In this document: positions 1-64,000 of the stretch, piece by piece
Layout of the letters: the number at the start of each line of letters is the position of its first letter
How positions within the stretch are numbered: position 1 is the stretch's first letter
Source of the DNA: Collimonas silvisoli
GTDB lineage: Bacteria; Pseudomonadota; Gammaproteobacteria; Burkholderiales; Burkholderiaceae_D
Assembly: GCF_018305005.1 (NCBI RefSeq)
Contig: NZ_JAGQEG010000013.1
Location: forward strand, 1 to 64,000
Direction of reading: 5' to 3'
DNA: 64,000 nucleotides
Notes under the pieces: generated by a model
What the model was told of the DNA's origin: nothing
Database searches by the model: none
Seen by the model: only the letters and a program-made list of their open reading frames with translations
Made by a program: the position numbers and the translations under genes

Positions 1-2437
<2,437 letters not shown>

Positions 2438-2644
2438 GCTTGGATTCTAAAAAAAGTGCCGGCGACATTCCGTGGCATCTTATGGATGGCCCCGAAACCG
2501 GGCTGTGGCTAAATAATCGGAGAATTTTATCATGCAGTCCTCGACACATTGGGGTTATGCGCCAGGAAACAATAGCAAGTTGCGCAAATTGCGCCAGATC
2601 GGCGCTGCTTCCGAGCCCCCTTGCTTGTATTACGACAACATTTA

Positions 2645-3607
2645 TTACTTCCCCGCCAATGTTGCTACCTTGGCCAGATCGGTGCCGGCATTCAGAAACT
2701 TGCGCGGATCCTGGGCCACGCCCTTGATTCTTACTTCGAAATGCAAATGCGGCCCGGTCGAGCGCCCGGTCGTGCCGATATCGGCGATATGCTGGCCGCG
2801 TTGCACAATATCGCCTACTTTCACGAGCAGCCTCGATGCATGCGCATAGCGGGTGATGATGTCATTGCCATGGTCGATATCGAGCATGTTGCCGTATTGC
2901 GGATGATATTCGGCCGCGATCACCACGCCTGCCGCTGCGGCGAAAATGGCGGTGCCGACCGACGCCGGGAAATCGAGTCCCTCATGAAATGCGCTGCGGC
3001 CGCTGAACGGATCGAGCCGCCAGCCAAAACTTGAAGAGTTGTAATTGACATTGACCGGCTGGTTGGTGGGCAGCAGCTTGGATTTGATCCGGTCGCTCAT
3101 CAGCACGGTTTCAACCACGTTCAGATAGTCGGTGCGATAGCCGACATCGCGCGACATGGCGTCCAGCGCCTGTTGAAATTCACTCATGCTCATGTCGTGC
3201 GAGCGCCTGTCGTGAAGGCTGCTGGATTCGGCGCCGCCACGTCCCGGCGCTTCCTTGAAATTGAATTCTTCCGGCTTGACCCCCGCCAGCCCCTGGACTC
3301 GTTCGCCCAACGCATCCAGGCGCATCAGTTGGGCTTGCATTTCGCCGAGCTTGACGGCCATCGCCGCCAGGTTCTCTTTCAGATACTTATCTTTATCCGG
3401 CGCCCCGGCCGCGGAGCTGCTGGCTGTCTTGCCGACAACCGGCAAGAACGGCAGACCCACCGCGTAACGGGCGGTAAGAAAATACAGCAATCCAGTCGCC
3501 AGCAATACCGCCAATAAAAAACCGGCGATCATCAAGACGATGTGCTTGGCGCCTAAAGTAATGGACTTTGCGCGATTAAAACGCGGATGTAGCAGAATTA
3601 CCTGCAT
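2645..3607 (-). CDS. Membrane-anchored M23 (LytM-type) metallopeptidase
   Basis: Predicted peptidoglycan endopeptidase of 320 residues. One transmembrane segment (about residues 21-45) follows a short basic cytoplasmic tail, then comes a helical, probably coiled-coil periplasmic stretch (about 75-170) and a C-terminal M23 domain. The zinc and catalytic residues are all visible: His208 and Asp212 (HEGLD), His256 (YAHAS) and His287/His289 (PHLHFE). It is therefore expected to be an active enzyme rather than a degenerate EnvC/NlpD-type activator. It lies between secA and lpxC, divergent from the DUF721 gene. Its physiological partner cannot be read from sequence. Confidence 0.9.
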   Translation of the reverse strand: MQVILLHPRFNRAKSITLGAKHIVLMIAGFLLAVLLATGLLYFLTARYAVGLPFLPVVGKTASSSAAGAPDKDKYLKENLAAMAVKLGEMQAQLMRLDALGERVQGLAGVKPEEFNFKEAPGRGGAESSSLHDRRSHDMSMSEFQQALDAMSRDVGYRTDYLNVVETVLMSDRIKSKLLPTNQPVNVNYNSSSFGWRLDPFSGRSAFHEGLDFPASVGTAIFAAAAGVVIAAEYHPQYGNMLDIDHGNDIITRYAHASRLLVKVGDIVQRGQHIADIGTTGRSTGPHLHFEVRIKGVAQDPRKFLNAGTDLAKVATLAGK

Positions 3608-3658
3608 TGCGGCTCCAGTGACGTCCTGAGCGGGTCACAGGTGTGATATGGTTTCACC

Positions 3659-4162
3659 ATGATGCGTAGACTCTCACCTTCTTCTTACCGGCCAGCGACA
3701 ACGGGTTCCAGGCCTCAAACTCAAAAAGCCGTTGCCGATTTTTTACGGGGGAATGACAAGATGGCGGCATTGCTGCCCGCTGTCACACGCATGGCGGCAT
3801 TGCAAAAGCAATGTGCCATCGAATTGCCTGCCATGTTCAGTACCTGCGAAGTATTGCAATGTGAAGCCGGGCAACTGGTACTGTCAGCGCCTAACGCGGC
3901 TCTTGCCAGCAAATTGAAGCAGCAACTGCCACGCCTGCAAAACCAATTGCTGGCAGGAAATTGGCAGATTAATGCAATCCGAATCAAAGTGCAAGTAAGC
4001 CAAAACCTGGTAAAAGCGCCGACCGTCAAGCAAGCTCAACTTTCATCCAAGGCTGTTTCAGCTTTCTCTTCGCTGATGGAAGAACTGGAACCATCGGCTG
4101 CAAATGAAGCGCTGAAAAGCGCCATCGCAGCGATGGTCAGACGCTATAGCGACAAAAAATAG
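3659..4162 (+). CDS. DUF721 / DciA-like protein
   Basis: 167-residue protein whose region from about residue 25 to 115 resembles the DUF721 family. Some members of that family (DciA) interact with and help load the replicative helicase DnaB in bacteria lacking DnaC. The fold is consistent with a small KH-like domain followed by a polar C-terminal tail. It is the only plus-strand gene in the first 32 kb and sits between the M23 peptidase (divergent) and lpxC (convergent), a placement common near secA in proteobacteria. Two adjacent ATG codons could start it and no clear Shine-Dalgarno sequence is visible. The DciA role is inferred from the family only. Confidence 0.75.
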   Translation: MMRRLSPSSYRPATTGSRPQTQKAVADFLRGNDKMAALLPAVTRMAALQKQCAIELPAMFSTCEVLQCEAGQLVLSAPNAALASKLKQQLPRLQNQLLAGNWQINAIRIKVQVSQNLVKAPTVKQAQLSSKAVSAFSSLMEELEPSAANEALKSAIAAMVRRYSDKK

Positions 4163-4179
4163 ACCGCTATAAACAGAGG

Positions 4180-4203
4180 AAAACGCCATCTTGCAAAAAT
4201 GGC
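4180..4203 (-). terminator. Weak hairpin downstream of lpxC
   Basis: On the minus strand a GCCAT/ATGGC stem is followed by GTTTT, about 38 nt after the lpxC stop. The stem is short, so this is at best a weak terminator between two convergent genes. Confidence 0.35.
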
Positions 4204-4240
4204 ATTATACAGAAATCGCAGAAACGCCTAACTCAAACGC

Positions 4241-5176
4241 CTAATTCAGCGCCCACTCTTGCCCGACCTGGCGCTGATAGGCGCCGGGCGCCTCTGCCAA
4301 CTCATCGAAGCTGACTACCTCATACGCATCCGGCTGAGCCAATAAAGCGCGTAGCAACTGGTTATTCAATCCGTGACCGGACTTGTGCGCGGTGTAACTG
4401 GCCAGCAGCGGATGGCCGATCAGGTACAGATCGCCGATGGCGTCCAGGATCTTGTGGCGGACGAACTCGTTTTCATAGCGCAAGCCGTCGCTGTTGAGAA
4501 TGCGGTACTCATCCATCACGATGGCGTTTTCCAGCGAACCGCCGCGCGCCAATCCCAGGCCACGCATGGTTTCCACATCTTGCATAAAACCGAAAGTACG
4601 CGCGCGCGCCACTTCTTTCACATACGACTGGATGCTGAAATCGACTTCTGCGGTCTGGCCGGTGCCATCCACCGCCGGGTGGTTGAATTCGATAAAAAAC
4701 TTGAGTTTGAAACCGTTGCAAGGATCCAGCCGCGCCCACTTCTCGCGCTCGCCCTGGCCTTCACGCACCTCGACGGATTTTTTGATACGGACAAATTTCT
4801 TGGCGGCGTTTTGCTCTTCCAGCCCCGCTTGCTGCAACAGGAACACGAAGGATGACGCCGAGCCGTCCATGATGGGAATTTCTTCGGCAGTCACATCGAC
4901 ATACAGATTATCTATGCCAAGTCCCGAGCAAGCCGACATCAAATGCTCGATGGTCGATACCCGCACGCCGTCCTTGACCAGCACCGACGCCATGCGCGTA
5001 TCGCCGACCTCGGTGGCTTTGGCCGGGAAGTCGACCGCCGGGTCAATATCGACGCGACGGAAAATGATTCCGGTATCCACGGCTGCCGGACGCAAGGTCA
5101 GCTCGACCTTGGTACCGGAATGGACGCCAATGCCTGTCGTCTTGACAATTTTCTTGATGGTGCGTTGTTTCAACAT
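4241..5176 (-). CDS. lpxC: UDP-3-O-acyl-N-acetylglucosamine deacetylase
   Basis: Zinc amidase that removes the acetyl group from UDP-3-O-acyl-GlcNAc, the committed step of lipid A synthesis in the cytosol. Starting at [20 protein letters not shown] gives 311 residues, the normal family length; the reading frame is open further upstream but that part is not LpxC-like. Zinc ligands His78, His241 and Asp245, the preceding Glu77 and the general base His268 (HKSGHG) are all present. Separated from ftsZ by the peroxiredoxin gene. In E. coli LpxC amount is set by FtsH proteolysis; nothing in the DNA here shows regulation. Confidence 0.97.
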
Positions 5177-5270
5177 GATGACATTATAAGTCTGACTGAT
5201 AATTATTCTGTAACGATGTGTATTCGCTGTGGGGTAAAAAACACGCCGTAACGCTTCTGCCCACGCATGC

Positions 5271-5298
5271 AAAAGCGGCGCCCCGGGGCGCCGCCTTA
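5271..5298 (-). terminator. Terminator of peroxiredoxin gene
   Basis: A ten-bp perfect GC stem (GCGGCGCCCC paired with GGGGCGCCGC) is followed on the minus strand by TTTTGC, about 21 nt after the peroxiredoxin stop. It also separates that gene from lpxC. Confidence 0.8.
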
Positions 5299-5318
5299 TC
5301 TACTGACAATAAGCTAAG

Positions 5319-5825
5319 TTATGCCAGTTGCGCCAGCAAGGTTTCTGCGTTGGACACTTCGAACTTGCCGCCCTCTTCAACATTCAGTTGCTTGACCACG
5401 CCATCGTCGATCAGCGCGGAAAAGCGCTGCGAGCGCACGCCCATGCCGAACTTGCCGAAGTCGGCGTCCAAGCCCAGCGCCTTGACGAAATCGGCATTGC
5501 CGTCAGCCAGCAAACGCACAACGCCGGCGGCTTTCTGATCACGGCCCCAAGCCCCCATGACGAATGCATCGTTGACGGAAATCGCCCAAATTTCGTCTAC
5601 GCCCTTGGCCTTGAATTCGGCCGCGTGCTGGATATAGCCTGGCAGGTGCTTGGCGGAGCAAGTCGGCGTGAAAGCGCCCGGTACTGCGAACAAGGCGATT
5701 TTCTTGCCCTTGACCAGATCGCTGACATTGAATGTATTTGGTCCGAGCGCGCAGCCTGCGGTTTCGGTTTCGATGAATTCTGCTAATTTGCCTTCTGGCA
5801 GGCGATCGCCGATCTTGATGCTCAT
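5319..5825 (-). CDS. Peroxiredoxin, Prx5/TSA type
   Basis: Thiol peroxidase of 168 residues that reduces hydrogen peroxide and alkyl hydroperoxides. The PGAFTPTCS motif places the peroxidatic cysteine at residue 56, and the GxGxR-type region (FGMGVRSQRFSALIDDG) matches the Prx5 family. Cys25 is the only other cysteine seen and might act in resolution or glutathionylation. The gene lies between ftsZ and lpxC with its own terminator, so it is probably a single transcription unit. Three tandem CTGAG units (about 5871-5885) lie upstream. Confidence 0.92.
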   Translation of the reverse strand: MSIKIGDRLPEGKLAEFIETETAGCALGPNTFNVSDLVKGKKIALFAVPGAFTPTCSAKHLPGYIQHAAEFKAKGVDEIWAISVNDAFVMGAWGRDQKAAGVVRLLADGNADFVKALGLDADFGKFGMGVRSQRFSALIDDGVVKQLNVEEGGKFEVSNAETLLAQLA

Positions 5826-5933
5826 GATGAAATCCTTGTCTAGATGATGAAGCCTCCGAAACCCGCAACGCTGAGCTGAGCTGAGCAGTGAGGCGGTATT
5901 TCAGAGGCGTCGGAGTTAGTGGATACAACAAAA

Positions 5934-5961
5934 GAAAACGCCGCGCCTTTCGACGCGGCGT
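5934..5961 (-). terminator. Terminator of the dcw cluster (after ftsZ)
   Basis: The minus strand has ACGCCGCG paired with CGCGGCGT around an 8-nt loop, followed by TTTCTTTT. It lies about 100 nt downstream of the ftsZ stop. Confidence 0.75.
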
Positions 5962-6061
5962 GGAACCCGCAGTATGCCCTGTTCCGCAAAATCATGCAGA
6001 AGCCTGGCGATGATAGCGGGTATAAGAACCCGCCATCACTTCTGGCCAGGACAACGCAGAT

Positions 6062-7237
6062 TTAGTCGGCCTGTTTGCGCAGGAAAGCCGGGATGTCGTA
6101 GGTTTCCATGCCGTTCTTTTCCAACGCCCTCACCGTGTCGGAAGCCGACTCGCGGCGCCATACTGCAGGCGCCTTCATGCCCTCGAACGACGAGCTGCCA
6201 TGGCCCACCGATGGCTGGCCGTGCATCATCGGTTCGTTATGGGTACCGGTCCGCATCATCGGCGCTTGCACCAGTTGCACCGCCTTGCGCGCACGGCCCA
6301 GGCCGGTGGCCACCACGGTGACGCGGATATCGTCGCCCATGGTTTCGTCGTAGGCGATCCCTTGGGCAATCGATGCATCCGGCGCCGCAAAAGCACGCAC
6401 GGTTGCCATCACTTCCTTGATTTCCTTACCCTTCAGGCTGCGGCTGGCGGTGACGTTGACCAACACTCCGCGAGCGCCGGACAGATCGATGCCATCCAGC
6501 AGCGGCGAGGCAACCGCCTGCTCCGCCGCCAGACGCGCGCGATCCACGCCGGATGCGGTGGCAGTCCCCATCATCGCCTTGCCTTGTTCGCCCATGATGG
6601 TCTTGACGTCGTTGAAGTCGACGTTGATATGACCAGGCACGTTGATGATTTCGGCGATCCCGGCAACCGCATTGTTGAGTACGTCGTCAGCGTGTTGCAG
6701 CCATTCCATCATGCTGTCGTCTTCATAAATCTCTTCGAGCTTTTCGTTGAGAATGATGATCAGCGAATCAACATGCTGGGACAATGCTTCCAGACCTTCA
6801 TCGGCGATGTCCATGCACTTCTGGCCTTCGTAAGAGAATGGCTTAGACACTACCGCCACCGTCAGCGCGCCTTGTTCCTTGGCGATCTGCGCCACCACCG
6901 GCGCCGCACCGGTGCCAGTGCCGCCGCCCATGCCGGCAGCGATGAACACCATGTGTGCGCCACGCAACGCGTCTTCGATGCGGCCGCGCGATTCCTCGGC
7001 CAGCTGACGGCCAACCGACGGCTTCATACCGGCACCCAGACCGGTCTCGCCGATCTGGATCACGTTATGCGCCTTCGATTGCTTGAGCGCCTGTGCATCA
7101 GTGTTAGCAGCGATAAACTCCACGCCGGACACACCCTTGTTGATCATATGTTGGACCGCATTACCGCCAGCGCCGCCGACGCCGACGACTTTAATCACGG
7201 TGCCCAAAGTTGCATTGTCAAGCATATCGATTTCCAT
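6062..7237 (-). CDS. ftsZ: Cell division GTPase FtsZ
   Basis: Tubulin homologue that polymerises at midcell into the Z ring and recruits the division machinery. 391 residues. The tubulin signature GGGTGTG occupies residues 104-110, and the conserved C-terminal peptide [12 protein letters not shown], which binds FtsA, is intact. The start is supported by GAGG seven bases upstream of the ATG. It is the last gene of the dcw cluster. The 121-bp gap to ftsA is the largest inside the cluster and very AT-rich, so a ftsZ-specific promoter there is plausible, but no convincing -35/-10 pair was found. Confidence 0.99.
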
Positions 7238-7358
7238 GATATTTCCTCATAAAGATGCAGCATTCAGTCAATAGGCATCACGCTGTGTGAGGCCTAGCAA
7301 CTGACAACTGCGTGTTGCACAAACAACGTTAAAAACAAAAGTCGGATTAAAAAATATA

Positions 7359-8591
7359 TTAAAAATTACCCAAGAACCATTCCTTCATGCGCTGCCAGAT
7401 CGCCTTCGCAGAACCCTCCTGACGCGTCACGATGTAACCGCGCAGGTATTGCTTTTTCGCTTCCAGCAGCAAGCCCAGCACCGTCGAATAGCGCGGACTG
7501 CGCACCACGTCGGCCAACTGGCCGTGATACTCCGGCGTACCCAGGCGCGCCGGCTTAAGAAAAATATCTTCGGCCAGCTCGATCATGCCAGGCATCATGG
7601 CCGAGCCGCCGGTCAGCACCACCCCGCTCGACAGCACTTCTTCGTAGCCCGACTCGCGCACCACCTGATGCACCAGCGCAAACAGCTCCTCGACGCGCGG
7701 CTCGATCACTGCCGCCAGAGCCTGGCGCGACAAGGTGCGCGGATTGCGGTCGCCCAGGCCGGGCACTTCCAGCGTTTCGCCCGGATCGGCCAGAATCTGC
7801 TTGGCCACGCCGTAGCGCAATTTGATTTCTTCCGCTTCGTTGGTCGGCGTGCGCAACGCCATCGCCACGTCGTTGGTAATCTGGTCGCCGGCAATCGGAA
7901 TCACTGCGGTGTGGCGAATCGCGCCCTCGGTGAACACCGCCACGTCGGTAGTGCCGCCGCCAATGTCGACCAGCACCACGCCCAGTTCTTTTTCGTCAGG
8001 CGTCAATACGGCGTCTGCCGCCGCCAGCGGCTGCAAGATCAGGTCCGACACTTCCAGCCCGCAACGGCGCACGCACTTGACGATGTTCTGCACCGCCGAT
8101 ACCGCACCAGTAACGATGTGCACCTTGACTTCCAGTCGGATGCCGCTCATGCCGATTGGTTCACGCACATCTTCCTGGCTATCGACAATAAATTCCTGCG
8201 GTACGGTATGCAGCAACTGCTGGTCGGTTGGAATGTTGACGGCCTTGGCCGTTTCTATAACGCGCGAGACGTCGGCGGTGCTGACTTCCTTGTCCTTGAT
8301 CGCCACCATGCCGCTGGAATTGAAGCTGCGGATATGGCTGCCTGCAATCCCGGTATATACATTGCGGATCTTGCAGTCGGCCATCAGCTCGGCTTCTTCC
8401 AGCGCGCGCTGGATAGACTCGACGGTGGCTTCGATATTCACCACCACGCCTTTTTTCAGCCCCTTGGATTCAGACTGGCCAAGGCCGATGACTTCATGGC
8501 GCCCGTCGGCCAATACCTCGGCTACCACGGCCACCACTTTGGAGGTGCCGATGTCGAGACCGACGATCAAGTTTTTTGCGTCTTTTGTCAT
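7359..8591 (-). CDS. ftsA: Cell division protein FtsA
   Basis: Actin-like ATPase (410 residues) that anchors FtsZ polymers to the membrane and signals to the septal synthase. The N-terminal nucleotide-binding motif (VGLDIGTSKVVAVV) and the phosphate-2 motif (VDIGGGTTDVAVF) are visible. The C-terminus (AIWQRMKEWFLGNF) is the expected amphipathic membrane-targeting helix. Ten bases separate it from ftsQ, consistent with co-transcription. Confidence 0.98.
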   Translation of the reverse strand: MTKDAKNLIVGLDIGTSKVVAVVAEVLADGRHEVIGLGQSESKGLKKGVVVNIEATVESIQRALEEAELMADCKIRNVYTGIAGSHIRSFNSSGMVAIKDKEVSTADVSRVIETAKAVNIPTDQQLLHTVPQEFIVDSQEDVREPIGMSGIRLEVKVHIVTGAVSAVQNIVKCVRRCGLEVSDLILQPLAAADAVLTPDEKELGVVLVDIGGGTTDVAVFTEGAIRHTAVIPIAGDQITNDVAMALRTPTNEAEEIKLRYGVAKQILADPGETLEVPGLGDRNPRTLSRQALAAVIEPRVEELFALVHQVVRESGYEEVLSSGVVLTGGSAMMPGMIELAEDIFLKPARLGTPEYHGQLADVVRSPRYSTVLGLLLEAKKQYLRGYIVTRQEGSAKAIWQRMKEWFLGNF

Positions 8592-8601
8592 AGTGTTCCG
8601 C

Positions 8602-9369
8602 TTATTTTTTCTTGCTTCCCAATCCGGCCGACAAGCCGCTCGCCTTCAGCGCCAAGCCATTCGGATACCGCATATCCACACTTTCAATCCGGTTCTGCAA
8701 ACGCGACAGCAGTTGCGGATAAATCTGCACCAGCCGTGCCACGCGATCTTTCAGCGTGCTCTTGTTTTGCTCGCGTCCCAACTCCACCGTCATGCCGTTG
8801 TCCAGCTTTACGCTCCATGCATAACGCGTCGATAAATTCACTTCTACCGGGTTCAGCTTCAGCGGCGCAAACCATGCACGGAACTCCGCCAGGCGCGCCG
8901 TCACATCTTTTTCACTGCCTTTCGGGCCGGACAAGCGCAGCAGCTCGCCGTCCTCTTCCGCCTCGTCCAGGTTGGCGGTAAACAAATCGCCATGCACCGA
9001 CAGCAAACGGCCGTCGTCGTCCCAGGTAGCCAAGGGCTGATGCTCTTCAATCGTCACGATCAGCGTGTTCGGCCATTCACGCTGTACCGCCGCCTTGCGC
9101 ACCCACGGCACCGATTCGAATGCGCTGCGCACCGTGTCCAGATTGGCAGTGAAAAAATTGCCCTTGACGCGCGGCAGCGCGCTAGCGCGAATGATCAATG
9201 GGTTGACGCGCCGCAGTTCGCTCTGCGCTGCCGCTTCAATCCGAATCGTCTTCAGCGTAAACATCGGACGCTGCGCCAGCCACCAAACGCCAGACGCCAG
9301 CAATGCGAGCGCGGCCAGTCCCAGCAAAGTGCCGGAGATCGCGTTCAACATTTTGATGTCTTGCCACAT
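8602..9369 (-). CDS. ftsQ: Cell division protein FtsQ
   Basis: Bitopic divisome protein of 255 residues that links early and late division proteins through FtsB/FtsL. It has a short cytoplasmic tail, one transmembrane helix (about residues 10-31) and then the POTRA domain beginning FTLKTIRIEAA, followed by the FtsQ/DivIB domain. Order ddl-ftsQ-ftsA-ftsZ is the standard proteobacterial arrangement. A second in-frame ATG at residue 7 could be the true start. Confidence 0.95.
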   Translation of the reverse strand: MWQDIKMLNAISGTLLGLAALALLASGVWWLAQRPMFTLKTIRIEAAAQSELRRVNPLIIRASALPRVKGNFFTANLDTVRSAFESVPWVRKAAVQREWPNTLIVTIEEHQPLATWDDDGRLLSVHGDLFTANLDEAEEDGELLRLSGPKGSEKDVTARLAEFRAWFAPLKLNPVEVNLSTRYAWSVKLDNGMTVELGREQNKSTLKDRVARLVQIYPQLLSRLQNRIESVDMRYPNGLALKASGLSAGLGSKKK

Positions 9370-9440
9370 GGTTATCGACTTTATCGCTGGGATCGTTAGT
9401 TATTTCTTGAAATATTCACACTTTCTTTTTCGGACCGGGC

Positions 9441-10427
9441 TCAATCCGGCTTCCAGTCTTGCGACGGCTTCAAATCGAGCGAGGCCGAGTTCAGTATTTC
9501 TACGCACAGATCTTCGTAACTGACGCCATCTGCCTTGGCCGCTATCGGCACCAGCGAATGACCGGTCATACCCGGAGAAGTATTGATCTCCAGCAGGAAT
9601 GGTTCGTTATCCGATGAACGCAACAGGAAATCGACCCGCGCCCAGCCCTCGCATCCCAGTGCATTGAATGCCTGCATCGCCAGCGACTGTATGCGCTGGG
9701 TCAATTCCTGGTCCAGCGGCGCCGGGCACAGATACTTGGTGTCGTCGGTAAAGTATTTATGCTGATAATCGTAATTACCTTCCGGTGCGCGAATCTCGAC
9801 GATAGGCAAAGCCCGGGCGTTACGGCCGGCGCCCAGCACTGGCACCGTCAGCTCGCGCCCGGTGATGAACTCTTCCGCCAGTACCACCTCATCGTATTTG
9901 GCGCACAGGGCAAAACCCTCGCTCATGTCAGAATAGCCAACCACCTTGCTGATGCCGATTGTCGACCCTTCGTGCGGCGCTTTCAGCATCAGCGGCAGGC
10001 CCAGCACATCCGGCACCTGGCGCAGCTCTTCTCGGGTGGCGCTGCGTGCATCGAGAACGATGAAACGCGGCGTCGGCAGCGCCATGCTTTGCCAGATGCG
10101 CTTGGTCATGACCTTGTCCATCGCAATCGCAGACGCCATCACGCCCGGGCCGGTATAAGGAATGCCAAGCTGCTCCAGCGCGCCTTGCAAAGTGCCGTCT
10201 TCGCCGTAGCGGCCATGCAGGGCGATAAACACGCGGTCGAACTTTTCCGCCGCCAGTTCTGCCAAGCTGCGTTGCGCCGGATCGAAAGGATGAGCGTCGA
10301 CGCCACGGCTTTTCAATGCCTGCAACACGCCCGTTCCAGACATGATGGAAACCTCGCGCTCGGCCGAACGCCCGCCGAACAGCACGCCGACTTTCCCGAA
10401 TTGATTAGTCACCATTTTTTTACTCAT
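9441..10427 (-). CDS. ddlB: D-alanine--D-alanine ligase
   Basis: ATP-grasp enzyme that joins two D-alanines to make the dipeptide used by MurF. Starting at MSKKMVTNQFGKVGVLFGGR gives 328 residues; GGAG lies seven bases upstream inside the end of murC. The N-terminal GGRSAEREVS motif, the ATP-grasp core and the C-terminal metal-binding LLEINTSPGMT are present. The ATG is one base beyond the murC stop, so translation is probably coupled. Within the dcw cluster the name ddlB is customary; sequence alone cannot separate it from DdlA. Confidence 0.96.
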   Translation of the reverse strand: MSKKMVTNQFGKVGVLFGGRSAEREVSIMSGTGVLQALKSRGVDAHPFDPAQRSLAELAAEKFDRVFIALHGRYGEDGTLQGALEQLGIPYTGPGVMASAIAMDKVMTKRIWQSMALPTPRFIVLDARSATREELRQVPDVLGLPLMLKAPHEGSTIGISKVVGYSDMSEGFALCAKYDEVVLAEEFITGRELTVPVLGAGRNARALPIVEIRAPEGNYDYQHKYFTDDTKYLCPAPLDQELTQRIQSLAMQAFNALGCEGWARVDFLLRSSDNEPFLLEINTSPGMTGHSLVPIAAKADGVSYEDLCVEILNSASLDLKPSQDWKPD

Positions 10428-10428
10428 T

Positions 10429-11835
10429 TTAATGCTCCACCAGTTGCGCCAACTTGCCGGGCACACCGCTGATCGAGCCCGCGCCCATCGTCATCACTAC
10501 GTCGCCGTCGCGCGCGATGTTCAGAATCGATGCCGGCATATCGTTGATGTCTTCCACAAAAACCAGTTCCGCCATACCCGCCACCCGCAAAGCGTGCGCC
10601 AGAGCACGGCCATCGGCCGCGACAATCGGCGTTTCCCCGGCGGCATATACTTCCGCCAACACCAGCACGTCCACCGTAGACAGCACCTTTACAAAATCTT
10701 CAAACAGATCGCGGGTGCGGGTGTAGCGATGCGGCTGGAATACCAGCACCAGGCGCCGCCCCGGATAGGCGCCGCGCGCTGCGGAAATCGTCGCCGCGGT
10801 TTCCACCGGGTGATGGCCATAATCGTCGACCAGAGCAAATTCACCGCGTGGCTTGCCTTCGGCATCCTGCAATTTGATTTCGCCATAGCGGGTGAAGCGG
10901 CGGCCGACGCCGTTAAATTCGGTCAATGCCTGCTGAATCGCGCTATCTGCGACACCCAGTTCACGCGCAATCGCAATCGCCGCGCAAGCGTTCTGGACGT
11001 TATGCATGCCCGGCTGATTCAGGCTGATCGGCATTGCCGCATAGCCTTTTTGAATCACTGTGAATTGCATGTGGCCGGCCGCTGCCTTGGCGTCGATCGC
11101 GCGCACGTCGGCGTCAGCGTGGAAACCGTAAGTGGTAATCAGCTTGGAAATCTGCGGCATGATTTCACGCACATTGGCGTCATCCATGCACAGCACGGCG
11201 ACGCCGTAAAACGGCAGACGCTGGGTGAATTCGACGAACGCCTGCTTCAGCTTGCCGAAGTCGTGATCATAGGTGTCCATATGATCGGCGTCGATATTGG
11301 TGATGACTTCGATCACCGGCGACAGATTCAGGAACGATGCGTCCGATTCATCTGCTTCGGCCACGATGAAGTCGCCGGAACCCAGCTTGGCGTTGGCGCC
11401 GGCGCTGGTGAGACGGCCGCCGATGACAAAAGTCGGATCCAGACCGCCTTGCGCCAGCACACTCGCGACCAGGCTGGTGGTGGTGGTCTTGCCGTGCGTG
11501 CCGGCGATCGCGATACCGCGCTTCAGACGCATCAACTCCGCCAGCATGACCGCACGCGGCACGATAGGAATGTGCTTTTCACGCGCTGCAACCACTTCCG
11601 GATTATCGGCTTGCACCGCGGTCGAAGTGACAATCGCGTGCGCCTGCTCGATATTCGCTGCCGCGTGTCCTCGGCTCACTTTAGCGCCAAGGCTAGCCAG
11701 GCGCCGGGTTGCGGCGTTATCGCCAAGATCGGAACCGGAAATGGTGTAGCCGAGATTAATCAGCACCTCTGCGATGCCGCTCATGCCACTGCCGCCAATT
11801 CCTACGAAATGGATATTTCTAACTTTATGTTTCAT
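10429..11835 (-). CDS. murC: UDP-N-acetylmuramate--L-alanine ligase
   Basis: Mur ligase adding L-Ala to UDP-MurNAc, the first amino acid of the stem peptide. 468 residues. The nucleotide-binding GIGGSGMSG motif is near the N-terminus and the ATP-binding GTHGKT motif is at residues 112-117; the histidine form is typical for MurC. The remaining Mur-ligase domains are complete. Nine bases separate it from murG and one from ddlB. Confidence 0.98.
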
Positions 11836-11844
11836 GGTCTTTAC

Positions 11845-12933
11845 TCACTGCGCACCTGCCAATTCTTCGAGAACCTGCGCGATCGCCTGATTGGCGTCGC
11901 GCCGGCCGTTTTCATATGCTGCCTGCGCCATCGTCTGGCAGTCCTGACGCGAGATCCGCGTCAACAACGCGGCCAGGCGCTCTTTGCTTAATTCGGTTTG
12001 CGGCAAATGAATCGCCGCTTTCTGGGTCGCCATCCAGCGCGCATTGTCACGCTGGTGCGAAGTAGTCGACGCCACCAGCGGCACCAGCACGCTGGCGACA
12101 CCGGCGGCGGTCAGTTCCGAAACCGTAATCGCCCCCGCGCGGCAAATCACCAGATCGGCGCCGGCGTAGCGGCGCGGCATGTCGTCGATAAACGCCACTA
12201 CCTCCGCCGTTACGCCGGCCGCTGCATAAGCGCTGCGCAAGGCGTCGATATGCTGCTTGCCGGATTGATGCGTGACGCTTGGCCGTACATCGGCCGGGAT
12301 CAGGGCCAAGGCAGCCGGCAAACAATCGTTGAGCGCTTTCGCCCCCAGGCTGCCGCCCACCACCAGCAAATGCAGGGGGCCGCTGCGGCCGCTATAACGC
12401 TCGGCCGGCAGCGGCAAGGCCATGATTTCCTTGCGTACCGGATTGCCGGTGACCAGCGCCTTGCTTGCCGCTCGTCCAAAATCCGCCGGAAAACCGAACA
12501 GCACCCGTTGCGCCAGCGGCGCCAGGGTCTGGTTCGATAACAGCAAGGCGGCGTCGGCATTCACCAGCACCAGGGGCACACCGCGCAAACGCGCCATCGC
12601 GCCGCCCGGCACCGTCACATAACCGCCCATGCCGAGCACCACATCGGCTTGACGCCGGCCGAGAATGCGGAAGCAAGCGGGAAAGCTGAGCAACATGCGC
12701 CAGACGCCGCGCATCGTGTGCGCCAAACCTTTGCCGCGCAAACCGGAGAACGTAATCTTGTCCATCGCTATGCCATGCTGCGGCACCAGATCGCACTCCA
12801 TGCCGTGGGTAGTCCCGAGCCAGCTCACTTGCCAGCCGCGCGCGCGCATGGTATCGGCAATCGCCAGGCCTGGGAATATATGACCGCCGGTTCCCGCCGC
12901 CATGATCAGCAAACGTTTTGGGTTAGCGCTCAT
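11845..12933 (-). CDS. murG: Lipid II synthase, GlcNAc transferase MurG
   Basis: Membrane-associated GT-B glycosyltransferase that converts lipid I to lipid II on the cytoplasmic face. The start [20 protein letters not shown] gives 362 residues and overlaps the ftsW stop as ATGA. The longer open frame upstream is not MurG-like. The donor/acceptor loop [11 protein letters not shown] and the C-terminal GxGGSLGAK-type loop ([13 protein letters not shown]) are intact. Confidence 0.97.
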
Positions 12934-14177
12934 GCCCGGCCTCCGCGCATCAGAACCCGATTTTCGTAATCGATACGCAGCAAGATCGCCAGGCCGATGC
13001 AATTGATCAGCACCCCGGAGCCGCCGTAACTCATCAACGGCAAGGTCAAACCCTTGGTCGGCAACAGGCCCAGATTGACGCCCATGTTGATGAAGGTCTG
13101 CACCCCGATCCAGATGCCGATGCCCTTGGCAGTCAAGCCGGCAAAAGTCTGATCCATGGCGATCGCCTGGCGGCCGATTTCAAAGGCGCGCTTGATGATC
13201 CAGTAAAACAGCATGACCACTACCAGCACGCCGGCAAATCCCAGCTCTTCGCCAATCACCGCCAGCAGGAAGTCGGTATGCGCTTCCGGCAGATAGTGCA
13301 GTTTTTCGACGCTGGCGCCGAGGCCGACACCGAACAATTCGCCACGGCCGAAGGCGATCAGCGAATGCGACAGCTGATAAGCCTTGCCCAAGGCATTTTC
13401 TTCCGCCCAAGGATTCAGATAAGCGAAGATCCGCTCGCGCCGCCATGGCGACAGCCAGATCACCAAGGTAAACATCCCCGCCAGCATGGCGCCTATGCCG
13501 CCGAACCAGACGCCGTTGATCCCGCCCAAGAACAGAATCCCCATCGCAATGCACACGATCACGCCGAGCGCGCCGAGATCCGGCTCCAGCATCAACAGCA
13601 AACCGACCAGCCCGACCGCGGCGGTCATCGGTAAAAATCCTTTGGTCAGCTTATGCATGACTTCCTGTTTGCGCACCGTGTAATTGGCGGCGTACAGGAC
13701 GATGAACAATTTCATCAATTCCGACGGCTGCAAGTTGAACACCCGGAATGACAGCCAGCGCTTGGCGCCGTTGACGCCGCGCCCAAGCCCGGGCACCAGC
13801 ACCATCGCCAGCAAGATCAGCGTAATCACAAACAAATACGGCGCCCAGCGCTGCCAGGTGGCGATCGGAATCCGGAATGTCAGCAATCCCGCAACCAGGG
13901 AAACGCCGATAAAAATGGCTTGCCGCGCCAGGAAATGCGCATTCGTGTAGTTCGTATACTTGGGCGAATCCGGCAGCGCGATCGAGGCCGAGTACACCAT
14001 CACCAGTCCGAACAGCATCAGCAGCACGACCACCCATACCAGCGGCTGATCGTATTCCATCATTTTCGAACGCTGGACGCCGGGCTTCTGGCGATCGAGC
14101 GTGCGCGGCCGCGGCGCAGCGGTATTCACTGAGCTGGCCGCAGGCTTGGCTGAAAATGATGGAAAGGCGAATTTCAT
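12930..14177 (-). CDS. ftsW: Septal peptidoglycan glycosyltransferase FtsW
   Basis: SEDS-family polytopic membrane enzyme of 415 residues that polymerises lipid II at the septum together with FtsI. About ten hydrophobic segments follow a basic cytoplasmic N-terminus of roughly 45 residues. Conserved SEDS stretches such as LQPSELMKL, the LEPDLG region and [14 protein letters not shown] are visible. ATGA overlaps connect it to murD upstream and murG downstream. Confidence 0.97.
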
Positions 14178-15703
14178 AGGCCGACCTCGCCGCGTGACAA
14201 GGCCAACTCACGTACCGCGTCGACGAATACTTGTGCCCGATGTGCGTAATTGCGGAACATGTCGAAACTGGCGCAAGCCGGCGACAGCAATACGGCGTCG
14301 CCAGGATGCGCCAGCTCGGCGGCACGCGCCACGGCTTGTTCCAGCGTGGCGCAAGCAATGATGTCGATACCTGCCGCATGGCTTTCCACCGCAGCACGAA
14401 TTGCCGCTGCATCGCGGCCGATCAACAGCAAGGCGCGGCCGTAAGCGGCCAATGGCGCTGCCAACGGCGCGAAATCCTGGCCTTTGCCTTCGCCACCGGC
14501 GATCAGCAACAGGCGGCTAGCGTTACCGCCGCCGTCACAACCGCGACCCAGGCCGTTCAAAGCCGCTACTGTAGCGCCGACATTGGTGCCCTTGCTATCG
14601 TCGTAGTATTCAACGCCGCCGATCGTGGTCACCAGTTCGACCCGATGCGGCTCGCCGTGATACTCGCGCAAACCGTGCAGCAGCGGCGCAAAAGGCAGAT
14701 CGATGGCGCGGCACAAGGCCAGCGCCGCCAGGGCGTTGGCCGCATTGTGGCGGCCGCGAATCCGCAAGGCGTCGGCCGGCATCAGGCGTTTGACCGACAC
14801 CGGCAGCAGGGCCAGTTGTTCTTTCTTGCCGCGTCGCTTCTCGACTCTTTCTTCTTCATCGCCCGGCACCGCTACTGACAACCACTGCATGCCGTTGTCG
14901 CTGACCAGGCCGAAACAATCGCCTTCAACCGGTTCGTCGAAACCGAAACTAGTGCTGTTGCCGGTTTTGAATTGCATCGTCAGAGGATCGTCGCGATTCA
15001 GCACGCGCATGGTGTCGGCGCTGAAAATGCGCGCCTTGTCGGCCACGTAGGATGCCATGTCGCCGTGCCAGTCCAGATGATCCTGGCTGATATTCAGAAT
15101 GGTCGCCGCGTCGGCGTGCAGATTGCAGGTTGCATGCAATTGGAAACTGGACAGCTCCAACACCCAGACCTGCGGCAAGGCATCGTTCTCCAGCGCGCTG
15201 CGCAATACATCCAGCGCGGCCGGGCTGATGTTGCCCGCCACTTGTACCGTCAATCCGGCGCGTTCGCACAGCAAACCGGTCAGGCTGGTGACCGTGGTCT
15301 TGCCGTTGGTGCCGGTAATGGCAATCACTTTCGGCGCATAGGCCTGGCTCTCGCGCAATGCCGCCAGGGCTTGTGCAAATATTTCGATTTCACCCCACAC
15401 CGGGATATTGCGGTCGGTCGCCGCCGACAAGATTTCTTTCAGCTCGCCGCCTGGCGCCAAACCCGGGCTGGTGACCGCGAAGTCGATACCGTCCAGCAAG
15501 CTGACGGCAAAGCCGCCGCCGTCATCGCCAGGGCCGACGAATTCCACTGCCGGGATTGCCTGTTGCAGCAGCGGCAGGCGTTCCGGCGCACTGCGCGTAT
15601 CCGCCACGCGCACGGTCGCACCGCAATGTGCCAGCCACAATGCGGACGCCAGGCCCGATTCTCCAAGCCCTAATACCAGAACATGTTTACCCGTATAGTT
15701 CAT
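14174..15703 (-). CDS. murD: UDP-MurNAc-L-Ala--D-Glu ligase
   Basis: Mur ligase that adds D-glutamate. 509 residues, with the ATP-binding GTNGKTT motif at 131-137. It is somewhat longer than the roughly 440 residues of E. coli MurD; part of the extra length lies in an acidic/basic insert (about residues 270-300, containing [14 protein letters not shown]). Fourteen bases separate it from mraY, and it overlaps ftsW by four. Confidence 0.96.
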
Positions 15704-15717
15704 TACCGCTTACCCGC

Positions 15718-16887
15718 CTACCGTAACTTCAGAGTTGAAAGCCCAAACAACACCAGCATCATCGAGATGATCCAGAAACGCACCACAACCTGGGTTTCTT
15801 TCCAGCCTTTTTGTTCATAGTGATGGTGCAAAGGCGCCATCAGCAACACGCGGCGGCCGACGCCGAAACGCTTCTTCGTATACTTGAAATAGATTACCTG
15901 CAACATCACCGACAGAGTCTCCACTACGAAAATACCGCCCATAATGAACAGCACGATTTCCTGGCGCACGATCACCGCCACGGTGCCCAAGGCGCCGCCC
16001 AAAGCCAGCGCACCGACATCGCCCATGAATACCTGGGCCGGATAGGCGTTGTACCAAAGGAATGCGAGCCCGGCGCCGGCCATCGCACCACAGAAAATCA
16101 ACAGTTCGCCAGCGCCGGGAATATGCGGGATCAGCAGGTATTTGGCGAAAGTCACGTTACCGGTCAGATAGGCGAACAGTCCCAGCGCCGTACCCACCAT
16201 CACGGTTGGCATGATGGCCAGGCCATCCAGGCCATCGGTCAGGTTGACTGCGTTGCTGGTGCCGACGATGACGAAATACGTCAGGGCCATGAAACCCCAG
16301 ACCCCCAGCGGATAACTGATGGTCTTGAAAAACGGCACGATCAGATCAGCCTTCGGCGGCAGATCCAGGCTGAAACCGGATTCGACCCAGGCCACGAACA
16401 AATCCCAGACCTGGGTATTGTTCGGCGCCGATACCGAGAACGCCAGGTAGATCGCCGCCACCACGCCAATCACCGATTGCCAGAAATATTTCTCGCGCGA
16501 ACGCATGCCGTTCGGATCCTTGTAGACCACCTTGCGATAATCGTCGACCCAGCCGATGGTGCCGAAGCCCAGCGTCACCACCAGCACGATCCAGACAAAA
16601 CGGTTGCTCAGATCGCTCCACAGCAAGGTCGAAATGCCGATCGCAATCAGGATCAATACGCCGCCCATGGTCGGCGTGCCGGATTTGATCAGATGCGTTT
16701 GCGGGCCGTCGGTACGCACCGCCTGCCCGACTTTCAGGCGCGCCAGCATGCGGATCACGCTGGGCCCTGCGATCAAACCGATCATCAACGCCGTCAACGT
16801 CGCGAACACGGCGCGAAAGGTGATGAAGTTGAAGACGCGCAGGAAACTGAAATCCTGCTGAAAATTTTGTGCCAGCCATAGCAGCAT
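15718..16887 (-). CDS. mraY: Phospho-MurNAc-pentapeptide transferase MraY
   Basis: Integral membrane enzyme (389 residues, about ten transmembrane helices) that transfers phospho-MurNAc-pentapeptide to undecaprenyl phosphate to form lipid I. The conserved [10 protein letters not shown] motif and the histidine-rich [14 protein letters not shown] loop are present. One base separates it from murF, which implies tight co-translation. Confidence 0.98.
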
Positions 16888-16888
16888 G

Positions 16889-18304
16889 TTAGTGAGTCCC
16901 CTCAGATGTTGTACCGGCCAGATGCTGAACCGCGCGCTCCATTTTCATGAAGCGCGACCCTTTGATCAGCACCGTGGTGTCCGGTGTCATGGTGGCGTCG
17001 AGCGCGGCTAGCAACGCTGCGATGTCGTTAAAATGTTGTGCTTGCGGGCCGAAGGCAGCACTGGCGTCAGCCGCCAGCTGGCCCAGGGTGAATAACCGGG
17101 TGACGCCGCGTTGTAGCGCGTAAGCGCCGATCTCCTGATGGAATTCGCGTCCTTCGTTGCCCACTTCGCCCATATCGCCCAGCACCAGCAAGCGTGGCGC
17201 GTCGGCCGGCGCTTGCGCCAGCACATCGATAGCAGCCCGCACCGAATCCGGATTGGCGTTGTAGGTATCGTCGATCACCAGCGCGCCAACATAGCCGGCG
17301 GCCTGCGCCAGCTTGCGTTGCAGGCGGCCGCTGACCGGCGCGAACGATTCCAGGCCGCGCTTGATCGCGGCTATGTCGATGCCGATTGCCAGGGTGCAGG
17401 CGATGGCGGCGAGCGCGTTGCGCACATTGTGTTCGCCGGCGGCAGACAGTTGCACGATAAATTTTTGCGGACCCGCTGCAGTCGCCGCCGAAACCGTCAA
17501 GTCGCTGCCGAAGCCGTTCGCCGCGTTGGTGTAGCTGGCGCTGACATCGGCGTCAGGCGTCAGGCCGAAGCTGATGCTGCCCGCCTTGTCGGCGGCATAG
17601 CTGCGCCACAGGCCGGTATACGGATCATCCGCCGGGAACACGGCAATGCCGGTGGCTGGCAAGCCGCGTATCACGTTGCCGTTTTCTTCCGCCACCGCCG
17701 CCACGCTGGCCATGAATTCCTGATGTTCGCGCTGCGCATTGTTGACCAGCGCCACCGTTGGTTCGGCCAGCGCGGTCAGCAGCGCGATTTCGCCGGGATG
17801 GTTCATACCCAGCTCAATCACGGCAGCCTGATGAGCAGCCTCAAGCCGCAGCAAGGTCAGCGGTACGCCAATCTCGTTGTTGAAATTGCCGCGCGTCGCC
17901 AGCGATTTATCAACGCCAAAGGCAGCAACCAGGATCGCGGCAATCATTTCCTTTACGGTGGTCTTGCCGTTGCTGCCGGTGACGGCAATCAAGGGCAGCG
18001 TAAATTGTTGCCGCCAGCGCTGCGCTATCGTACCCAACGCGGCCCGGGTATCGCTCACCACCAGTGCCGGCACCGCCAACGTGGCTGGCGCTCGTTCCAC
18101 CACCACGGCGGCTGCGCCTTGCGCCGCCACCTGACCCAGGAAATCATGGGCGTCGAAACGCTCGCCGCGCAAGGCGACAAACAACGAACCCGGTGTCACC
18201 GCACGGCTATCCGTGCACAGGCCATTCACTACGACCTGGGCGCTGCCATCGCTAGCCGCAGGCAATCCTAGCCACGCTTGCAATTGCTGCAATGAGGCGT
18301 TCAT
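16889..18304 (-). CDS. murF: UDP-MurNAc-tripeptide--D-Ala-D-Ala ligase
   Basis: Mur ligase that adds the D-Ala-D-Ala dipeptide made by Ddl, finishing the cytosolic precursor. 471 residues with the GSNGKTT ATP-binding motif at 110-116; the serine variant is typical for MurF. A 4-bp overlap with murE and a 1-bp gap to mraY place it inside the continuous operon. Confidence 0.97.
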
Positions 18305-19836
18305 ACGCTGCCGCCTTTCATGGTGGCCCGCGCAGCAAGCGCCAGCGCGGTATGGTCGGCATCCAGAAACGGCAATTTCTTTCCCTTTATTTCCTGATAA
18401 GTTTCATGGCCTTTGCCTGCCAGCAAGACCACATCGGCCTTGCCCGCATGGCGCACTGCCCACAGAATCGCGGCAGCGCGATCTTCCAGCGCCTGCGCAG
18501 CCTGCGGCGCTTTCATCCCGGCCAGAATCTGGCCGATGATGGCGCCCGGTTCCTCGTTGCGGGGATTGTCGCTGGTGACGATGACGTGATCGGCGAGTTC
18601 CGCCACGGCGCCCATCTGCGGCCGTTTGCCAGGATCGCGATCGCCGCCGCAACCGAATACGCACCACAACTCGCCGTGGCGTTGCTGCGTGACTTGCCGC
18701 AGGGTACTCAAAGTTTTTTCCAGCGCATCAGGTGTGTGTGCATAGTCGATCACTATCAGCGGTGCATCGTGGCCGCCGAACTGCTGCATTCGACCCGGCA
18801 CGGCAACCAACAGTTCAATCGCATGCAGCGCGGCACTCCAGGCAACACCCTTGGCCAGCAACACCCCCAGAATGCCAAGTGCATTACTGACATTGAATTG
18901 TCCCACCAGATGCGTTTTGACCTGCGCCGAACCGAAAGGCGAATCCACATGAAATGCGGTACCGCCGGCGTTGGTGCGGATCGCCGAAGCGCGCAGCAGC
19001 GAAACGCCCGGCGGCGCTGCCAGCGCCTCGCAGGTATAGCCGATCACTGGAATGGCGGCTTGTTTCTGCTGCAAATGTTTGACCAGACGCAAGCCCATGG
19101 CGTCGTCGAGATTGATCACGGCTTGCTGCAATCCGGGCCAGTCGAACAATATGCGCTTGGCAGCTTCGTAGTGCTGTTCGTCGCCATGGTAATCCAGATG
19201 ATCACGCGTGAAATTGGTGAACAAGGCGATGTCGACATGCAGCCCGTTCAGGCGCCCTTGCTCCAGACCGATCGAGGACGCCTCGATCGCCAGAGCGCTT
19301 ACGCCTTGCCGGCGCATACTGCTCAACGCCTGTTGCAGCAGCAGTGCATCGGGCGTGGTGTTGCCGGTTTCTTCGAATTCGCCGCGCTGGCCATGGCTAT
19401 ATATTCCGGTACCCAAGGTGCCGATAACGCCGGTAGTCTGGCCCAGATGCGACAGTGCATGGCCCAGCCATTGGGTGCACGAGGTCTTGCCATTCGTGCC
19501 GGTGACGGCGACCACCAGCATGCCTTGATCGGCTTGGCCGTAATAGCCATGAGCGATCTGGCCGCTAAGCTGCTTGAGGCCGCTCACTGCGCGATGGGCA
19601 ACGCTCCAGGCGGTGTCCCAGGTAAATTTCTGGTTCTCGTACAACACCGCGGACGCGCCGTTTTTCAGCGCCTGCGCAATGTAGGCACGGCCATCCGCGG
19701 CATCGCCCGGATAGGCAAAAAACACGTCGCCGGCCTTCACTTTACGCGAGTCCGACACCAGTTCCGCAGCAGCCGGGGCAACCCCCCTCAGCCACTGCTG
19801 AATCTCTTGCAATTGCTGTACCGTAGGCTTCTTCAC
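18301..19836 (-). CDS. murE: UDP-MurNAc-L-Ala-D-Glu--meso-DAP ligase
   Basis: Mur ligase that adds the third residue of the stem peptide. 511 residues with the ATP motif GTNGKT at 113-118. The DNPR motif at 423-426 is the signature of enzymes specific for meso-diaminopimelate, so the wall is predicted to be the usual Gram-negative DAP type. It overlaps ftsI and murF by four bases each. Confidence 0.98.
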   Translation of the reverse strand: MKKPTVQQLQEIQQWLRGVAPAAAELVSDSRKVKAGDVFFAYPGDAADGRAYIAQALKNGASAVLYENQKFTWDTAWSVAHRAVSGLKQLSGQIAHGYYGQADQGMLVVAVTGTNGKTSCTQWLGHALSHLGQTTGVIGTLGTGIYSHGQRGEFEETGNTTPDALLLQQALSSMRRQGVSALAIEASSIGLEQGRLNGLHVDIALFTNFTRDHLDYHGDEQHYEAAKRILFDWPGLQQAVINLDDAMGLRLVKHLQQKQAAIPVIGYTCEALAAPPGVSLLRASAIRTNAGGTAFHVDSPFGSAQVKTHLVGQFNVSNALGILGVLLAKGVAWSAALHAIELLVAVPGRMQQFGGHDAPLIVIDYAHTPDALEKTLSTLRQVTQQRHGELWCVFGCGGDRDPGKRPQMGAVAELADHVIVTSDNPRNEEPGAIIGQILAGMKAPQAAQALEDRAAAILWAVRHAGKADVVLLAGKGHETYQEIKGKKLPFLDADHTALALAARATMKGGSV

Positions 19837-21614
19837 AAGCCCTCCTGCGGACCATCGGTCGGGATAATAATATCTGTGACATTGGAATCCGGCGGCACGT
19901 TCAAAGCCCGCAAAGCGTTCGCAGCAACCGTCGCGAACACCGGCGCCGCGACGTCGCCGCCGAAGTGCGAGCCGATACTCGGTTCGTCAACCATGACGGC
20001 AATAATCAGGCGCGGATCGGAAGCAGGCGCGAAGCCGACGAAATCGGCAATATATTTTCTGACATATTTCCCGCCTTCAATCTTGTAAGCGGTACCGGTT
20101 TTGCCACCCACCCGATAGCCTGGAACCTGCGCTTTCGGCGCGGTGCCGCCTGGCGCGGTGACCCGCTCCAGCATGGCGCGCATAGTGAGCGCGGTCTTTT
20201 CCGAGACCACCCGCTGGCCAACCGGAGGCTCGATGACTTTCTGGAATGACAGCGGGATCAAGTCGCCGTTGCGCGCAAAAATCGTGTAGGCGTGCGCCAT
20301 CTGGATCAAGGATACCGAGATGCCGTGACCGTAGCTCATGGTGGCCTGCTCGATCGGCCGCCATGATTTGAAAGGACGCACGCGGCCGGCAACTGCACCG
20401 GGGAAGCCGAATTTCGGTTGCTGGCCCAGACCGACGGTGGTGAACATTTCCCACATTTCTTCGGCCGGCATTTGCAACGCTATCTTGGCGGTGCCGAGAT
20501 TCGAGGATTTCTGGATAATCTGGGCCACGCTCATGGTCAGCAAACCGTGCGGATGGGAATCGCCGATGGTGGCGGTGCCGATCGTCATCTTGTCCGGCAC
20601 CTGAAAGGTGGTGGTGGCCTGGACCCGATTGGTATCGAGCGCCAGCGCCACGGTAAATGGTTTCAAGGTGGAGCCGGGTTCGAAGGTATCGGTCATCACC
20701 CGGTTGCGCAGTTGCGCGCCGGTCAATACCGAGCGGTCGTTGGGGTTGTAGCTTGGCAGGTTGGCCAGGGCCAGCACCTCGCCGCTCTTGGCGTCGACCA
20801 CCACAATCCCGCCCGCCTTCGCCTTGAACTTTTCGACGGCTTCCTTGAGCTGGGTGAAAGCAATGTATTGGATCTTGCTATCGATCGACAACACCAGGTC
20901 TTTACCGTCATGCGGCTCCTTGACCGCTTCGATGTCCTCGACGATACGCCCGAGCCGGTCCTTGATCACGCGCCGGCTGCCGGTAGTGCCCGCCAGGTTT
21001 TTTTGCTGCGACAACTCCATGCCGTCCTGGCCGGCGTCTTCCACATTGGTAAAACCAACCACGTGCGCCGCCACTTCGCCTTCCGGATAGAAACGCTTGT
21101 ATTCCTTGCGGGTTTCGATGCCATCGATGCCGAGCTTGATGATCTTGTCGGAAGTCTCTTGCTCGACCTGGCGCTTGAGGTAGACAAAATTGCGGTCGGA
21201 ATCGAGTTTTTTGCTGAGTTCGGCATAGCTCATGTCGAGCAATTTTGCCAATTCCTGCAACTTCTCTTTCGGCGCCGCCTGCACGTCTTCAGGAATCGCC
21301 CAGATCGCCTTGACCGGCACCGACGACGCCAGCACCTGGCCGTTGCGGTCGGTGATCTTGCCGCGCGTGGCTGGCAACTCCAAGGTACGCGCATAGCGCG
21401 AAGCGCCTTGCTTTTGCAGAAAATCGGTGGAAATCCCTTGCAGCCACAGCGCTCGCGCGATCAACGCCAGGAAGGCCGCGAACATGGCGAACAACACCAC
21501 CCGCGAACGCCATACCGGCAATTTGACCTTGAGCATCGGGCTGGCCGAAAACGGCACACCCTTGCCAGCGGCAATCCGTCCTGTATGCGAGCTGCGCGGG
21601 GGATTGCGCGTCAT
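19833..21614 (-). CDS. ftsI: Septal transpeptidase FtsI (PBP3)
   Basis: Class B penicillin-binding protein of 593 residues that crosslinks septal peptidoglycan with FtsW. A basic cytoplasmic tail precedes a single transmembrane helix (about residues 37-57), then a dimerisation domain and the transpeptidase domain. The three active-site motifs are clear: STLK with nucleophile Ser315, SSN at 370-372 and KTGT at 505-508. It overlaps ftsL and murE by four bases each. Confidence 0.98.
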   Translation of the reverse strand: MTRNPPRSSHTGRIAAGKGVPFSASPMLKVKLPVWRSRVVLFAMFAAFLALIARALWLQGISTDFLQKQGASRYARTLELPATRGKITDRNGQVLASSVPVKAIWAIPEDVQAAPKEKLQELAKLLDMSYAELSKKLDSDRNFVYLKRQVEQETSDKIIKLGIDGIETRKEYKRFYPEGEVAAHVVGFTNVEDAGQDGMELSQQKNLAGTTGSRRVIKDRLGRIVEDIEAVKEPHDGKDLVLSIDSKIQYIAFTQLKEAVEKFKAKAGGIVVVDAKSGEVLALANLPSYNPNDRSVLTGAQLRNRVMTDTFEPGSTLKPFTVALALDTNRVQATTTFQVPDKMTIGTATIGDSHPHGLLTMSVAQIIQKSSNLGTAKIALQMPAEEMWEMFTTVGLGQQPKFGFPGAVAGRVRPFKSWRPIEQATMSYGHGISVSLIQMAHAYTIFARNGDLIPLSFQKVIEPPVGQRVVSEKTALTMRAMLERVTAPGGTAPKAQVPGYRVGGKTGTAYKIEGGKYVRKYIADFVGFAPASDPRLIIAVMVDEPSIGSHFGGDVAAPVFATVAANALRALNVPPDSNVTDIIIPTDGPQEGL

Positions 21615-21883
21615 TTTTCCCCCACCGTCAGATATTGGGTACGGGCGGCGGTCAGCGGCACCATATTCAAGTCACGCGTGGCGCTGGCTTCAATTCTGGC
21701 GTTCTTGCCCAGCGTCGACTGGTCGAGCTGCAATTGAGCCCACTCGATGTCCAACTGGCGCGCCTGGCTGGCGGTCCGCTCCAGTTCAATGAACAGCTGG
21801 CGCGCTTGATACTGCGCATTGACCAGCGCCAATGCGCACAGCAGCAGCGCCAGGGCCAGGACAAAATTGAGACGCCCGCTCAC
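21611..21883 (-). CDS. ftsL: Cell division protein FtsL
   Basis: Small bitopic divisome protein (90 residues) that forms the FtsQLB complex activating FtsWI. One transmembrane helix (about residues 5-22) is followed by a heptad-like coiled coil (about 25-65). Identity rests on size, topology and position between rsmH and ftsI, because FtsL sequences diverge strongly. Overlaps both neighbours by 4 bp. Confidence 0.93.
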
Positions 21884-22872
21884 GGCTGGCCTCCGGTAGA
21901 TGCAGCGGTTCCAGTGGTTCCGGCTGCGGCCAGACGCTCGCCAACCCGCATGATGGCGGAGCGTGCGCGCGGATTTTCCGCGACTTCGGCATCCGATGGC
22001 TTGACCCGCGCCACCAGTTTCATTTGCGGCTGCGGCAGATCGACGGCACGGATCGGCAGGCGACGGTCGGGCTGCGGCAGCTTGGCTTTGGAAGCCATGA
22101 ACTGCTTGACGATCCGGTCTTCCAGCGAATGAAAGCTGATCACGACTAATCTCCCTTGCTGGGCCATCTGCCGAAATGCCTGATCCAGTGCTATCGCGAG
22201 TTCTTCAAGCTCTTGATTGATGAAAATCCGTATAGCCTGAAAGGTACGAGTGGCCGGGTCTTTGCCTTTCTCGCGGGTCTTGACGGCGTTTGCCACGATC
22301 TGGGCAAGCTGTCGTGTGCCAGTAAGGGGCTGGATTGTCCGGCTAGCAACAATCGCCTTTGCAATCTGAACAGCAAACCGTTCTTCCCCATATTCACGTA
22401 CCACCTTTCCGATTGTTTGTTCATCTGCAATTGCCAGCCACGCTGCTGCCGACATGCCGCGCGTCGTATCCATGCGCATGTCGAGCGGGCCGTCAGCACG
22501 AAAGCTGAAACCGCGGCTGGCATCGTCCACCTGCGGCGACGAGATGCCCAGATCCAGCAACACCCCGTCGACTTGTTGAATTCCTCTTTCCTGCAGCGCC
22601 TGCGCCATCGTCGCAAAGCTGTCGTGCACGATCTCAAAGCGCGGATCGGCGATGGTGCTGGCGGTGGCAATCGCTTGCGGGTCCTTGTCGAAGGCAATCA
22701 AACGACCGCGCGGCCCAAGGCTCTCCAAGATTTTCCGGCTATGGCCGCCGCGCCCGAAAGTACCGTCGACATAAATGCCGTCCGCGCGCGCGCCGGCAAT
22801 TGCCAACGCATCGACAGCCTCATCCAATAACACGGTGCGGTGCTGGAACTCGGGCACCACTGGTTCACTCAT
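21880..22872 (-). CDS. rsmH: 16S rRNA m4C1402 methyltransferase RsmH
   Basis: SAM-dependent N4-methyltransferase (330 residues; also called MraW) acting on cytidine 1402 in the ribosomal P site. The start region ([15 protein letters not shown]), the SAM-binding GTFGRGGHS and the catalytic [13 protein letters not shown] are all typical. It follows mraZ by 10 bp and overlaps ftsL by four. The C-terminus carries a small alanine/threonine-rich extension. Confidence 0.97.
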
Positions 22873-22882
22873 GGCCGGCCCG

Positions 22883-23311
22883 TCAGAACGAAAAATTACT
22901 TAACACTTCGGGCATGCCAGCCGCAACTGCTTGCGACTCGCTCTCAGCCAGCTTGGCTGCATCCCAAATCTCGAAATGGCTTCCCATGCCCAGCAGCATG
23001 ACCTCGCGCGTCAAACCGACCGCCGAGCGCAGCTCCGGCGCCACCAGAATCCGGCCGGCTGAATCAAGCTCGACGTCGGAGGCGTTGCCAAGGAAAATCC
23101 GCTGCCAGGCGCGCGCCGACATCGGCCATGCTGCGATTTGTTCGCGATGACTCTCCCAGACCGGGCGCGGAAATAACAGCAGGCAGCCGTGCGGGTGCTT
23201 GGTGAGCGTCAGCCGCCCCTCACACTGAACGGTGAGGGCGTCACGATGCTTGGACGGCACTGCCATCCGCCCTTTCGCATCGAGATTTAATGCTGACGCA
23301 CCCTGAAACAC
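22883..23311 (-). CDS. mraZ: Transcriptional regulator MraZ
   Basis: AbrB-like DNA-binding protein (142 residues, made of two SpoVT/AbrB repeats) that forms a ring and represses the dcw promoter. It begins [20 protein letters not shown], and the DxKGR signature recurs as DSAGRI in the second repeat. First gene of the cluster, and its own promoter carries a phased array of GTGGG-type boxes, so autorepression is predicted. Confidence 0.97.
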
Positions 23312-23362
23312 CGCACACGCTCCTTTGTTTAATCCTGGAAATTTTCTTTGCTAGTCGGCAAA

Positions 23363-23402
23363 AATGCCCCACAAAAAGACACTTTTCCACACTTCCACCC
23401 AC
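23363..23402 (-). promoter_or_regulatory. MraZ operator: four boxes at 10-bp spacing
   Basis: Reading the minus strand, the pentamers GTGGG (23402-23398), GTGTG (23392-23388), GTGTC (23382-23378) and GTGGG (23372-23368) recur with an exact 10-bp period. E. coli MraZ is known to bind TGGG-type repeats separated by five bases in front of mraZ. The same spacing here, overlapping the predicted transcription start, makes this the MraZ operator. Confidence 0.85.
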
Positions 23403-23429
23403 TTTAGAGGATGCACTATTCTAGGTCAA
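23401..23429 (-). promoter_or_regulatory. Sigma-70 promoter of the mraZ/dcw operon
   Basis: On the minus strand TTGACC (23429-23424) is followed after exactly 17 bp by TAAAGT (23406-23401). The predicted start near 23394 falls within the first MraZ box, and the last two bases of the -10 element are also the first two of that box. Confidence 0.8.
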
Positions 23430-23800
23430 GCCATTTAGCAGCAGGCAATTGCAAAATATTCGAGTAAAGTCAATGACTTAGCACCGGTACCTAATAAACT
23501 GCCGAGAGTGTTCTTACATTGAATTACTAAATAAATGAAGGACTTAGCAGCATATGTAAATGTCAGCTCTCAGATATACACATGTGCTTGTCATGATTTT
23601 GCTGAAACAAAGGTTCACAATTGAACGAACCTTCCGACACGCAAAATGAGACAAATCGCAGATAAAGCGGGGAGTAGGCGGCTTGATAGTGCGGAATGGA
23701 CGGCTGCAGATGACGGAAGATAATTAATTCATACTATAACGACAGAAGATAATCACAAATAATGCACTAACAATGCACTGTAATCGGGAGCGATTCCGGA
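23430..23800. other. Gene-free stretch between the dcw promoter and ruvC
   Basis: AT-rich, no open frame with coding character. On the minus strand AAGGTTC pairs with GAACCTT (23633-23610) and is followed by TGTTTC, which may terminate ruvC weakly. Short direct repeats (GAAGATAAT twice near 23720-23755; AATGCACT twice near 23760-23777) lie closer to ruvC and have no assigned meaning. Confidence 0.5.
23601..23633 (-). terminator. Possible ruvC terminator
   Basis: A seven-bp perfect stem with a 10-nt loop and a weak U tract (TGTTTC) lies about 170 nt after the ruvC stop. Distance and the weak U tract keep confidence low. Confidence 0.35.
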
Positions 23801-24343
23801 TCAACCTACCAGCCGGCCGCCGCGTACCCGCAAACCCTTCTTAGCCAAACCGGGCGCCAGCGCACTCAGGTGCGCCAGTGCATCGCCACTGTGCGCGTGA
23901 CAGATCGCCACCGCCAGCGCATCGGCGGCATCCGTGCCCGGCAGGCCGGGTAACAGCAACAGACGCTGCACCATATCCTGCACCTGCTGTTTTTGCGCCT
24001 TGCCATGACCGGCGACCGCTTGCTTGATCTGCAAAGCGGTATATTCGGCCACCGGCAAATCCGCGCTGACCAAAGCACAAATAGCTGCGCCACGGGCTTG
24101 CCCGAGCAACAGCGTCGATTGCGGATTAACGTTGACGAAGACTTTTTCGATTGCCGAGCAATCCGGCGCATAGGTGCGGATGACTTCGGAAACGCTGGCC
24201 AGAATCACTTTCAGGCGCTGCGGCAAATCGGCGTCCGGGGTCTTGATGGTGCCCGAAGCGACATAGCTGAGCTTGCTGCCCTGCTTGTCGATGACGCCAA
24301 AACCGGTGGTCCGCAGACCGGGGTCGATACCGAGGATTTTCAT
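23801..24343 (-). CDS. ruvC: Holliday junction resolvase RuvC
   Basis: Dimeric endonuclease that cleaves Holliday junctions with RuvAB. The start [20 protein letters not shown] gives 180 residues; the frame is open 19 codons further upstream but that part is not RuvC-like. The first catalytic aspartate is Asp7 (GIDPG), and the later acidic residues of the RNase H-like fold (AIEKVF and DAADALAVA) are in place. It follows purH by about 60 bp. ruvA and ruvB are not in this window. Confidence 0.96.
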
Positions 24344-24404
24344 ATAGCCAGACGATGACCGAAGCGCTGCGCCGCCGCAAGCACGAAGCGCCGGTCGCAA
24401 CTAC

Positions 24405-25970
24405 TTAGTGACGGAAGTGGCGCGTGCCGGTGAGCAGCATGACCACGCCATGCTCGTCGGCAGCATCGATCACTTCCTGATCGCGCATCGAACCGCCCGG
24501 TTGCACCACGCAAGTGGCGCCGGCGTCGACCACCACGTCCAGGCCGTCGCGGAACGGGAAAAACGCATCCGAAGCCACCGCCGAACCAACCAGCGACAAA
24601 CCGGCGTTTTGCGCCTTGATCGAGGCGATCCGGGCGGAGTCGACCCGGCTCATCTGGCCGGCGCCTACGCCCAAGGTCATGCCATTGCCGCAAAACACGA
24701 TAGCGTTCGACTTGACGAACTTGGCAACGCGCCAGGCAAACATCAGATCCTGCAATTGCTGTTGGGTCGGCTGCTTCTTGCTGACCACTTTCAGTTCGCT
24801 CAGGACAACATTGCGCGCATCCGGCGATTGCACCAGCAAACCGCCGCCGACGCGCTTGAAGTCGTACTGATTGATGGCATGCGCCAACGGAATTTCCAGC
24901 AAGCGCACATTCTGCTTGGCAGCAAAGACCTGCTTGGCCTGCTCGGTGAAAGACGGCGCGATGATCACTTCGACGAATTGCTTGGCAACCGCTTCGGCGG
25001 CATTGCCGTCGAGCTCCTGGTTGAAGGCAATGATGCCGCCAAAGGCCGAAGTCGGATCGGTTTGCAGCGCTTTGCTATACGCTTCCAGCGGATTGCCGCC
25101 GATGGCAACGCCGCAAGGATTGGCGTGCTTGATGATGACGCAAGCGGTTTCGCTGAAGGTCTTGACGCATTCCCACGCGGCATCGGCGTCGGCAATATTG
25201 TTGTACGACAGTTCTTTGCCTTGCAACTGCTTGTAATTCGCCAGCGCGCCTTCGACATGGCGGGTGTCGCGGTAAAACGCCGCCGATTGATGCGGATTTT
25301 CACCGTAACGCATTTCCTGCACTTTTTCGAAATGCAGGTTCAGCGTCGCCGGATATGCGCTACGGCTAGCGTGCTGCTTGTCTTCGCCCAGCGAAGTGAA
25401 ATAATTGGTGATCGCGCCGTCGTATTGGGCGGTATGGGCAAATACCTTCTTGGCCAACGCGAATTTGGTGCCGTAGCCGACCTCGCCCTGATTCGCCTTC
25501 AGCTCAGCCAGCACGCCAGCGTAATCGCTAGGATCGCAGAGCACGATCACATCTTTATGATTCTTGGCCGACGAACGCAGCATGGCCGGACCGCCGATGT
25601 CGATATTCTCGATCGCATCCTCCAGCGAGCACTGCTCCTTGGCAATAGTCTGCTGAAACGGGTAGAGATTGACCACCACCATGTCGATCATCGGAATCTG
25701 GTGCTGCGCCAGGGCGGCAACGTGCTCAGGGAAATCGCGGCGGGCCAGGATGCCGCCGTGTACTTTCGGATGGAGGGTCTTGACGCGGCCGTCGAGCATT
25801 TCCGGGAAACCGGTGTAATCCGCGACTTCCGTCACCTTGATGCCGTTGTCGGCCAGCAATTTTGCGGTGCCGCCCGTCGATAGAATATTCACTCCCAGCG
25901 CCGACAACTCTTTTGCGAAATCGAGTATCCCGGTTTTATCGGATACGGAAATGAGGGCTTGTTTAATCAT
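24405..25970 (-). CDS. purH: Bifunctional AICAR formyltransferase / IMP cyclohydrolase
   Basis: Catalyses the last two steps of de novo IMP synthesis. 521 residues. The N-terminal MGS-like cyclohydrolase domain starts [20 protein letters not shown], and the C-terminal transformylase domain contains KHANPCGVA and ends [12 protein letters not shown]. No PurR-type operator is obvious in the 199-bp gap towards fis. Confidence 0.98.
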
Positions 25971-26136
25971 GATGAAAACTCTGGAAGTGAATAACGGGAA
26001 GGAAAAGGGATAAATACATCATGCATCATTGCGAGGGAAGTGCCGCATCCCTTGACGAAAGCCATAGCCTGCTGCCGGCTTTCTGACTCTGCTGCCTACC
26101 GGCTTGGCGTCACTCGGGCATATCTTAAAACCGCGT

Positions 26137-26160
26137 CTTGAAACTGCGCCTTGAAACTGC
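26137..26160. repeat. Tandem CTTGAAACTGC repeat between purH and fis
   Basis: The 11-mer CTTGAAACTGC occurs twice with a 13-bp period immediately downstream of the fis stop, in the 199-bp fis-purH gap. No role can be assigned. Confidence 0.5.
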
Positions 26161-26169
26161 TTCTAAATT

Positions 26170-26403
26170 TTACAAAAGACCGTGCTGCTGCAATTTCTTG
26201 CGCAGGGTGTTGCGGTTAATCCCCAGCATTTCGGCCGCATGCGACTGATTGCCTTCGGCGCGCGCGATCACGGCTTCCAATACCGGTTTTTCAACCGTGG
26301 AAATCACCATGTCATAGACGTTCGACGGCCGCTGCTCGCCCAGATCCTTGAAATATTTTTCCAGGCTTTGCCTCACCACGTCTTGGATACTTTCTTTACT
26401 CAT
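26170..26403 (-). CDS. fis: Fis-family nucleoid-associated DNA-binding protein
   Basis: 77-residue protein consisting almost only of the Fis fold; E. coli Fis has 98 residues, and betaproteobacterial forms are commonly this short. The C-terminal helix-turn-helix (NQSHAAEMLGINRNTLRKKL) is intact. It follows dusB as in enterobacteria, where dusB-fis is one growth-regulated operon. It precedes purH here. Confidence 0.93.
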   Translation of the reverse strand: MSKESIQDVVRQSLEKYFKDLGEQRPSNVYDMVISTVEKPVLEAVIARAEGNQSHAAEMLGINRNTLRKKLQQHGLL

Positions 26404-26522
26404 TCTTTTTTACTATTCTTTTTTTAGGGACTTGCACAATTCCGTCAACGGCGCTATACCGCCACCTTGCTGAAGAAATCTTGCCAAGCCCTGTTTCTTG
26501 TTAATCTTCTTGTTAATCTTGT

Positions 26523-27539
26523 TCAGGCCGCCAGCATCTGCTCCGCCACCCCGTATTGTAACCGCTCCCCAACCGCAAACTGCGATTCGAAGAAGCTATT
26601 TACTGCGACCAGCTGCCGGCTGCAATCTTCCAGCAGATTCATGCGTTGCCGAAATGCCTCGCCGCCAGGCAAATCGCGCACATACCAGCCGATATGCTTG
26701 CGGGCGGTACGCACCCCCAGGTAATCGCCATAAAAACCATAGTGCGCGCGCAAATGCTCATCCATCAGCTGTTGCACTTCCGTCACCAGCGGCGCCGGCA
26801 AATATTCGCCGGTGCGCAAATAGTGATCGATCTCTCGGAAAATCCATGGCCGGCCCTGTGCCGCGCGCCCCACCATGATGGCGTCGGCTTTGGTGAACTC
26901 TAATACTTGCCGTGCTTTTTCCGGCGTCGTGATATCGCCGTTGGCGACTACCGGGATGGTGACCGCCGCCTTGACTGCGGCAATGGTCTGATATTCGGCG
27001 TCACCGTTATAGCCGTCGGCCCGCGTCCGTCCATGCAAGGTCAGCATGGCGATGCCGCTGGCTTCTGCCAGCCTGGCAATATTCAAGGCGTTTTTATTGA
27101 ATCGGTCCCAGCCGGTGCGAAATTTCAGCGTGACCGGCACATCGACCGCACTCACTACCGCTTCCAGAATCTTCGCCACCAGTTGCTCATCTTGCAACAG
27201 AGCGGAACCACACCAGCTGTTGCACACTTTCTTGACCGGACACCCCATGTTGATATCGATGATTTGCGCACCGTGATCGACATTGTATTTTGCACATTCC
27301 GCCAGCATCAGCGGATCGGCGCCGGCGATCTGCACCGCCCGCGGCTCCATCTCGCCATCGTGATTGATGCGGCGCGAAGTCTTCTCGGTCTGCCACAGAC
27401 GCGGATTCGAAGCGGCCATTTCCGATACCGCATAGCCGGCGCCCAGCTCTTTGCAAAGCTGCCGGAACGGTCTGTCAGTAACACCTGCCATGGGTGCCAC
27501 AAAAACATTGTTGCGAAGGAAATAAGGGCCAATATTCAC
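26523..27539 (-). CDS. dusB: tRNA-dihydrouridine synthase B
   Basis: FMN-dependent TIM-barrel enzyme (338 residues) that reduces uridine 17 of tRNA. The N-terminal VFVAPMAGVTDRPFRQLC and the catalytic GCPVKKVCN with its conserved cysteine are present. It lies upstream of fis on the same strand. The 120-bp gap to fis is AT-rich with no separate gene. Confidence 0.96.
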   Translation of the reverse strand: MNIGPYFLRNNVFVAPMAGVTDRPFRQLCKELGAGYAVSEMAASNPRLWQTEKTSRRINHDGEMEPRAVQIAGADPLMLAECAKYNVDHGAQIIDINMGCPVKKVCNSWCGSALLQDEQLVAKILEAVVSAVDVPVTLKFRTGWDRFNKNALNIARLAEASGIAMLTLHGRTRADGYNGDAEYQTIAAVKAAVTIPVVANGDITTPEKARQVLEFTKADAIMVGRAAQGRPWIFREIDHYLRTGEYLPAPLVTEVQQLMDEHLRAHYGFYGDYLGVRTARKHIGWYVRDLPGGEAFRQRMNLLEDCSRQLVAVNSFFESQFAVGERLQYGVAEQMLAA

Positions 27540-27627
27540 GGCGGCGTCACTAACTCGGGATGAAATCAGAAGGGGAAAGGCGTCATTTTATCGCGATTGC
27601 CGCAGCAAGCGGCGTTTTCATAGTCAA

Positions 27628-27732
27628 ATAGGGCTTACGCAAAATTGTCCCGGCAAGGCATACCGACGCAGACAGTTCAAGCGTACGGCCAGGAGGTATA
27701 ACGCCGCTGGGGCAGTTTTGCGTAAGCCCTAT
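27628..27732. mobile_element. MITE-like element with 17-bp terminal inverted repeats
   Basis: A 105-bp segment is bounded by perfect 17-bp inverted repeats, ATAGGGCTTACGCAAAA at 27628-27644 and its complement at 27716-27732. The trinucleotide CAA flanks it on both sides (27625-27627 and 27733-27735), consistent with a target duplication. If the repeats are instead counted from GGGCTT, the flanking duplication is TA. The interior has no ORF. It abuts, and shares one base with, the stop codon of the GGDEF gene. Confidence 0.6.
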
Positions 27733-28847
27733 CAAAGTTCGTCTTCGGCCGCCGTGCTGGAGCTGCGCAGATGCTGGGTCGCGTAATGAATCAGTTCGTC
27801 CAGTCCGCGGCCGTCGGCGCCGTAAGTGGCAACCCCTACCGATAAAGCAAGCCGGATCGACCAGTTTTCGATGTTCACCGGGTGATGCTTGAAATGGCCG
27901 AGAAATGTCTCGGCCAGGTTATCGGCATCCACCGTATCGGTGGCTGGCAACACATACAGGAATTCGGTGGCGTTCCAGCGCCCGCCGCTATCGGTCTTGC
28001 GCAACTGCGCACCGGTATCCTTGGCGAATGCGGCCAGGATATTGTCGGCTACCGCCCAGCCATACAGATCATTGATCTTGTGAAAATCATCCAGCTGGCA
28101 ATACAGAATCGATAACGGCGACTCATCCGTGGCGGTGACCGCCACCGCCTCTTCGTAGACGTGTACGATGCGGCGTCGTGTCAGCAAGCCGGTCAGCGAA
28201 TCAAGTTGCGCTTGCCGCGTCAGCAGATGCGATAAATTGGATTGCTTCCAGATCACTTCGCAAACATGGCCGAAAGCCTGGAACGAAGCAAACCCGGTTT
28301 CTGAAAAATAATCCTGGCTATCCGCATAAAACACCATCATGCCGTGCATGCGGGCCTTTTCCGAGCGCAACGGTATGGCCAGCGCTGCCTTAACGGAACA
28401 GCGCTCCGGATGCGCTTGCCATGGCGCAAACAGCGCATGGAAATCGCTGTCATGGCCAGCCTCCCAATCGGCAATCTGGGCAAACGGTGCGACGTAATCA
28501 AAACAATCCTTGGCCAGATGCCAATGGCTCGATTCATTCAGCGCCTTGCCGACAATCGCCGCCGGTTTGATGGCCGCTCCCGAGTCGTCCTGGCAAAATC
28601 CCACCCACACCAATCGGATATGCGAACTGGCGGGCAAAATCATTTGGCACAGGCGTTTGACGCTTTCACGGCCGCTATAGGCTTGAGGCAGGGTTTGCAA
28701 CAGTTGGTGCAGCACGCCAACCAGCGCCAGCTGTTCGTCATTCAGCGCTGGCGCAGCGGGGGCAGCCTGATTCCCCCCGGTCGATTCGACCAGCTGCTCG
28801 GAGTCAACGGCACGCTGAGCCCAGGACGGAAAGAGATTAAATTTCAT
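27732..28847 (-). CDS. GGDEF-domain protein with degenerate active site
   Basis: 371 residues. The N-terminal half (about 40-195) looks like a GAF-type sensor (ending MMVFYADSQDYFSETGFASFQAF). After the helical linker LTRQAQLDSLTGLLTRR comes a GGDEF domain. The signature Gly-Gly-Asp/Glu-Glu-Phe reads NATEF, and the usual DxDxFKxxND metal site reads QLDDFHKIND, losing the first aspartate. Diguanylate cyclase activity is therefore unlikely. It might sense a ligand, bind GTP, or act through protein contacts. The 190-bp upstream gap holds no gene. Confidence 0.8.
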   Translation of the reverse strand: MKFNLFPSWAQRAVDSEQLVESTGGNQAAPAAPALNDEQLALVGVLHQLLQTLPQAYSGRESVKRLCQMILPASSHIRLVWVGFCQDDSGAAIKPAAIVGKALNESSHWHLAKDCFDYVAPFAQIADWEAGHDSDFHALFAPWQAHPERCSVKAALAIPLRSEKARMHGMMVFYADSQDYFSETGFASFQAFGHVCEVIWKQSNLSHLLTRQAQLDSLTGLLTRRRIVHVYEEAVAVTATDESPLSILYCQLDDFHKINDLYGWAVADNILAAFAKDTGAQLRKTDSGGRWNATEFLYVLPATDTVDADNLAETFLGHFKHHPVNIENWSIRLALSVGVATYGADGRGLDELIHYATQHLRSSSTAAEDEL

Positions 28848-29037
28848 GCTGGCGGCCCCACTGTTGTTTTAGTTCTTATCAGCAAGATTAGCACAGCCCC
28901 CCTGCTTTTATCGCAACTGTTTTTGCAGCAGCTTATACAGATTTATAACGATTTTGGGGGGCTTGCCGCCGAACGTCAACATAAGCGCCAAAACGCCGCT
29001 TGCTTGCACTCGGCAATGATCGCTTACCGGTCTCGTT

Positions 29038-29697
29038 TCATTGGTCAATTTCGTCGAGCGACAAGGCGTCCAGGTGCGCCACATCGGCCCAGCCATCCAC
29101 CCGCAACGGTTGCGGCCATTCGGGATTCCAGCTCAGGCGATTGATGCTGGCGTTAAAAATATCGCAACTGCGCGGCTGCTCCAGGGGCAACTTATGCGCG
29201 CTTCGATAAATACCGTCGAGTACACCGCCATGGGTCACCACCGCAATCCGGCGCAAATTGCCGGGCGCCAGCAATGCCGACAAGGTCGTCACCACCCGCT
29301 CATAGAATTCACGCATGGTTTCCGCCACATGCTGGCCGGCCGGATAGCGGGCATCGACGTCACGCCCCATCAGCGCTGCATACGCTTCAGGAAAACGCTC
29401 GGCCGCTTCCGGGTAGCGCAAACCTTCCAGCGCGCCGTAGCAGCGTTCACGCAGTCCGGCCGCGAGCTGCAAACGAATACCGCGTGCGGCAGCCAACGGC
29501 GCAGCGGTTTGTTGCGCACGCTGCAGGTCGCTGCAAAAAATGGCGTCCAGTGCAACGCCATCCAGGCCGCGGGCCAGCGCTTGAGCCTGGCGCAAACCCA
29601 CCGGATTGAGCGGGATGTCCAGATGGCCTTGCAGACGGCGCTGCAGATTCCAGTCGGTTTCGCCGTGGCGTATCAATAAGATTTCAGTTGTTGACAT
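29038..29697 (-). CDS. Histidine phosphatase family protein (GpmB/CobC-like)
   Basis: Two-histidine phosphatase superfamily member of 219 residues. The RHGETDWN motif near the N-terminus supplies the phosphorylated histidine (residue 10), and VVTHGGVLDGIYR the second histidine. Substrate cannot be deduced: the family includes broad-specificity phosphatases and alpha-ribazole phosphatase. It is the last gene of a probable tyrS-dtd-ybhB operon, 22 bp after the YbhB-like gene. Confidence 0.88.
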   Translation of the reverse strand: MSTTEILLIRHGETDWNLQRRLQGHLDIPLNPVGLRQAQALARGLDGVALDAIFCSDLQRAQQTAAPLAAARGIRLQLAAGLRERCYGALEGLRYPEAAERFPEAYAALMGRDVDARYPAGQHVAETMREFYERVVTTLSALLAPGNLRRIAVVTHGGVLDGIYRSAHKLPLEQPRSCDIFNASINRLSWNPEWPQPLRVDGWADVAHLDALSLDEIDQ

Positions 29698-29719
29698 GTG
29701 TTTTCTGCAAGGCCGGCGC

Positions 29720-30355
29720 TTACAAGGCTGGATTCAAGGTGTAAAGACTGACAATCGATGTCTCGGCCAGAATATGCCCACGCATGGCCGCCAGCACTTG
29801 CGGCCCGGTAAATTTGCCGTCGACCGGCAAGCGCGCGATATCGAGTGCGTACAAGGTGAAAAAATAGCGGTGCACGACCTCGTCGTTCCATGGCGGGCAG
29901 GGACCGTCGTAGCCGAAATAATCGCCGGCCATCGCTGCATCGTCGGCAAACCAGCCGGTGTAGTCGTTCAAGCCATGACGGGCGCCAGCGATAGGGCCGT
30001 CATGAATTTCCGGACCTGGCTTACCGCGTGAGGTAATCCCGTCGCTAAAGGTCCCGGCTTCAATCGACGTGGCGTGCGGCGGCAGGTCGACCAGCACCCA
30101 ATGAAAAAAATCGACGCGCGGCAGATCGGCCGGCACGGTCTTGCCCTCCTGATTGACGTCGTCGCCGCGCGACGGCACATCGGGATCGTGGCACACCAGC
30201 ACCAGCGATTTCGTGCCGTCCGGCGGCTCGCCCCAGCCCAGATGCGGGTTGTGGTTAGCAGACAAGGTGATGCGGGTCTCGGGATGCACCACGGCGAAAG
30301 CGAATTCGCCTGGGATATATGCACCGTCGTTAAAAGAATGGCTCCAGAGTTGCAC
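29720..30355 (-). CDS. YbhB/YbcL family (PEBP-like) protein
   Basis: 211-residue phosphatidylethanolamine-binding-protein fold. The ligand-site signatures are visible as VLVCHDPDVPSR and VDFFHWVLVDLP, and the GxPGPEIHDG and GYDGPCPPWNDEVHRYFF-type stretches complete the pocket. It is longer than E. coli YbhB (about 158 residues) because of an insert around residues 55-85 and a C-terminal extension. No signal peptide, so cytosolic. Function of bacterial members is poorly defined. Confidence 0.85.
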   Translation of the reverse strand: MQLWSHSFNDGAYIPGEFAFAVVHPETRITLSANHNPHLGWGEPPDGTKSLVLVCHDPDVPSRGDDVNQEGKTVPADLPRVDFFHWVLVDLPPHATSIEAGTFSDGITSRGKPGPEIHDGPIAGARHGLNDYTGWFADDAAMAGDYFGYDGPCPPWNDEVVHRYFFTLYALDIARLPVDGKFTGPQVLAAMRGHILAETSIVSLYTLNPAL

Positions 30356-30399
30356 GATTAGCTCCTGTCGGTAAAGTAGTCAGGCTACGGTAAAACCAT

Positions 30400-30858
30400 T
30401 TATGCTTTGGCGAGCGGCGGTTTCACCTGTAACCAGAAAGTCACCGGACCGTCATTGGTCAGGGACACTTTCATGTCGGCGCCAAAACGGCCGGTCGCTA
30501 CCTGCGCATGCCGGCTTGCGGCTTGCCCGGCGAAATAGTCGAACAAGCGGCGGCCCTCTTCCGGCGCCGCGGCCGGTGTGAACGACGGCCGGGTCCCTGA
30601 TTGCGTATCCGCCGCCAGGGTAAACTGCGGCACCAGCAGCAGGCCGCCGCCGACGTCGCTCAAGCTGAGGTTCATCTTCCCAGCATCGTCGGCGAACACG
30701 CGATATGCAAGCAACTTGCTCAACAACGCATCCGCTTCTTTTTCGCGGTCTCCGCGTTCGGCGCACAACAATACCATCAAGCCGCCATCGATGGCGCCGA
30801 CGGTGACGCCATCCACCACCACACTGGCCTGGCTGACTCGCTGCAACAGGCCGATCAT
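30400..30858 (-). CDS. dtd: D-aminoacyl-tRNA deacylase
   Basis: Trans-editing enzyme (152 residues) that hydrolyses D-aminoacyl-tRNAs, notably D-Tyr-tRNA. It begins [17 protein letters not shown]. The active-site segments are PQFTLAADT (commonly SQFTL in other species) and the cis-proline motif [11 protein letters not shown]. It overlaps tyrS by four bases, which couples the proofreading enzyme to the synthetase most prone to D-amino acid charging. Confidence 0.95.
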
Positions 30859-32141
30859 GCGCTCAGCGTCACCCGGGCAAACTTGCGCTTGCCGACCTGT
30901 ATTACAAAGGTGGCTGCATCGATCTTCAAGCCTTTGTCGCTCACCACGGCGCCGTCAATCCGCACCCCGCCCTGCTCCACCATGCGCAACGCTTCCGAGG
31001 TGGATGGGCAGAGATTAGCCTGCTTGAGCAACTGGCCAATGCCCAGCGGTGCGCCGCTCAAGCTCAGTTCAGGAATATCGTCCGGGATGCCGCCCTTGGC
31101 GCGATTGTTAAAATCGCTCAAGGCGTCTTCCGCCGCTTGCCGGCTGTGGAAGCGCGCCACGATTTCCTGCGCCAGTGCGACCTTGATGTCGCGCGGATTC
31201 TGGCCGCCATCGACTTGCTCCTTGTAAGCGGCGATCTGCGCCAGCGACTTGAACGACAACAACTCGTAATAACGCCACATCATGACGTCGGAAATGCTCA
31301 TCACTTTGGCAAACATGGTGTTGGCCGGTTCCGTGATGCCGATGTAGTTGCCCTTGGATTTCGACATCTTCTCAACGCCGTCCAGCCCCTCCAGCAAAGG
31401 CATGGTCAGGATGCATTGCTGCTCCTGGCCGTAATCCTTCTGCAATTCGCGGCCGACCAGCAGATTGAATTTCTGATCGGTGCCGCCCAGTTCCAGATCG
31501 GATTGCAGCGCTACCGAATCGTAGCCCTGCATCAGCGGGTACAACAGTTCGTGCACCGAAATCGGGGTGCCGGCCTTGAAGCGCTTGGTGAAATCTTCGC
31601 GCTCCAGAATCCGCGCCACCGTATATTTGGCCGACAACTGGATCATGCCGCGCGCGCCGAGCTTATCGGACCACTCCGAGTTGTAGCGGATTTCGGTACG
31701 GGCCGGGTCCAGCACCAGGCTGGCCTGGGCGAAATAGGTCTTGGCGTTTTCTTCGATTTGTTCGCGGGTCAGCGGCGGCCGCGTCACATTGCGTCCGGAC
31801 GGATCGCCGATCATCGAGGTAAAGTCGCCGATCAAAAAAATAACGTTGTGTCCCAGATCCTGCAGTTGCCGCATCTTGTTCAGCACTACCGTATGGCCGA
31901 GATGCAAATCGGGCGCGGTCGGGTCCAGGCCCAACTTGATGCGCAAAGGTTTACCGCTTTGTTCGGAACGCTGCAGCTTGCGCGCAAATTCGCTCTCGAT
32001 CAGCAGTTCGTCGACACCGCGCTTAGTGATCTCCAGCGCCTCTTGGGCCCGGTCCGACAGAATCAAAGGAGTGTTTTCGGCAGCAGAAGCAGAAGTAGTA
32101 ACGGCGGCCTTCGGTGATGCGTTTTGAGAATCGTGAGCCAT
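30855..32141 (-). CDS. tyrS: Tyrosyl-tRNA synthetase
   Basis: Class I aminoacyl-tRNA synthetase of 428 residues. The HIGH-type motif reads HLGH ([15 protein letters not shown]), and KMSKS is intact within [12 protein letters not shown]. The C-terminal S4-like RNA-binding domain covers about residues 365-425 ([18 protein letters not shown]). An N-terminal Ala/Ser-rich stretch of about 25 residues precedes the catalytic fold. First gene of the tyrS-dtd operon and divergent from the M23 gene. Confidence 0.96.
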
Positions 32142-32238
32142 AAAAATCCAGCGAAAATAAAATCTAAAAGAGGTGCGCTTCCGCGCATATCACTGCGAAA
32201 ACAAAGGGTTACAGAAATCGTCTGTTACATTAATCGGA

Positions 32239-32266
32239 TTTATCCCGTTAGCGTCTAAGGTATAAT
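32239..32266 (+). promoter_or_regulatory. Putative promoter for the plus-strand M23 gene
   Basis: A perfect -10 box TATAAT (32261-32266) lies 16 bp after TTTATC (32239-32244), in the 212-bp gap divergent from tyrS. The -35 match is weak, so the call rests on the -10 box and the orientation. Confidence 0.5.
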
Positions 32267-32353
32267 CCGTGATCCCTTTTAATCCCGCCGCAAGTCGTTC
32301 AATCAAACAACAGCACAAGAATCGGTAGCAAACGGCAAATTTTAACGTATTGC

Positions 32354-33769
32354 ATGTCTCTCAAAGATAAAATCATCAACTTGCGCTCCAGTATCAAGCC
32401 GTTTTTCGCGCAGATACCCGCGCGGGTCTATGCCTCGTTTGCCGATTCCACGCCTAAAACCCGTATTGTCTCCGCTTCCGCCGTATTGCTGACCCTGATT
32501 GCATTTGGCGCAGCCGGGGTTGCTCCGATGCCAATGGGTTCTGACGAAATCTCGGTAAAAGCGGTGGCTAAGCAACTCGAATTGCCCAGCCTCGGCGAGC
32601 AAATCGCAAAACTTGAAGCTCAGCAACAGCTGTATATTGCCGAAGACAAGATGCGCGCCGGCGATACCCTGGCGACCTTGCTGACGCGGCTTGGCGTGGA
32701 CGACGACGAGGCCAGCAATTTCATTAAATCGGACAGCAGCGCACGCGCCGTGCTACGCCTCAAGACCGGCACCGTGGTACAAGCGCAAACCAGCAATGAC
32801 GGCGTACTGCAGATGTTGCGCGCGACGATTGTCGACGGCCGTGACAACACCCCCAGAAATCTGCTGATTCGCCGCGACGGCGATAAATTTACTGTTGCCG
32901 AAGAAACCGCCACGATCGAACGACGCATCGAAATGCATACCGGCGTGATTCGCTCCTCGCTATTCGCCGCCACCGATGCCGCAGATATACCGGATAGCGT
33001 GGCGTCGCAAATCGTCGCCATGTTCGGCACCAACATCAATTTTGCCTCCGACCTGAAGCGCGGCGATCACTTTAATATCGCCTATGAAACATTTTGGCAA
33101 AACGGCCAGTTCATCCGCGCCGGACGTATCCTGGCCGGCGAGTTCATGAATGGCGGCAAACCATTCCAGGCCGTCTGGTTTGACGACCCGGGCAGCAACG
33201 GCCAGGGCGGCTACTACGGTTTCGACGGCAAATCGCTGAAAAAAGCATTTTTGAAATCGCCCCTGACCTTTACCCGCATTTCTTCCGGCTTCTCGATGCG
33301 GGTGCATCCTATCTTGGGCAAATGGAAAAAACACACCGGAGTCGACTTTGCCGCCACCACGGGTACGCCTATCCATGCCACCGCTGACGGCGTGATCGAC
33401 TTTGCCGGCGTTGAAAGCGGCTACGGCAACGTGGTCATCATCAAGCACGATAGTAAATATTCAACTGTATATGCACACATGAGCCGCTTTGCGCCGACCT
33501 CGCGCAAGGGCGGCAAGGTGAGCCAGGGCGACGTCATCGGCTATGTCGGCATGACCGGCTGGGCTACCGGCCCGCATCTGCATTATGAGTTCCGGGTTGC
33601 CAACGAACCGCGCGACCCGATGTCGGTAGTGGTGCCTACCGCAACCCCGCTGGCCGGCGCCGAATTGCAGCGCTTCAACGCAGTTGCTGCCGATATCACG
33701 CACCGCTTTGCCTTGTTGAGCGGTAGTGAAGCAATTGCCGCACCGGCTGCCAAACTAGCTTCAAAATAA
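32354..33769 (+). CDS. M23 metallopeptidase with N-terminal anchor (MepM-like)
   Basis: 471-residue predicted peptidoglycan DD-endopeptidase. One transmembrane helix (about residues 38-56) is followed by an OapA/LysM-like region starting near DKMRAGDTLATLLTRLG, then the M23 domain. Active-site residues are complete: His327 and Asp331 (HTGVD), His375 (YAHMS), His408/His410 (PHLHYE). The layout resembles E. coli MepM, which cleaves D-Ala-mDAP crosslinks to allow wall growth. It is followed by anmK, a muropeptide-recycling kinase, which fits a wall-turnover role. Confidence 0.9.
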   Translation: MSLKDKIINLRSSIKPFFAQIPARVYASFADSTPKTRIVSASAVLLTLIAFGAAGVAPMPMGSDEISVKAVAKQLELPSLGEQIAKLEAQQQLYIAEDKMRAGDTLATLLTRLGVDDDEASNFIKSDSSARAVLRLKTGTVVQAQTSNDGVLQMLRATIVDGRDNTPRNLLIRRDGDKFTVAEETATIERRIEMHTGVIRSSLFAATDAADIPDSVASQIVAMFGTNINFASDLKRGDHFNIAYETFWQNGQFIRAGRILAGEFMNGGKPFQAVWFDDPGSNGQGGYYGFDGKSLKKAFLKSPLTFTRISSGFSMRVHPILGKWKKHTGVDFAATTGTPIHATADGVIDFAGVESGYGNVVIIKHDSKYSTVYAHMSRFAPTSRKGGKVSQGDVIGYVGMTGWATGPHLHYEFRVANEPRDPMSVVVPTATPLAGAELQRFNAVAADITHRFALLSGSEAIAAPAAKLASK

Positions 33770-33864
33770 ATTTGCAGCATGCCTCGGCCCTGCTGAATCT
33801 GGAATAAACATAGAACCGTTGTCAGGTCGCTAGTAAAATCAGCTGATCTCACAACGGTTTTATT

Positions 33865-35022
33865 ATGCCCACTCCAACTATCCACAGCGGTTTGTTCATC
33901 GGCTTGATGTCCGGCACCAGCCTGGACGGCGTCGATGGCGTCATCGCTGCATTTCCCAGCGCTCCGGCGCAGCATCCGGTAGCGACTCTGGCATCGGCAT
34001 ACGTGCCCTTTTCAAGCGCGCTGCGAGCCGAACTGATGGCGCTGCAAACCGCCGGCCAGAATGAAATCGAACGCGAAGCGCTGGTCGCCAATACCTTGGG
34101 TTCACACTATGCTGCTTGCGTTGAACGCTTGCTCGCGGACGCCGGCTTGCGGCCGGACCAGATCCGCGCCATCGGCGTTCACGGTCAAACCATCCGCCAT
34201 CGTCCCGAGCTCGGCTTTACGCGCCAAACCAACAACCCGGCACTGCTGGCCGAGCTGACCGGGATCGATGTGATCGCCGATTTTCGCAGCCGCGACATTG
34301 CCGCCGGCGGCCAGGGCGCGCCGCTGGTGCCGGCGTTTCATCAGGCGGTATTTGCCGCCCCTATCCAAACCCGGGTGGTGGTGAATATCGGCGGCATCGC
34401 CAACATCAGCGTGTTGCATGGCCGCGCAACGCCAGCGCAAAGCCGCGACGTTATCGGTTTCGATACCGGGCCTGGCAATGTCCTGATGGATCTGTGGATC
34501 AAGCGTCATCATGGCAAGAATTACGATGAGAACGGCTTGTGGGCGGCCAGCGGCCAACCTGCGCCAGCCTTACTCGACGCCATGCGCCGGGAAGAATACT
34601 TTGCCGCCGCGCCGCCCAAAAGCACCGGACGCGACCTGTTTCACGAGGCCTGGCTGGCAAAGCATCTGAGCGGCTTGCCAGCACTCAACCCTACCGACGT
34701 GCAGGCAACGCTGGCCGTATTGACTGCCACCACCATTGCGGACGCGATCGCACTGCATGCGCCGACGGCGCAAACCGTGTACGTCTGCGGCGGCGGCGCC
34801 TATAACCCGTATCTGATGCAGCAACTGGCGCAAGCGCTGCAGCAACGCCATCTGGCGGCAGCGGTGCAATCCACCGAGGCGCTCGGCATTGCTCCCAACC
34901 ATGTCGAGGCGGTGGCTTTCGCCTGGCTGGCGCTGCGTTTCGACCAGCGTTTGCCGGGTAACTTGCCGCTGGTAACGGGCGCGCGCGACGCACGGATTCT
35001 GGGAGCGCTGTATCCTGCTTAG
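33865..35022 (+). CDS. anmK: Anhydro-N-acetylmuramic acid kinase
   Basis: Kinase that opens and phosphorylates 1,6-anhydro-MurNAc recovered from the wall, giving MurNAc-6-phosphate for recycling. 385 residues. The N-terminal GLMSGTSLDGVDGV phosphate-binding motif and VVVNIGGIANISVL are typical. Placed 95 bp after the M23 peptidase on the same strand, with a strong terminator downstream. Confidence 0.95.
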   Translation: MPTPTIHSGLFIGLMSGTSLDGVDGVIAAFPSAPAQHPVATLASAYVPFSSALRAELMALQTAGQNEIEREALVANTLGSHYAACVERLLADAGLRPDQIRAIGVHGQTIRHRPELGFTRQTNNPALLAELTGIDVIADFRSRDIAAGGQGAPLVPAFHQAVFAAPIQTRVVVNIGGIANISVLHGRATPAQSRDVIGFDTGPGNVLMDLWIKRHHGKNYDENGLWAASGQPAPALLDAMRREEYFAAAPPKSTGRDLFHEAWLAKHLSGLPALNPTDVQATLAVLTATTIADAIALHAPTAQTVYVCGGGAYNPYLMQQLAQALQQRHLAAAVQSTEALGIAPNHVEAVAFAWLALRFDQRLPGNLPLVTGARDARILGALYPA

Positions 35023-35090
35023 CCCGCTTAGCTAAACGCTGGCGGAATCGGAGTCAGCGAACCTGCCCCTTCCTTGACCCGTCCCGAAAT

Positions 35091-35132
35091 AAAAAAGGAC
35101 GCCCGGGGATTTCTCCCCGGCGTCCTTTTTTT
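35091..35132. terminator. Bidirectional terminator between anmK and erpA
   Basis: A long GC stem (GGACG-CCGGGGA paired with TCCCCGG-CGTCC, one bulged C) is flanked by six A on the left and seven T on the right. It can therefore stop anmK transcripts on the plus strand and erpA transcripts on the minus strand. Confidence 0.88.
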
Positions 35133-35162
35133 AAAGAGCCGTCTATCAGTTATTAAGCTTAA

Positions 35163-35525
35163 TCAGGCCGAGAAAGAAGAACCACAGCCGCAAGTAGTCG
35201 TCGCATTCGGATTCTTGATCACGAATTGCGCGCCTTCCAAATCATCCTTGTAGTCGATTTCAGCGCCGACCAGATATTGATAGCTCATCGAGTCGATCAA
35301 TAGCTGCACACCATTCTTGCTCATGGTGGTGTCATCTTCATTGATGATTTCATCAAAGGTAAATCCGTACTGGAAACCGGAGCAACCGCCGCCCTGCACG
35401 AAAACGCGCAATTTGAGGTCTGGATTGCCTTCTTCTTCGATCAGCTGCGCAACCTTGGCGGCGGCGCTATCGGTAAATACGATCGGAGATGCGACTGCAT
35501 CTTGGATTTCAGCGACAGCATTCAT
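35163..35525 (-). CDS. erpA: Iron-sulfur insertion protein ErpA
   Basis: A-type Fe-S carrier (120 residues from the MNAVAEIQ start) that delivers clusters to apoproteins. The three conserved cysteines are in [11 protein letters not shown] and [10 protein letters not shown]. The longer frame starting at 35552 would add nine unconserved residues. An 83-bp gap separates it from the bactofilin gene on the same strand. Confidence 0.94.
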
Positions 35526-35608
35526 TTTTTGGCTCCTGCGGGGTACATACAATACTGCATTATAGGCGCTCGCCTGAATTCATGCAGGCAAAGCCTAAAA
35601 CCGTGGTT

Positions 35609-36004
35609 TCAGGCAGATTGCGACATGGCAAGCTTCAGCACCGGCTCAGCCGCGTTCTGTTCATGGGTCAGCTTGCCGCTTACCAAAGCGCCGCTATGCA
35701 TTTCCAGCGCCTTGTAATTTACATCACCGGTTATGCGGGCTTTCGGCTGCAATTCAAGCAGCTCGGCAGAATAAACATTGCCGCGGATTTCGCCGTTGAC
35801 CACCAAATGGGCAACCCGCACGTCGCCTTCCACCTTGGCGCTCTCGGAAATCACCAGGACGCTGGTTTGACCAGCCTCAGCCAGCACATTGCCTTTCACA
35901 TTACCGTCGATGCGGAGACCGCCCTTGAAATGGACATCGCCCTCGATACTGGTCGACGAACCAATCAAGCTATCGATAGTGCTCTTTGCTTTGCGATTGA
36001 ACAT
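35609..36004 (-). CDS. Bactofilin
   Basis: Polymer-forming cytoskeletal protein. 131 residues from MFNRKAKSTIDSLIG, the usual start. The central region of about 90 residues (VHFKGGLRIDGNVKGNV and onward) has the repeating hydrophobic/glycine pattern of the right-handed beta-helix; the terminal tails are short and disordered. Bactofilins form membrane-associated filaments used for local wall synthesis or stalk and shape control. Adjacent genes encode a coiled-coil membrane protein and ErpA. Confidence 0.93.
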   Translation of the reverse strand: MFNRKAKSTIDSLIGSSTSIEGDVHFKGGLRIDGNVKGNVLAEAGQTSVLVISESAKVEGDVRVAHLVVNGEIRGNVYSAELLELQPKARITGDVNYKALEMHSGALVSGKLTHEQNAAEPVLKLAMSQSA

Positions 36005-36017
36005 GATGTTTCCTTTT

Positions 36018-36752
36018 TTACAAATTAGAGGTTTGCTGCGCACGCATCTGGCCTTTTTCCATGACCTTGGCTTGAATCGCCTTGACCACGGCGCCTTCCG
36101 GCAAAGTCAGTTCAGCCTCGACCCGCTGGTAATACTTGAAATCCAACTGGGAAGCGGCCTTCTCTGCGGCCGTGGCGTTGGCATTGGGGAAAGTCAGCAC
36201 AACGCTTTTTCCAGCGACAGTGGCACTCACCAGCAGTTGCACGCTCCCAACAAAATTGCCGCTCTTGCCGCCTTGCATGATCAGCATCCGATAGCGCAAT
36301 TGCGTCGGCGTCAGCAGTTCGGCGCTCAGACGCTGAATCGTAATACCTTGCTTGCCTGTCGCATTCGGCAGCAAGCCTTCAAAAAAAGCCAGATCCTCTT
36401 TCAGCTTGGCATTTTCGGCTCCCAGGGCCTTGATCTGCTGACCCAGCTGCTCCTGCGCCGCCTTCTCGATATTGAGCCGGCTTTCGGCGGCATTGACGGT
36501 GCTCGAAAATCGATCGCGCTCGGCCGTCAAAGTGCTCACTTTCTCATTCAGATCTGCCAACTGCTGTTTGCTCACTGCAGGACTACGACCGGTGAAATCA
36601 CGCCCCAGATCATATATCCACATCGCGACGGCGCCGCCAAATCCCAGAACCAGCACCAGCAAAAGCGCTTTCAACGGCCATGGGAAATGGCTTTTCACCG
36701 TCATTTTCGGCGCCGAGATCGACATGCGCCGGACCCACAACTTATACTTCAT
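36018..36752 (-). CDS. DUF6776-type membrane coiled-coil protein
   Basis: 244 residues: a basic cytoplasmic N-terminus, one transmembrane helix (about residues 28-48), a long coiled coil (about 58-125) and a C-terminal beta-rich domain of about 110 residues. I recognise the layout as the betaproteobacterial DUF6776 group but know no function. It lies 13 bp upstream of the bactofilin gene on the same strand, so the two are probably co-transcribed. The coiled-coil part is predicted to be periplasmic. Confidence 0.7.
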   Translation of the reverse strand: MKYKLWVRRMSISAPKMTVKSHFPWPLKALLLVLVLGFGGAVAMWIYDLGRDFTGRSPAVSKQQLADLNEKVSTLTAERDRFSSTVNAAESRLNIEKAAQEQLGQQIKALGAENAKLKEDLAFFEGLLPNATGKQGITIQRLSAELLTPTQLRYRMLIMQGGKSGNFVGSVQLLVSATVAGKSVVLTFPNANATAAEKAASQLDFKYYQRVEAELTLPEGAVVKAIQAKVMEKGQMRAQQTSNL

Positions 36753-36807
36753 CGCGGCCGGCTCCGTCGCTCAATAACATCTGCATACGACACAGCGGCC
36801 AACCGCA

Positions 36808-37845
36808 TCATGGCATTACCGGCACGTGCAGCAAACCGGTGGTCTCTTCCAGGCCGAACATCAGGTTCATACATTGCACTGCCTGACCAGCCGATCCTTT
36901 GACCAGATTGTCTTGCACCACCAGCACCACCAACGTATCGCCGTTGTCAGGACGGTGCAAAGCGATCCGCAACATATTCGAACCGCGGGTGGAGCGGGTT
37001 TCCGGATGCGAGCCAAACGGCATGACGTCGACAAACGGCTCATTCTTGTAAGCATCTTCAAACAGCGCCTGCAGCGCCGCGTTGTCGATATCTTTGGTCA
37101 GACGCGCGTAAATGGTCGAATGCATGCCGCGAATCATCGGCACCAGATGTGGCGTAAACAGCAAGCCGACTTTTTTGTCGGTCAATTTGCTGAGCTGCTC
37201 TACCGTTTCAGGCGAATGCCGGTGGCCGGACACGCCGTAGGCCTTGAAATTGTCGCTGGCTTCCGAAAACAGCATGCCGATTTCCGTCTTGCGGCCGCCG
37301 CCTGATACGCCTGATTTGCAATCGGCGATGAGGTGCGAAGCATCTACTACGTCGGCCTTCAGCAAGGGTGCCAGCCCGAGTTGCATGGTGGTTGGATAAC
37401 AACCTGGATTGCCGATGATGCGCGCTTTCTTGATGGCAGCGCGATTCAGCTCGGGTAAGCCATACACGGCTTCCTTCAACAGTTCAGGGCAGCTGTGCTG
37501 CATCTTGTACCACTTCTCGAATGCTGTCGTGTCCTGCAGGCGAAAGTCGGCGGCCAGATCGATCAGCTTGACGCCGGCTTCCAGCAGCTCCGGGGCTTGC
37601 GCCATGGCGACGCCGTGCGGGGTGGCAAAGAACACTACGTCGCACTCGGTCAGGCGCGCTTTCTCAGGCACCGAAAATGCCAGCTCTACACGGCCGCGCA
37701 AAGACGGATACATGTCGGCAATCGGCATGCCGTCTTCCTTGCGCGAAGTCACCGCCTGCAATTGCGCATGCGGATGGGTTGCCAGCAAACGCAGCAACTC
37801 GACTCCGGTATAACCCGTACCACCCACAATCCCGACTTTGATCAT
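36808..37845 (-). CDS. argC: N-acetyl-gamma-glutamyl-phosphate reductase
   Basis: NADPH-dependent third enzyme of arginine biosynthesis. The start [20 protein letters not shown] gives 345 residues; upstream open frame is not conserved in type. The nucleotide motif GGTGYTG and the active-site cysteine in [14 protein letters not shown] are visible. It follows rplM-rpsI after a terminator and a gene-free leader of 304 bp. Confidence 0.97.
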
Positions 37846-38096
37846 CTTTTTTTCCTTGCATGGAGCCGCACATGTTTTCAATCCGGTTTTTCGAACCTGA
37901 GATGAAAATTGTACGATGTTGGTACCCGATATTTTTGGGTAAATTGCCGCCAAGAGCGGGCTATTTTATCAGCCAATGAATCGTTAAGGCTGCTTAACAT
38001 TCAAATCGGAAACGGCTTGCAATCACAAGCGCCGTAGCGCTTTGCCAATGTTACGTTTTCATAAAGAGACGCAACCAAGGAGACGCAACAAATGAC
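37846..38096. other. Gene-free leader between rpsI and argC
   Basis: Upstream region of argC. It contains a six-bp hairpin (AAGCGC-CGTA-GCGCTT near 38028-38043) and a direct repeat GAGACGCAAC (twice within 38067-38090). No ORF with coding character, no clear ARG-box palindrome and no convincing -35/-10 pair. Confidence 0.5.
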
Positions 38097-38130
38097 AAAA
38101 AGCCGCCAGGCGCGAACCTGGCGGCTTTTC
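38097..38130 (-). terminator. Terminator of the rplM-rpsI operon
   Basis: On the minus strand AAGCCGCCAGG pairs with CCTGGCGGCTT around a short loop and is followed by a run of five T, 20 nt after the rpsI stop. Confidence 0.9.
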
Positions 38131-38149
38131 GATATTCTGAAAGCGTAGA

Positions 38150-38542
38150 TTAGCGCTTGGAGAATTGTTTTGCGCGACGTGCCTTGCGCAAACCGACCTT
38201 CTTACGTTCAACTTCACGTGCATCACGTGTAACGAAGCCGGCTTTCGACAGTTCCGATTTCAACGTTGCATCGTAGTCGATCAGAGCACGAGTGATGCCG
38301 TGGCGAACTGCACCAGCCTGGCCGGACTCGCCGCCGCCGCTGACATTGACCTTGATGTCGAAAGTTTCGACATGGTTAGTCAGTTCCAGTGGTTGACGAA
38401 TCACCATCAGACCGGTTTCGCGCGAAAAGTATTCATTCGCTGGCTTGCCGTTGACGACGATTTGGCCGGAGCCGGACTTGATGAAGACGCGAGCCACTGC
38501 ACTCTTGCGACGGCCGGTTCCGTAATTGTAGTTACCGATCAT
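38150..38542 (-). CDS. rpsI: 30S ribosomal protein S9
   Basis: 130-residue small-subunit protein whose C-terminal tail reaches the P site. It begins [20 protein letters not shown] and ends with the conserved [14 protein letters not shown], where the last SKR contacts P-site tRNA. Nine bases separate it from rplM; the rplM-rpsI pair is a conserved operon. Confidence 0.99.
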
Positions 38543-38551
38543 GTCTGTTCC

Positions 38552-38980
38552 TTAGATTTCGAGTGCTTTAGGTTGCTGCGCAGTGTGCGGATGGCTGCCA
38601 TCTGCATACACTTTGAGCTTCTTGATCATGGCGTAGCCAAGCGGACCCTTAGGCAGCATGCCCTTGACCGCTTTTTCCAGCGCACGACCTGGAAAACGCT
38701 GTTGCATTTTCAGGAAATTTGTTTCGTAGATGCCGCCTGGATAACCGGAGTGACGGAAGTACGTCTTGTCGGTTGCCTTGGCGCCAGTGACGCGCAGTTT
38801 GCCTGCATTGATGACGACGATGAAATCGCCGGTATCAACGTGAGGAGTAAATTCCGGTTTGTGTTTGCCGCGCAGTCGGAGTGCCACTTCGCTGGCAACA
38901 CGTCCGAGGACTTTGTCCGTCGCGTCAATCACGAACCAATCACGCTGGACTTCATGGCCCTTAGCGGAAAAAGTTTTCAT
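38552..38980 (-). CDS. rplM: 50S ribosomal protein L13
   Basis: 142-residue early-assembly large-subunit protein. It begins [20 protein letters not shown] and carries the conserved [21 protein letters not shown]-terminus. Preceded by a near-consensus promoter and a leader of about 135 nt. In E. coli, L13 represses its own operon through the mRNA leader, and the leader here could serve the same purpose. Confidence 0.99.
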
Positions 38981-39092
38981 GTTGACTTCCTAACTAGTTT
39001 AATTCGCTCAAATGGTGGTTCCATCGCTATCGGAAACCAGGCTGTTACACCTGATCCTCGTCCTGCATCAGCGACAGACTCTTCCTTGTTAT

Positions 39093-39115
39093 CTTTTCCT
39101 GAGCAAACGGAAAAG
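39093..39115 (-). promoter_or_regulatory. Hairpin at the 5' end of the rplM leader RNA
   Basis: CTTTTCC pairs with GGAAAAG over a 9-nt loop, right at the predicted transcript start. Position in the leader of the L13-S9 operon suggests an autoregulatory or stabilising element; sequence similarity to known L13 leaders was not testable here. Confidence 0.4.
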
Positions 39116-39121
39116 CCGTAA

Positions 39122-39151
39122 ATTATAGCTTTTTCAATGACTTGGCGTCAA
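39122..39151 (-). promoter_or_regulatory. Sigma-70 promoter of rplM-rpsI
   Basis: Minus strand TTGACG (39151-39146), 18-bp spacer, TATAAT (39127-39122). The predicted start near 39115 leaves a leader of about 135 nt. Confidence 0.85.
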
Positions 39152-39231
39152 ACAGATTGAATAAAATTACCATTTACGCTAGGAATTGTTGTAAATGCCG
39201 CTGTAAATGCAATCGCGTCGGTCATGCGGAT

Positions 39232-39332
39232 AAAAGAAAACCCGAACTGCGCTTGGGCATCGGGTTTAAATCCACTCCAATGGAGGGGTGGAGGAGACAT
39301 AACGCTAATTGCCGACAATCAATCCGGCAATC
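39232..39332 (-). ncRNA. Candidate small RNA with intrinsic terminator
   Basis: About 100 nt on the minus strand. From the predicted start there is a 7-bp hairpin (ATTGCCG / CGGCAAT, 39331-39308), an unpaired pyrimidine-rich stretch with CTCCTCC, a second hairpin around CTCC-ATT-GGAG (39291-39272), and a terminator (AAACCCGA / TCGGGTTT then TCTTTT, 39267-39232). A 17-bp-spaced promoter sits exactly in front. The exposed CTCCTCC resembles an anti-Shine-Dalgarno motif. It could also encode a small peptide (ATG near 39299), but the RNA reading explains more of the structure. Confidence 0.45.
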
Positions 39333-39338
39333 AAATTA

Positions 39339-39367
39339 ATCTTAGCAAACGGAATTGTGCGTCGCAA
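39339..39367 (-). promoter_or_regulatory. Putative promoter of the candidate sRNA
   Basis: Minus strand TTGCGA (39367-39362), 17-bp spacer, TAAGAT (39344-39339). The expected start near 39332 coincides with the first base of the 5' hairpin. Confidence 0.5.
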
Positions 39368-39495
39368 GGCAAGAAACCGAGGTTTTCACCCAAAAATATG
39401 CCTTGAATTTTCCTTCAGCCAACGAAATCCAGGCTAAACCACATCCGCCAAGAGCAGTTAGAATATTGCGACACAATCACTTCCCACGGGATCAT

Positions 39496-39939
39496 ATGGA
39501 ATGCACAGTTCGCTGGACCGGCTTGTCCGGCATGACGTTTTTAGCTGAAACCGGCTCCGGCCATGTATTGGCGATGGATGGCGCACCGGAGGGCGGCGGC
39601 CGCAATCTGGCGCCGCGGCCGATGGAAGTGGTGCTGGCCGGCACCGGCGGCTGCACCGCGTATGACGTGGTGCTGATCTTGCGCAAAAGCCGTCAGGATG
39701 TCCGCGGCTGCGACGTCACGCTGAAATCGGAACGGGCGGAGACAGAACCAAAGGTATTCACCAAGATTCACTTCCATTTCACCGTGCGCGGCCGCAATCT
39801 GAAGCCTAATCTGGTGGAGCGCGCCATCAAGCTGTCGCATGAAAAATACTGCTCGGCCTCGATCATGCTGGAAAAAACCGCCGAGATCACCCATTCCTTC
39901 GAAATCGTCGACGACCTGGCGGAAACCGCCGCCGACTAA
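39496..39939 (+). CDS. OsmC family peroxidase-like protein
   Basis: 147 residues from MECTVRWTGLSGMTFLAETG; the frame is open upstream but the added 47 residues are not OsmC-like. The two family cysteines are present, in GGCTAYDV and EKYCSASIML, so thiol-dependent peroxide or hydroperoxide reduction is possible. It belongs to the YhfA-like branch by length. Convergent with coq7, with 8 bp between the stops. Confidence 0.9.
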   Translation: MECTVRWTGLSGMTFLAETGSGHVLAMDGAPEGGGRNLAPRPMEVVLAGTGGCTAYDVVLILRKSRQDVRGCDVTLKSERAETEPKVFTKIHFHFTVRGRNLKPNLVERAIKLSHEKYCSASIMLEKTAEITHSFEIVDDLAETAAD

Positions 39940-39947
39940 CTTTAGCT

Positions 39948-40586
39948 TTAGATATGGTAGGCGACTGTTGTCATCACTTTCGACATCGCCTGCATCACCC
40001 TTTGCACCGGGCGCGGCATTTCAGCCGCCCCCAATGCCCGCGCCGCCTCGCCGTGGGCGACTTCATCGTCGCGCATCTGCTCGACGATGGCGCGCGACTT
40101 GGCGTCTTGCAACGGCAATTTTTCCAGATGGCTGCTTAAATGCGCTTCGACCTGGCGCTCGGTTTCCGATACAAAACTCAGGCTGCGCACATCGCCCAGG
40201 CGCGCCGCCAACGTTCCCAGCGCATAGGAGCCGGCGTACCACAGCGGATTCAGGAGGCTGACGTGCGAACCCAGCTCACGCAAGCGTTCCGCAGTCCAGG
40301 CCAGATGATCTTCCTCTTCCCTGCCCGCTTCGGCAAATTGCTGTTTGATCGCCTCGCCTTGGGCGAAGCGGCCTTGGGCGTCATATAGCGCCTGCGCGCA
40401 GACTTCGCCGACGTGATTGACCCGCATCAGGCCAGCGCTGTGGCGCTGCTCGGCGGCATCCAGCACGCCGTCGGCTGCCTGCAACGCCGGATTCGGCCGG
40501 GATGCGGCGGCTTGTCCAGTGATCACTCGCAAGGCGTTGTCGAAATCGGCGATGGCTTTGTCTATGAATGGCATGTGAAGAGTCAT
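39948..40586 (-). CDS. coq7: Demethoxyubiquinone hydroxylase
   Basis: Di-iron oxygenase that hydroxylates 2-polyprenyl-3-methyl-6-methoxy-1,4-benzoquinone in ubiquinone synthesis. 212 residues. The iron-ligand carboxylates are visible in [25 protein letters not shown] and [12 protein letters not shown]. It is the aerobic alternative to UbiF in many betaproteobacteria. Confidence 0.95.
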
Positions 40587-40623
40587 TTATGGTGGGAAGT
40601 GATTGAATTTTATCAGGCTGGCA

Positions 40624-41469
40624 TCAGTTACTGCGCTTTGGCCGAAACACTGCGGCGTCCGCATAAAAAGCCTGGCCCTGATCACCGCTCCAGCCTGGCA
40701 CCCCCAACACCGGTAATGGCGTCAGACGTCCGATCAACGCGTCTTGCTGCGCCAGATCGCTAGCCACATGCCGGTCGATCCAGTCGCTCTTGGCTTCATC
40801 TGCCAATCCAAAATAAGACTCTGGAACGCTGATCACCAAAGTATGTGCAGTGATCGCCTTATAGGGCTGCACCAGTTTTTCCAGCAAGGCGTGGCCGAAC
40901 AGCCAGACTTCGGCATCGCGGGCAAACATATGGCCTTGTTCGATAAACACTTGCTGCCATTGGTGCTGGCGCAAGGCGCCGATCAGCGCATGCCCGGCGG
41001 CATTGTCCGGCACCAAAAGCAGCGCCGCATTTTCATCAAAGATGGTGGCGGCGTCGCGCGCCGCGCCGCGCGGTTTGCTGCTGCCGGAGAGCGTGCCGGC
41101 CTTGGCCAGTTCGGCGGCTTGCAGTGCGTTCAGGCGCGCCTTGATGGCGGGGAATGACAACCAGATCAGCGCATTCAGGAAATCGTGGAGATTATCGCGG
41201 GTCGGCACCTTGCCGCTGCTGCCGATGAATGCTTCGTAGGCAGTCGCTGCCGGCAGTTCGGCTTGCGCCACAAAGCTGATCGGCAAACCCAGATAGTTGC
41301 GGATGGCGCGCTCTTGCGCGACTGCATTCAAGGCTTGCCGCCAGTCGCCGGCAGCAGTCAATCGCTGGCCGAGAGCGTGAAAAGGCTTGAGCCAGGGTTG
41401 CGACCAATCGATGGCTGCTGGCAAAGATGCGGACGCATCGGGAAAATGGGGAGCGACAGGAGTAGACAT
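40624..41469 (-). CDS. DUF3025 domain-containing protein
   Basis: 281 residues, cytosolic by appearance (no signal peptide or membrane helix). It fits the DUF3025 family: the VPTRDNLHDFLNALIWLSFP stretch and the C-terminal ACADAAVFRPKR-like end (FYADAAVFRPKRS) are typical as I know the family. Function unknown. It sits between cobA and coq7 on the same strand with 37-bp and 32-bp gaps. Confidence 0.8.
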   Translation of the reverse strand: MSTPVAPHFPDASASLPAAIDWSQPWLKPFHALGQRLTAAGDWRQALNAVAQERAIRNYLGLPISFVAQAELPAATAYEAFIGSSGKVPTRDNLHDFLNALIWLSFPAIKARLNALQAAELAKAGTLSGSSKPRGAARDAATIFDENAALLLVPDNAAGHALIGALRQHQWQQVFIEQGHMFARDAEVWLFGHALLEKLVQPYKAITAHTLVISVPESYFGLADEAKSDWIDRHVASDLAQQDALIGRLTPLPVLGVPGWSGDQGQAFYADAAVFRPKRSN

Positions 41470-41501
41470 TTACCGCGCATTTTACCCCGCGCGCAGGCAA
41501 C

Positions 41502-42284
41502 TCAGCCCAATGCCCGCCGCAAATTGTCCAGCCCGATCTCAGCGAAGGCGTCGGCGCAACGCACCACTTCGCCGATGACGATAATGCTGGGGCTGCCAAG
41601 GCCGCTGTCATGCAAAGCTTGCGGCAGCTGGTCCAGGCTGGTCAGCAGTTGCGCTTGCGTGTTCAAGGTCGCCGACTGGATCACCGCGACCGGCATAGTT
41701 CCGGCCATGCCCGCCGCCAGCAGACTCTGCTGCAACTGTGCACAACGCGCAACACCCATGTACACCACCAGCGTCAGGCCGCTTGCCGCCAACGCCGTCC
41801 AGTTCGGCTGCGCGCTTTCGCTCTTGCCATGGCCGGTGACGAAAATCACGCCCTGGCTATAGTCGCGATGGGTAGCCGCGATGCCGATGCTGGCCGCAGC
41901 TGCCATGCCGCTGGTAATCCCCGGCACCACCTCGACCGTCACTCCTTGCTGGCGCAAATGGGCGCGCTCTTCGCCGCCGCGGCCGAACAGATAGGGATCG
42001 CCGCCTTTCAGACGGACTACGCAATGACCTGCCTGCGCCTCCACCGCCATCAGGCGTTCGATGAATTCTTGCGAAGTCGATTGGCAGCCGCCGCGCTTGC
42101 CGACATGGATCACGCGTGCGCTATCTCGCGCATGCGCCAGCACCTCGGGATTGACCAGATCGTCCACCAGCAACACATCGGCCTGAGCGATCGCCTTGAC
42201 GGCCTTCAACGTCAGCAAATCCGGATCACCGGGTCCGGCGCCTACCAGCATCACTTTGCCTGCTTGCTTCACGACTTGTTTCAT
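41502..42284 (-). CDS. cobA: Uroporphyrinogen-III C-methyltransferase
   Basis: SAM-dependent enzyme that makes precorrin-2, the branch point to sirohaem and cobalamin. Choosing the second ATG (MKQVVKQAGKVMLVGAG) gives 260 residues with AGGAG seven bases upstream; the first ATG is only one base from that site. VGAGPGDPDLLTLKA, VRLKGGDPYLFGRGGEE and VPGITSGMAA are conserved. Its place 16 bp after nrtD suggests it supplies sirohaem for assimilatory nitrite reductase. No CysG-type dehydrogenase domain is fused. Confidence 0.94.
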   Translation of the reverse strand: MKQVVKQAGKVMLVGAGPGDPDLLTLKAVKAIAQADVLLVDDLVNPEVLAHARDSARVIHVGKRGGCQSTSQEFIERLMAVEAQAGHCVVRLKGGDPYLFGRGGEERAHLRQQGVTVEVVPGITSGMAAAASIGIAATHRDYSQGVIFVTGHGKSESAQPNWTALAASGLTLVVYMGVARCAQLQQSLLAAGMAGTMPVAVIQSATLNTQAQLLTSLDQLPQALHDSGLGSPSIIVIGEVVRCADAFAEIGLDNLRRALG

Positions 42285-42300
42285 GTTCATGCTCCTGCCA

Positions 42301-43128
42301 TCAAGCCGCTTGCGCGACCGGATGGGCTTGTTTGCGATACAGGAATTCCAGCACCGAGGTCCGGTACTCGGCATACAACGGGTCCTGCGCCAGAGCCACA
42401 CGTTCGCGCGGCCGGGCCAGCCGTACCTGCACGATGTCGCCGATGGTGGCGGCGGGACCGTTAGTCATCATCACGATGCGGTCGGACAACAGCACCGCTT
42501 CGTCAACATCGTGCGTCACCATCACCACCGTCGATGCAGTCTTGGCGACAATCTTCAGCAACTCGTCCTGCAAGTGAGCGCGGGTCAAGGCGTCCAGTGC
42601 GCCGAACGGTTCGTCCATCAGCAATACTTTAGGTTCCATCGCCAAGGCGCGGGCAATGCCGACCCGTTGTTTCATGCCGCCGGAAATTTCATGCGGACGC
42701 TTTTGTCCGGCCGCTGTCAGCCCTACCATCGCCAAAGCAGCCTTGGTACGCTCCTTCAAGGCGCTCTTGTTTTCGGTCGCCGCAAACACACGCTCCACAC
42801 CAAGATAGATATTTTCGTGGCAGGTCAGCCAAGGCAGCAGCGAATGGTTTTGGAACACCACCGCGCGTTCAGGCGACGGGCCGCCGATTTCGCGGTTGGC
42901 GCAGATCAGCACGCCGTCGCTCGGCAGCAGCAGGCCGGCGATCAGATTCAACAGGGTCGATTTGCCGCAACCGGAATGGCCGATCAAGGTCACGAACTCG
43001 CCCTTGCGCACGGTCAGGTTGATATCGCGCAGCGCATGAAACTGGCCTTTGCTGGTGTTGAACACCATTTCGGCTTGATGGATATCGATGAATCTGGCGT
43101 CGCGTTGTTCCATGTTTTTCTCCGTCAT
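42301..43128 (-). CDS. nrtD: Nitrate ABC transporter ATPase
   Basis: ATP-binding subunit of a nitrate/nitrite importer (about 275 residues). Walker [10 protein letters not shown], signature [15 protein letters not shown] and Walker [13 protein letters not shown] are all present. The second in-frame candidate start (MTEKNMEQ) is chosen because GGAG lies six bases upstream; the next ATG five codons on also has GGAG at good distance. No NrtC-like C-terminal solute-binding domain is fused. Confidence 0.92.
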
Positions 43129-43147
43129 GACTTGCTCCGGCACTGAC

Positions 43148-44062
43148 TTAATTCGAAACCTGTTCGTAGGTAAATGTCTTGGCCAGCGCCACCAGCAATT
43201 GCTCCAGCAGCAGGCCGACCACGCCGATCACCACAATCGCGATGATGATGTGCGGCACGTTGAGGTTGTTCCATTCATCCCAGACCCAGAAGCCGATACC
43301 GACGCCGCCGGTCAACATTTCAGCGGCGACAATCACCAGCCAGGCAGTGCCGATTGCCAGCCGCACCCCAGTCAGCATGTACGGCAATACCGACGGCAAC
43401 AGAATCTTGGTGATGATTTTCCATTCCGACAGATTCAGCACGCGCGCCACGTTCATGTAATCCTGCGGCACTCGCTGCACGCCGACAGCGGTGTTGATGA
43501 TCATGGGCCAGATCGAACAGATGAAGATAGACCAGATCGCTGCCGGATTGGCAGACTTGAACACCAGCAAGCCGATCGGCAGCCAGGCCAGCGGCGATAC
43601 CGGTTTCAGCAAACTGATGATGGGGCCGAACATGCTGGACAGGAATTTGACGCGGCCGATCATGAATCCCAACGGAATCCCAATCACCGCCGCCAGGCCG
43701 AAACCGACGGCGACACGTTGCAGCGAAGCCAGGATGTTCCAGCCTATGCCCTGGTCGTTAGGACTGGTCCGGTAGAACGGATCGGCAAACAGTTTGAGCG
43801 CTTCCTGCAAGGTCAGCATCGGCGTCGGGAACTGGCTGTTGTTCATCGCGATGATCTGCCAGATCAGCACCAGGAACGCCAGGCCGAGCAGCGGCGCAAT
43901 GATTTGCATCAGCCAGGACGGCATGCTGCTGCGACGGCTGCTCATTTTCGGCGATGGCCGGAGTGTGACGACAGCGGCTTCAGGAACGGCTTCGGCCATC
44001 ACGCTATTCATCGTTGCCGCTTGCCGATTTTCATTTGCCGCTATGTCCATGATTGCGCTCAT
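43148..44062 (-). CDS. nrtB: Nitrate ABC transporter permease
   Basis: Inner-membrane subunit of 304 residues. An unusually long N-terminal tail of about 50 residues precedes roughly six to seven transmembrane helices. The EAA-like loop ([24 protein letters not shown]) that contacts the ATPase is present. The gene lies between nrtA and nrtD in the operon. Confidence 0.93.
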
Positions 44063-44113
44063 ATTTACTCCCGAATAAATCGCGGTTCTAGGTTTTGCCT
44101 GGCCTGGATTTAT

Positions 44114-45388
44114 TTATGCGTGGATCTTGAAAGACGCCGCATAGGCTTGCGGATTCTTGCCGTCCCACACGGTGCCATCCATCAATTTCGAAGTCCGCAG
44201 CACGTCTTTCGGCACTGGAGTCTTCGTCATCGCCGCCGCATCTTTGTAGAGATCGATCTGGCTGACGGATTTGGCTACCGCCAGATAGTCAGGATCGGAT
44301 TTCAGCAAACCCCAGCGCCGGTGCTGCGTCATGAACCACATGCCGTCGGACAGATAGGGGAAATTCACCAGGCCGTCGTTGTAGAATTTCATGTAATTCG
44401 GATCGTCCCAGGTCTTGCCCAGGCCGTTCTGATAGCGCCCCATGATACGTTGGTCGATCACATCCTTGCTGGTGTTGACATAGGATTTGTCGGCGATCGC
44501 TTCGGCCATCTTGTTCTTGTTGGCGAGCGAGGCGTCTATCCATTTTCCTGCCTCCAGCACAGCAGCAATCAGCGCACGGCAGGTGTTCGGATTCTTGGCG
44601 GCAAATTCGGCGGTGGTGCCGAGCACTTTTTCCGGATGATCCTTCCAGATTTCCTGCGTGGTAATCGCGGTAATGCCGACACCGTCGACAATCGCCCGAT
44701 GGCCCCACGGCTCGCCGACGCAAAAGCCATCCATATTGCCGACCCGCATATTGGCCACCATCTGCGGCGGCGGCACCGTGATCACCTTGGCGTCCTTGAG
44801 CGGATTGACGCCGTTGGCGGCCAGCCAGTAATACAGCCACATGGCGTGGGTACCGGTCGGGAAGGTCTGGGCGAAAGTGTATTCACGCTTGTCGCTGGCC
44901 ATCAGTTTGGCTAATGAAGGCCCATCCACCGCGCCCTTGTCGGCCAGCTTCTTGGAGAGAGTAATCGCCTGGCCGTTATTGTTGAGTCCCATCAGGATGG
45001 CCATGTCCTTTTTCTGGCCGCCGATGCCCATCTGCACGCCGTAGATCAAGCCCGACAAGACATGCGCGGCGTCCAGTTCGCCATTGGCCAGTTTGTCGCG
45101 CACGCCGGCCCATGAAGCTTCCTTGCTGAGGATAATCTTAATGCCGTATTTTTTATCGAAGCCGAGCAGCGACGCCATCACTACCGATGCGCAATCCGTC
45201 AAAGGAATGAAGCCGATCTTGACCTCGGTTTTTTCCGGCTTGTCCGAGCCTGCGGCCCATACACCCGTGCTTGATAGTCCCAACATGCTGGCTCCTGCCG
45301 CGAGAGTCGCGGTTTGTAGTATTTGGCGGCGCTTGCCGTCGACAAGCGCGTTCGGCACGTCTAGCGGCAGTGCATTTTTTGTTTCCAT
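44114..45388 (-). CDS. nrtA: Nitrate-binding protein of the NrtA/CmpA family
   Basis: Periplasmic or lipid-side nitrate receptor. The start METKNALPLDVPNALVDGKR gives 424 residues with GGAG seven bases upstream. The N-terminus has a twin-arginine-like signal (KRRQILQ, then a hydrophobic stretch ending GVWA), so it is predicted to be exported folded. VKIGFIPLTDCASVV opens the mature domain. The related sensor NasS normally lacks a signal peptide, which argues that this is the transporter subunit. Expression is predicted to depend on sigma-54 and on NasT. Confidence 0.92.
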   Translation of the reverse strand: METKNALPLDVPNALVDGKRRQILQTATLAAGASMLGLSSTGVWAAGSDKPEKTEVKIGFIPLTDCASVVMASLLGFDKKYGIKIILSKEASWAGVRDKLANGELDAAHVLSGLIYGVQMGIGGQKKDMAILMGLNNNGQAITLSKKLADKGAVDGPSLAKLMASDKREYTFAQTFPTGTHAMWLYYWLAANGVNPLKDAKVITVPPPQMVANMRVGNMDGFCVGEPWGHRAIVDGVGITAITTQEIWKDHPEKVLGTTAEFAAKNPNTCRALIAAVLEAGKWIDASLANKNKMAEAIADKSYVNTSKDVIDQRIMGRYQNGLGKTWDDPNYMKFYNDGLVNFPYLSDGMWFMTQHRRWGLLKSDPDYLAVAKSVSQIDLYKDAAAMTKTPVPKDVLRTSKLMDGTVWDGKNPQAYAASFKIHA

Positions 45389-45415
45389 CGCATGGCTCCA
45401 CATTGTTTCGGCAAC

Positions 45416-45461
45416 AAAAAAGGCGTCGTCCCGCCATGAACGAGTCATGCGGAAAGACACC
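45416..45461 (-). terminator. Intrinsic terminator in the nrtA leader
   Basis: On the minus strand GGTGTC (45461-45456) pairs with GACGCC (45427-45422). After one mismatch the stem continues through TTCCGC/GCGGGA and, past one bulged G, ATGA/TCAT, about 16 pairs in all, followed by six T. Its 5' arm uses the loop and 3' arm of the upstream AAGAC hairpin, so the two structures exclude each other. Confidence 0.75.
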
Positions 45462-45519
45462 TTTGTCTTATGTGGAAAAGACCGCCGTTAGTCGATTCCA
45501 GCGGCGCCAGCGTTGGCGC
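45454..45519 (-). ncRNA. ANTAR-type double hexaloop RNA element
   Basis: Two hairpins with 5-bp stems and six-base loops: GCGCC-AACGCT-GGCGC (45519-45504) and AAGAC-AAAGGT-GTCTT (45469-45454). Both loops have A at position 1 and G at position 4, the signature recognised by ANTAR domains. A 34-nt linker separates them. An ANTAR protein binding here would hold the second hairpin closed and prevent the overlapping terminator from forming. Confidence 0.75.
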
Positions 45520-45532
45520 TTGAAATTAACTA

Positions 45533-45548
45533 TGCAAACCACGTGCCA
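45533..45548 (-). promoter_or_regulatory. Sigma-54 promoter of nrtA operon
   Basis: Minus strand TGGCACG-TGGT-TTGCA matches the -24/-12 consensus essentially perfectly, with GG and GC at the required spacing. The predicted start near 45522 lies just before the first hexaloop hairpin. Sigma-54 plus NtrC control would make nitrate uptake nitrogen-regulated. Confidence 0.88.
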
Positions 45549-45671
45549 GGATTTTTTATCAGATAGCGCTTGTTTTTCGCTCAAAAAGCGCACCTGTCTT
45601 GTGCATTGCACCAAACATGCACGCAGCAACCGGGCATTTTTATTTCCGTTAAGAACTTATGCGGGACTGAT

Positions 45672-46292
45672 TCAGCCCAGTAAATCGGCGGCGTCGATAA
45701 TGCGCTGCGCTACCTCGGACAATTTCAGGTTCTTGTCCATCGCCAGCCGGCGCAGCTTTTGATAAGCCTCCTGCTCGCTCAGCTTGTGGTGCTCCATCAG
45801 CAAGCCCTTGGCCCGTTCCAGCAGCTTGCGCTCAGCCAGCTTCAACTTGGTGTCTGATAACTCAGCCAACAGCTTTTGCTCTTGCCGGAAGCGCGCCAGC
45901 GCTACCTCCAGCACCGGCTTGATACGCGCCGTCTGCAGCCCCGCCACGATGTACGCGGAGACGCCGGCCGCCATTGCGGCTTCCATGCTGGAGGTTTTTG
46001 CGTCTTCGGTAAACAGGACGATGGGGCGGCGCGCATCGCGGGTCGCCACCACCACGTGCTCCAGTACATCGCGGGCGTCGGATTCGGCGTCGACGATGAT
46101 CATGTCGGGTTGCAATTGCGCAATCCGCTCGGGCAGATATAAATCGGCCGGTAGCGAAGCGATGATGTTGTAGCCGGCCTCCAGCAAACCGATGCGCAAA
46201 GCCTTGCCGCGCGCGGCCTGGGCCTCGAACGCAGGATCGTCGTCGCCATCGATGGCGACCGGATTGACAACAACGATACGTAGACTTTGCAT
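45672..46292 (-). CDS. nasT: ANTAR-domain antiterminator NasT
   Basis: 206-residue two-domain regulator from MQSLRIVVVNPV. A receiver-like domain (about residues 1-125, with the phospho-acceptor position Asp68 in MIIVDAES) is followed by a coiled linker and an ANTAR RNA-binding domain (about 148-203). NasT proteins act as antiterminators for nitrate assimilation genes and are held inactive by NasS until nitrate is present. No nasS is seen in this window. It lies upstream of, and on the same strand as, the nrt operon, with the RNA target between them. Confidence 0.9.
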   Translation of the reverse strand: MQSLRIVVVNPVAIDGDDDPAFEAQAARGKALRIGLLEAGYNIIASLPADLYLPERIAQLQPDMIIVDAESDARDVLEHVVVATRDARRPIVLFTEDAKTSSMEAAMAAGVSAYIVAGLQTARIKPVLEVALARFRQEQKLLAELSDTKLKLAERKLLERAKGLLMEHHKLSEQEAYQKLRRLAMDKNLKLSEVAQRIIDAADLLG

Positions 46293-46444
46293 GCTTGAAA
46301 CCCGTGTCCGAAGACGATTCAGTGAGCTACGGTTAGACAGGATGGAAAGATAATTTATCCATCCTTGTCCAGCATACAAGCAAAAATCGCACCATGACGA
46401 TGCGAAAGGGAGATAACGGTGCGCTTACATTGCCTTATTTAGCC

Positions 46445-47479
46445 TTACGCCATCTGCCAATCTATCGTCTCGCCGCCGTTCAGCGGCACCAGGGTGGCGT
46501 CTCCCAGCGGCAGTTCAGCCGGCAAGATCCACGACTGCCGTTTCAATGTGATGCTGCCCTGATTGCGCGGCAGATTGTAGAAGGCGGGACCGTTAAAGCT
46601 GGCGAATGCTTCCAGCCGATCCAGCGCTCCCGCCTGGTCAAAGGCTTGCGCATACAATTCCATCGCGTGCAGCGCGGTATAGCAGCCGGCGCAACCGCAG
46701 GCGTGCTCTTTCAAACCCTTGGGATGCGGCGCCGAATCGGTGCCGAGAAAGAATCGGGTGCTGCCGGAAGTCGCCGCGCGCACCAGCGCCTGGCGGTGCT
46801 CTTCCCGCTTCAATACCGGCAGGCAGTAGTAATGCGGCCGGATTCCGCCCTTGAAGATTTCGTTGCGGTTATATAGCAAATGATGGGCGGTGACGGTAGC
46901 GGCTACCGGTCCCTCGGCGCTCTCGACATACTGGGCCGCCTCTTTGGTGGTGATATGTTCAAACACCACTTTCAGTTCCGGCATGTCGCGTCGCAGCGGT
47001 TGCATCACGCGCTCGATGAAGACCGCTTCGCGATCGAAAATATCGATCGCCGGATCGGTCACTTCGCCATGCACCAGGAACGGCATGCCGAGCTGCTGCA
47101 TGGTTTCCAGCGTCTTGTAGCACTTGCTGAGGTCGGTCACGCCGGCGTCGGAATTGGTGGTGGCTCCTGCCGGGTACAGTTTTACCGCGTGGACGAAACC
47201 GCTATCCTTGGCGCGCCGGATTTCGTCGGGCGGCGTATTGTTGGTCAGATACAAGGTCATCAACGGTTCGAACGCCAGCCCCGACGGCAACGCAGCCAGG
47301 ATGCGATCGCGGTAGGCCGCTGCCTGCGCAACGGTGGTCACCGGCGGCTTCAGGTTCGGCATCACGATGGCGCGGGCGAACTGGCGCGCACTGTGCGGCA
47401 AGACGCTGGCAAGCGCCACGCCATCGCGCAGATGCAAGTGCCAGTCGTCGGGGCGGGTAATGGTCAAGGTGTCGGTCAT
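46445..47479 (-). CDS. pyrC: Dihydroorotase
   Basis: Zinc amidohydrolase of pyrimidine synthesis that closes carbamoyl-aspartate to dihydroorotate. 344 residues from [20 protein letters not shown]. The HLHLRD metal motif, the VKLYPAG lysine region (carboxylated lysine) and [11 protein letters not shown] near the C-terminal third are all typical of the class II enzyme. The 152-bp gap on its 3' side leads to nasT and holds nothing recognisable. Confidence 0.96.
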
Positions 47480-47523
47480 GTTCATTCTCTTGTGCAAAAA
47501 ATCGTTCCAGCATGGCTGCCGGA

Positions 47524-47619
47524 TTATTCGGGAAATGGCGCGCGGTCGTATGGTGCTCGATCAATCGCCAGGTCGGGATTGAATTTCAGGCTGCGCAGAT
47601 AGGGTTTGGTGGCAAGCAT
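47524..47619 (-). CDS. Possible 31-residue ORF upstream of pyrC
   Basis: ATG to TAA reading [20 protein letters not shown] and ending [12 protein letters not shown], with codon use like its neighbours. The start of this peptide recalls the N-terminus of some AAA-type ATPases, so it may be a decayed fragment rather than a functional peptide. No Shine-Dalgarno site is visible. It lies 44 bp upstream of pyrC. Confidence 0.25.
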
Positions 47620-47730
47620 GGTGCGGCAGGGTTCTGAGATTTACCATTTTACCGCAGCCGTGAGCGAGACTTTAGCTGGCGTAGGTGTTTTCCGGCTGGC
47701 AGGCACCGCCGCAGCGATCAAGCCAGCAAT

Positions 47731-47764
47731 AAAAAAGCCGCCTGGATATGATCCAAAGCGGCTT
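47731..47764 (-). terminator. Terminator of the glt transport operon
   Basis: Minus strand GCCGC-TTTGGAT-CAT-ATCCAG-GCGGC stem followed by six T, about 25 nt after the gltL stop. Confidence 0.85.
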
Positions 47765-47788
47765 CTTGTCTTGCGAAAAGCGCAGCAA

Positions 47789-48514
47789 TCAGTGAATGAT
47801 TTTCGCCAGGAAATCGCGGGCGCGGTCGGAACGCGGTGCACCGAAGAATTCTTCCTTCTTGCAATCCTCGACGACCAGGCCCTTGTCCATGAATACCACG
47901 CGATTGGCAACTTTCTTGGCGAAGCCCATTTCATGCGTCACCACCATCATGGTCATGCCTTCTTGCGCCAGGCCAACCATCACGTCCAGCACTTCATTGA
48001 TCATTTCCGGATCGAGCGCCGAAGTCGGCTCATCGAACAGCATCGCAATCGGGTCCATCGAGAGCGCGCGGGCAATCGCCACGCGTTGCTGCTGACCGCC
48101 GGACAACTGGCCTGGGAACTTGTCTTTCTGTGCAATCAGGCCGACGCGGTCCAGATACTTCAAACCTTTTTCGTTTGCTTCATCCTGGCTGCGCCCCAGC
48201 ACCTTGACTTGACCGATGGTCAGGTTTTCGCGGATCGACATATGCGGAAACAGTTCAAAGTTCTGGAACACCATGCCGATGCGCGCGCGCAGTTTCGACA
48301 GATTGGTCTTGGGATCGCCGACCGAGATGCCGTCGACAGTGATGTCGCCCTTCTGGAACGGCTCCAGGCCGTTGACGGTCTTGATCAATGTCGATTTACC
48401 CGAACCCGACGGGCCGCACACCACCACCACGTCGCCCTTGGCCACTTGCGTAGTGCAATCGGTCAGGACTTGAAATTGGCCGTACCACTTGCTGACGTTA
48501 TTAAGCTTAATCAT
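47789..48514 (-). CDS. gltL: Glutamate/aspartate ABC transporter ATPase
   Basis: 241 residues from MIKLNNVSKWYGQFQVLTDC. Walker A CGPSGSGKST, signature LSGGQQQRVAIARAL and Walker B AMLFDEPTSALD identify a polar amino acid importer ATPase. It completes a gltI-gltJ-gltK-gltL set. A 72-bp gap with a long perfect hairpin separates it from gltK. Confidence 0.95.
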   Translation of the reverse strand: MIKLNNVSKWYGQFQVLTDCTTQVAKGDVVVVCGPSGSGKSTLIKTVNGLEPFQKGDITVDGISVGDPKTNLSKLRARIGMVFQNFELFPHMSIRENLTIGQVKVLGRSQDEANEKGLKYLDRVGLIAQKDKFPGQLSGGQQQRVAIARALSMDPIAMLFDEPTSALDPEMINEVLDVMVGLAQEGMTMMVVTHEMGFAKKVANRVVFMDKGLVVEDCKKEEFFGAPRSDRARDFLAKIIH

Positions 48515-48551
48515 GAGTATTTCTCCTAATTCCTGAATTCTGTTTTGCAGG

Positions 48552-48582
48552 CCATGCCTTGTCCTCCGAGGACAAGGCATGG
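48552..48582 (-). promoter_or_regulatory. 13-bp perfect hairpin in the gltK-gltL gap
   Basis: CCATGCCTTGTCC pairs perfectly with GGACAAGGCATGG over a 5-nt loop, starting five bases after the gltK stop. There is no U tract on either strand, so it is more likely an mRNA processing or stability element than a terminator. Confidence 0.6.
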
Positions 48583-48586
48583 TCCG

Positions 48587-49282
48587 TTATCGAATAATCG
48601 CAACCCGTAGTTGCAGCTTCTTGACCAGCGACGACAAACCGAAGCTCATCACGAAGTACACCACGGCGACAAACATATACATTTCCACCAGACGGCCGTC
48701 ACGTTGCGCGATCTTCGATGCGACGGTGACGAAGTCGGGTACCGATCCCAACACATAGACCAGCGAGACGTCCTGGAACAGCACGATGGTTTGCGTCAGC
48801 AGAATCGGAATCATGTTGCGGAACGCTTGCGGCAGCACCACATTGCCCATCATTTGCCAGTAATTCATGCCCAGCGCATAGCCGGCAGAAACCTGGCCGC
48901 GCGGAATCGACTGGATCCCGGAACGCATGATTTCGCAATAATAAGCGGCTTCAAACATAATGAAGGTGACCAACGCCGATGAGAAAGCGCCGACCTGAAT
49001 CGGCTGCGACGCTCCGATAACCCAGGCGCCGATATACGGCACCAGGAAGTAGAACCAGAAAATCACCAGCACCAGCGGCACCGAGCGTATCAGGTTGACA
49101 TAGCTGGTGGCGACGAGGGAAATCGCCTTGCTGTGCGACAGACGCATCATCGCCAGCAAAGTGCCGAACAGAATGCCGCCGATCATTGCCACCACGGTCA
49201 GCGTCAGCGTGAACTTCATGCCTGTTGTGAACAGGTAGAACCAGGAACGGTGGATGACGTCAAAATCGAAATTCGAAAACAT
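48587..49282 (-). CDS. gltK: Glutamate/aspartate ABC permease GltK
   Basis: 231-residue polar amino acid permease with about five transmembrane helices and the EAA-loop (ALGMNYWQMMGNVVLPQAFR) that docks the ATPase. Two bases separate it from gltJ. Assigned GltK rather than GltJ by position and by the MFSNFDFDVI-type N-terminus. Confidence 0.93.
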   Translation of the reverse strand: MFSNFDFDVIHRSWFYLFTTGMKFTLTLTVVAMIGGILFGTLLAMMRLSHSKAISLVATSYVNLIRSVPLVLVIFWFYFLVPYIGAWVIGASQPIQVGAFSSALVTFIMFEAAYYCEIMRSGIQSIPRGQVSAGYALGMNYWQMMGNVVLPQAFRNMIPILLTQTIVLFQDVSLVYVLGSVPDFVTVASKIAQRDGRLVEMYMFVAVVYFVMSFGLSSLVKKLQLRVAIIR

Positions 49283-49284
49283 GA

Positions 49285-50037
49285 TTAATGCCCTCCCGCG
49301 TTGGCACTGCCGGCGGCAATAAATCCTGGAATCGCGATCACTTTTTCAAGCCAGCGCGCCAGCAACAAGGCAATTCCCGAAATGATCACGTAGATTACCG
49401 TGGCGCCAGTCAAGGCTTCGAAAGTCTGGAAGGTGAATTCACGCATCGAGTAGGTTGCGGCGGTCAGTTCCACCAGGCCAATCGTCAGTGCGACCGAGCT
49501 GTTCTTGATGATTGCTGCAAATTCGTTGGTCAGCGCAGGGACGATGATCCGGAACGACATCGGCAACAATACGTAGCGATATGTTTGTGGCAACGTCAGA
49601 CCAAGTGCAGTACCCGCCAGCTTTTGGCCACGAGGGAGTGCATTAATGCCAGCGGAGACTTGTACAGCGATCCGCGACGACGTAAAAAAACCCAGCGCCA
49701 GGAAGGCGGTGATAAATGATGCGTTCGGCAGGCTCTTGAGCCAGCCGCCAATGCTGACAGGGACGATTTCCGGCATCACGAAATACCAGAGAAACATCTG
49801 CACGATCAGCGGGATATTACGAAATAATTCAACGTAACCATTGGCCAGGCGGACCGCCCATTTGTTCGGCATGGTGCGAATCGTACCGATCACCGTGCCA
49901 ATGATCAGCGCCATGATCCAGGCCCCTGCGGACAGCGCAAGCGTCCACTTCAGACCGGTCAGCAAGGTGTCCAAATAAGTGCTGACACCGTCGGGAGACT
50001 CTTGCCAGAAGATGCCCCAGTTCCAGTTGTAATGCAT
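49285..50037 (-). CDS. gltJ: Glutamate/aspartate ABC permease GltJ
   Basis: 250-residue partner permease with an N-terminal periplasm-facing WNWGIF stretch, about five transmembrane helices and the EAA-loop ALGLTLPQTYRYVLLPMSFR. It is preceded by a hairpin that may reduce permease expression relative to the binding protein. Confidence 0.93.
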   Translation of the reverse strand: MHYNWNWGIFWQESPDGVSTYLDTLLTGLKWTLALSAGAWIMALIIGTVIGTIRTMPNKWAVRLANGYVELFRNIPLIVQMFLWYFVMPEIVPVSIGGWLKSLPNASFITAFLALGFFTSSRIAVQVSAGINALPRGQKLAGTALGLTLPQTYRYVLLPMSFRIIVPALTNEFAAIIKNSSVALTIGLVELTAATYSMREFTFQTFEALTGATVIYVIISGIALLLARWLEKVIAIPGFIAAGSANAGGH

Positions 50038-50126
50038 ATTAAGTCCCCTCTATTACTCTCTGCCCCATTGCTGCTGCCTGTATCCAGCGCACGAATTGTG
50101 CGCCGCAGCAATTCAATTCCAGATAC

Positions 50127-50149
50127 AAAACGGGAGGCTTGCGCCCCCC
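50127..50149 (-). terminator. Attenuator-like hairpin between gltI and gltJ
   Basis: GGGGGGC pairs with GCCTCCC (one G-U) across a GCAA tetraloop and is followed by GTTTTG, 24 nt after the gltI stop. A short U tract suggests partial termination, which would leave more binding protein than permease. Confidence 0.55.
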
Positions 50150-50173
50150 ATTCCTGTCTTTACGTTGCCAATC

Positions 50174-51121
50174 TTATTTTTTCTTCAAAGATTGTTTTTG
50201 TGCTTCAGGCACGGCAGCGTAAGCAGCCGGATCGCCCGAATCGGTCGGATTGGCAAATGCAGCCTTCAGTTGCGGGCTGACAGGCACGTTCAGGTTGATA
50301 CCCTTTGGCGGAATTGGCTTCAAGAACCATTTTGCATAGATATCATTGATCTGGCCCGATTTGTACACATTGCCCAATGCCGTGTCGACCGCCTTCTTGA
50401 AAGCTGGATCGTCTTTACGTTCAATGATGCCGTACGGCTCAACCGACAGCGCTTCCGACGTGATCACGTAATCGTTCGGCGCTCTTGAGCTTGCAGCCAG
50501 CGATGCCAGCAGGATGTCATCCATCGCAAACGCTACGGCGCGGCCGGTTTCGACCATCAGGAAAGCTTCGGCATGGTCCTTGGCAGCCAGGATATTCATG
50601 CCCAGATTGCGCTCGCCGTTGAGGATGGTGATCTGCTTCAGGTTCGAAGTACCGGAAGTCGAGACAACGGTCTTGCCCTTCAGATCATCCAGCGTCTTGA
50701 TGTTGGACGATTTTTTAGCCAGCAAACGGTTCGCTGTCACGTACATGGTCGGCGCAAAGGAAACAACCTTTTGGCGCTCTGCATTGTTGGTGGCGGAATC
50801 GCAGGACAGGTCGATCGTGCCATTGGAGATCAGCGGAATACGGGTAGCCGAAGTCACCGGCACCATCTTGACGTTCAAAGCGGTCATGCCGAGTTGCTTC
50901 TGAATGGCGGTCGCAGCTTTCAGGCACAAATCGATGGAATAACCTTGATAGGATTGTTTGTCATCAAGGTAAGAAAATGGGATGGAAGAATCGCGTACAC
51001 CCAGGGTAATGGTGCCAGTATCTTTGATTTTTTTGAGTGTTCCAGTCAGTTCTTGTGCTTGCACGGAGCCAACCAGCACTCCCAAGCCAAGCAAAGCCGC
51101 AACTAATTTTGATGACATCAT
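50174..51121 (-). CDS. gltI: Glutamate/aspartate-binding protein GltI
   Basis: Periplasmic solute-binding protein of the polar amino acid family, 315 residues. AGGAG lies five bases before the first of two adjacent ATG codons. A Sec signal peptide (LVAALLGLGVLVGSVQAQ) precedes the mature start ELTGTLKKIKDTGTITLGVR. It keeps the ligand-contact pattern RDSSIPFSYLDD. Immediately upstream of gltJKL, so it is the cognate receptor; a paralogue lies 156 bp further upstream. Confidence 0.93.
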   Translation of the reverse strand: MMSSKLVAALLGLGVLVGSVQAQELTGTLKKIKDTGTITLGVRDSSIPFSYLDDKQSYQGYSIDLCLKAATAIQKQLGMTALNVKMVPVTSATRIPLISNGTIDLSCDSATNNAERQKVVSFAPTMYVTANRLLAKKSSNIKTLDDLKGKTVVSTSGTSNLKQITILNGERNLGMNILAAKDHAEAFLMVETGRAVAFAMDDILLASLAASSRAPNDYVITSEALSVEPYGIIERKDDPAFKKAVDTALGNVYKSGQINDIYAKWFLKPIPPKGINLNVPVSPQLKAAFANPTDSGDPAAYAAVPEAQKQSLKKK

Positions 51122-51277
51122 AGCAACTCCTGTAAAAAAATTATCTGTATAGTTTAACAAACTCACTGCCTCAGCAGCAGACTTAAACTCATGCTTATTT
51201 ATTATTCTCACCTCTTCTCCAAAAATACCGGTCGCCACCTTTGTATAAATCGATAATTACAGCCAATTTCTTTACTT

Positions 51278-52222
51278 TTAGTTGCCAACCTGATCCGACG
51301 GAAAGCGCAATGACTCCCTGAAAAGATAGCCCATCGGCATGTTCAACGTAAGATTATTTTTTGCCGGAATCGGACTCAGGAACCACTTGGTGTACAACTT
51401 ATAGATTTCGCCGTCGTGAATAATGCGCCCCATTTCACGGTCAACCACTGCCTTGTATGCCGCATCATCCTTAGGCAGCATGATGGCGTACGGTTCAGTG
51501 GTCAACGGTTCACCAACCACGGCATACGCCGCCGGATCCTTGGCGGTAGCCTTCAATCCATAGAGCAGCACATCGTCCATCACAAAGGCATCGGCAGCCT
51601 TGTCCTCCACCATCTTGAATGATTCGTTGTGATCGCGTCCTTCCAGCACGGTCATATTCAGCGAGCGGACCTGACCGCGGTCTATCAGCGATTTCACGCT
51701 GGTCGTGCCTTTGGTGGTCACCACTTTTTTGTCGCGCAGATCCGGCCAGTTTTTTATGTTGTCTGCGACCCGGACCAACATGCGCGACGACGCCATGAAA
51801 TGCGCAATGGTAAAACTGACCTTCTTGCGCCGCTCCGCATTATTGGTGGTTGAACCACATTCCAGATCGACCTTCCCGCTTGCAATCATATCGATGCGAT
51901 TGGAAGAGCTCACTGGAACATAGGCGATATTCAATTGCTGCAGTTTCAATTGCTGCTTCACCGCATCGGCTATCTTGAGACACAGATCGACTGCATAGCC
52001 AACCGGTTTTTTATCCTGATCCAAAAAAGAGAATGGAAATGACGCTTCGCGATAACCAATCGTGATGGTCTTGCTATTGCGTATTTTTGCCAGTGCGTCT
52101 TCTGCATGGGCAGTTGCCGCTGCGGCACTCAGCATCAATGCTAACGCCACAGCCAAGCCTGAATTACGCCGCGCGGCCGCATTATTGCGACCCTGGCCGC
52201 CTTTACCTTCCTTAGTTGCCAC
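51278..52222 (-). CDS. Second glutamate/aspartate-type binding protein
   Basis: 314 residues if translation starts at GTG (AGGAG six bases upstream), which also places a basic region and a signal peptide (SGLAVALALMLSAAAATAHA) at the N-terminus. The mature part parallels GltI along its length (TITIGYREASFPFSFLDQ against TITLGVRDSSIPFSYLDD), so it arose by duplication. It lacks its own permease or ATPase nearby and probably shares GltJKL, perhaps with different affinity. Confidence 0.88.
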   Translation of the reverse strand: MATKEGKGGQGRNNAAARRNSGLAVALALMLSAAAATAHAEDALAKIRNSKTITIGYREASFPFSFLDQDKKPVGYAVDLCLKIADAVKQQLKLQQLNIAYVPVSSSNRIDMIASGKVDLECGSTTNNAERRKKVSFTIAHFMASSRMLVRVADNIKNWPDLRDKKVVTTKGTTSVKSLIDRGQVRSLNMTVLEGRDHNESFKMVEDKAADAFVMDDVLLYGLKATAKDPAAYAVVGEPLTTEPYAIMLPKDDAAYKAVVDREMGRIIHDGEIYKLYTKWFLSPIPAKNNLTLNMPMGYLFRESLRFPSDQVGN

Positions 52223-52372
52223 TTCACTCTCCTGTTGATTTGCGCTGTCGATATATTTTTTATGCAATGAATATGCTTAATGCAATATTCAAGCCAGCTG
52301 TTTTTCTGCCTGCGCGACTACTGTCGCATTCCTCTTATGAAGACAAATCCCCGATACAACCGGGGCCAGACG

Positions 52373-52408
52373 ACACAAGCTCAAGCGGCATGCCGGTTGA
52401 GCTTGTGT
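52373..52408. repeat. 36-bp inverted repeat downstream of gdhA
   Basis: Arms ACACAAGCTCAA and TTGAGCTTGTGT enclose a CGGCATGCCG core; only one G-G pair breaks an otherwise perfect palindrome. It starts 29 nt after the gdhA stop. No U tract follows on either strand, so it is either a non-canonical terminator or a stability/processing hairpin. Confidence 0.7.
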
Positions 52409-52437
52409 AAAACGTTTCGACTATAACGCAACATCAA

Positions 52438-53724
52438 TCAAGGATACAAACCTCGCATCTCGCGCGCTTGCAACACGCGGGTACAAGCGACAATAAATGC
52501 AGCGGTGCGCAGCGATACTTTCTTTTCTTCAGCCAGTTGCCAGACCGCGGCAAACGCTTCACGCATGATGCGGGTAAGACGCAGATTGATTTCGTCTTCA
52601 GTCCAGAAGAAACTGGAGAAATCCTGCACCCATTCGAAATAACTCACGGTTACACCGCCGGCATTGGCGATCACGTCAGGCACTACCAGCACACCCTTCT
52701 CGTGCAGGATGTCATCTGCTGCAGGGCTGGTCGGGCCGTTCGCGCCTTCGAGAATGATCTTGGCGCGGATGCTCGGCGCATTCTCCACGGTGATTTGCTG
52801 CTCCAATGCGGCAGGCACCAAAATATCGCAATCGACAGCCCAAAACTGCGCACGGTCGCTGATTTCTTCGCCGCCTTTGAAACCGGCGACGCTGCCGGTT
52901 TCATTGACGTGGGCTTGCAACGCCGCCACATCGAGGCCGCTGGAACGTACCACGGTAGAAATATGATCCTGCACCGCCACCACCTTGGCGCCGGCTTCCG
53001 AGAACAAGCGTGCAGCAATGCCGCCGACATTACCGAAACCCTGCACTGCAACCTTGGCGCCATGGATGTTCAAACCGCGTTTGACTGCGGCTTCGCAACC
53101 CACCACGAACACGCCGCGGCCGGTTGCCTCGCGCCGCCCCAGGCTGCCGCCCAGTGAAATCGGCTTGCCGGTCACCACGCCCGATGCAGTGCTGCCCTGG
53201 TTCATGGAATAGGTATCCATCATCCAGGCCATGATCTGTTCGTTGGTGTTGACGTCCGGCGCAGGAATGTCTTTGTTCGGTCCGATGATGATATTGATTT
53301 CGCTGGTGTAGCGTCGCGTCATGCGTTGCAATTCACCTTGCGACAAGGTCTTCGGATCGACCCGGATGCCGCCCTTGGCGCCGCCGTACGGTACGTTGAC
53401 CGCCGCGTTCTTGACCGTCATCCAGGCCGACAAGGCCATCACCTCGGACAGGGTCACGTCCTGGTGGAAACGCACACCGCCCTTGCCTGGACCGCGCGAC
53501 GTGTTGTGCTGGACGCGGTAACCTTCGAAGTGGGCAATGGTGCCGTCGTCACGTTCGATAGGGACGTCAACGATCAGCATCCGCTTCGGACGTTTCATGG
53601 TTTCAACCCAACGGGCCAAATTGCCAAGATAGGGTGTTACGCGATCGATTTGTTCGAGATAGTCGCCCCATGGGCCGATGCCATGCTGCGTGAGATAGGA
53701 TGGAACTTCGTGCTTGATAGTCAT
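52438..53724 (-). CDS. gdhA: Glutamate dehydrogenase
   Basis: Catalyses glutamate to 2-oxoglutarate and ammonium. The start [20 protein letters not shown] gives 428 residues. Substrate-site motifs [13 protein letters not shown] and [10 protein letters not shown] and the dinucleotide motif VQGFGNVGG are present. The length and type resemble catabolic-type hexameric GDH; coenzyme preference cannot be decided by eye. Its position above two glutamate-binding proteins and gltJKL indicates a glutamate uptake and degradation block. Confidence 0.95.
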
Positions 53725-53925
53725 ATTTTTGCGCGCTCCTGGAAGTTGCAGACCGGCCCCCCTGATAAGAACAACATTGGGGTAAACAATAGAAAAACTA
53801 CGGCGGGGCGAAATCGATCTAGTGGCGAATCGTAGGACACCGGCGTAGGGCAAAGCCAATGCTTTGTGCGCATGTAACTATGCGTTTTTTGCATTCATAT
53901 TAAATATGCAATTTAAGCGTGACAG

Positions 53926-53986
53926 ATGCGCGCAACAAATGCGCGCAGCAAACGCGACTTCTCCCCAAGCGTCCGACAATGTCGGA
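53926..53986. repeat. Tandem 13-mers and a palindrome upstream of gdhA
   Basis: ATGCGCGCAACAA (53926-53938) is followed directly by ATGCGCGCAGCAA (53939-53951), one mismatch. TCCGACA-A-TGTCGGA (53972-53986) is a perfect 7-bp-arm palindrome near the 3' end of the LysR gene. A further TGCAT...ATGCA element lies at about 53890-53910. This 281-bp gap is otherwise gene-free; the elements may be operators for gdhA. Confidence 0.5.
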
Positions 53987-54005
53987 TCGCTGGCCGGCTC
54001 AGAAC

Positions 54006-54986
54006 TTAAGCGAGAGCTTGCGGGGTTTTACGTTTTGCGTTTTTGGCCGCTTCTTTGGCCGCGTCTTCCTGCTGTTGCAGCAGATAGGCCCATAACCTTG
54101 CCACCACCGGCTTGCCCGGCCTTTGCACGGTGGGGCGTTCGCGATACAGGCGGATTTCCATGGTGGCTTCCCATTCCGGCGCATCGTGGTCGACGCTGGC
54201 CAGTTGCTTCAGCTTGACTTCCCGGGTCACCGCAGACTCCGGCAAAAACGCTACGCCATGCCCCTCCAGCGCCATCATTTTCAAGCCTTCCGCCATGTCT
54301 GTTTCATAGCGTTTTTCAAGGTAGAGCGGCTTCTTGGCGTCGGCCAGGATCAATTCAACCATGCGCCCGAGATAGGCGTTGCTGGTATAGGACAAGAATG
54401 GCAGAGGCGCAGCCGCGCTGCCGGGAAAGGCAAAATCGGGCACACCGGCCTTATTGCAATGGGCATAGGCGCGCAATACTTCACTGCCTAAGGTGATCAG
54501 ATCGTAGCGGCCGGTATCGAGCTGTACCGGCTGGCGCGGATGGTGATAGCACAGCAGCAGATCGCAGCCGCCGTCGACCATGGCCATCACGGCATCGTGC
54601 ACATTCAGCGCCAGCAAGCGTGTGTTGAGCGGACCGAAGCCATTCTCCAGCAAGCGGATCCAGCGCGGCACATAGGTCAGCGATAAGGTATGCGGCACGG
54701 CGAAATCGACGGTGCTCAGGGCGGTCGGGCGCTTGCCGCGCATCAGCGCACGGGCGTTGTTGATCTGGCCCAGCATCTCCAGCGCCTGCTCGTAAAAGAC
54801 TTCGCCGGCCGCCGTCAGGCGCGTCGGATAGGAAGTGCGATCAATCAGATCGGCTCCCAGCCACGCCTCCAGCGACTGGATGCGGCGCGAAAAGGCCGGT
54901 TGCGTGACATGACGCAATTCTGCAGAACGGCTGAAACTATGCGTTTCCGCCAACGAAATGAAGTCTTCTAACCATTTGCTTTCCAT
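54006..54986 (-). CDS. LysR-family regulator
   Basis: 326 residues from MESKWLEDFISLAETHSFSR. The N-terminal winged helix (about residues 2-60, SRSAELRHVTQPAFSRRIQS) and the substrate-binding domain are complete, with a basic C-terminal tail. The N-terminal stretch resembles HypT/YjiE-type regulators, which respond to hypochlorite, but this is only a resemblance. It lies upstream of gdhA on the same strand and could regulate it. Confidence 0.88.
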   Translation of the reverse strand: MESKWLEDFISLAETHSFSRSAELRHVTQPAFSRRIQSLEAWLGADLIDRTSYPTRLTAAGEVFYEQALEMLGQINNARALMRGKRPTALSTVDFAVPHTLSLTYVPRWIRLLENGFGPLNTRLLALNVHDAVMAMVDGGCDLLLCYHHPRQPVQLDTGRYDLITLGSEVLRAYAHCNKAGVPDFAFPGSAAAPLPFLSYTSNAYLGRMVELILADAKKPLYLEKRYETDMAEGLKMMALEGHGVAFLPESAVTREVKLKQLASVDHDAPEWEATMEIRLYRERPTVQRPGKPVVARLWAYLLQQQEDAAKEAAKNAKRKTPQALA

Positions 54987-55023
54987 GCCGCTATCGTAAC
55001 GCGAGTCGGCGCCGGCGGCATAG

Positions 55024-55057
55024 AAAATTGGCGCAGATCGGGCCAACAATCTGCGCC
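55024..55057 (-). terminator. Terminator of the Atm1-type exporter
   Basis: Minus strand GGCGCAGAT pairs with ATCTGCGCC (9 bp) followed by AATTTTC, 13 nt after the exporter stop and before the LysR gene. Confidence 0.65.
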
Positions 55058-55069
55058 GGCGTTGTACTT

Positions 55070-56950
55070 CTACACCATCCGCACCACGTTTTCCGGGTAG
55101 CCGTCTTCGGCCCCTGGCGACGGGCTTGCCGCCTCTTCAGGATGCGCTTGCTGGCGCAGCCACATTTGCGCATAAGCGCCGTCCGCCGCCAGCAACTGGG
55201 CATGCGTGCCGCGCTCGATAATGCGGCCGTGATCCAGCACCAGGATTTGCGCGGCGTCGGCAATCGTCGACAAACGATGGGCAATCACCAGGGTGGTGCG
55301 GTCCTTGGCGATTTCTTTCAGCTGCGCCTGAATCGCCTGCTCGGATTTCGAATCGAGCGCCGAAGTGGCTTCATCGAAAATCAACACGGCGGGATTCTTC
55401 AGCAAAGTGCGAGCGATCGCCACCCGCTGCTTTTCACCGCCCGACAATTTCAAGCCGCGCTCACCCACCATCGAGTTATAGCCATCCGGCAGCGACTCGA
55501 TGAAATCATGGATATGCGCAGCCTTGGCAACCGCAATGATTTCTTCCTTGCTGGCGCCCGGCTTGCCGTAGGCGATGTTGTACTCGATGCTATCGTTGAA
55601 CAGCACCGTATCCTGCGGCACGATGCCGATGGCCTGGCGCAGCGAGGCTTGCGTGATGTCGCGCAGATCCTGGCCGTCGATCGTGATGCGGCCGCTGTTG
55701 ATATCGTAAAAACGGAACAGCAGGCGCGACAAGGTCGACTTGCCGGAACCGCTATGGCCGACCACCGCGGTGGTGGTGCCGGCAGCGATCGTGAAATCGA
55801 CATCGAACAAGATCTGGCGCTTGCTTTCGTAACTGAAATCCACATGCGCAAACCGCACCTGGGCGCCGCCGGTCAATAGCGGCCGGGCCTCTGCGGCGTC
55901 GGCAATCTCGCGATTCTCATCCAGCAGATGGAACAGCCGCTCCATGTCGGCCAGGCTCTGCTTGATTTCGCGATAGATGACACCGAGAAAATTCAACGGT
56001 ATGTACAACTGGATCATGAAGGAATTGACCAGCACCAGATCGCCCAAGGTCATCTTGCCGTCGATCACGCCTTGCGTTGCGCGCCACAAGATCAACGTCA
56101 CCGCTGTCGCAATGATCAGCGATTGCCCGGTGTTCAGCAAGGATAGCGAGCTCTGCGATTTCACCGCGGCAGTTTCGTAGCGCATCAGACCGTCATCGTA
56201 GCGTCGCGCTTCGTATTCTTCATTACCAAAATACTTGACGGTCTCGTAGTTGATCAGCGAATCGATAGCCTTGGTATTAGCGCTGGAATCAAGTGTGTTC
56301 ATGGTGCGCCTGAAATGAGTGCGCCACTCGGTGACGGTCACCGTAAACGTGATGTAGCTGACCAGCGCCACCACCGTAATCCCGGCGAACCAGATATCGT
56401 AATGCAGCACCAGATAACCGAGCACCAGCGAGATTTCTATCAAGGTTGGCAAGATGCTGAACAGCGCGTAGGACACCAGCGACGAAATGCCGCGCGTGCC
56501 GCGCTCGATATCGCGCGTCATGCCGCCGGTCTGGCGATTCAAGTGAAACCGCAACGACAACGAATGCAAGTGGCGGAATACCTGCAAGGCGATGGTGCGC
56601 ACCGCGCGCTGGGTCACCCGGGCGAATACGAACTCGCGCAATTCGGTAAACAAGGTAGTGCTCAGACGCAGTGCGCCATAGGCCACCAGTATGCCCAGCG
56701 GCAGCACCAGCATCGCCTGCGGATGGCTGACCGTGATGGTCATGCTGTCGACCAGTTTCTTCAGCACCAGCGGCACGCCTACGTTCGCCAGCTTGGCGCC
56801 CAGCATGAACAGCAGCGCCAGCGCAACCCGCCACTTATAGGTCCAGAGATAGGGCAGCAAGGTCTTGAGTGTGGCCCAGTCGCTACGCTTGGGTTGAGTG
56901 CTGCCTGCAGCGGCAGCGGCGTCCGGCGGCGGGGAAGAATGGCGACGCAT
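55070..56950 (-). CDS. Atm1/HMT-type ABC exporter
   Basis: 626-residue half transporter: six transmembrane helices (about residues 35-320) fused to one ATPase domain. Walker A VGHSGSGKST, signature LSGGEKQRVAIARTL and Walker B VLIFDEATSALD are present. The family (Atm1, HMT1) exports glutathione-linked sulfur or metal compounds and protects from heavy metals. An alanine/proline-rich N-terminal tail precedes the first helix. Divergent from the thioesterase gene. Confidence 0.9.
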   Translation of the reverse strand: MRRHSSPPPDAAAAAGSTQPKRSDWATLKTLLPYLWTYKWRVALALLFMLGAKLANVGVPLVLKKLVDSMTITVSHPQAMLVLPLGILVAYGALRLSTTLFTELREFVFARVTQRAVRTIALQVFRHLHSLSLRFHLNRQTGGMTRDIERGTRGISSLVSYALFSILPTLIEISLVLGYLVLHYDIWFAGITVVALVSYITFTVTVTEWRTHFRRTMNTLDSSANTKAIDSLINYETVKYFGNEEYEARRYDDGLMRYETAAVKSQSSLSLLNTGQSLIIATAVTLILWRATQGVIDGKMTLGDLVLVNSFMIQLYIPLNFLGVIYREIKQSLADMERLFHLLDENREIADAAEARPLLTGGAQVRFAHVDFSYESKRQILFDVDFTIAAGTTTAVVGHSGSGKSTLSRLLFRFYDINSGRITIDGQDLRDITQASLRQAIGIVPQDTVLFNDSIEYNIAYGKPGASKEEIIAVAKAAHIHDFIESLPDGYNSMVGERGLKLSGGEKQRVAIARTLLKNPAVLIFDEATSALDSKSEQAIQAQLKEIAKDRTTLVIAHRLSTIADAAQILVLDHGRIIERGTHAQLLAADGAYAQMWLRQQAHPEEAASPSPGAEDGYPENVVRMV

Positions 56951-57032
56951 AGAGTGACAATCTTAAAGAATGGTTTAAGCTACGGAAATATACGGATATA
57001 AAACTCATTGTAGCTCTCGGGGAAAATAACAG

Positions 57033-57440
57033 ATGACTGATCAAAACAACAACCAATTACCGCCTGACACCATGCCGCAACTGCGCGTGATGCCGATGCC
57101 GTCCGACGCCAACGTCCACGGCGACGTCTTCGGCGGCTGGATCATGGCGCAAGTTGACATTGCCGGCTCGTTGCCGGCCACGCGCCGCGCCAATGGCCGG
57201 GTAGCGACGATTGCGGTGAATTCCTTTTTGTTCAAGCAGCCGGTATTTGTCGGCGACCTGCTGTCGTTCTATGCCGACATCGTCAAGGTTGGCAATACCT
57301 CCATCACCGTCAACGTCGAGGTGTATGCCGAACGTAACCGCTTGCAGACAGAAGTCGTGAAAGTGACGGAAGCGACGCTGACTTATGTCGCCACCGATGC
57401 GCAGCGCAAGCCGCGTCAGCTGCCGCCGCTCACGCCCTGA
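57033..57440 (+). CDS. Acyl-CoA thioesterase (YciA-like)
   Basis: Hotdog-fold thioesterase of 135 residues that hydrolyses acyl-CoA. The conserved ANVHGDVFGGWIMAQVDIAG carries the catalytic aspartate region. GGAAAA precedes the ATG at suitable distance. Its 3' end overlaps the convergent IclR gene by 25 bp. Confidence 0.9.
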   Translation: MTDQNNNQLPPDTMPQLRVMPMPSDANVHGDVFGGWIMAQVDIAGSLPATRRANGRVATIAVNSFLFKQPVFVGDLLSFYADIVKVGNTSITVNVEVYAERNRLQTEVVKVTEATLTYVATDAQRKPRQLPPLTP

Positions 57441-58267
57441 TTTATATCCTGATTTGCACCGAGCTCGCCGGAAATGCCGGCCGCCGCCGCTTGCACTACC
57501 GCGATCAGTGCATGCATCCGTTTCAGCGGCATGTAAGGCACGGTGCTGGAGACGCTGATGGCAGCGACAATCACATGGCTGGCGTCATATATCGGCGCCG
57601 CCACACAGCGTATCGACGGCTCGTTATCTTCCAGGTCGAAGGCATAACCGCCTTTGACATATTCACGCATCTGATCGCGAAACTCGGTCCAGCTGCGCTT
57701 GGGCAATAAACCGGAAGCATAGCTGCCGGCGGCTGTACTGCGCTTCTGGTACAGGGTTTTCCATTGCTCTTCGCTCATGCCCAGCATCAGAGCCTTGCCG
57801 ACGCCGGTCGTGGCGATGGGCATCCTGTGTCCCACGCGCGAGCGCATTTCCAAGCCCTTTTTTCCAGGGATCTTGTCCAGATAAAGCACATCGTCCCCAT
57901 CCTGCAGGGCCAGGTGGATGGTGTCGCCTGATTGCCCGGCCAGTTGCTCCAGATACGGCCGCGCCACCACGCTGAGCGACAGTTCTTCGCGCGCTTGAAA
58001 ACCCAGTTCAATCAGCTTCGGCCCCAGCACATAACCCGCGTTCGGCGTAAACCGCAGATAGCGCTCTTGCACCAGGCAGTTCGCCAGCCGGTGCGTAGTG
58101 CTGCGCGTGGTGCCTAGCGCTTGCGCGATTTGTTTCAGATCGCGCGCGCCGCCGGCCACTGCCTGCAATACCGCCAATCCACGCGTCAAGGTCTGCGTGC
58201 CTGTCGGTAAAACATGATCACCCGGATTGTCATGCGACTCTGCCGAGTCCTGCGGTTTGCGCATCAT
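57416..58267 (-). CDS. IclR-family regulator of the dgo operon
   Basis: 283 residues. N-terminal winged helix-turn-helix (about 25-85: LAVLQAVAGGARDLKQIAQA, then GTTRSTTHRLANCL) and C-terminal IclR effector domain (TTGVGKALMLG, then YAFDLEDNEPSIRCVAAPI). It is divergent from dgoK with two palindromes in between, so it probably controls dgoKAD in response to galactonate or a derivative. E. coli uses the unrelated GntR-type DgoR here. It shares 25 bp of 3' coding sequence with the thioesterase gene. Confidence 0.92.
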   Translation of the reverse strand: MMRKPQDSAESHDNPGDHVLPTGTQTLTRGLAVLQAVAGGARDLKQIAQALGTTRSTTHRLANCLVQERYLRFTPNAGYVLGPKLIELGFQAREELSLSVVARPYLEQLAGQSGDTIHLALQDGDDVLYLDKIPGKKGLEMRSRVGHRMPIATTGVGKALMLGMSEEQWKTLYQKRSTAAGSYASGLLPKRSWTEFRDQMREYVKGGYAFDLEDNEPSIRCVAAPIYDASHVIVAAISVSSTVPYMPLKRMHALIAVVQAAAAGISGELGANQDINQGVSGGS

Positions 58268-58290
58268 TAGAACCTGTCAGAAAATATTCA

Positions 58291-58321
58291 ATATCCCATA
58301 TATTGGGATATGATATCATAT
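58291..58321. promoter_or_regulatory. Two overlapping palindromes between iclR-type gene and dgoK
   Basis: ATATCCCA-TATAT-TGGGATAT (58291-58311) has perfect 8-bp arms. ATATGATATCATAT (58308-58321) is a perfect 14-bp palindrome sharing four bases with it. They lie just upstream of the dgo -35 box and 24 bp before the regulator start, the expected operator position for divergent control. Confidence 0.75.
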
Positions 58322-58322
58322 A

Positions 58323-58351
58323 TTGACAAGGAAATGCCAGCGGAATAAAGT
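58323..58351 (+). promoter_or_regulatory. Sigma-70 promoter of dgoKAD
   Basis: TTGACA (58323-58328), exactly 17 bp, TAAAGT (58346-58351). The predicted start near 58358 leaves about 50 nt of leader before dgoK. Confidence 0.82.
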
Positions 58352-58408
58352 ACGCCACACGACGACACTCTACAATCCTGCTCCGCATTTTCGAAGTCAA
58401 GCAAACCC

Positions 58409-59422
58409 ATGCAACCTGCACAACATCAAACGCGCTTAATCGCCCTCGACTGGGGCACCTCGTCGCTACGCGCCTACCGGCTCGGCGCTCATGGCCAGAC
58501 GCTGGAGCTGCGCGCCCTGCCCTGCGGCGTGATGCAATTGCCTGAGGCCGAAGCCGGCGACAAGAGCGGTTTTGAAGCAGCTTTCGAGCAAGCTTGCGGC
58601 GATTGGCTGCGCGCCGCGCCAGACACTCCGGTAATCGCAGCCGGCATGGTGGGCAGCCGCCAGGGATGGCATGAAGCTCCATATCTGGCAGTGCCGATTG
58701 CCGTCGACAGCATCGGCGCCAGCTTAAGCACGTTGCGTAACCGCCAGGGCCAATTGATCCATATCGTGCCCGGCCTGATCGAAAACGCCATGCTGCCGAA
58801 TGTCATGCGCGGCGAAGAGACGCAAGTGGTCGGCGTCCTGCGTGCCCTGGCCGGCAATGACAGATCAGATGAGCTGGGCCACGATGTCTTGATCGGCCTG
58901 CCCGGCACCCATTCCAAATGGGTGCAGATACGCCGCTCGGGAGCGCAAAGCCAGGTGGCGCATTTCGACACTTTCATGACCGGCGAGGTCTATGCAGCCT
59001 TGTGCGGACATACCATTCTCGGGCGCAGCATGCAGGCCAGCGGCGGCGATGCTGACGCCGGACAACTCGCATTTGAACGCGGCGCTTTGGTCGCGCAAAC
59101 CGCGGCAGGCAAGGCTGGCGTGCTGTCGACCATATTCAGTACGCGCACACTGGGCCTGACCGGAATTCTGGACGGCGCGAGCCAGCGCGAATACCTGTCC
59201 GGGCTGCTGATCGGCCACGAAATCGCCGCATTGAAAACCATGTTGCGAGATCAGGGACGGCATCCTTCTCAAGTGATGCTGGTCGGTGAGAGCGGCTTGT
59301 GCGAACGTTACACGCGGGTGATGCGCACCTATGGTTTTGGACCAGTCGAAATGGTGGCCCACGCCACTGAACGCGGCCTGTGGCAACTGGCGCTGACGGC
59401 GGGATTATTGCAACATGCTTAG
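58409..59422 (+). CDS. dgoK: 2-dehydro-3-deoxygalactonokinase
   Basis: Phosphorylates 2-dehydro-3-deoxy-D-galactonate, the second step of the De Ley-Doudoroff route. 337 residues. The N-terminal LIALDWGTSSLRAYRL phosphate-binding motif and GLPGTHSKWVQIR are typical. First gene of the dgoKAD operon, 24 bp before dgoA. Confidence 0.95.
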   Translation: MQPAQHQTRLIALDWGTSSLRAYRLGAHGQTLELRALPCGVMQLPEAEAGDKSGFEAAFEQACGDWLRAAPDTPVIAAGMVGSRQGWHEAPYLAVPIAVDSIGASLSTLRNRQGQLIHIVPGLIENAMLPNVMRGEETQVVGVLRALAGNDRSDELGHDVLIGLPGTHSKWVQIRRSGAQSQVAHFDTFMTGEVYAALCGHTILGRSMQASGGDADAGQLAFERGALVAQTAAGKAGVLSTIFSTRTLGLTGILDGASQREYLSGLLIGHEIAALKTMLRDQGRHPSQVMLVGESGLCERYTRVMRTYGFGPVEMVAHATERGLWQLALTAGLLQHA

Positions 59423-59446
59423 CAAGCGGAATATCGAGAAATCACC

Positions 59447-60094
59447 ATGTTAAAAACAGCAATGAAACAATGCGGATTGATCGCCATTCTGCGCGGCGTC
59501 CAGCCGCATGAGGTGGCGGCGATCGGTTTGAAGTTGTACCAAGCCGGCTTCAGAATTATTGAAGTGCCGCTCAACTCGCCCGAACCTTTCGACAGCATCC
59601 GCACCCTGCGCAATACATTGCCGGCGGACTGCGTGATCGGCGCCGGTACTGTCTTGACGACGGATCAGGTGGCGGCGGTCAAACGCGCCGGCGGCGAGAT
59701 CATCGTCATGCCGCATAGCGATCCGATGGTGATTGCCGCCGCCAAACAGGCCGGGCTAGCTTGCGCACCCGGCGTCGCCACGGTAACCGAAGCATTTGCC
59801 GCGCTGGCGGCGGGCGCCGATGTATTGAAAATGTTCCCGGCCGAGCAATTGGGGCCGAGCGTAGTCAAAGCATGGCGCGCGGTGATTCCGCGCGAAGTGG
59901 CGTTGCTGCCGGTGGGCGGCGTCACACCGGAAAATCTGGCAACATTTATCAGCGCCGGCGCTTCCGGATTCGGCCTCGGATCGGCGCTGTACAAACTCGG
60001 CCTGAGCGCCGAACAGGTCGGCTGGAATGCCAATCAATTTGTCACCGCATGGCGTGCAGCGCAAGAAGCGTCGGAAACATCGAAAAAAAATTGA
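59447..60094 (+). CDS. dgoA: 2-dehydro-3-deoxy-6-phosphogalactonate aldolase
   Basis: Class I aldolase (215 residues) that splits KDPGal into pyruvate and glyceraldehyde-3-phosphate. Schiff-base Lys128 lies in [11 protein letters not shown]; Glu39 (IIEVPLN) and Arg16 (AILRGV) complete the active site. In E. coli older annotations the aldolase and dehydratase were merged as one gene; here they are separate ORFs 16 bp apart. Confidence 0.96.
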
Positions 60095-60110
60095 CCAGGA
60101 GACCAGATTA

Positions 60111-61259
60111 ATGAAGATCACCAAGCTGACCACTTACGTCGTACCGCCGCGTTGGTGCTTTCTGAAGATAGAAACCGACGAAGGCGTGGTCGGTTGGGGT
60201 GAACCGGTCGTCGAGGGCCGCGTGCATAGCGTGGTGGCGGCCGTCGAGGAGCTGTCCGATTACCTGATCGGCAAGGATCCGCGCCATATCGAAGACCATT
60301 GGACCGTGCTGTATCGCGGCGGCTTTTATCGCGGCGGCGCGATTCACATGAGCGCATTGGCCGGCATCGACCAGGCGCTATGGGATATCAAAGGCAAGGC
60401 GCTCGGGGTCTCGGTCAGCCAGTTGCTGGGCGGCCCGGTGCGCGACAGCATCCGCGTCTATTCCTGGATCGGCGGCGATCGCCCGGCCGATACTGCGGCA
60501 GCGGCCAAGGACGCCGTGGCGCGCGGCTTCACCGCAGTGAAGATGAATGGCACCGAAGAACTGCAGTTCGTCGATTCCTATGAAAAGGTAGAAGCGACGC
60601 TGGCCAACGTTGCCGCAGTGCGCGCTGCTGTCGGGCCGCATATCGGCATCGGCGTCGATTTTCACGGCCGGGTGCACAAGCCGATGGCGAAGATCCTGAT
60701 CAAGGAACTTGAGCAGTACAAGCTGATGTTCATCGAAGAACCGGTACTCAGCGAAAACTACGAAGCGCTGAAAGAGCTGGCGCCGCTGACCAGCACGCCG
60801 ATCGCACTGGGCGAACGGCTGTATTCGCGCTGGGACTTCAAACGCATCCTGAGCGAAGGTTATGTCGATATCATCCAGCCCGATGTCTCTCACGCCGGCG
60901 GCATCACCGAAACCCGCAAGATCGCTACCATGGCCGAAGCCTACGATGTGGCGGTGGCGTTGCACTGTCCGCTCGGTCCGATTGCCCTGGCCGCTTGCCT
61001 GCAGGTGGATGCGGTGTCGTATAACGCCTTCATCCAGGAGCAGAGCCTGGGCATCCATTACAACGAGAGCAACGATTTGCTCGACTACGTGAAGCAACCT
61101 GAGGTGTTTGCCTACGACAAGGGTTACGTGACCATTCCGCAGGGGCCTGGGCTGGGTATCGAAATCAACGAAGAATATGTCAAGGAACGGGCCGCTATCG
61201 GCCACCGCTGGCGCAACCCGATCTGGCGCCATAAAGACGGCAGCTTTGCCGAGTGGTAA
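60111..61259 (+). CDS. dgoD: D-galactonate dehydratase
   Basis: Enolase-superfamily enzyme that dehydrates D-galactonate to 2-dehydro-3-deoxygalactonate. From [15 protein letters not shown] it has 382 residues, the E. coli length. Magnesium ligands Asp183, Glu209 and Glu235 and catalytic His185 and His285 are at the canonical positions. AGGAG lies nine bases upstream. No galactonate permease follows; a terminator does. Confidence 0.97.
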
Positions 61260-61291
61260 AGCACGGACGCATCGGCACTTGATGTCGCCTT

Positions 61292-61334
61292 AAAAAACAA
61301 ACCCCGGATGCGCTTCTGGCACATCCGGGGTTTT
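61292..61334. terminator. Bidirectional terminator between dgoD and fadD
   Basis: An eleven-bp stem AACCCCGGATG / CATCCGGGGTT with a run of six A on the left and four T on the right, so it can end both convergent transcripts. Confidence 0.88.
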
Positions 61335-61381
61335 CGCTTCAGAACTGTGGCGTCCGGCAAGATGCCACTTTCCTTTCAATC

Positions 61382-63076
61382 TCAGGCCGCTTGTTTTTGC
61401 TCGGCCGGTTTTTCGTCGCGTAATTCACGGCGCAAGATTTTTCCGACATTCGTCTTCGGCAAATCAGTGCGGAATTCGATATATTTCGGCCGCTTGTAGC
61501 CCGTCAACTGCTCACGGCAATAAGCCATCAGCTGCTCAGCCGTCAGCGACGGATCTTTGCGCACCACAAAAATTTTCACCACTTCACCGGCATGCTCATC
61601 CGGCACGCCGACACAGGCGCATTCCAGCACGCCGGGATGCTGCACCACCACGGCTTCGACTTCATTCGGATACACATTGAAGCCGGATACCAGGATCATG
61701 TCTTTCTTGCGATCGACAATCTTGGTGTAACCGCGGTCATCCATGACGCCGATATCGCCGGATTTGAAAAAGCCGTCGGCCGTCATGACCTTGGCGGTTT
61801 CATCGTCACGGTTCCAGTAACCGCGCATCACCTGCGGCCCGCGAATCGCGATTTCGCCAGGCTGGCCCAGTGGCACCGGATTCCCTGCATCGTCCAGAAT
61901 CGCGATCTCGGTCGACGGCAATGGCAGGCCGATGGTGCCGCTGTATTCAGTGATGGTGCATGGATTGGCGCTGGCGATAGGCGAGGTTTCCGACAAGCCG
62001 TAGCCTTCGATGATCGGGCAACCTGTGACTTCCTTCCATTTGTCCGCGACCACCTTTTGCACTGCCATGCCGCCGCCGACGCAGACCCGGTAACCGGAGA
62101 AATCCAGCTTGGCAAAATCGGGATGGTTCAACAAGGCGTTGTACAGCGTATTCACCGCCGGGAAAGTATTGATCTGGTACTTCGACATTTCCTTGATCAA
62201 ACCGGCGATGTCGCGCGGATTCGGAATCAGCAGATTCAAGGCGCCCTCGCGCATGCCGAGCAAGCTGCATACCGTCAATGCAAAGATGTGATACAGCGGC
62301 AAGGCGCAGACAAAAGCCAGTTGCTCGATTTTCGGACCGCTGGCCAAACCAGGCGAGAGCCAGGCTTCGGCCTGCAGCACGTTGGCCACCACGTTGCGAT
62401 GCGTCAGCGTTGCGCCTTTGGAGACGCCAGTGGTGCCGCCCGTATATTGCAGGAAAGCGACATCGTCCGGCGTCAGCGCCAGCGGCTTCAATTGCAGTGA
62501 AGACGCTTGCGACAATACGCTGTTGAATGGAACAGAACCTGGCAAAGAGAAATTCGGCACCATTTTCTTGACATGGCGCACCACCAGATTGACCAGCAAG
62601 CCTTTCACGCCCATCAGGTCGCCCATGCTGGCCACTACCACATGCTTGATCTTGGTCCGTGCGATGACTTGCTGCAAGGTAGTCGCGAAATTTTCCAGAA
62701 TGAAGATGGCTTCCGCGCCAGAATCGTTGAGCTGATGTTCAAGTTCACGCGGCGTGTATAAAGGATTGACGTTGACCACGGTATAACCGGCACGCAAAAT
62801 GGCGGCAATCGCTACCGGATATTGCAGGACGTTGGGCATCATGATGGCGACGCGCGCGCCCTTTTGCAGGCCCTTGCCTTGCAGCCAGGCGCCGACTTTG
62901 CGAGACAACTGGTCAACCTCGGCATAAGTCAGGGACTTACCCATGCAGGCATAGGCATTACGCGATGCATATTTCTGAAACGCTTCTTCCAGCAACTGCA
63001 CCAGGGACTGATATTGGGTGTAGTCAATCTCGGTGGCCACGCCTTCAGGATACGATTTGAGCCAAAATTTATCCAT
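61382..63076 (-). CDS. fadD: Long-chain fatty acid--CoA ligase
   Basis: AMP-forming acyl-CoA synthetase of 564 residues that activates imported fatty acids for beta-oxidation. The P-loop-like QYTGGTTGVSKGATLTH, the GYGLSETSP motif, the GDIGVMDDRGY adenylate site and the terminal catalytic-lysine region (PKTNVGKILRREL) are present. A second synthetase gene lies 94 bp upstream on the same strand, which suggests fatty-acid or aromatic-acid activation as a local theme. Confidence 0.94.
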   Translation of the reverse strand: MDKFWLKSYPEGVATEIDYTQYQSLVQLLEEAFQKYASRNAYACMGKSLTYAEVDQLSRKVGAWLQGKGLQKGARVAIMMPNVLQYPVAIAAILRAGYTVVNVNPLYTPRELEHQLNDSGAEAIFILENFATTLQQVIARTKIKHVVVASMGDLMGVKGLLVNLVVRHVKKMVPNFSLPGSVPFNSVLSQASSLQLKPLALTPDDVAFLQYTGGTTGVSKGATLTHRNVVANVLQAEAWLSPGLASGPKIEQLAFVCALPLYHIFALTVCSLLGMREGALNLLIPNPRDIAGLIKEMSKYQINTFPAVNTLYNALLNHPDFAKLDFSGYRVCVGGGMAVQKVVADKWKEVTGCPIIEGYGLSETSPIASANPCTITEYSGTIGLPLPSTEIAILDDAGNPVPLGQPGEIAIRGPQVMRGYWNRDDETAKVMTADGFFKSGDIGVMDDRGYTKIVDRKKDMILVSGFNVYPNEVEAVVVQHPGVLECACVGVPDEHAGEVVKIFVVRKDPSLTAEQLMAYCREQLTGYKRPKYIEFRTDLPKTNVGKILRRELRDEKPAEQKQAA

Positions 63077-63170
63077 GTTCTGCCTTTAGTCTCTGCTTGT
63101 TATAAATGCATTGTTTTTGGCTTGTTTCACTGAAGGAAAACACGCCGATAGGGGAGTCTTGCTGGATCCG

Positions 63171-64000
63171 CTAAAAAAGCACGGTTGTATTTTTTTGTTC
63201 TATCGCGATGCTATCGGGCAAAGCCTCCGCATGCAAGCGTTTTGATGCATATTTGAGCAAATCATCCACACTGAGCTGCATGTTGCGATGCAGTAAAACT
63301 TCTGCCCGCAAATGTTTGACGCCCTCCTCGTCCGGACTCCATTTCACCTGGACCACCGCCACCGCCGGATGCTCGAACAAGACCTCTTCGATCTGCCTTG
63401 GAAACACGCGCTGGCCGCCCCGTATCAACATATTACTCTTGCGGTCGATGATGGAAACAAAACCGTCTTCGTCGATGCTGGCAACGTCGCCGGTGGCGAA
63501 CCAACCGTCATGCAAACGCTCCGCACTTATTTTTCTGGCAATCAGATTCAATGCCGTGGCGTTATGTTCGGCGGCGCTGGGGTGACCCTGATCGTAAGCG
63601 GAGAACAGCTGCGGTCCGCGCACCCATAGTTCACCCAAGGTATCGCTGGGCAGCTCGGCGTCGGTATCCAGATCGACTACTTTCACTTCCGTATCCGGCA
63701 ATGGCACGCCGACCACTCCCGGATGGCGGCGCGCCGCCAGCGGCATCGCCAGCACCGCCGGCGATGCCTCGGTCAAACCGTAGGCTTCGACCAGGCGGCC
63801 GCGTGTCAGCTTTTCAAATTCTTCGCGGATTTCCTGCGGCAGCGGCGAACCACTGACGGCGCAGACCCGGATCGAGGCGAGGCCGTAGCGCCGCACACCT
63901 GGCGTATGCGCCAGTTCGCGCACCATGCGCGGCGTCGTCGGGAAATAGGTCGGCCGCATCTTCTTGACGGTCTTTAACAAGGGTTCCAGCTCCGCTCCCG
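63171..64000 (-). CDS. AMP-dependent acyl-CoA synthetase, 5' end beyond window
   Basis: C-terminal part of a class I adenylate-forming enzyme; the frame stays open to the right edge, so the N-terminus is outside. Visible are VEAYGLTEASP, the adenylate-binding GWFATGDVASIDEDGF and IIDRKSNMLIRGGQRVFPRQIEEVL. The last residues (SIAIEQKNTTVLF) lack the usual PKTxxGKxxR lysine motif, so the protein may be shortened at its C-terminus or catalytically altered. Substrate not recognised. Confidence 0.82.
   Translation of the reverse strand, partial: GAELEPLLKTVKKMRPTYFPTTPRMVRELAHTPGVRRYGLASIRVCAVSGSPLPQEIREEFEKLTRGRLVEAYGLTEASPAVLAMPLAARRHPGVVGVPLPDTEVKVVDLDTDAELPSDTLGELWVRGPQLFSAYDQGHPSAAEHNATALNLIARKISAERLHDGWFATGDVASIDEDGFVSIIDRKSNMLIRGGQRVFPRQIEEVLFEHPAVAVVQVKWSPDEEGVKHLRAEVLLHRNMQLSVDDLLKYASKRLHAEALPDSIAIEQKNTTVLF

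Follow-up and report, generated by a model that had tools for sequence, protein, structure and literature searches.

The leader of a nitrate operon in Collimonas silvisoli carries three hairpins whose six-base loops have A at position 1 and G at position 4 (A1/G4 hexaloops), one of them upstream of the canonical ANTAR pair. The leader lies on the minus strand of the 64,000-nucleotide stretch of DNA analyzed here (the window), downstream of nasT, whose stop codon is at 45674-45672, and upstream of an nrtA-like gene that starts at 45388. That a sigma-54/NtrC promoter feeds a NasT-ANTAR RNA attenuator at this place is, in our judgment, very probable. For the extra hairpin, P0, covariation demonstrates the stem; we infer its function as a NasT binding site, a reading that we favor with some reserve.

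The position of the nasT stop codon agrees with the initial annotation, which had placed this gene directly upstream of the leader. Behind the leader, the profile matches read as an operon of the nrtABC-cobA type, encoding a binding protein, a permease, an ATPase and a uroporphyrinogen-III methyltransferase (Table 1). The last of these genes probably starts further in than listed, because the listed start overlaps the ATPase gene. The twin-arginine call on the nrtA-like product relies on what we take to be the Tat criterion. By NasT, the closest named relatives are seven loci of Collimonas (96-99% NasT identity), a genus of the family Oxalobacteraceae. Elsewhere in the window, positions 39232-39299 of the minus strand match the Betaproteobacteria toxic small RNA of Rfam (RF02278, 52.5 bits), exceeding the gathering score of 50.

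Table 1. Features of the leader and its surroundings, with the basis of each assignment.
Feature	Position	Strand	Basis
nasT, ANTAR protein, 206 aa from ATG	45675..46292	-	Pfam ANTAR, 74.7 bits (cut-off 27.3)
NtrC-like site TGCACAAGACAGGTGCG	45589..45605	-	palindrome pattern, recurrent in leaders
sigma-54 -24/-12 promoter TGGCACGTGGTTTGC	45534..45548	-	sequence; assumed consensus
P0 hexaloop hairpin GCGCC-AACGCT-GGCGC	45504..45519	-	covariation; stem-only test
P1 hexaloop hairpin, inner stem GACT-AACGGC-GGTC (45493-45480), outer helix 45500-45496/45477-45473	45473..45500	-	folds; covariation
P2 hexaloop hairpin AAGAC-AAAGGT-GTCTT (antiterminator)	45454..45469	-	folds; terminator overlap
intrinsic terminator, 19 pairs with one bulge, six U	45416..45464	-	leader fold
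nrtA-like nitrate-binding protein, twin-arginine N-terminus	44117..45388	-	Pfam NMT1_2, 344 bits; N-terminus by eye
nitrate ABC transporter permease	43151..44062	-	TIGR01183, 259 bits (cut-off 209.05)
nitrate ABC transporter ATPase	42304..43143	-	TIGR01184, 330.6 bits (cut-off 291.8)
uroporphyrinogen-III C-methyltransferase	41505..42401 (ORF as listed)	-	TIGR01469, 292.4 bits (cut-off 185), from residue 48
L109, second three-hexaloop leader	genome G000, contig C176:12925-12997	-	R1 match

Two of the hexaloop hairpins, with the loops AACGCT and AAAGGT, were already recognized in the initial annotation, and both stand. It had paired them across a 34-nt linker, which does not hold: the supposed linker contains a third hexaloop hairpin, with A1 and G4 present in its loop (AACGGC) as in the other two. 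This intervening hairpin is likely the true P1 of the ANTAR pair; the hairpin formerly counted as the first is P0, additional to the canonical pair and adjacent to the predicted 5′ terminus. From P0 to P1 and from P1 to P2 the loops are 25 nt apart, and 10 nt separate the inner stems of P1 and P2. In an RNA ending at P2, the three hairpins form the best fold with pair probabilities of at least 0.87 (0.87-0.94 for P1), except for the outermost P2 pair (0.70). At a length of 43 nt, as in the best fold of the full-length RNA, an alternative hairpin displaces the P1 hexaloop; folding the window RNA by itself closes the P0 and P2 loops to tetraloops through A1-U6. Dinucleotide shuffles of the 71-nt stretch yield at least two A1/G4 hexaloop hairpins in 0.015% of cases and three in none of 20000. 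On both strands of the window, hexaloop clusters start at two positions only (45519 and 45493), both inside the leader.

The terminator was described earlier as having about 16 pairs plus six U; it is present (45464-45419, six U at 45421-45416) and has 19 pairs with one bulge. As that description also stated, its 5′ arm (AAAGGTGTC) consists of the loop and 3′ arm of P2, and the proposed mutual exclusion of P2 and terminator is supported by an overlap kept in 56 of 57 related leaders, scored where the folded terminator pairs at least 5 of the 9 nt of P2 loop and 3′ arm. The exception is L083, which has no T run by the rule used. Loss of this overlap, or of A1 and G4, in relatives had been set beforehand as grounds for refutation, and A1/G4 loops recur likewise. 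The leader folds with -46.5 kcal/mol (z -4.92), and the complete terminator gains 11.5 kcal/mol in stability over a fold in which P2 is held. A promoter and terminator scan gave only an inner part of the long terminator. In the window fold, P2 has a competitor in a GUCUU/AAGAC pairing, which by eye is broken in L014. P1 and P2 together are two A1/G4 hexaloop hairpins with a short linker, the second overlapping an intrinsic terminator, as in described ANTAR targets. The count of three departs from the description of no more than two hexaloops and marks a variant without excluding membership, the limit being a description in the papers and no proven requirement.

Relatives were collected with NasT. 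At the family level 112 of 145 genomes had a match at E 1e-3, other ANTAR proteins included, and at the order level 85 of 250 at E 1e-30. The resulting set of 95 loci comprises 30 from the family search, 40 hand-picked from its list and 25 from the order search. A sigma-54 motif and a P2 motif occur between nasT and an nrtA-type gene at 57 of them; these leaders are related to one another, and counts among them are not counts of independent events. Nine loci with a sigma-54 motif and no P2 by pattern are omitted from the 57: L088 and L104, which display P2-like hairpins, and seven of genus g6 (L039, L041, L042, L043, L046, L050 and L052). In the latter the sigma-54 motif follows nasT, and the gene after it is an NrtA relative with 63-67% identity.

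P0 was located in the 57 leaders by its 5′ side and loop alone, with an anchor that used A1 and G4; 43 leaders reach an anchor score of at least 7, and in 41 of these the hairpin pairs at least four contiguous bases with its 3′ side, which the anchor had ignored. The P0 stem has a covariation score of 0.436 over 40 distinct sequences; shuffling brings it to 0.183 +/- 0.019, and sliding never above 0.137. Three pairs are present in every one of the 40, and at two of these positions five and six pair types occur; the outermost two pairs are unpaired in 26 and 22 sequences. The P1 score is 0.512 (0.254 +/- 0.027 shuffled). The compensatory changes that the initial annotation proposed to seek by aligning related leaders are thus found in both stems. 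In alignment A1, MAFFT displaced one row (L075) by three columns; alignment A2 lacks L013 (31 of the 32 leaders with clear P0, P1 and P2), and only four P0 pairs were modeled in it, because the alignment misplaced the outer P0 pairs of the short-spacer group. Because the anchor had used A1 and G4, an anchor-free test was run on the 54 leaders with a usable P1, taking the best hairpin between promoter and P1 by stem strength, with any loop of 3-9 nt and the closing pair of tetraloops opened. An A1/G4 hexaloop is found upstream in 37 leaders, against 0.65 expected from mononucleotide shuffles; 11 have another loop and six no upstream hairpin.

In the 32 leaders with three clear hairpins, the P1-P2 loop distance is 20-25 nt. 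The P0-P1 distance spans 25-40 nt, with 25-27 nt in 15 leaders and 33-40 nt in 17. P1 stems vary from 4 to 11 pairs at a steady P1-P2 loop distance, so it is the loop distance that is kept, not the length of the linker. Such geometry is consistent with a canonical dimer site at P1-P2 and an accessory one at P0. Leaders L063 and L064 are natural spacing variants, in which a long insert sets the P0 and P1 loops about 70-80 nt apart and the P1-P2 spacing is kept. Where present, the P0 stem mostly starts 10-15 nt past the promoter TTGC, that is, at or beside the predicted 5′ end. Not every leader needs P0, given the 11 leaders with another loop, the six without an upstream hairpin by rule (L028, L029, L030, L101, L102 and L073, the last with a P0 broken by one mismatch) and the named Herbaspirillum loci, in which the stem is retained and closes a loop of a length other than six nt (e.g., GCGC-AAGGTTT-GCGC). 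Among 80 named loci, several of them from the same genomes as the earlier set, a strict rule gives three hairpins in 47, four in one, two in 19 and none in 13; at least one of the 47, L288, has its extra hairpin outside the P0 register.

The promoter, previously called near-perfect, is indeed near-consensus, the GG and GC elements used for -24 and -12 being what we take to be the consensus; transcription is predicted to start at about 45522. The palindrome upstream of it is presumably an NtrC site, and both rpoN and ntrC score above the cut-off in the window's genome. The sequence has both parts expected of a sigma-54/NtrC promoter: GG and GC in the -24/-12 element, and a predicted NtrC site further upstream. 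In relatives, the sigma-54 motif is found at 25 of 30 family loci. The palindrome ([CT]GCAC-N7-GTGC or its mirror, sought up to 140 nt upstream of -24) occurs in 30 of the 57 leaders and a relaxed form in 44, with 0.12 and 1.1 expected from mononucleotide shuffles. Helical phasing of these sites is weak (R 0.51, 17 distinct distances, p 0.013 against uniform distances). The scan for promoters and terminators listed the palindrome as terminator-like, an assignment that was rejected. At L011, an insertion with inverted repeats (CCCGCGAACGCGGG...) between nasT and promoter parts the NtrC-like site from the sigma-54 promoter, which places the site beyond the 140-nt search range.

The elements suggest the following sequence of events. 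NtrC at about 45605-45589 would activate sigma-54 polymerase at 45548-45534, and a promoter for nitrogen limitation would in this way feed an RNA attenuator. The transcript from about 45522 would fold into P0, P1 and P2, each with its A1/G4 hexaloop. As long as no NasT is active, the terminator (45464-45416) would win, using the loop and 3′ arm of P2. NasT bound to P1 and P2, the canonical ANTAR pair, would block the terminator, to judge from homologous systems, and polymerase would proceed into nrtABC-cobA. At the 5′ end, P0 would most likely give NasT a third place to dock, raising occupancy or allowing NasT to load before P2 appears.

Two other roles for P0 were weighed. As a 5′-terminal hairpin it may just protect or space the transcript, with P1 and P2 acting alone as in the standard model and no NasT on P0. 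P0 begins a few nucleotides after the predicted transcript start where it is present, Herbaspirillum retains the stem with a loop of another size, and in the accessible text on NasR two hairpins suffice for binding, all of which suits such a role. A protective stem, however, has no known reason to carry an A1/G4 hexaloop, and yet such loops far exceed expectation in the stem-only test; we consider this explanation unlikely, if plausible. It is also conceivable that P0 and P1 form a competing site, so that a NasT dimer on P0-P1 leaves P2 to the terminator and P0 damps induction. The equal loop distances in the window would let a dimer take either pair, but the 33-40 nt between P0 and P1 in 17 of the 32 triple leaders fall outside the P1-P2 range, and we regard a damping role as improbable.

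The pairing of P0 with P2 across 34 nt, as first proposed, has in its favor that both hairpins are present with A1 and G4. Against it stand the covarying hexaloop hairpin between them, the fact that P1-P2 is the constrained distance, and published linker limits that are shorter. In the available text on eut leaders, linkers measure 5-12 nt, induction drops drastically at 14 nt (PMC3369931), and antitermination in vitro is lost when 20 nt are added (PMC8934654); for actinobacteria, a range of 2-25 nt was accepted (PMC8164766). Since 14 nt, or 20 added nt, already harm antitermination in eut, a 34-nt pairing is hardly credible, and pairing of P1 with P2 removes the difficulty. Returning to P0 as a NasT site, a wider hypothesis can be put forward tentatively: the three-hexaloop array would be a feature of nitrate leaders in the order and part of the class, with P0 a working site on which NasT loads together with P1 before passing to P1-P2, making antitermination cooperative, and in the genus the folded Tat precursor of NrtA, the first product of the operon, might sense nitrate.

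Concerning NasT itself, a Pfam profile search reported no receiver family in the protein. Its best relative in the PDB is EutV (6wsh, E 2.2e-23), and nasT has one match in the window's genome. An MDKN stretch is common to NasT and NasR in the same alignment output. Nine EutV residues are named in the accessible text (PMC8934654); all nine fall on the right letters if the published numbering is assumed to differ by two from the chain index. In our reading of the alignment, NasT appears to keep R142, E160 and Y164, which contact G4 in EutV, as well as K143 and M172, and to replace K147 by R, N173 by D, R175 by N and R177 by K.

In Paracoccus, according to the available text, nitrate frees NasT from NasS, which is predicted to be cytoplasmic, and the freed NasT becomes oligomeric (PMC3795266). 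The leader resembles that system in its NasT-type ANTAR protein, its place before a nitrate operon and the NtrBC input (PMC3795266, PMC5424462, as far as accessible), and differs in that no separate NasS-type gene was found in any of 15 genomes of the genus, each of which has one NrtA-type locus at E 1e-30. Of the proposed nitrate input through NasT, the NasT-type protein is therefore in place and the sensing part is incomplete, which raises a clear question, namely how NasT learns of nitrate in this genus. Two of the genus genomes, G752 and G102, have nrtA in pieces; in G102 (1.7 Mb) pieces of nasT likewise carry stops. The window's genome, a draft of 241 contigs, has one strong NMT1_2 match, at 346 bits against 91 for the next, which is nrtA of the operon described here; the other eight matches have hydrophobic, signal-like N-termini by eye. 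Two very similar signal-bearing NMT1-type binding proteins (L003 and L005, contigs C5 and C174) are encoded at separate places in it. A search for NIT domains gave no match; its control matched nowhere either, which leaves the negative uninformative. As a conjecture, the folded Tat precursor of NrtA could be the nitrate sensor for NasT.

Among 26 family genomes hand-picked by leader type, five have a NasS-like gene (58-65% identical) together with an NrtA of 77-80%, two a NasS-like gene alone (54-58%), 17 NrtA alone (74-91%) and two NrtA with a 37-38% relative. The NrtA-type N-termini inspected are twin-arginine except in G054 (KRP), and the NasS-like ones inspected, G030 not among them, are without a signal. 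In G030, with one nasT match, a P0-less leader precedes the NasS-like gene and a three-hexaloop leader precedes nrtA. A link between P0 and loss of NasS was considered and rejected: P0 is present in L037, where the first gene is 61% identical to NrtA, and a three-hexaloop leader in G018, whose sole copy is NasS-like.

The array is found beyond this operon. A covariance model of the three-hexaloop array (R1) was built from 31 sequences including the window, which scores 68.3 bits by construction. Outside the training set, it finds a second leader in the window's genome (L109, 33.8 bits, E 6.4e-6), with a sigma-54 motif, three A1/G4 hexaloops and a terminator-like stem. The genes that follow are of the narK-nirB-nasA type: a NarK-type transporter, NirB, a NirB-like reductase and a molybdopterin protein of the nitrate-reductase type, the NarK and nitrate-reductase matches lying under the curated NCBIfam cut-offs. 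Two transcription units of nitrate assimilation thus seem to share the leader design in this genome. Further weak matches, six in the window (8.8-14.3 bits) and two in the genome (E 0.11 and 0.67), are taken as chance. R1 is biased to three-hairpin leaders, and its matches, in 45 of 369 genomes at class level (E 1e-3, the window's own counted) and 32 of 398 at phylum level, are not frequencies. Among 29 class-level loci fetched outside the window's genome, ten have three A1/G4 hexaloops (L112-L120 and L131). By rule, 23 loci from outside the order include 13 with two hexaloops, one (L168) with three and nine with one or none.

The initial annotation read two-level control from the DNA, with nitrogen status acting through sigma-54 and nitrate through NasT. 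The combination of a sigma-54/NtrC promoter with ANTAR antitermination is supported, and it is not new: as described in the accessible part of a review, the NalA leader of Pseudomonas nirBD has a sigma-54 promoter under NtrC and readthrough with NasT (PMC12830290), by which the design is already established. The two share this promoter type and NasT antitermination of a nitrate or nitrite operon, and differ in the target operon, nirBD for NalA. The ANTAR-target leaders of EutV, NasR and AmiR are described, in the available text, as two hairpins (PMC3369931, PMC3369936, PMC8934654, PMC7496416). They have in common with the window leader tandem short A1/G4 hexaloop hairpins, the last overlapping an intrinsic terminator, before nitrogen genes; the window leader adds P0 upstream of the canonical pair. 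So far the ANTAR RNA motif has, in these sources, been defined and searched as two dimer-bound hairpins; with a conserved third site, that definition would no longer be wide enough for many nitrate leaders. The third hexaloop also offers a natural case on which stoichiometry, loading order and spacing can be tested in antitermination. A literature search, with key primary papers and supplementary tables outside its reach, returned no description of a three-hexaloop ANTAR target, and the novelty of P0 is not secure.

At the gathering threshold, the leader has no match in Rfam. Below it, in a 321-base search, the window scores 26.2 bits with the narK RNA (RF03032, gathering score 43.2, E 0.0037) and 20.6 bits with P11 (RF00625, gathering score 70, E 0.013). 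By eye, the narK RNA consensus comprises a GGCAC...UUGC box, a P1-type hexaloop hairpin and a P2-type GAC-AAAGAC-GUC, without P0. The consensus of P11, a Pseudomonas sRNA, comprises a GGCAC...UGC box, AACGAU, AUAGAA, GGAC-AAAGGC-GUCC and a terminator, and so reads as three A1/G4 hexaloops like those of the window leader. Both families thus show a sigma-54-like box and ANTAR hexaloops by eye, and their annotated structures omit the P2 hairpin. P11, catalogued as an sRNA, is presumably NalA. The ncRNA NfiR of Pseudomonas stutzeri is reported, in the accessible text, as a P11 homologue (PMC6606865) and may be related to the leader type of the window.
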